In this document: positions 1 to 40,603 of the stretch, one piece after another
Position numbering within the stretch: position 1 is the stretch's first letter
Layout of the letters: every line of letters starts with the position of its first letter
Assembly: GCA_023299935.1 (NCBI GenBank)
Contig: JALZVV010000027.1
Coordinates: 1-40,603, forward strand
DNA length: 40,603 nucleotides
Direction: 5' to 3'
Source: Dokdonia sp.
GTDB lineage: Bacteria > Bacteroidota > Bacteroidia > Flavobacteriales > Flavobacteriaceae
Position numbers and translations under genes: made by a program
The notes under the pieces: model-generated
Databases searched by the model: none
What the model was told of the DNA's origin: nothing
Seen by the model: only the letters and a program-made list of their open reading frames with translations

Positions 1-143
1 GTTTACGCCGTAGCGAGTGAAATTTTTAGTAAAATTTGATTCAGCCTAGCGTTTTTTGGTTCGTTTTTTTGGCAATGCAAAAAATGAACAAACCGTTATC
101 ATCCACAAACTGACTCCACAACGAAACACCATAAAAAAGCTTC

Positions 144-1040
144 TTATTTTCCCGTTAATTCCAAAAACAAGCCCTCTAAACTCGCATTCTTCTGATTGAG
201 CTGCAAGATTTTAAGCTCATTATCATGCGCAAAGTCAAAAACCGTAGCTCGCATATCATCCTGAGTATCAAAAGTAATCTCGTATACAAAATCGTGGGTA
301 TTCTTCACGGTACTTACATGCGCCAGTCGTTCTAAAGCTACTGTCTCTATACGATAGTCAAACTCCACAATAACCGTTTGCTGTTGTCCTTCTCGTAGCT
401 CGTCTATTTTTTTATCGGCTACCAGCTGTCCTTTATTAATAATAATCACGCGGTCACAAATGGCTTCTACCTCCTGCATAATATGGGTGCTCATCAATAC
501 GGTTTTGGTCTTACCTATATTCTTAATTAGCGAGCGAATCTCTAGTAATTGATTAGGGTCTAATCCCGTTGTAGGCTCATCCAGTATCAATACTTCTGGG
601 TCGTGTAATAATGCATTAGCCAGTCCTACACGCTGGCGATAACCTTTAGAGAGTTGATTGATTTTTTTATGGGCTTCTGGAGTAAGTCCTGTAAGCGCAA
701 TCACTTCTTGGATTCTACTTTTGGGTGTGCCGTATATATTAGCATTAAACTGCAAATATTCCCGCACATACATATCTGTGTATAGCGGATTATGTTCGGG
801 TAGGTAGCCTACAGATTTCCGGACTGCTTGAGCGGCGTTTATAATATCGTGTTCATTCACCTTTGCACTGCCTTGGGAAGGCGGGATATATGTGGTAAGG
901 ATTTTCATTAAGGTAGATTTTCCTGCACCATTAGGTCCTAAAAAGCCTACGATTTCGCCTTTGGCAATATCAAAAGAAATCGTGTCCAATGCCAATTGGT
1001 CGCTATAGTTTTTAGAAATGGCAGAAACAGATATAGACAT
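144..1040 (-). CDS. gldA: Gliding-motility ABC transporter ATP-binding protein GldA
   Basis: ORF 298 aa; Walker A GPNGAGKST, signature LSKGYRQRVGLA, Walker B VLILDEPTTGLDP; overall sequence matches the GldA subfamily. Confidence 0.88.
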   Translation of the reverse strand: MSISVSAISKNYSDQLALDTISFDIAKGEIVGFLGPNGAGKSTLMKILTTYIPPSQGSAKVNEHDIINAAQAVRKSVGYLPEHNPLYTDMYVREYLQFNANIYGTPKSRIQEVIALTGLTPEAHKKINQLSKGYRQRVGLANALLHDPEVLILDEPTTGLDPNQLLEIRSLIKNIGKTKTVLMSTHIMQEVEAICDRVIIINKGQLVADKKIDELREGQQQTVIVEFDYRIETVALERLAHVSTVKNTHDFVYEITFDTQDDMRATVFDFAHDNELKILQLNQKNASLEGLFLELTGK

Positions 1041-1166
1041 CTTCCTTTTTTTTCAAATGTAGTAAATCGCAATCAAAAACGATATTCCTAATACTAACCT
1101 ATTTTGATTGAAAAAAGTATAATATTCGTCAGGAATAATCTTTTTTTTTAAAATGAACTTCTAATG

Positions 1167-1201
1167 TTGGGCAGTTCAATTTTTTGTGTACATTAGCCTT
1201 G
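1167..1201 (+). promoter_or_regulatory. Possible Bacteroidota-type promoter for the phe leader (TTG-N24-TAGCCTTG)
   Basis: TTG 1167-1169 and TAGCCTTG 1194-1201 (consensus TAnnTTTG); spacer slightly long; just upstream of the leader ORF. Confidence 0.4.
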
Positions 1202-1213
1202 TAACAATTCATA

Positions 1214-1288
1214 ATGTTAAAAAAAGTTTATTATAATAGCGGTTATTTCTTTTTCTATAGTAGGAAAAAGACAGAACTGATATGGTGA
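1214..1288 (+). CDS. Leader peptide MLKKVYYNSGYFFFYSRKKTELIW, putative attenuation leader of the aromatic amino-acid operon
   Basis: ATG 1214, TGA 1286-1288; 8 of 24 residues aromatic including YY and YFFFY; followed by a terminator hairpin upstream of pheA. Confidence 0.8.
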   Translation: MLKKVYYNSGYFFFYSRKKTELIW

Positions 1289-1311
1289 TAAGTAAATACT
1301 CAAAAACCTTT

Positions 1312-1342
1312 AAAAGTTCTGATGCAAATCAGGACTTTTTTT
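1312..1342 (+). terminator. Rho-independent terminator/attenuator hairpin upstream of pheA
   Basis: AAAAGTTCTGAT-GCAA-ATCAGGACTTTTTTT; stem plus T tract; CAGAACT at 1272-1278 can pair with AGTTCTG at 1315-1321 as an antiterminator. Confidence 0.8.
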
Positions 1343-1373
1343 GTTTTAATGGGGTATTAAGAAATAGAAAAAT

Positions 1374-2201
1374 ATGTCTAAGTGTATTGCTATACAAGGG
1401 GTGAAAGGTTCTTTTCATCATAAAGTTGCTCAATCCTATTTTGGGGAAGGAGTGGCGGTATTAGAATGTGATTCTTTCCCGCTACTGGTAGATGCCTTGC
1501 TCACTAATGAGGCGACAGATGCTATTATGGCGATAGAGAATTCTATTGTAGGGGCAATCTTGCCTAACTATACCTTGATAGACGCACATGATTTGCATAT
1601 AGAAGGGGAGTTTTATCTAAATGTGCAACATCATCTTATGGCATTGCCTGGACAAAGCATAGCGGATATTAAGGTAGTATGGTCACATCCTATGGCTTTA
1701 TTACAATGCCGTCCATTTTTTAAACAGTACCCACATATTAAATTGGTAGAAGCGACAGATACGGCTGGAGTAGCCCGACAGCTACAAGCAGAAAATTTGA
1801 ACGGAATAGCAGCCATTGCCAGTAATACTGCAGCAGAGATTTATAAGTTGGACATACTTGCACAAAGCATACAAACTAGTAGCACGAATGCCACTCGATT
1901 TTTTGTACTTAATATTCAAAAAGGAACAAGCAATACAGCAGCAGCTAAAGCCTCTTTACGTTTTACTACAGACCATAAACGCGGGAGTTTAGCGACGATA
2001 CTCAATGTGATGAGTGATTGCAAACTCAATCTTACTAAAATTCAATCCATGCCTATTATAGAGACTCCTTGGAAATATGCTTTTTTTGTAGATGTTACCT
2101 TTGCCGATTATGAAGATTATAACAAGGCAAAGAAAGTATTGCAGATTATGGCGACAGATGTCAAAGTTTTAGGAGAATATCAAAACCAAAAGAAGTCATG
2201 A
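1374..2201 (+). CDS. pheA: Prephenate dehydratase
   Basis: ORF 275 aa; periplasmic-binding-like PDT domain (GVKGSFHHKVA, AIENSIVGAI, TRFFVL) followed by an ACT domain (RGSLATILNVMSDCKLNLTKIQSMPI). Confidence 0.92.
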   Translation: MSKCIAIQGVKGSFHHKVAQSYFGEGVAVLECDSFPLLVDALLTNEATDAIMAIENSIVGAILPNYTLIDAHDLHIEGEFYLNVQHHLMALPGQSIADIKVVWSHPMALLQCRPFFKQYPHIKLVEATDTAGVARQLQAENLNGIAAIASNTAAEIYKLDILAQSIQTSSTNATRFFVLNIQKGTSNTAAAKASLRFTTDHKRGSLATILNVMSDCKLNLTKIQSMPIIETPWKYAFFVDVTFADYEDYNKAKKVLQIMATDVKVLGEYQNQKKS

Positions 2202-3364
2202 AAGCGGCTCGCAGACTAGAACATATTAAGGAATACTACTTTTCGCGCAAGCTTAAAGAAGTACGGGGGCTTATGGCCCAAGGCCACGATATTATCAATA
2301 TGGGAATAGGCAGTCCTGATTTACCTGCGCCGGCAGCGGTGGTGACCGCCTTACAAAAAGCCTTAGGAGATGCGACAGCACATCAGTATCAGAGTTATAC
2401 AGGCTTAGCAGAATTTAGGGAGGCGATAGCACAGTTTTATGAGCGTCACTATCAGGTAAACTTGGATGCCAGCACAGAGATTCTGCCTTTAATGGGTTCT
2501 AAAGAGGGGATTATGCATATAAGTATGGCCTTGCTCAATCCTGGCGATGAGGTACTTATTCCCAATCCTGGGTATCCTACCTATAGCGCAGTAACCCAAC
2601 TGGTAGAGGCAGTGCCGGTAACGTATGATTTAGATGCAGCTACTAAGTGGTTGCCGGATCTAAAACAACTAGGACAGCGAGATCTGAGCAAGGTAAAATT
2701 GATGTGGCTTAATTATCCACATATGCCTACTGGTGCCCAAGCGTCTAGTGGGTTTTATGAGGAGCTTATTGCTTTCGCGAAAGCGCACGACATTATACTC
2801 ATTAATGATAATCCGTACAGTTTTATACTTAATGATCATCCACAATCCATCTTAAGCGTGACGGGTTCCAAAGCGGTAGCCCTCGAACTGAATTCTATGA
2901 GCAAGTCCTTTAATATGGCTGGCTGGCGTGTAGGGATGGTCATGGGGAATCCTACTTTGATAAACGCCATTCTCAAAGTAAAATCCAATATGGACAGTGG
3001 TATGTTTTATGGTATCCAAAAAGGAGCCATAGCCGCTTTGCAACTGGATAGCGATTGGTTTACGTCTATAAATACAGTCTATGCAAAACGTAGGTTGCTG
3101 GTCTGGCAACTAGCCGAAAAACTAGGCTGCTCTGTAGATAAAAACAGTACAGGACTCTTTGTATGGGCAAAATTACCCGAAGGCAAGATGGCAGAACTAA
3201 CGATAGATAATTTATTAAAAGAAAAAGGGCTGTTTGTTGCTCCAGGAACCATTTTTGGGAGTCAGGGCGAAGGGCATATTCGGTTTTCTCTATGTGTAAG
3301 CCAGGAGCGAATACAAGAAGCGATAGCACGAGTGTCACAAGACAATAGTGAGCATAGATTATGA
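2198..3364 (+). CDS. Class I/II pyridoxal-phosphate aminotransferase (aromatic/aspartate type)
   Basis: ORF 388 aa; PLP-Lys motif NSMSKSFNMAGWRVGM; ATGA overlap with pheA. Confidence 0.92.
   Translation: MKAARRLEHIKEYYFSRKLKEVRGLMAQGHDIINMGIGSPDLPAPAAVVTALQKALGDATAHQYQSYTGLAEFREAIAQFYERHYQVNLDASTEILPLMGSKEGIMHISMALLNPGDEVLIPNPGYPTYSAVTQLVEAVPVTYDLDAATKWLPDLKQLGQRDLSKVKLMWLNYPHMPTGAQASSGFYEELIAFAKAHDIILINDNPYSFILNDHPQSILSVTGSKAVALELNSMSKSFNMAGWRVGMVMGNPTLINAILKVKSNMDSGMFYGIQKGAIAALQLDSDWFTSINTVYAKRRLLVWQLAEKLGCSVDKNSTGLFVWAKLPEGKMAELTIDNLLKEKGLFVAPGTIFGSQGEGHIRFSLCVSQERIQEAIARVSQDNSEHRL
2771..2784. repeat. GCTTTCGCGAAAGC palindrome, copy 1 (inside aminotransferase CDS)
   Basis: Exact 14-bp palindrome. 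Confidence 0.95.
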
Positions 3365-4212
3365 AAAAGATACAGATTATAGGCGTTGGATTAATAGGAG
3401 GTTCGTTTGCAAAAGACCTGCGCATTCTCTTCCCTAAAGCCGAAATTATGGGTATTGACTCTAATCCTGGCCATATCAAAGAAGCGATTGCTCTTGGGGT
3501 GATTGATAATGAAGGAAGTATTACTGCTTTACAAGATGCAGATGTTGTGGTATTAACAATACCTGTAGATGTGGCCACCCAGGTATTACCAGAAGTACTG
3601 GGTAATATAGGAGCAGATACTATTGTTCTAGATATGGGTTCTACTAAAGCCGCTATTTGTGCCAGTGTAGCGACACATCCTAAGCGCAGGAATTTTATGG
3701 CTTGTCATCCCATTGCAGGAACTGAGTTTTCTGGACCTAGCGCTGCGATCGAGGGCCTGTATACGGGTAAGACCAATATCATTTGTGAGGTGGAGAAAAC
3801 CGCTTTTAAGCTTCAAGAAAAGGCTTTGGAGATATTTAAGAAGCTGGATATGCGCATTAGATATATGGAACCTCAAGCCCACGATAGGCATATTGCTTAT
3901 ATGTCGCATCTATCGCACATCAGTGCTTTTATGCTTGGAAAAACAGTAATCGATAAAGAAAAAAACGAACGTGATATTTTTGATATGGCAGGCAGTGGTT
4001 TTGAATCTACCGTACGTTTAGCAAAGAGTAATCCAGTGACCTGGACGTCTATCTTTGCGCAGAATAAAGAGAATATATTAGAAACATTAGAGGAGTATAT
4101 CGCAAATCTGGAACACTTTAAAGGGCTGATGGAGTCAGATAACTTTGAAGGTGTATTTCAAGAAATGCAGGATACCAATCATATTAAAGAGATATTAAAA
4201 GGAATTAACTAA
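3361..4212 (+). CDS. tyrA: Prephenate dehydrogenase
   Basis: ORF 283 aa; Rossmann GVGLIGGS, HPIAGTEFSGP; ATGA overlap with the upstream gene. Confidence 0.92.
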   Translation: MKKIQIIGVGLIGGSFAKDLRILFPKAEIMGIDSNPGHIKEAIALGVIDNEGSITALQDADVVVLTIPVDVATQVLPEVLGNIGADTIVLDMGSTKAAICASVATHPKRRNFMACHPIAGTEFSGPSAAIEGLYTGKTNIICEVEKTAFKLQEKALEIFKKLDMRIRYMEPQAHDRHIAYMSHLSHISAFMLGKTVIDKEKNERDIFDMAGSGFESTVRLAKSNPVTWTSIFAQNKENILETLEEYIANLEHFKGLMESDNFEGVFQEMQDTNHIKEILKGIN

Positions 4213-4251
4213 TACCTGACCGTAAACGAATTAAGGTCAAAAAATACCGTT

Positions 4252-5331
4252 ATGGAGAACAAGAAAGAATTGAGAAACTGGTTAGATGCCTTTGGGTTAG
4301 ATCACCCATTAGTAATAGCAGGTCCTTGTAGTGCAGAGACAGAAGCACAAGTGCTTAAGATTGCACACCAACTTAAAGATAGTGATGCTACCGTATTACG
4401 AGCGGGAATCTGGAAACCGAGAACACGCCCAGGAAATTTTGAAGGGGTAGGAGCTTTAGGTTTAAAATGGCTTCAAAAAGCCAAAGAAGAAACAGGCATG
4501 CTTACCACTACAGAAGTGGCTAATGCAAATCACGTAGACCTCGCCCTAGAAGCAGATATTGATATCCTGTGGATAGGAGCACGTACCACCGTATCACCGT
4601 TTATTGTGCAGGATATTGCAGATGCCTTAAAAGGAACCGATAAAACGGTCTTGATAAAGAATCCTGTGAACCCAGACTTAGCACTATGGTTAGGTGCTGT
4701 AGAGCGTTTTTATACGGCAGATGTGAAGAATTTAGGAGTGATTCACAGAGGTTTTTCTACCTATGAAAAAACCCGATACAGAAACAATCCAGAATGGCAA
4801 ATTGCCGTAGATCTTCAGAATAGATTTCCAGATTTACCTTTAATACTAGACCCTTCACATATTGCGGGACGTCGTGATATCATCCAAGATTTAAGTCAGA
4901 CGGCTTTAGATCTTAACTATGATGGATTAATGATAGAAACCCATTATGATCCAGATAATGCGTGGAGTGATGCCGCACAGCAAATCACGCCAGAAACCCT
5001 CATCCAGATGATGGTAGATCTTAAAATACGGGAAGAAGAAGGACAAGAAATTGAGTTTAAAAACAAACTCAATACGCTGCGTACCCAAATCAATGTCGTA
5101 GATCAACAACTCATAGAGAGCCTAGGGAAACGTATGAATATAGCCGATGAGATTGGATTGCTTAAAAAAGAAAATAATGTGGCTATCCTTCAAACCAAAC
5201 GCTGGAACGAGATATTAGGCAAGATGATTTTAGAAGGGGAGCAACATAATTTAAGTGAAGAATTTATCTTGAGAGTATTTAAAGCAATCCACCAAGAGTC
5301 TATTAATCATCAACAAAAAATAGGTTCTTGA
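4252..5331 (+). CDS. Bifunctional 3-deoxy-7-phosphoheptulonate synthase / chorismate mutase
   Basis: ORF 359 aa; DAHP synthase (IAGPCSAE, RAGIWKPRTRPGNFEG, DPSHIAGRRD) plus C-terminal AroQ-type mutase (NTLRTQINVVDQQLIESLGKRMNIADEIGLLKK). Confidence 0.93.
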   Translation: MENKKELRNWLDAFGLDHPLVIAGPCSAETEAQVLKIAHQLKDSDATVLRAGIWKPRTRPGNFEGVGALGLKWLQKAKEETGMLTTTEVANANHVDLALEADIDILWIGARTTVSPFIVQDIADALKGTDKTVLIKNPVNPDLALWLGAVERFYTADVKNLGVIHRGFSTYEKTRYRNNPEWQIAVDLQNRFPDLPLILDPSHIAGRRDIIQDLSQTALDLNYDGLMIETHYDPDNAWSDAAQQITPETLIQMMVDLKIREEEGQEIEFKNKLNTLRTQINVVDQQLIESLGKRMNIADEIGLLKKENNVAILQTKRWNEILGKMILEGEQHNLSEEFILRVFKAIHQESINHQQKIGS

Positions 5332-5385
5332 TTATCTTAAATACGTAAGAAAGTAACTAATAAAGTTTTAATGTAAAGAGTAGTT

Positions 5386-5415
5386 TTGTTTACAACACAG
5401 TTATTCACACCTTTG
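5386..5415 (+). promoter_or_regulatory. Bacteroidota-type promoter upstream of rsgA (TTG-N19-CACCTTTG)
   Basis: TTG 5386-5388, -7-like CACCTTTG 5408-5415, ATG at 5421. Confidence 0.5.
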
Positions 5416-5420
5416 CAGTA

Positions 5421-6371
5421 ATGACAGGAACGGTATACAAATCTACAGGAAGTTGGTACACAGTTAAGACTAAAGAAGGTCTTTATCTAGACTGTCGTAT
5501 CAAAGGGAAGTTTAGAATTCAGGGTATTAAGAGTACAAATCCTGTAGCTGTAGGTGATACGGTAGATTTTGATATCGATAAAAAAAGTGATGTAGAGACG
5601 GGGGTGATTACTAATATCCATCCAAGAGAAAATTACATCATAAGAAAATCTGTTAACCTCTCTAAGCAAACGCATATTATTGCGGCTAATATTGATCAAG
5701 TATTTTTATTAGTAACGCTTAATAACCCACCCACGTTTACTGCCTTTATTGATCGTTTTCTTGTTACGGCAGAAGCTTACGGTATTAAAGCCATTTTACT
5801 TTTTAATAAAATTGATACTTACACAGAAGAAGAGCTTCTAGAAATCAAGTATCTGGCGGCCTTATACCGAGACGTTGGTTACGAATGTGTGGGTATATCT
5901 GCTTTAAAGGAAAAGAATCTTGAAGAAGTTAAAAAACTAATGGAGGGTAAGGTAAATATGTTTACCGGTCATAGCGGAGTGGGTAAATCTACTTTAGTAA
6001 ATGCCATCGAACCATCATTGGATATAAAAACTAAAGCGATAAGCCTGCAGCATATGCAGGGTCAACATACCACCACCTTTGCAGAAATGTATGATTTGCA
6101 GTTTGATGCAAAAATTATAGATACCCCTGGTATTAAAGGGTTTGGTATTGTAGATATGGAACGCGAGGAGATCGGTAATTATTTTCCAGAATTCTTTGCG
6201 TTAAAGAGTCAATGTAAGTTTAATAACTGTCTCCATTTAAAGGAACCAAAGTGCGCCGTTAAAGATGCTTTAGATAATGACGAGCTGCATTGGTCACGTT
6301 ATAAAAGTTACCAGCAAATTATGGAAGGTGATCAAGAGCATTATCGCAAAGACAATTACGGGCAAGAATAA
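5421..6371 (+). CDS. rsgA: Ribosome small-subunit-dependent GTPase A
   Basis: ORF 316 aa; circularly permuted GTPase motifs NKID ... GHSGVGKST ... DTPG; C-terminal Cys/His zinc site (CKFNNCLHLKEPKC). Confidence 0.93.
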   Translation: MTGTVYKSTGSWYTVKTKEGLYLDCRIKGKFRIQGIKSTNPVAVGDTVDFDIDKKSDVETGVITNIHPRENYIIRKSVNLSKQTHIIAANIDQVFLLVTLNNPPTFTAFIDRFLVTAEAYGIKAILLFNKIDTYTEEELLEIKYLAALYRDVGYECVGISALKEKNLEEVKKLMEGKVNMFTGHSGVGKSTLVNAIEPSLDIKTKAISLQHMQGQHTTTFAEMYDLQFDAKIIDTPGIKGFGIVDMEREEIGNYFPEFFALKSQCKFNNCLHLKEPKCAVKDALDNDELHWSRYKSYQQIMEGDQEHYRKDNYGQE

Positions 6372-6374
6372 GAT

Positions 6375-6827
6375 ATGAGGGTAGTTATACAACGTGTTTC
6401 TGAAGCGGCTGTAACCATAGACGGAACGGTTAAAGCACAAATAGGGCAGGGTTTTATGGTGTTACTGGGGATCACCGCTACAGATACCCAAGAAGATATT
6501 GAGTGGCTTACAACTAAGATTAAGGGAATGCGCATTTTTAATGATGAGCAGGGTGCTATGAATCTTTCCTTAGAGCAAACTGGAGGAGAGGTGCTTGTTG
6601 TGAGTCAGTTTACGCTCTATGCCAGTACAAAAAAAGGCAATAGACCTTCTTTTATTAATGCAGCCCGACCAGAAATTGCAATCCCTTTATATGAAGAATT
6701 TGTGAATACGCTTTCGCGAAAGCTGAACAAAAATGTCCAAACAGGTACATTTGGAGCAGATATGAAAGTGAGTTTAGTAAATGATGGGCCAGTTACGATT
6801 TTTTTAGATACAAACAAAAAGGATTAG
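6375..6827 (+). CDS. dtd: D-aminoacyl-tRNA deacylase
   Basis: ORF 150 aa; MRVVIQRVSEAAVTIDG, VVSQFTLYA, NDGPVTI motifs. Confidence 0.94.
   Translation: MRVVIQRVSEAAVTIDGTVKAQIGQGFMVLLGITATDTQEDIEWLTTKIKGMRIFNDEQGAMNLSLEQTGGEVLVVSQFTLYASTKKGNRPSFINAARPEIAIPLYEEFVNTLSRKLNKNVQTGTFGADMKVSLVNDGPVTIFLDTNKKD
6710..6723. repeat. GCTTTCGCGAAAGC palindrome, copy 2 (inside dtd)
   Basis: Exact 14-bp palindrome. Confidence 0.95.
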
Positions 6828-6877
6828 CGTTTGTAGAACAAATTAAGTATTAATACTTTAGACTCATATATTAAATT

Positions 6878-8782
6878 ATGAACAGCCTAAAATATCTTGC
6901 CATATTATTTTTTTGTAATGCATTAAACGGGAATTCGCAAATAGATGACCTGAGTTTATCTGCCATAGACAAAACACTACTTGATAATGCCAATAGTGTT
7001 GTGCGATTGGATAAAAAAATAATTTCGATACCAAATAGACAAACTATTGAAGTAACCACAACACGCATTGTTACAGTAATCAATAAAAATGGAAATAAAA
7101 TAGTTAATGCCTTTAAAAATTATGATAACCATACGCGCATAAAGAGCATAGAAGCAGTTGTTTATGATAAATCAGGTAAAGAAATAAAGGAATTTAGTAA
7201 ACGAGATTTTAAAGACGTGGCTGCCGTAGATGGTATAAGTCTTTTTACTGATTCTAGAGTCAAATATTTAGACTATACCCCCACTAATTATCCATATACT
7301 GTTGTTTTTAAGAGCGCTACAGTTTCTAAAAACACGGCCTTTTTGCCTTCGTTTTATGCAAATTCTGGATACTTGTCCAGTACAGAAAAAGGATATATTG
7401 AAATTAATTATAAAGCAGACTTAGGTCTGAGGTCTAAACTATTGGGACCTAAGGATGTGATTGAAACATCTGAGGAAGAGGGTAAATTTATTTATCAAGT
7501 TGAGAATGTATTACCCATTAAAGCAGAACCTTATAGTCCTGGGTTTCAGAAAATAGTAGCCAAGGCACTTTTCTCTTTAGATTATTTTCATTTATCTGGT
7601 GTGGACGGAGAAGCCACAAGTTGGGGAGAATTTGGGAAATGGATGGACACAAACTTATTAGCGGGGACAAGAGAAATTCCAGAAAAAACAAAAAGCGATA
7701 TAAGGAAGCTAGTAGATGGGATTGAAAAGGATTCAGAAAAAGTAAGGCTTATCTATGAATATATGCAAGAGAGAACCCGCTACATTAGTGTTCAAGTGGG
7801 AATTGGAGGATGGAAGCCTATGATGGCTTCAGATGTAGATGAATTGGGATATGGCGATTGTAAAGCACTTTCTAATTATACTAAATCTTTGCTGGAAGTA
7901 GCAGAGATACCTTCCTATTACACCATACTCTATGGTGATCAGGATAAAAGAGATATTCAAAAAGATTTCCCTTCTTTACAGGGTAACCACGCCATTCTAG
8001 GCGTGCCTATTGAAGATGATTATATCTGGTTAGAATGTACAAATCAGAATGTACCTTATGGTTTTATCGCTGATTTTACAGATGATCGAGATGTACTCGT
8101 TATTACTCCAGAAGGGGGTAAAATAGTGCACACTAAGATTTACGCAGAGCAGGATAATAGCCAGTTTATAGAAGGAGAATTTACCATAAATGAAGAAGGC
8201 GATATAAATGCTAATGTTAGCATGATATCTAAAGGGACGCAATACGATGATAGATATGAGGTACAGCGCTATACAGAAGACGATAAAAAAACACATTATT
8301 ATAATTTCTGGAAGTATATAAACAATATGTCTTTAGATAATATCAAAATAACAGAGGATAAAGAAAAGGCAGAGATTGTAGAACAAATTACGTTTAATGC
8401 AGATAAGTATGCCAGCTTTGCTGGTGAAGAAATGTTAGTGACATTAAATATTTTTAATAGATTTAGAAACCAACCCAGTAAGAATAAGAATAGATTGCAT
8501 GATGTTGAAATAGACAGAGGATTTAAAGATGTAGATAAGGTGACTATTCATATTCCTGATGGGATGAGCGTGCAATCAGTGCCAGAAGATTATTCCATTT
8601 CGGGAGATTTTGGCAGTTATAGTTATAGTGTAGAACAAGTCTCAGATAAAGAGTTATTGTACAACCGTTCTTTTACTTTTGAAGAAGGTTCATACAGTAG
8701 TGAACAATTTGAAGCATTTAGAAAATTTCTAAAAAATGTTGTTCGTCAAGATAACCAAAAGATAGTATTACTTAAAAAATAA
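6878..8782 (+). CDS. DUF3857/transglutaminase-like domain exported protein (catalytic Cys and His present)
   Basis: ORF 634 aa; signal peptide; YGDCKALSNYTKSLL and GNHAILGVPI typical of transglutaminase-like fold. Confidence 0.8.
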   Translation: MNSLKYLAILFFCNALNGNSQIDDLSLSAIDKTLLDNANSVVRLDKKIISIPNRQTIEVTTTRIVTVINKNGNKIVNAFKNYDNHTRIKSIEAVVYDKSGKEIKEFSKRDFKDVAAVDGISLFTDSRVKYLDYTPTNYPYTVVFKSATVSKNTAFLPSFYANSGYLSSTEKGYIEINYKADLGLRSKLLGPKDVIETSEEEGKFIYQVENVLPIKAEPYSPGFQKIVAKALFSLDYFHLSGVDGEATSWGEFGKWMDTNLLAGTREIPEKTKSDIRKLVDGIEKDSEKVRLIYEYMQERTRYISVQVGIGGWKPMMASDVDELGYGDCKALSNYTKSLLEVAEIPSYYTILYGDQDKRDIQKDFPSLQGNHAILGVPIEDDYIWLECTNQNVPYGFIADFTDDRDVLVITPEGGKIVHTKIYAEQDNSQFIEGEFTINEEGDINANVSMISKGTQYDDRYEVQRYTEDDKKTHYYNFWKYINNMSLDNIKITEDKEKAEIVEQITFNADKYASFAGEEMLVTLNIFNRFRNQPSKNKNRLHDVEIDRGFKDVDKVTIHIPDGMSVQSVPEDYSISGDFGSYSYSVEQVSDKELLYNRSFTFEEGSYSSEQFEAFRKFLKNVVRQDNQKIVLLKK

Positions 8783-8798
8783 CTAAACATCAATTATT

Positions 8799-10805
8799 AT
8801 GAACAAATTATTGCTTTGCCTGTTAATCGTTTTATGCAGTGCGACTTTTTATGGACAAGATTATAAGTATGGAAAGGTGTCTAAAGAAGAATTATCTCAA
8901 ACCCAACATCCATTAGAACCAGATGCAAGTGCTGCTGTTTTATATAGAGAGTCGTACACAAATTTTAATTATACGCAAGATGATGGATTTGTGTTGCAAA
9001 CTAAAGTTCTTGAGCGTATCAAAATATATAAACAAGAGGGATATGATTATGCGACCATAAGTAAAGGAATGTATCGAGGAGGTAGTTCCAAAGAAGAAAT
9101 TTCTGGATTAAAGGCTGTTTCTTATAATCTTGTAGATGGTAAAATAGTAGAGAGTAAGTTACAAGGTAAGAATATCTTTAAAGAAGAAGTTAATAAGACA
9201 AGAAATGTATTGAAATTTACAATGCCTGATATTAATGACGGAACCATAATAGAGTACAAGTATACATTCATTTCTCCTTTTATATCCAGTATTGATGAGT
9301 ATGTTTTTCAAGAGGAAATCCCAGTAGATAAGGTGGCAATGCGTTTTCTCGCTCCAGAGTATATGATTTATAAACCTTATGGAAAGGGATCGATACCGTT
9401 AAATATGAAAGCTGAGTCAAAGAAAAGATCTGTGAATTATCGATATGAAACATCTGATGGGCCTAATGCCAGTGATATTGCTAGAGGTAATGCAACTCTT
9501 GAATTTGATGAGAATGGACAAAGCGTTAGTATTTCTAATATTCCATCCATTAAAGAAGAACCTTTTTCTACAAATCAAAATAATTATGCCTCCGGCTTAC
9601 AATTTGAGTTAGCATACACTCAATTTCCTAACTCACCGGTTAAGAATTATGCCACTACCTGGGAGAATGTGGCTAGTGAAATCTATAAGTCAGATCAGTT
9701 TGGAGGGGAATTAAAAAAACAAAAATACTTTAAAAAAGATATTGATGCCCTTGTGTCTGATGTGAGCAATGCTAGTGAAAAAGCAATTAAGATTTTTGAG
9801 TTTGTAAAGCAAAAAATGAATTGGAATGAATATTATGGAGTGTATTCTGACGAAGGTGTTAAAAAGGCATATAACGAGGGAGTAGGCAATGTAGCAGATA
9901 TCAACCTGATGCTAAATGCAATGCTTAACTATGCAGGTATAGAATCTAGTCCTGTGCTTGTAAGTACCAAGGCTAACGGCATCTCTTTTTTTCCCACCAG
10001 AACAGGATTTAATTATGTGCTTGCTGGCGCCAAGATTGATGGTAAGCTATATCTAATGGATGCCGTAGATAAAGAAGGTGTAGTCAATATACTTAAACCA
10101 GAACTGCTTAATTGGAAAGGGCGTATGGTAAAGGCAGATGGTTCTTCACGACTTGTAGAACTCTATCCTAGTACACCTGCGATGCACAATAGTATGGTAG
10201 ATATTACCATTACTGAGGATCTTGATATTGATGGAAAGTCCCAAAACAGATATTCTAAACATTATGCTAAGAGTGAAAGGAATAAATTCCTTTTTGTGGA
10301 CAGTGAAGATCAATTAAAAAGACTTAACGATAGGTATAAGAGTATTGATGTTGTGGAGCATACTTTTAAAGATTTAAAAGCGGTTAATAAACCCTTATCT
10401 ATTGAATATGATTTTGAAGCAGAAGGGGCTATAGAAGAGATAGGGGGTAAATTATATATAACACCGCTTTTACATCTGGCTACGGAGACAAACTTTTTTA
10501 AAGGCGAAACGCGCAACGCGCCAATAGATTTCGGCTATTCCTGGGCAGATCGGTATATCGTTAATATCAATATACCTGAAGGATATGAAGTAGAGTCTAA
10601 ACCCGAAGACCTAGCCATTAATCTAACTGAGAATATGGGTTCTTACAGGTTTAACATTAATCAAGTAGGAAAAAAACTCTCAATTTCTTTACAGAACTCA
10701 ATAAATACCCCTGTTATATCTCCTTCGTTTTATAAAGATTTACAAGCCTATTTCACAATGATTGTAGAGAAGGAAGCTGAGAAAGTTGTACTTAAAAAGA
10801 TTTAA
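8799..10805 (+). CDS. DUF3857/transglutaminase-like paralogue, probably catalytically inactive
   Basis: ORF 668 aa; signal peptide; aligned site GNVADINLMLNAML lacks Cys. Confidence 0.8.
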   Translation: MNKLLLCLLIVLCSATFYGQDYKYGKVSKEELSQTQHPLEPDASAAVLYRESYTNFNYTQDDGFVLQTKVLERIKIYKQEGYDYATISKGMYRGGSSKEEISGLKAVSYNLVDGKIVESKLQGKNIFKEEVNKTRNVLKFTMPDINDGTIIEYKYTFISPFISSIDEYVFQEEIPVDKVAMRFLAPEYMIYKPYGKGSIPLNMKAESKKRSVNYRYETSDGPNASDIARGNATLEFDENGQSVSISNIPSIKEEPFSTNQNNYASGLQFELAYTQFPNSPVKNYATTWENVASEIYKSDQFGGELKKQKYFKKDIDALVSDVSNASEKAIKIFEFVKQKMNWNEYYGVYSDEGVKKAYNEGVGNVADINLMLNAMLNYAGIESSPVLVSTKANGISFFPTRTGFNYVLAGAKIDGKLYLMDAVDKEGVVNILKPELLNWKGRMVKADGSSRLVELYPSTPAMHNSMVDITITEDLDIDGKSQNRYSKHYAKSERNKFLFVDSEDQLKRLNDRYKSIDVVEHTFKDLKAVNKPLSIEYDFEAEGAIEEIGGKLYITPLLHLATETNFFKGETRNAPIDFGYSWADRYIVNINIPEGYEVESKPEDLAINLTENMGSYRFNINQVGKKLSISLQNSINTPVISPSFYKDLQAYFTMIVEKEAEKVVLKKI

Positions 10806-10807
10806 CT

Positions 10808-11134
10808 ATGAATATATCTAATGCCCAAGAAGCTGTAGATCAATGGATCAAACAGCACGGAGTACGTTATTTTAATGAGCTTACTAATATGGCGCAACTC
10901 ACCGAAGAAGTAGGAGAGGTTGCTCGTATTATTGCGAGACGTTATGGAGAACAGAGCGAAAAAGAAAGTGATAAAAACAAAGACCTGGGCGAGGAGCTTG
11001 CAGATGTTTTATTTGTAGTATTGTGCCTAGCCAATCAGACAGGTGTAAACCTTCAAGAGGCGTTTGATAAAAAGCTCGATATCAAAACAGATCGTGATCA
11101 CGATAGACATCATAATAATCCAAAGCTAAAATAA
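10808..11134 (+). CDS. MazG-like nucleotide pyrophosphohydrolase
   Basis: ORF 108 aa; EEVGEVAR ... DLGEELADVLFVVLCLAN, all-alpha NTP-PPase EExxE/ExxD motifs. Confidence 0.88.
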   Translation: MNISNAQEAVDQWIKQHGVRYFNELTNMAQLTEEVGEVARIIARRYGEQSEKESDKNKDLGEELADVLFVVLCLANQTGVNLQEAFDKKLDIKTDRDHDRHHNNPKLK

Positions 11135-11146
11135 GCCAGTAGGCCT

Positions 11147-12394
11147 ATGCTTCTTCAATTACATCAGATAGATATGCTTAATGCTAAGCATATAAAAATT
11201 ACAGGTTCTAAAAGTGAAACCAATAGGTTATTGATGCTTCAATCCCTATTTAAGGGTTTTGAAATCCATAACCCTTCTAATAGTGATGATGGGACGTTAA
11301 TGCGGGATGCCTTAACGACTAATGATACCGTTGTAGACATTCACCACGCAGGAACAGCAATGCGCTTTCTTACGGCCTATTTTGCAATACAAGAAGGCAG
11401 AGAGACTATATTAACGGGTAGTGACAGAATGCAACAACGCCCTATTCAGATTTTAGTAGATGCTTTACGATCTCTGGGCGCAATGATTACTTATGAGAAA
11501 AATGAAGGATATCCTCCCATTAGAATTCAAGGAAAAACGCTAGTACAAAACCAGGTTCAGCTCAAGGCTAATGTGAGTAGTCAGTATATATCTGCTCTTA
11601 TGCTTATAGGAGCGAGTTTCAAAAATGGTCTAGAGATACACCTAGAAGGCAAAATTACATCTGTGCCTTATATCAATATGACACTCCAGTTGTTGCAGCA
11701 ATTGGGTATTAACGCCCATTTTCAAGGGCAAAAGATAGTAGTAAACCCCTTTGTTCAAGCCCCAAAACTCAAGGAGATAACTGTAGAATCTGACTGGAGT
11801 AGTGTATCCTATTTTTATAGTATTGTTATGCTTTCGCGAAAGCATAATCTAAATATTCAAATACGCGTATCTAGTTATAAGAAAGATAGTCTGCAAGGAG
11901 ATGCAGCATTGCAAGAATTGTATGCCTCATTAGGAGTTCAATCTAGATTTGAAGATCATACACTAGTGCTATCCCTAATAGATGATTTTAAGAAGCCGGA
12001 AAACATAAGCTTTGATCTTTCAAATACTCCAGATATTGCTCAAACCATTGCAGTAAGCTGTTTGGGTTTAGGTATAGGTTGCACACTAAGTGGTTTGCAC
12101 ACGCTTAAAATTAAGGAAACAGACCGTCTAGAAGCACTTAAAACCGAAATTACCAAACTAGGAGGTGGTATTGAAGTGACTAATGATACGCTTGTACTAG
12201 AGGCTCAAAAAGAACCTTTACATAGAGATATCACTATTGCTACGTATCACGATCATCGTATGGCAATGGCTTTTGCGCCACTAGCCTTATGCACCACCTT
12301 AAAAATAGAAGATGCTGGAGTAGTCTCTAAATCATACCCAGACTTTTGGGAGGATCTAGAAGCATTGGGATTTTCTTTTGAGATAATTGAGTAA
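11147..12394 (+). CDS. aroA: 3-phosphoshikimate 1-carboxyvinyltransferase (EPSP synthase)
   Basis: ORF 415 aa; SKSETNRLLML, HAGTAMRFLTAYF, IKETDRLEAL, DHRMAMAFAPL. Confidence 0.9.
   Translation: MLLQLHQIDMLNAKHIKITGSKSETNRLLMLQSLFKGFEIHNPSNSDDGTLMRDALTTNDTVVDIHHAGTAMRFLTAYFAIQEGRETILTGSDRMQQRPIQILVDALRSLGAMITYEKNEGYPPIRIQGKTLVQNQVQLKANVSSQYISALMLIGASFKNGLEIHLEGKITSVPYINMTLQLLQQLGINAHFQGQKIVVNPFVQAPKLKEITVESDWSSVSYFYSIVMLSRKHNLNIQIRVSSYKKDSLQGDAALQELYASLGVQSRFEDHTLVLSLIDDFKKPENISFDLSNTPDIAQTIAVSCLGLGIGCTLSGLHTLKIKETDRLEALKTEITKLGGGIEVTNDTLVLEAQKEPLHRDITIATYHDHRMAMAFAPLALCTTLKIEDAGVVSKSYPDFWEDLEALGFSFEIIE
11826..11847. repeat. GCTTTCGCGAAAGC palindrome, copy 3 (inside aroA), extended to 22 bp TTATGCTTTCGCGAAAGCATAA
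   Basis: Exact palindrome. Confidence 0.95.
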
Positions 12395-12398
12395 TTCC

Positions 12399-12430
12399 TT
12401 GACAACCCCTATCCTCAGATTGTATATTTG
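12399..12430 (+). promoter_or_regulatory. Bacteroidota-type promoter upstream of queA (TTG-N21-TATATTTG)
   Basis: TTG 12399-12401 and TATATTTG 12423-12430, matching TTG-N17-23-TAnnTTTG. Confidence 0.65.
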
Positions 12431-12504
12431 CAACCTTACAAAATATAGCTTGTAATACCTTTACAAACTAACCGAAAGTAGTACTCACCAAATAGCCAAA
12501 GTGA

Positions 12505-13554
12505 ATGAAATTATCACACTTTAATTTTGAATTACCAGAAGAATTATTAGCAGAACGCCCAGCCGAAAATCGTGACGAGTCTCGTCTTATGGTTCTTGAT
12601 AGAAAAACAAAAACCGTAGAGCATAAGATGTTTAAGGATCTTATAGATTATTTTGATCCAGAAGATGTGATGGTTCTTAATAATACAAAGGTGTTTCCAG
12701 CAAGACTTTTTGGAAACAAAGAGAAAACGGGAGCGCGTATAGAAGTGTTTTTATTGAGAGAATTAAATCCAGAAACACGCCTATGGGATGTGCTTGTAGA
12801 TCCAGCAAGAAAAATTAGAATTGGTAATAAATTATATTTTGGTGAAGATGAAAGCTTGGTAGCAGAGGTGATAGACAATACAACCTCTCGAGGTCGTACC
12901 TTACGATTTTTATACGATGACTCTTATGAAGAGTTTAGAAAAAAGCTTACAGATCTGGGAGAGACACCACTTCCTAAATATATACAGAGAGAGGTTGAGC
13001 CAGAAGATGAAGAGCGTTACCAGACGATCTATGCAAAAGAAGAAGGAGCTGTTGCAGCACCTACTGCTGGATTACACTTCTCTAAGCATTTATTAAAACG
13101 TTTAGAGATTAAAGGAGTTAATTTTGCAGAGGTCACCCTGCACGTAGGATTAGGGACTTTTAGTCCAGTAGAGGTAGAGGATCTTTCTAAGCATAAAATG
13201 GATAGTGAAGAAGCCTATGTCAGAAAGGAAGCGGCAGATATCATAAATAACGCATTAAAAGAAAAACGACGTATTTGTGCTGTAGGAACTACAGTAATGC
13301 GTGCTATGGAGAGTGCTGTTTCTAGTTCCAATACACTTAATGAATTTGGGGGATGGACCAATAAATTTATTTTCCCTCCTTATGATTTTAGCATTGCAAA
13401 CTGTATGATTACTAATTTCCATACACCCAAGTCTACGCTATTAATGATGGTGGCTGCATTTGCAGGACACGATTTTGCAAAAGCAGCTTATGCCGAAGCC
13501 GTAAAGGAGAAATACAACTTTTACTCTTATGGTGATGCGATGTTAATCATCTAA
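12505..13554 (+). CDS. queA: tRNA preQ1(34) S-adenosylmethionine ribosyltransferase-isomerase
   Basis: ORF 349 aa; [38 protein letters not shown]-like [23 protein letters not shown]. Confidence 0.95.
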
Positions 13555-13623
13555 TTTCCGCATAGGTGGAAGTCTCGTAAGGTAGTGCTTTGCGTTTAAG
13601 AAATTCTGAAAATAGTATTAGAG

Positions 13624-13654
13624 AGCCTAGATAATGTATTCTAGGCTTTTTTTT
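13624..13654 (+). terminator. Rho-independent terminator after queA
   Basis: AGCCTAGA ... TCTAGGCT stem followed by eight T. Confidence 0.8.
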
Positions 13655-13735
13655 GTGATCATAGTACAATGCGCTTGCGCGAAACTTGTCGCCGCACTTC
13701 CAAAAGTGTACGTTCTAAAACCCTAACTTTGCAAT

Positions 13736-14776
13736 GTGAAAACTGCTCAAAAAGACATACGAAAACTCAGCAAAGAAGAACTACGACAGTTTTTTGTGGA
13801 GCAAGGTGATAAGGCCTTTAGAGGCAATCAAGTGTATGAGTGGTTATGGCAAAAAGGGGCTCATGTTTTTGAAGATATGACTAATTTGTCTAAAGAAACT
13901 AGAGCGCTACTCGATGATCACTTTGTGATAAATCACATCAAAGTAGACCAGATGCAACGCAGTGCAGATGGGACTATTAAAAATGCGGTAAAACTTCACG
14001 ATGGTTTAACCGTAGAGTCCGTACTTATCCCAACAGCTTCCAGAACGACAGCCTGTGTTTCATCACAAGTAGGTTGTAGTCTCAATTGTAAATTCTGTGC
14101 CACTGCCCGTTTAAAACGTATGCGTAATCTCAATCCAGACGAGATTGTAGACCAAGTCGTAGTTATTGATCAGCAAAGTAAATTATATCACAATAGACCG
14201 CTTTCTAATATAGTATTCATGGGAATGGGAGAACCACTTATGAATTACAATAATGTGCTTAAAGCCATAGATAAAATTACATCGCCTGAAGGTTTGGGAA
14301 TGTCACCTAAACGGATTACGGTTTCTACCTCTGGAGTGCCTAAGATAATAAAGAAAATGGCAGATGAAGCAGTGCGATTTAATCTCGCAGTCTCTTTACA
14401 CTCTGCTCTTGATGAAGTGCGTACAGAGATTATGCCTTTTAATGAACAGATGCCGTTACAAGAACTTAAGGAAGCCTTGCAATATTGGTATGCTAAGACT
14501 AAGAAACGCATTACCTATGAATATGTGGTATGGGAAGGTATCAATGATAGGAGAGAGGATATAGATGCTCTATTATCTTTCTGTAAAGCGGTGCCTAGCA
14601 AGGTGAATATTATTGAGTATAATCCTATAGACGATGGGCAGTTTCAGCAGGCTTCTCCAGAAGCGATTAATTCTTATGTGCGAATACTTGAAAGCAATGG
14701 AATAACGGTTACTGTGCGTCGTTCTCGTGGCAAAGATATAGATGCCGCTTGCGGTCAACTTGCAAATAAGCAATAA
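13736..14776 (+). CDS. rlmN: 23S rRNA (adenine-2503-C2)/tRNA methyltransferase RlmN, GTG start
   Basis: ORF 346 aa; radical-SAM CxxxCxxC (CSLNCKFCAT), GMGEPLMNY, C-terminal DIDAACGQL. Confidence 0.95.
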   Translation: MKTAQKDIRKLSKEELRQFFVEQGDKAFRGNQVYEWLWQKGAHVFEDMTNLSKETRALLDDHFVINHIKVDQMQRSADGTIKNAVKLHDGLTVESVLIPTASRTTACVSSQVGCSLNCKFCATARLKRMRNLNPDEIVDQVVVIDQQSKLYHNRPLSNIVFMGMGEPLMNYNNVLKAIDKITSPEGLGMSPKRITVSTSGVPKIIKKMADEAVRFNLAVSLHSALDEVRTEIMPFNEQMPLQELKEALQYWYAKTKKRITYEYVVWEGINDRREDIDALLSFCKAVPSKVNIIEYNPIDDGQFQQASPEAINSYVRILESNGITVTVRRSRGKDIDAACGQLANKQ

Positions 14777-14778
14777 AA

Positions 14779-14806
14779 AAAGAGGCTATCTTACGATAAC
14801 CTCTTT
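14779..14806. terminator. Bidirectional terminator between convergent rlmN and T9SS gene
   Basis: AAAGAGGCTATC-TTAC-GATAACCTCTTT flanked by A and T runs. Confidence 0.7.
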
Positions 14807-14828
14807 CTAAATATATATTCTTAAAAGA

Positions 14829-15593
14829 TTACTTTACAAATTTAATTGCTTTAAGTCTTCCTTCTGATTGCACAGTAGCGATGTAAACACCAGTACTTAA
14901 TGCATTAAGATCTACAGTCTCTGTAGTGCTTGCTAATTTTTGAGAAGCTACTACTTGTCCGTTTACATTGTGGATAGTAATATTTTCTAAAGGATTTCTA
15001 GCATTAATTGTCAACACACCATTAGATACGAATGAGGTTAAACCTTCAATGGTGTTATCTTCTAGTGAAAGGATGCCATCACCTGCTTCTATTCCAACAC
15101 CTGGTGTTTCTTCATAGGCATAAGCTAATAAAATAAAATTTTCAGAATCTATACCTGCAAGTTGTACCCAACCAAAATGAGTTTCCCCACTTATATCAAA
15201 CTGCACTCCTAAAAAGCCCTCTGGTCCTGTAGCACAAAAACTATTTGGGTAACCATTACCATAGCAAAGATCACCGAACGCTTGAAAACTGTCAACAGCA
15301 CTTATTAATGTGCCTTCACTTAAATTTGCAGCATAATAAATTCCTCCACTACCGCTACCTACAACGTTACCAGTAGCTCTTAAATAGATATCAGTTTGTG
15401 CAATTGTAACATCGTCAACACCGTCTTCATCAAAGTCGATAGCAAAACTGTCATTAAGTCCCCCTTCAAAATCAGGGTCTACATCTGTAAAATCAATTTG
15501 CCCAGAAGCATCAGCGATACCCGCTAAAGCTAGCGATAAAGCACTATATTTAACTAATTTTTTACTAAGTTTACTCTGAGTATTTTTTTTCAT
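14829..15593 (-). CDS. Secreted protein with T9SS type A C-terminal sorting domain
   Basis: ORF 254 aa; C-terminus ITIHNVNGQVV...LSTGVYIATVQSEGRLKAIKFVK is a por-secretion tail; N-terminal signal region. Confidence 0.8.
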   Translation of the reverse strand: MKKNTQSKLSKKLVKYSALSLALAGIADASGQIDFTDVDPDFEGGLNDSFAIDFDEDGVDDVTIAQTDIYLRATGNVVGSGSGGIYYAANLSEGTLISAVDSFQAFGDLCYGNGYPNSFCATGPEGFLGVQFDISGETHFGWVQLAGIDSENFILLAYAYEETPGVGIEAGDGILSLEDNTIEGLTSFVSNGVLTINARNPLENITIHNVNGQVVASQKLASTTETVDLNALSTGVYIATVQSEGRLKAIKFVK

Positions 15594-15645
15594 AATATAA
15601 AAGATATTTGATTATAATTTAGTAAAATTACAACAAATAATTGAA

Positions 15646-15804
15646 ATGAAAAAAGAACAACATAAGAAGAAAGTGATTTTTAACCAGTCCAATATACCAT
15701 TGTCAAGTTCCCTTGCTCATCTAGCTTATGGAGATCTTGCTTTTAAGGCTTGGAGAGAAAAAAAAGAACAAGAACAAACGTCTGTCATAGAGAATGAAAA
15801 ATAA
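15646..15804 (+). CDS. Small 52-aa protein MKKEQHKKKVIFNQSNIPLSSSLAHLAYGDLAFKAWREKKEQEQTSVIENEK
   Basis: ATG 15646, TAA 15802-15804; overlaps the next ATG (15794) by 11 nt; below the length cutoff of the supplied ORF track. Confidence 0.65.
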   Translation: MKKEQHKKKVIFNQSNIPLSSSLAHLAYGDLAFKAWREKKEQEQTSVIENEK

Positions 15805-18349
15805 ATTATTGTTAATTGGATGGGATGCAGCAGATTGGAAATTAATAGGACCACTACTTGCAAAGGGGTTAATGCCTAATCTTAAAAAAGTTATTAATAG
15901 TGGGGTGTATGGGAATATGAGTACCATGAACCCACCATACTCCCCTATGTTATGGTCATCTGTAGCTACGGGTAAAACCCCAGATAAGCATGGAGTGCTA
16001 GGTTTTATCGAGGTGACTCCAGATAGAAAAGCAGTTAGACCGGTAACGGTAAATTCAAGAAAATCTAGAGCTTTATGGAATATTTTTCATAATCAAGGAA
16101 TGAAGAGTAACCTTGTAGGGTGGTGGCCTAGCTTTCCAGCCGAACCTATTAACGGAGTAATTGTAACAGATAAGTATCAAAAGGTAAATAGAGATCCAGC
16201 AAAAAAGAGTCCCTTAAAGGAAGGGACTATTCATCCTCAATCCTTAGTAAAAGACTTGGTAGATTTACGCATGTTTCCTTGGGAATTGACAAAAGAACAT
16301 ATTTTACCATTTATACCTAAAGCTGGAAAAATCGATCAGACCAATCCTAAAAATAGACTTGTCGACTTTTCCAATGTTATGTCACATGCCGTGTCCATTC
16401 AAAATGCAGCTACTTATTTATTGAGAGAGACAGAATGGGATTTTATGGGCGTTTATTATGATTTTATTGATCATCTCTGTCATGGCTTCATGAAATTTCA
16501 TCCTCCAAAATTAGATGGAATCCCTGATGATAAATATGAAATATATAAGGATGTTGTAAATAGTGCTTATCGTTTCCAAGATATGATGCTCGGTCGAAAA
16601 TTAGAACTGATTGACGAGAATACGACGGTAATAATAATGTCAGACCACGGCTTCGAATCTGGATACAAGCGTATTTTAAAGATGCCTAAAGTAAATGCAG
16701 CACCAGCATTAGATCATAGACAGTTTGGGATATTTGTCGCAATGGGTCCTAATATTAAGAAAAATGAAAAATTATTTGGATTGAACTTAATTGATATTGC
16801 ACCAACTATTTTGCATCACTTTAATCTTCCTATAGGAAAAGATATGGACGGAAAAGTAATGATGGATATTTTTGAGAAAACTACCACACCAAAATATATT
16901 GATAGCTGGGAGGATGTGCAGGGTGATTTCGGACAGTTAAAGAAAGAGACACGAGAAGAAAGCTGGTCTGATCAAGAAGTAATCGATCAGCTTGTAGAGT
17001 TGGGTTATATTGATAAGCCTGACGAGAAAATTGAAAATAGTATTATAAAAACGGAGTCTGATCTTAAACAGAACTTAGCCAGGGTATATCTGGGAAAAAA
17101 AGATTTTCATAAAGCCAAGGAGTTATTAATTGAATTAATCCAGAATGTTGTTGAATCAGAAAAAACAGATCTGGTAGACATCGCTCCGTATTATATTGAC
17201 TTGATGAACGTATCTCTGGGGCTCAATGAGTACGACGAGGTGGAAAAATATTTAGATATTTTTAAAACAATTAAAACTAAGGTATCTTTTAACACGTATT
17301 TTATTGAATCTAATTTGTATTACAATAGAGGTGAAGTAGAAAAAGCAGCTAAAATATTAGAACAGGCGAGAGATAAAAAACCTAATGCCGAGATACATTA
17401 TCGCCTCGGGAGAATATATACATCACAAACAAACTATGAGCTAGCACAAGAATCATATGAAAAGGCCATTGCTATAGAACCTTATAAAGCAAAGTATCAT
17501 CAAGGTATGGCAGAGGCATACTTCTACTTGGAAGAATATGAAGAGGCTGCAGATTATGCCTTTACAAGTATAGAATTAGTAAAATATTATCCAGAGGCCC
17601 ATTTTATTTTGGGCCGATCTCTTGAGAAATTAGGAGATACGGAGAATGCAAAAATAGCCTTGGATACAGCCGCAAAATTGAAGCCTAAAAATTTCGAACT
17701 CTTAAAGCGAGCGCAAGAAAATATTGAAGAAAAGTTGGCACTACCTTTTAACAGTAATGATCGAGAAAAATACATTTATCGAAAGGATCAAGTTGTTGTA
17801 GTCTCGGGCCTTCCAAGATCGGGGACATCGTTAATGATGCAAATGCTAGATAAGGGAGGAATTTCAATATTGTCTGATGGGAAGAGAAAAGCAGATATAT
17901 CCAATCCTAAGGGCTATTATGAGTACGAGCCTGTAATGAGTATGCATAAGGATAACTCTTGGCTAAGCAAAGCAAAGAACAAAGGCATAAAAATTGTAGC
18001 ACCTTTATTACAATACTTATCTTATGATTATCGATATAAAGTGATATTTATGACTAGGGATTTAAATGAAGTGATAAAGTCTCAACAAATAATGAAGGGT
18101 AAAGATCCAGAAACCTTACCCGTAAAATTACTGAACTCTTTTTCACAACTCCTCAAAACAATTAAGCATTGGGATAGAGGACAACCCGGGGTAGAGATAC
18201 TATATGTCAATTATAAAGAACTGTTGAATAATCCTATAGCCGTAACAAAACAAGTGAATGACTTTATTGGTATTGATATGGATAATGAAGCAATGGCCTC
18301 TTGTATTGATTTAAAGTTATACAGAAATAAAAGTAATGTGGAGGCTTAA
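15794..18349 (+). CDS. Multidomain protein: alkaline-phosphatase-superfamily (type I phosphodiesterase/nucleotide pyrophosphatase) + TPR repeats + P-loop sulfotransferase-like domain
   Basis: ORF 851 aa; LLLIGWDAADW, SPMLWSSVATGKTPDKHGVLGF, MSDHGFESG; TPR repeats in the middle; VVSGLPRSGTSLMMQML sulfotransferase P-loop near the C-terminus. Confidence 0.82.
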   Translation: MKNKLLLIGWDAADWKLIGPLLAKGLMPNLKKVINSGVYGNMSTMNPPYSPMLWSSVATGKTPDKHGVLGFIEVTPDRKAVRPVTVNSRKSRALWNIFHNQGMKSNLVGWWPSFPAEPINGVIVTDKYQKVNRDPAKKSPLKEGTIHPQSLVKDLVDLRMFPWELTKEHILPFIPKAGKIDQTNPKNRLVDFSNVMSHAVSIQNAATYLLRETEWDFMGVYYDFIDHLCHGFMKFHPPKLDGIPDDKYEIYKDVVNSAYRFQDMMLGRKLELIDENTTVIIMSDHGFESGYKRILKMPKVNAAPALDHRQFGIFVAMGPNIKKNEKLFGLNLIDIAPTILHHFNLPIGKDMDGKVMMDIFEKTTTPKYIDSWEDVQGDFGQLKKETREESWSDQEVIDQLVELGYIDKPDEKIENSIIKTESDLKQNLARVYLGKKDFHKAKELLIELIQNVVESEKTDLVDIAPYYIDLMNVSLGLNEYDEVEKYLDIFKTIKTKVSFNTYFIESNLYYNRGEVEKAAKILEQARDKKPNAEIHYRLGRIYTSQTNYELAQESYEKAIAIEPYKAKYHQGMAEAYFYLEEYEEAADYAFTSIELVKYYPEAHFILGRSLEKLGDTENAKIALDTAAKLKPKNFELLKRAQENIEEKLALPFNSNDREKYIYRKDQVVVVSGLPRSGTSLMMQMLDKGGISILSDGKRKADISNPKGYYEYEPVMSMHKDNSWLSKAKNKGIKIVAPLLQYLSYDYRYKVIFMTRDLNEVIKSQQIMKGKDPETLPVKLLNSFSQLLKTIKHWDRGQPGVEILYVNYKELLNNPIAVTKQVNDFIGIDMDNEAMASCIDLKLYRNKSNVEA

Positions 18350-18361
18350 ATCTAGCATGTT

Positions 18362-19339
18362 ATGAAAGTAGTCGCTCAGATCAAGGAACCTATCGAATAT
18401 GAAATGGAACTTTTTGAAGAAAAGTTTGCACTTTCTATGCGTTCTAAAGTGGCACTCCTTAATCGTATTACCCATTATATAGTAAATCGAAAGGGTAAAC
18501 AAATGCGCCCTATGTTTGTTTTTCTCACTGCAAAAATGCTTGGGAATGGACAAGTAAATGACCGCACCTATAGAGGAGCTTCGGTGATAGAGTTGATTCA
18601 TACCGCCAGTTTGGTGCACGATGATGTGGTAGATGACAGTAACCAACGCAGGGGTTTCTTTTCTCTTAATGCCTTGTGGAAAAATAAAATTGCTGTTCTC
18701 GTAGGTGATTTTTTATTTTCTAAGGGATTACTGCTCTCTATAGATAATGGGGATACAGATTTGTTGCAAATCATTTCTGTTGCTGTAAGAGAAATTAGTG
18801 AAGGAGAACTCCTTCAAATTGAGAAAGCACGTAAACTAGACATTACAGAAGATATTTATTACGAGATTATACGCCAGAAGACAGCCACGCTTATTGCTGC
18901 TTGTTGCGCACTGGGAGCCGCCGCAGTTCATGCTTCTAAAGAAGAGATTAAGCGTATGCATAAATTTGGAGAACTCATTGGACAAGCCTTCCAGATTAAA
19001 GATGATTTGTTTGATTACGGATCTACACAAATAGGAAAGCCCACAGGAATTGATATTAAGGAACAAAAAATGACTTTACCTCTAATTTACGTATTGAATA
19101 CAGTAAGTACCAAGGAAAAAAACTGGCTCATTAATAGTATCAAGAACCACAATACTAATAAAAAACGAGTGAAAGAAGTAATCCAGTTCGTAAAGGATCA
19201 CGGCGGCTTAGAATATGCGGTTTCAAAAATGAAAGCTTTTCAACAAGAAGCACTTGCCTTATTGAATACCTATCCTGACAGTGAGTACAAAGCGTCCCTT
19301 GAACTTATGGTAAACTATGTGATTGATCGCAAGAAGTAA
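18362..19339 (+). CDS. Polyprenyl diphosphate synthase
   Basis: ORF 325 aa; first Asp-rich motif LVHDDVVDDS, second DDLFDY; GKQMRPMFVFL. Confidence 0.92.
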   Translation: MKVVAQIKEPIEYEMELFEEKFALSMRSKVALLNRITHYIVNRKGKQMRPMFVFLTAKMLGNGQVNDRTYRGASVIELIHTASLVHDDVVDDSNQRRGFFSLNALWKNKIAVLVGDFLFSKGLLLSIDNGDTDLLQIISVAVREISEGELLQIEKARKLDITEDIYYEIIRQKTATLIAACCALGAAAVHASKEEIKRMHKFGELIGQAFQIKDDLFDYGSTQIGKPTGIDIKEQKMTLPLIYVLNTVSTKEKNWLINSIKNHNTNKKRVKEVIQFVKDHGGLEYAVSKMKAFQQEALALLNTYPDSEYKASLELMVNYVIDRKK

Positions 19340-20068
19340 TTAATCAACAATAAGATGCGGTACATCTTCTAATTTCCAATCGATAACTAAGCCTCCGGCA
19401 AGACTTCGTGCTATTTCAGCCCCATACAAATGTTCAGAAAGGTATAAAGCAGCTTCAAAACTCTTAGCTCCTCCAGCAGAAGTAATGTATTTTTCATCGT
19501 GAACAAAAAGAACTTCTTTTCTAATATCTAATTCCGGAAAAGTTTCTCGCATTGTGTCAATATCACTAGGGAAAGTAGTAGATACCTTATCATCTAATAA
19601 CCCAGCTTTTGCAAGGACAAAAGCCCCATCACAATGAGAGGTCATAAAGAGCGCATTTTTATCTACTTCCTTTACAAAATTAATCATCACTTCATCTTCT
19701 AAATCTGTATCGAGATGGTGCTCGGCACTAGGAACTACTAGGATATCTATCTTCGGTAGATCTGGCGCGGTATAATCAAAATCGGGTAGGAGGTAAATGC
19801 CTTCAAAGGTGCGAATAGGATCCAAGGTATTGGCTACCATAAATACATTCATCTGTTTGATGTTTTCCCGGTATTGGGTATGTTGAAATATATCAAAAGG
19901 CGCAGTGAGTTCAGTATTGTAGGTGCCGTCCATAATTAAGAAGGCTACATTATATCTATTGGGTTTTAGTTCTGGTTGCGCTTTCGCGAAAGCGGTATTT
20001 GCCTTTTCTCCCGCCTTAGGAGTACACCCAATCAATAATGAGAAAAGTAAGATGATGCTGTTTTTCAT
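19340..20068 (-). CDS. DJ-1/PfpI family (GATase1-like) lipoprotein
   Basis: ORF 242 aa; lipobox-like LLIGC; nucleophile elbow TSHCDGAFVLAKAGLL. Confidence 0.75.
   Translation of the reverse strand: MKNSIILLFSLLIGCTPKAGEKANTAFAKAQPELKPNRYNVAFLIMDGTYNTELTAPFDIFQHTQYRENIKQMNVFMVANTLDPIRTFEGIYLLPDFDYTAPDLPKIDILVVPSAEHHLDTDLEDEVMINFVKEVDKNALFMTSHCDGAFVLAKAGLLDDKVSTTFPSDIDTMRETFPELDIRKEVLFVHDEKYITSAGGAKSFEAALYLSEHLYGAEIARSLAGGLVIDWKLEDVPHLIVD
19979..19994. repeat. GCTTTCGCGAAAGC palindrome, copy 4 (inside DJ-1-like CDS), extended to 16 bp
   Basis: Exact palindrome CGCTTTCGCGAAAGCG. Confidence 0.95.
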
Positions 20069-20113
20069 GAGTTTTGTATTAGGTGCTAAAGATATTCTTT
20101 ACAATTTAGTTTC

Positions 20114-20296
20114 TTAAGGTTTACGATATACTAATCCTAGTACAGTAATCGAAATATCAGTAAGACCAAATAAAAAAGCAATCATAACATCTAGCGTAAT
20201 CAATACCACCGTCAAAGAAGCATTCCGAACCACAGAGGGCAAAGCAACATGATTTAATTCGGTTAATACTAAGGGTAAAATGATATACCTAATGTA
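20114..20296 (-). pseudogene. Possible C-terminal remnant of a membrane protein without start codon
   Basis: Open frame ending in TAA at 20116-20114 reads YIRYIILPLVLTELNHVALPSVVRNASLTVVLITLDVMIAFLFGLTDISITVLGLVYRKP; preceded in frame by TGA; no upstream start. Confidence 0.35.
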
Positions 20297-20351
20297 TCAT
20301 ACTAGGATTAAAGCCTTGTGAGCATTGAGTATGGCTGTCGCTAATAGAATC

Positions 20352-21260
20352 CTAAAATTTAGGCTTCTCGTTTTTATCCCACAGACCCCAATAGGCACCT
20401 ACATCTCCTTCTGGACCCACTTTCCATGATTCATCAAAAGAAGAGAAGTAAAACATTTCTATGCCTTGCTGCGCTGACCAGACTTGGGCATTGATAAAAT
20501 ATTTCATTGCATTTTCTGGTGATGGATATGCTCCTTTGAGATTAGTGCCTTGACTAGGCCATCCTGTTTCGGTAATAATTACTTTTTTGCCTTTAGCTGC
20601 TTGCCTTGCTTGACCAAACATTTGCTGCATATGGGTTAATGAATTTTCGAAGTCACACCCTTCCCAAAAAGGATAACAATTGGATAGGATGACATCACAA
20701 GCTTCAGTTATTTTGGGTTTTATGGTAAACTCATAATAGGCATCTACATATCCCACCGTAATATGCGGCACAGCTTCCTTTACAAGATATATGTAATCTA
20801 ATAATTGTTCTTCAGTAAGATCACCTCTATACATAACTTCATTACCTACCGCAGCAATATCAACAACGCCTTCTTTTGCAAGTTCAATAAGCGCATCAAT
20901 TTCGGCCTCATTCTTTTTTAAATCATTTCCCAACCAGGCACCTACTAGAGTTTTTAAACCGTGCTTATGTGCTATACGTGGCACGTTTTCATTGCCCTCT
21001 ATACATGAAAATGAACGCACCCATTTTGTATACGGTTTAATAATTTTAATACGACGTTCTACCTGAGTTGCTGTAATATGATTACCCGGTTTCTGACCTT
21101 CTTCATACATACTAAAGCATAAGCCGTGCAAACCTTTTTGTAGTGTCTTATGCCATAAAGCCTCTAATTTTTCTTGAGTATAGTCTTGAAAGTCTATGGC
21201 CTTAGGCTGCAGGAACTCATCGTTTTTCTGAAAATAGTTATGCTCTCCTCTGTATGACAT
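20352..21260 (-). CDS. GH17 family glycosidase (beta-1,3-glucan active), no signal peptide, likely cytoplasmic
   Basis: ORF 302 aa; GH-A acid/base AAVGNEVMYRG and nucleophile VIITETGWPSQG. Confidence 0.85.
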   Translation of the reverse strand: MSYRGEHNYFQKNDEFLQPKAIDFQDYTQEKLEALWHKTLQKGLHGLCFSMYEEGQKPGNHITATQVERRIKIIKPYTKWVRSFSCIEGNENVPRIAHKHGLKTLVGAWLGNDLKKNEAEIDALIELAKEGVVDIAAVGNEVMYRGDLTEEQLLDYIYLVKEAVPHITVGYVDAYYEFTIKPKITEACDVILSNCYPFWEGCDFENSLTHMQQMFGQARQAAKGKKVIITETGWPSQGTNLKGAYPSPENAMKYFINAQVWSAQQGIEMFYFSSFDESWKVGPEGDVGAYWGLWDKNEKPKF

Positions 21261-21277
21261 AGTTTAGGAATATTGAT

Positions 21278-22702
21278 TTAAGAATTACTCTTTGCTTCTG
21301 CTTTTCGTCTGTCTAATTCAGCACGAACTTCTTTGGCCTTTTCTTCTGTTAAATCATAACTACTCATGATATAAATGGCCGTGAGTACACCAATAATAGG
21401 TAATACGCTATAAAATAAACGAATACCTGTTACTGATGATGTGGTCACATTATCTGCATCAAAACCTACTATAGCTAGAATGACACCTCCAAATAATGCA
21501 GCAATACCAAATCCCATTTTCACCATCCACCAGTACACGGCTCCAATAATTCCTTCCCTGCGTTTTCCGGTATTGAGTTCGTCTATATCACAAACATCTG
21601 CGGTCATAGACATCATTATTGTAAATAAGCCACCTATACCAAAAGAATGAAAAGGCAAAGCATATAAGAATAGATGTGGTTTTCCTTCTATAAATAAAAA
21701 CCAGAATAAGATATAGCCTATAATGGATATGAATTGAGAGATGATAAATGTTTTTTTCTTCCCTATTTTTTTAGCCATAAATGCTACAATAGGTATGACT
21801 AAGAATGTAGTGCATAGAGCACCAATACTACCATGCATAGAAGGCCAGATACCCGCAGCTGCCTGGTCGCTATTAAACATATGATGCCATATAATAAGCG
21901 GTGTAAAAGCAGCAATGACATTAAAGGAATTAAAAACTAAAAAAGTAGCAAGAGCAATTTTTCTAAACTGTGGGATTTTAAATGCTTCAAAAGCATCTTT
22001 AAAAATCTTTTTGATACTTTTCTTTATGTAACTAAAAGTAATGGGTAGAAATGTATCCTCATTTAGGGTTGACTTACTCTTTATAAATATAGCAGGAATC
22101 AATGCAAAAATAGTGCACGGTATCGCTACATAGATTGACAGTTCTCTTACCCCAGCATCTGCCCCAGAAGGGAACCATTCTGGGTCATATAAGAATACCC
22201 AAAACCAAGGCGCAATCACCCAAGCCCATTGCCCTATCCACTGGGCAATAGCCATAATTTTTGTACGCTCATTAAAATCATCACTCATTTCATATCCAAT
22301 AGCAACATAGGGTACACTAAAAATGGTAAGGCCTAAATAAAATACTAAGGACCACAGGAAAAAATAGATGAAATTAAAAACAACGCCATTGTCCTTATAC
22401 AATTGCCACATCGCGATATAGGCAATTCCCATAATGAGTCCACCTATAAAAACATACTGCCTGCGACGCCCCCATTTAGACTTAGTATTATCAGAAATAA
22501 ATCCCATAATAGGATCCGTAATAGCATCAAAAATACGAGGAGTAAATTGAAGCAGCCCCCACAAAATTGCTGCAAAGCCTAAATCCTGAACCAGCACTAT
22601 AATAAAAACTCCCAATGCGGCCGGAAACATCTGATTGGCTAGCATTCCAAAACCAAAGGCTACTTTCTGACCTAAGGGTACTATTTTAGTTTCTGATGAC
22701 AT
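21278..22702 (-). CDS. MFS / GPH (glycoside-pentoside-hexuronide:cation) family sugar transporter
   Basis: ORF 474 aa; multiple TM helices; DAITDPIMGFISDNTKSKWGRRRQYVFIGG typical of GPH family. Confidence 0.88.
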   Translation of the reverse strand: MSSETKIVPLGQKVAFGFGMLANQMFPAALGVFIIVLVQDLGFAAILWGLLQFTPRIFDAITDPIMGFISDNTKSKWGRRRQYVFIGGLIMGIAYIAMWQLYKDNGVVFNFIYFFLWSLVFYLGLTIFSVPYVAIGYEMSDDFNERTKIMAIAQWIGQWAWVIAPWFWVFLYDPEWFPSGADAGVRELSIYVAIPCTIFALIPAIFIKSKSTLNEDTFLPITFSYIKKSIKKIFKDAFEAFKIPQFRKIALATFLVFNSFNVIAAFTPLIIWHHMFNSDQAAAGIWPSMHGSIGALCTTFLVIPIVAFMAKKIGKKKTFIISQFISIIGYILFWFLFIEGKPHLFLYALPFHSFGIGGLFTIMMSMTADVCDIDELNTGKRREGIIGAVYWWMVKMGFGIAALFGGVILAIVGFDADNVTTSSVTGIRLFYSVLPIIGVLTAIYIMSSYDLTEEKAKEVRAELDRRKAEAKSNS

Positions 22703-22780
22703 AAATTTATTTTTTTTGTTTGGTATTTTTTTTTAACGCTTCCTAATAACTCGCGACAGATTGTATAAAAACAGAATTAT

Positions 22781-24277
22781 TTACATACCATTAGATATTA
22801 CTATAGTTTGTATGGCTTGCCCATTTATTTTCAGATTTACAGTTTGCTCTCCCAGTATAATTGCATAATCTTTAGGACTTGTCTCTTCATTAAAAATGAC
22901 CACGGCAATAGAATTGTCTGGATTCTTTGCAGCTGTAACCATAAATTTTTGATCTTCGGGTGTAGAAGTGGCAATAACTTTTGCTTCTGGTCTTATGTAT
23001 TTACTAAAATGTGCCATCGTGTAATAGAGCGGTGTAAAATATACTTCGTCTTTATCTGGATCTACGATTACGGGTGCAACACACCAGTTTTTAAACCAGT
23101 TAGGACCGCCTTGGGTATCTAATACCATATTCCAGTCAACCCAGCCATCTACGCGGTTATTTAAGCATCCAATAATGTCTCGAGCATATCTATTTACAGG
23201 AGCATATTTTGGATGTAGGTGTTTGTCTTCTTCTGGAGCCCAATCCCAACCCCAGTCTGTAGATTCCTTTTTCCAATACCAGGCATCATCTTTCCATACA
23301 GGAACTTGAGAATCTATACAGCCTTCTGTTTCTATTAAGTATTTGTTAGGAGCTTTCTTGTGAGCATACTGCAGTTCCTCTGCAAAATAGTCAAAGGTAC
23401 TGGCATACCAATGGATTGCAGTTCCATCAAAATACTTCGAACTAACTTCATCTTTATACATCGCATCTACCCAGTCTTTGAGATGATCCCTGTTTTGATC
23501 ATATCCTAATATCTTGAGATGACCTTTACCATCCTTCTCGAGTTGAGGTCCTAAATGGTTGGCTACAAAATCTACAGATTCTTCTGCTGTAAAATGCATG
23601 CTTTCCCAATTGTTCCCATTTCCTAAGGGTTCATTCTCAAAGGTAAATCCCCAGAGATTTATGCCTTCTTGGGCATAAGCGTCTGTATATTTAGAAAAAA
23701 ATAATGCCCAAGTATCATAATACTCCGGTAGTAGTTTACCACCCACATATTCTTTATTATCCTTCATCCAAGGTGATGCCGTCCAAGGCGATGCAAAGAG
23801 TTTAAATCCATCTTGAGATGCGGCCAGCGCATCTTTAATCATAGGGATGAGGTCATCCATATCTTCTTTTACAGAAAAGTGCTCTAAGTTTTTGTCTCCT
23901 GCTACAGGAGCATAAGAATAATTGTTTAAGGAGAAATCACAGGAGTTCATATGGGTTCTATTAAGCGAGTAATTAGCACCTTCACGGCTAAAGTAGGCTT
24001 GGATTATAGTATCCCTATTTTTCTTACTTAGCTTGTTTAATAAATAAGCAGATGATTCTGTAAAAGCTCCTCCAAATCCTGTTATTGTCTGCAGCTCTTT
24101 TTCGGGAGATATAACGATAGGAATAAGGTCAACAGCAGTAGAGGAGGCATCAATAGCAGTTAGTTTATTACCACTTTCAGAAGTTTCGTAAACCTCCACT
24201 TTTAGTTGTTGTTCTTGAGTGCATGCCATCATCGCTAGTACTATGAGAATAAAACTCCCAATTTTTGTTGTTTTCAT
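22781..24277 (-). CDS. GH30 family beta-glucosidase/glucanase lipoprotein
   Basis: ORF 498 aa; lipobox LAMMAC; QTITGFGGAFTESSAYLLNKLS; acid/base GFTFENEP; nucleophile YLIETEG. Confidence 0.9.
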   Translation of the reverse strand: MKTTKIGSFILIVLAMMACTQEQQLKVEVYETSESGNKLTAIDASSTAVDLIPIVISPEKELQTITGFGGAFTESSAYLLNKLSKKNRDTIIQAYFSREGANYSLNRTHMNSCDFSLNNYSYAPVAGDKNLEHFSVKEDMDDLIPMIKDALAASQDGFKLFASPWTASPWMKDNKEYVGGKLLPEYYDTWALFFSKYTDAYAQEGINLWGFTFENEPLGNGNNWESMHFTAEESVDFVANHLGPQLEKDGKGHLKILGYDQNRDHLKDWVDAMYKDEVSSKYFDGTAIHWYASTFDYFAEELQYAHKKAPNKYLIETEGCIDSQVPVWKDDAWYWKKESTDWGWDWAPEEDKHLHPKYAPVNRYARDIIGCLNNRVDGWVDWNMVLDTQGGPNWFKNWCVAPVIVDPDKDEVYFTPLYYTMAHFSKYIRPEAKVIATSTPEDQKFMVTAAKNPDNSIAVVIFNEETSPKDYAIILGEQTVNLKINGQAIQTIVISNGM

Positions 24278-24282
24278 ATTAC

Positions 24283-25569
24283 TTAGTTTACCGATACTCT
24301 TCCTTTAGAGGGAGGTAAAGCCACTTCATTAAGAAGTGATTCCTTATTTCCGTTATGTGTTTTTGTAACAGGATTTCCTCCCCTTGATAAACCCTTAAAA
24401 ACGTCTTGATCCACCTTATCCCAAAGGGCAAATTTTGCCTTGCCGTCTACCGTAAAAAGGCCAAAATGATTTTCAGATCCTCCAGCATTAACTGGATCCT
24501 TCCAGGGTTCATCAAAAGCTTCAAAATAGAAGCACGACATGCCTTTTTCCTTAGTCCATGTCCTCATTAGATCATAATAGAGAGCTTCTTTATATTCATC
24601 TGTGGCTTTGGAACCATTCGCACCATAGAATTCGTGAGCTGCACTTGCCCAACCAGTTTCGCCTATATGCACAGGTTTTATAACACCTATATGTTGCATA
24701 TAATTTTTTACACTATCTATCTGTTGTTCTGCATACTGCTGTGCCCTTTGCATGGCAGCGTCAATTTTATCTAGAGTGTTGTTTTCATTCTCATTTCCAA
24801 AAACACCCCAGAAAACTGGATTATAATGCGTGTCGTGCATAGGGTAGGTGTGCACAGATAGGTAGTCAACAGCATTAATAAGTGCTGTAAGTGCGGGGAC
24901 ATGATATTGGTGGTCTCCACCTCCCCAAGAAGCAAAGTTATCTGAACTTGTTATCCAAAGGTCTTTATCTAGCTTGCCTTCAACTTTTAGACCCTGAAGG
25001 TGATTCACCCATTTGAGGATAATATCGGGCTGAACATAGTATGCTGTTGCCCATTTTACCATAGCTTCATTACCTACAGCGATTATCTTTACGATGTCTG
25101 GATATTGTTGAGCAAGGGATACAGCTCTGTCTATTTCTAGACTATTTTGAGCACTTTCAATATCGTGGTCCGGAGGATACTCTGTCCAAGCATTCAAGCA
25201 ATCTATCCAAGCACCAAGCATTACATACATTTCAAATGTGGCATCTTCTTCTTTAAGTTCGCTTATTGCCTTAATAAGGTTAGCGGCTTGCGCTAATTGC
25301 ACATTGTAGGTTCTTAAAATTCGTATGTCCATCGCATACAATATTTTAAGGTCTTCTTTTAACTCCTCCAGTGTAGGTTGTACATCTCGTGAGGTCTTGC
25401 GATATCCTCCGTAAGAGATAGCAAGATAGTCTGGGTTTCCTAAAATATCTTGAGCAGTCACAGTTTTATTGGTTGTTAGTCCTATTGCAGGTTGTTTATT
25501 ATCATTTTGGCAAGCAACAAACAATATGATACAAAGCATCCAATATATAAAATACCGTAATTGTTTCAT
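24283..25569 (-). CDS. GH17-like lipoprotein glycosidase
   Basis: ORF 428 aa; lipobox ILFVAC; acid/base AVGNEAMVKW, nucleophile HIGETGWASA. Confidence 0.78.
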   Translation of the reverse strand: MKQLRYFIYWMLCIILFVACQNDNKQPAIGLTTNKTVTAQDILGNPDYLAISYGGYRKTSRDVQPTLEELKEDLKILYAMDIRILRTYNVQLAQAANLIKAISELKEEDATFEMYVMLGAWIDCLNAWTEYPPDHDIESAQNSLEIDRAVSLAQQYPDIVKIIAVGNEAMVKWATAYYVQPDIILKWVNHLQGLKVEGKLDKDLWITSSDNFASWGGGDHQYHVPALTALINAVDYLSVHTYPMHDTHYNPVFWGVFGNENENNTLDKIDAAMQRAQQYAEQQIDSVKNYMQHIGVIKPVHIGETGWASAAHEFYGANGSKATDEYKEALYYDLMRTWTKEKGMSCFYFEAFDEPWKDPVNAGGSENHFGLFTVDGKAKFALWDKVDQDVFKGLSRGGNPVTKTHNGNKESLLNEVALPPSKGRVSVN

Positions 25570-25609
25570 ATTATTATTTTTTCGGATCCCCGAAATTGAT
25601 TTTTGTTTG

Positions 25610-25633
25610 AGTCCGCTTTCGCGAAAGCGGACT
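25610..25633. repeat. GCTTTCGCGAAAGC palindrome, copy 5 (intergenic, abutting the stop of the phosphorylase gene), extended to 24 bp
   Basis: AGTCCGCTTTCGCGAAAGCGGACT, perfect palindrome. Confidence 0.95.
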
Positions 25634-28600
25634 TATTTTAATATACTCTCATCTATAGTAATTTGTAGGTCTTTTATCACTCCCTCACGATGAAAGAGTG
25701 CTCTACTTGTTTCTTTATCTATAGTTTTTCCTGTAAAATCCTTAGCCGTGCCATCTTGATAATTCACCCGAATACTAGCACTAGAACCCATTTTATAAAT
25801 AACAGGCACCTGGCAGTAGGTGAAGCCTAAGGAATTTACTTCTAAGTTTGTTTGTTGTGTTTTTCCGCTTAGGTCCACATAGGCAAATTCTTGTGGGCTC
25901 GTTAGAAACTCTGATTTTCTAAGCATATCTGGTGAGAACTGTAAACTCCCTTCCTTAACAAAAACGCCTAATTCTCCAAACCTACTTAAAATGTCTTCTT
26001 TTACTTGACCTGTCATTCCTGGCTGTTGGGCTCCTTTTCCTCCTGGTGTATGACTGTAGGGATCGGTAGGGAAAGCTCCATATAATTCTGGAGATTTCTG
26101 GACACCAATACCTGCATTAATTTCGTAATAGTGTTCCAAGAGTTTTCCAACAACCTCATCGCTTGCACCTTGATTTATTGCCTGAAGGCAACATTCTTGA
26201 ACAGCTAATAATAGCTTGGAAACCATATGCCAGTAGATAGACCCTAATCCTTCATATCCATAAAAGGTGCCTGATCTTCCCGTAAAGGCTTTGTGATTAA
26301 AGACTTGTTCATAGGTATCTAATATGTATTGTCTTTCTTTTTTGATATGTTCGTTATATCCAGAATCACTTAAATGATCTAAGGCGTCATTTAACTTTGT
26401 AGCATTATTAAAATTGCCATTAAAGTGATACTTTCCTTTGCTATCTTTTTCTATAATGCGAGTATCTCCTTGGTTAAGAAGCTCTTGAAATAATGAAGAG
26501 CCTAAAACTGTTTTTTTAGGAATTGTATTCTTCTCTAAAAATTTAGGCAGATTCTTATTGGGGTATAAAATATAACTGTACTGATCTTCTCTAAATAATG
26601 CACTACTCTTAAGTGCATCGAGTACCGCAAGGTTTTCTTTAGGACTTAAATAACCAGAACTTAAAACACTTACTTGACCTTCAAGCATTTCATCTAAATA
26701 GCTTATCGCTACCTCAGTATCTGAACTTAGGGTCATTAAATTATAAGCGTGGTAGAGCTTGTCTTCTCTTTGGTTAGCATCTATAGTATGGTCGATATAG
26801 GCTAATGTGGTTTGCACAAAAGAACTAATTTCCAAGAGCGATAAATTATTTTTTTCTCCAGAGAATTCCTGGGTATAGATGGTATTTCTAAAAGCACTTC
26901 CGGCTAATCCCAAGCCATCTAGAATAGACTTTCTATCCTTGTCAGAAATGCTCCCGTCCAAAGTATTTTTATGGATATCTAAGGTCTCTACAACACTTGA
27001 GAAAAAGCTATGCAATTCCTTAGAAACTTTAGTTTCAGTGAGGCTACTATTTTCTAAAGTAGTCCCAAAAAACTTTAAAAATCTTCTTAAATAGTAAAGG
27101 GTTACCATAGAAACGCCATTGCCTACTAAAGCATTATTGGCATCATTCCATTCTGGACGTTGTGTATTGAGCCATATACCAGCTTCAGGAATAAAATTAG
27201 ACACTTTTGCAAGTACGGTAGCTAAGATTTTTTCTATGAAATTTACGTTGTGAATTATACCAGTAGTATCTCTAAGTAGTGCCCCATCAACACCCTGTTT
27301 CTCACGACGCTTGCTTATGATTTCATCCAGTTCAAAATCAAAATCTATCGTATCTTTAGGATTCTTAAGGATATCTTGATAACTCTTAATCTTGTAAGGC
27401 ACATTAGCATATACAAATAGATTTTGATTGAAATAACTCTCCAATCTTCCTGGAGTATGATTTTCAATAATCTCTAGGAATTTTTGTAAGTAAATAATTT
27501 GATGATCTCCCCAATACCCTATGTAGGACCACGGATCATCTTCTTCTATAGTCTCCCAATCAAAACCATCTTTGGTCACACGATAGGGGTTGTACCCATC
27601 AAAAGTTGTTGCATTCAAGAACTTATGAATCATACTCTCTATAAAGTCTGGATAGGAGAGGGCAAGTGCTTCCCAATTCTGAAATATGTCTCTCCAGTTA
27701 CCTTGATAATCCAATACTTTAGAGCCATCCAACTCATTTCTAGTATTGATAGAAAATTTATTCCAAGGTCTACTTGGATCTCCATGTCTTCTACTAAACT
27801 TAAGAGGCATATACTCTGAGCATAATCTCTTAAAATGTTGATTTTCGTTTTCAGCAGCAATTTGCTTTAACTGGCCAAGTGTAAAAGTCGGTGCTAGGCC
27901 TTCTATTATATATTGATGGGATGTATATACTGCGGTATTAGCTTTCTTTAAATAAGCATCAAAATCCCATTTTTCTATAGTATAGTTATTATCAAATATC
28001 CCACCTCTCATAATATTAAAGAGGGTATTTGAAAAATGCCTGGCGTTTCTTAGTGTATTGTCACTTAATTGCATGGCATCAGACGCTCCCGCAAGTTTTA
28101 ATAGATGTTGCGTGCCTTTCTCTATATCTAGCTCAATGAGCTCTCTTAGATTGGGAGAAGAAACAATGGCTTGACTAGTAGCTGTTACTGCACTGGCATT
28201 TTGATTTAAATCTGCAACAAAAAGCCAATCCTTTTTCATACTAGGATCTAGGCTTACATCTGCAACTACAAAATAAGCCCCTCGTTCTGCTTTTATGTCT
28301 GTTTCTTGAACTAAAGTACCGCCCTGTCTAAAGTGATTTAATTGCTTTGAAGAAACTAAATAGGTAGGATTTTGTAGTCCTAGAGACCAAACAATATTAC
28401 TTTTTAAAGCTTCACTTGGCTCTGCTTTATCAACAATTATTGCGCTTAGCGCGAAAACACCTAAGCCTGATTCCAGCAGAAGTTCGTTACGTTTATATGC
28501 ATCTACAAGATTACTACTAGCTTTTTGCAAATCTTCTCCTACGCCATAAGGAAGAATGTTTTGAAGCCCATCTAATAAACTAATATTAAGAGGGCTTGAA

Positions 28601-40603: not shown

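Follow-up and report, generated by a model that had tools for sequence, protein, structure and literature searches.

Organization of the pheA locus

The window analysed here is a stretch of DNA of 40,603 nucleotides from Dokdonia sp. (assembly GCA_023299935.1, contig JALZVV010000027.1), in which pheA is followed on the same strand by genes for an aminotransferase, TyrA and a DAHP synthase, and is preceded by a short ORF and a terminator. The features are as follows, with the basis of each assignment in brackets where one applies.

144-1040, minus strand: gldA, the divergent upstream neighbour (NCBIfam)
1167..1169, plus strand: putative -33 element TTG of a Bacteroidota sigma-A promoter (TTG-N19-TA spacing)
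1189..1196, plus strand: putative -7 element TACATTAG, of the TAnnTTTG type (recurrence in relatives and the consensus in PMC9723704)
1214..1288, plus strand: leader peptide ORF, MLKKVYYNSGYFFFYSRKKTELIW (translation of the window sequence)
1229..1258, plus strand: control codons YY...YFFFY, the putative stall site, including part of region 1 (1:2 pairing)
1272..1278, plus strand: region 2, predicted 5' arm of the antiterminator, CAGAACT, within the leader ORF
1312..1342, plus strand: intrinsic terminator (regions 3:4) with T tract (terminator scan, fold and covariation)
1315..1321, plus strand: region 3, predicted 3' arm of the antiterminator, AGTTCTG, shared with the left arm of the terminator
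1374..2201, plus strand: pheA, prephenate dehydratase without a fused chorismate mutase (best NCBIfam model below its curated cut-off; Pfam PDT above cut-off)
2198..3364, plus strand: pyridoxal-phosphate aminotransferase, probably aromatic (NCBIfam, family level; substrate from operon context)
3361..4212, plus strand: tyrA, prephenate dehydrogenase (NCBIfam NF006307, above cut-off)
4252..5331, plus strand: DAHP synthase fused to chorismate mutase (NCBIfam, two domains, both below curated cut-offs)

The four genes from pheA to the DAHP synthase/chorismate mutase gene are nearly or fully contiguous, and since the enzymes they encode synthesize Phe and Tyr and supply the common pathway, a Phe/Tyr leader fits their position. 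Because gldA is divergent, the terminator cannot belong to the upstream gene and would act only on a transcript running into pheA. Past the operon, genes continue on the same strand from 5421 to 12394 (rsgA, a probable D-aminoacyl-tRNA deacylase by our own reading, a DUF3857 protein, a second large protein, MazG and aroA); the last of these, encoding EPSP synthase, is another aromatic-pathway gene and lies ~6 kb beyond the operon. Three large proteins elsewhere in the window (932-1169 aa; 25633-29142, 32502-35618 and 36080-38878) had no Pfam match at 1e-10.

A putative promoter and an aromatic-rich leader ORF

Transcription is predicted to start at about 1200-1204, leaving a 5' untranslated region of ~10-14 nt. 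The promoter call rests on position and on conservation of the -7 box, not on the spacing pattern; TTG-N19-TA matched 17 times in the window versus 16 expected and so is not rare by chance, while most Flavobacteriaceae loci have TACTTTAGC/TACATTAGC shortly upstream of the leader ATG. TAnnTTTG is the type of -7 consensus given in PMC9723704.

The leader ORF is preceded by no Shine-Dalgarno sequence and ends in a TGA at 1286; 8 of its 24 residues are aromatic (4 Y, 3 F, 1 W), the sole Trp being the last residue and a central Trp being absent. Its densest 12-codon stretch holds 7 aromatic codons, a level that is unique in the 40.6-kb window, and the 24-aa peptide found no match in NCBIfam. In its richness in codons for the end products of the operon, Phe and Tyr, this short ORF has the composition by which attenuator leaders are recognized.

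Alternative folds of the leader transcript

Within 900-1600 there is only one terminator-like site, the hairpin AAAAGTTCTGAT-GCAA-ATCAGGACTTTT with its T tract, which begins at 1312. Region 2 is complementary over 7 bp to region 3; its start is 16 nt from the first nucleotide of the final aromatic codon, and it occupies the stretch 8-14 nt ahead of the leader stop codon. The ORF, the terminator and the two complementary segments had each been placed here by a preliminary description of the window, and the sequence and the terminator scan recovered all of them at the same positions. The complementarity of regions 2 and 3 in the window is by itself weak evidence, because about 5% of shuffles reach the same match. 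The fold of 1203-1345 as a whole was stabler than all 200 shuffles (z = -3.5).

Varying the position of the ribosome in truncated folds gave the two outcomes that the preliminary description had anticipated; when the ribosome was stalled, the lowest-energy structure of the RNA as far as region 3 was the antiterminator (-11.7 kcal/mol), and placing the ribosome at the stop codon yielded the terminator. With both arms present, the terminator equalled or exceeded the antiterminator in predicted stability at equilibrium (-16.9), so that antitermination must be kinetic, decided during RNA synthesis, as in known attenuators. We reasoned that region 2 would be free when a ribosome is stalled at the control codons and covered when it sits at the stop codon, an argument for which the size of the ribosome footprint is taken from general knowledge.

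A structured 5' region linked to a terminator might also be expected if pheA were under a metabolite riboswitch or a T-box. A search of the window against Rfam returned no family at the gathering threshold, including RF01859 and RF01692, and nothing relevant up to E = 10, where hits were at chance level; as a positive control, the E. coli leader scored 132 bits against RF01859 (Phe_leader). The 5' half of the region is coding, moreover, and its structure is limited to the 1:2, 2:3 and 3:4 set, which leaves control by riboswitch or T-box exceedingly improbable.

Conservation of the leader among Bacteroidia

Regions upstream of pheA were taken from 60 relatives, from 80 named genomes and from a class-wide sample, with three loci being duplicates. 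An aromatic leader was present in 138 of 154 of these regions. Leader, terminator and pairing of regions 2 and 3 were detected by script in 134 loci, and hairpins were visible in four more, the terminator script having overlooked four clear ones (L049, L050, L052 and L075). All 18 Dokdonia genomes and most of the Flavobacteriaceae examined carry the leader together with terminator and antiterminator, as do 16 of the 26 Bacteroidia sampled outside that family (L133, L136-L139, L141, L144-L148 and L150-L154), four of which (L138, L144, L145 and L154) have just 5-6 aromatic residues per 12. Of 152 pheA upstream regions, 118 contain an ORF in which 8 or more residues of a 12-codon stretch are aromatic, against an expectation of 0.2 by first-order Markov resampling; the reverse complement gave none. 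In the part of the ORF upstream of region 2, pN/pS was about 0.23 (from pairs that are not independent), by which measure the leader ORF is under coding constraint. Phe and Tyr occur in the leader cores of all 134 loci, and Trp in 89 of them.

The element is absent from a few of the relatives compared (L024, L036, L044, L045 and L109). In one of these (L024, genome G030), the 450 nt upstream of pheA contain no leader but tandem-like repeats that include palindromic CCCGCC..GGCGGG units, which suggests replacement or displacement of the attenuator by the repeats. A leader was likewise not found upstream of prephenate dehydratase genes in those other classes of the phylum that were examined, nor in family f7, which has another PheA type. 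Genomes of 0.6 Mb from the order (L205, L207, L209-L211, L213, L215, L216 and L218) encode a prephenate dehydratase with no aromatic leader upstream, consistent with a loss of amino-acid regulation; the enzyme of these reduced genomes is mostly of the IAIQG type.

Covariation and geometry of regions 2 and 3

Across the 134 loci, 74 distinct region 2/region 3 helices were counted, among them CAGAACT/AGTTCTG in the window, TCAGGAC/GTCCTGA in the nearest relative, CGAGAC/GTCTCG in Algibacter-like genera, ACGGGACT/AGTCCCGT and GAGCGGTC/GACCGCTC. Since regions 2 and 3 were picked as the best pairing at each locus, helix counts, spacings and per-locus folds are biased; the counts of paired and changed positions, which came from an alignment of 20 loci constructed independently of the pairing, are less affected. 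Another alignment, in which four sequences had region 2 one column off, was excluded from these counts, and a swap test that took in every locus is weakened by common descent. In the 20-locus alignment, 95.7% of antiterminator cells were paired, as opposed to 21-49% when the arms were offset by 1-3 columns. Changes on both sides (AU to GC) affect two of the seven antiterminator pairs, amounting to 12 cells versus a shuffled mean of 2.8, with none of 500 shuffles as high. The terminator showed compensatory changes likewise. Covariation and truncated folds together bear out the claim that terminator and antiterminator are mutually exclusive, and the aromatic ORF and antiterminator pairing, whose lack of conservation in relatives had been named beforehand as a refutation, proved to be conserved with compensatory changes.

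Measured from the first nucleotide of the final aromatic codon, region 2 started after 12-14 nt (interquartile range across loci), and it lies near the leader stop codon, inside a ribosome footprint. Truncated folds gave the same result as in the window, with the antiterminator forming under a stalled ribosome in 130 of 134 loci and the terminator under a ribosome at the stop codon in all 134; 1:2 pairing was predicted in 124 of 134.

If the terminator were constitutive or controlled by a protein, the short ORF would be incidental or would encode a functional small protein; a strong terminator before pheA suits this explanation, as does the fact that stalling is predicted. The aromatic codons are nevertheless kept while Phe, Tyr and Trp interchange (174 aromatic-to-aromatic swaps versus 156 synonymous changes among leader codons), the ORF, region 2 and the terminator are similarly spaced from locus to locus, and regions 2 and 3 covary, all of which makes such an arrangement very unlikely. 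Leader ORFs can also work by reinitiation, as hypothesized in PMC4833913, so that the leader peptide might exert its control mainly through translation reinitiation or Rho in place of intrinsic termination; yet 85 nt separate the leader stop codon from the pheA start in the window, and the intrinsic terminator is conserved along with its T tract, so that we give this route very little probability.

A model for attenuation upstream of pheA

Conservation, coding constraint, covariation and geometry support the reading of the region as a leader-peptide attenuator, and in its anatomy, as judged from sequence, it is very probably a classical ribosome-mediated transcription attenuator upstream of the aromatic operon. 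Transcription would begin about 10-14 nt upstream of the leader ATG, and ribosome-polymerase coupling is assumed to operate in Bacteroidota. If charged Phe- or Tyr-tRNA is lacking, the leading ribosome would stall at YY/YFFFY and leave region 2 free to pair with newly made region 3 ahead of synthesis of the terminator's right arm; with the antiterminator formed, RNA polymerase would proceed into the pheA, aminotransferase, tyrA and DAHP synthase genes. When the tRNAs are charged, the ribosome would reach the TGA and cover region 2, upon which the terminator would form and transcription would end. In the absence of translation, the 1:2 hairpin would sequester region 2 and termination would follow; the same hairpin might pause the polymerase.

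Relation to other attenuators

The source assembly (2.6 Mb, 85% complete) contains further candidates. The trpE leader MRNNTVHTWWWNLQQPLS (L157:756-873, contig C160) matches RF01692, Bacteroid-trp, at 57.7 bits against a threshold of 49, and hisG is preceded by a His leader, MQKINLHHHHFTLVARSR (His4), and then a terminator (L155, minus strand, about 2204-2080, contig C138), identified by direct reading of the sequence; the hisG leader gave no Rfam match at the gathering score. A search of the same 85% complete assembly at ilvD found nothing. At least three leader-peptide attenuators (trp, his and phe) are therefore predicted in one Dokdonia genome. The Bacteroid-trp leader is likewise an aromatic-pathway leader-peptide attenuator of the same phylum, but it has Trp codons, precedes trpE and forms a separate sequence family.

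With E. coli pheL-pheA (RF01859), the Dokdonia element shares an aromatic leader peptide, an antiterminator of regions 2:3 opposed to a terminator of 3:4, and pheA downstream. Measured by the same method, region 2 of pheL starts 11 nt past the last Phe codon, compared with 16 in Dokdonia, and it lies after the stop codon in pheL but inside the ORF in Dokdonia. The codons of pheL are for Phe only, whereas the Dokdonia leader mixes Phe and Tyr, with Trp added in many relatives. E. coli PheA carries a fused chorismate mutase, and the tyrA gene there is encoded on the opposite strand, in contrast to the Dokdonia operon, which adds the aminotransferase, tyrA and DAHP synthase. The ilvGMEDA and thr leaders of enterobacteria, which carry codons for several amino acids, are alike in being multivalent; theirs are branched-chain or Thr/Ile rather than aromatic codons. 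A comparative attenuation study of 2010 reportedly may include Bacteroidetes.

The only earlier report bearing on a pheA attenuator in Bacteroidota that we found in the literature is the 2021 transcriptome paper on Flavobacterium psychrophilum (PMC9723704), which describes structured 5' elements at pheA and hisG that are conserved in further Flavobacteriaceae genera and hit no Rfam family, and which proposes leader-peptide attenuation for amino-acid operons on "strong clues". The pheA element there concerns the same gene in the same family, and its main-text description includes neither a peptide nor an antiterminator or covariation. That paper's listing of the element and its proposal, together with the cover that RF01692 gives to the trp attenuator, make the novelty of the present finding modest; an attenuator is very probably present in this flavobacterium, as the preliminary description held, and leader-peptide attenuation has precedent in flavobacteria. 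The present analysis contributes the peptide itself, its mixture of Phe, Tyr and Trp codons, the covariation and geometry, and a record of how far the element extends through Bacteroidia, where its conservation across much of the class had hardly been documented.

These results place a well-supported attenuator family, absent from Rfam, at the main aromatic amino-acid operon in much of Bacteroidia. Attenuators need a first ribosome that keeps pace with RNA polymerase, and the family therefore offers a direct handle on transcription-translation coupling in Bacteroidota, where initiation independent of Shine-Dalgarno pairing is the setting of the question. We see even chances that these leaders constitute an old and widespread multivalent family of Bacteroidia outside Rfam, joining Phe, Tyr and often Trp codons in one leader, whose function would imply close coupling of ribosome and RNA polymerase during Shine-Dalgarno-less initiation.
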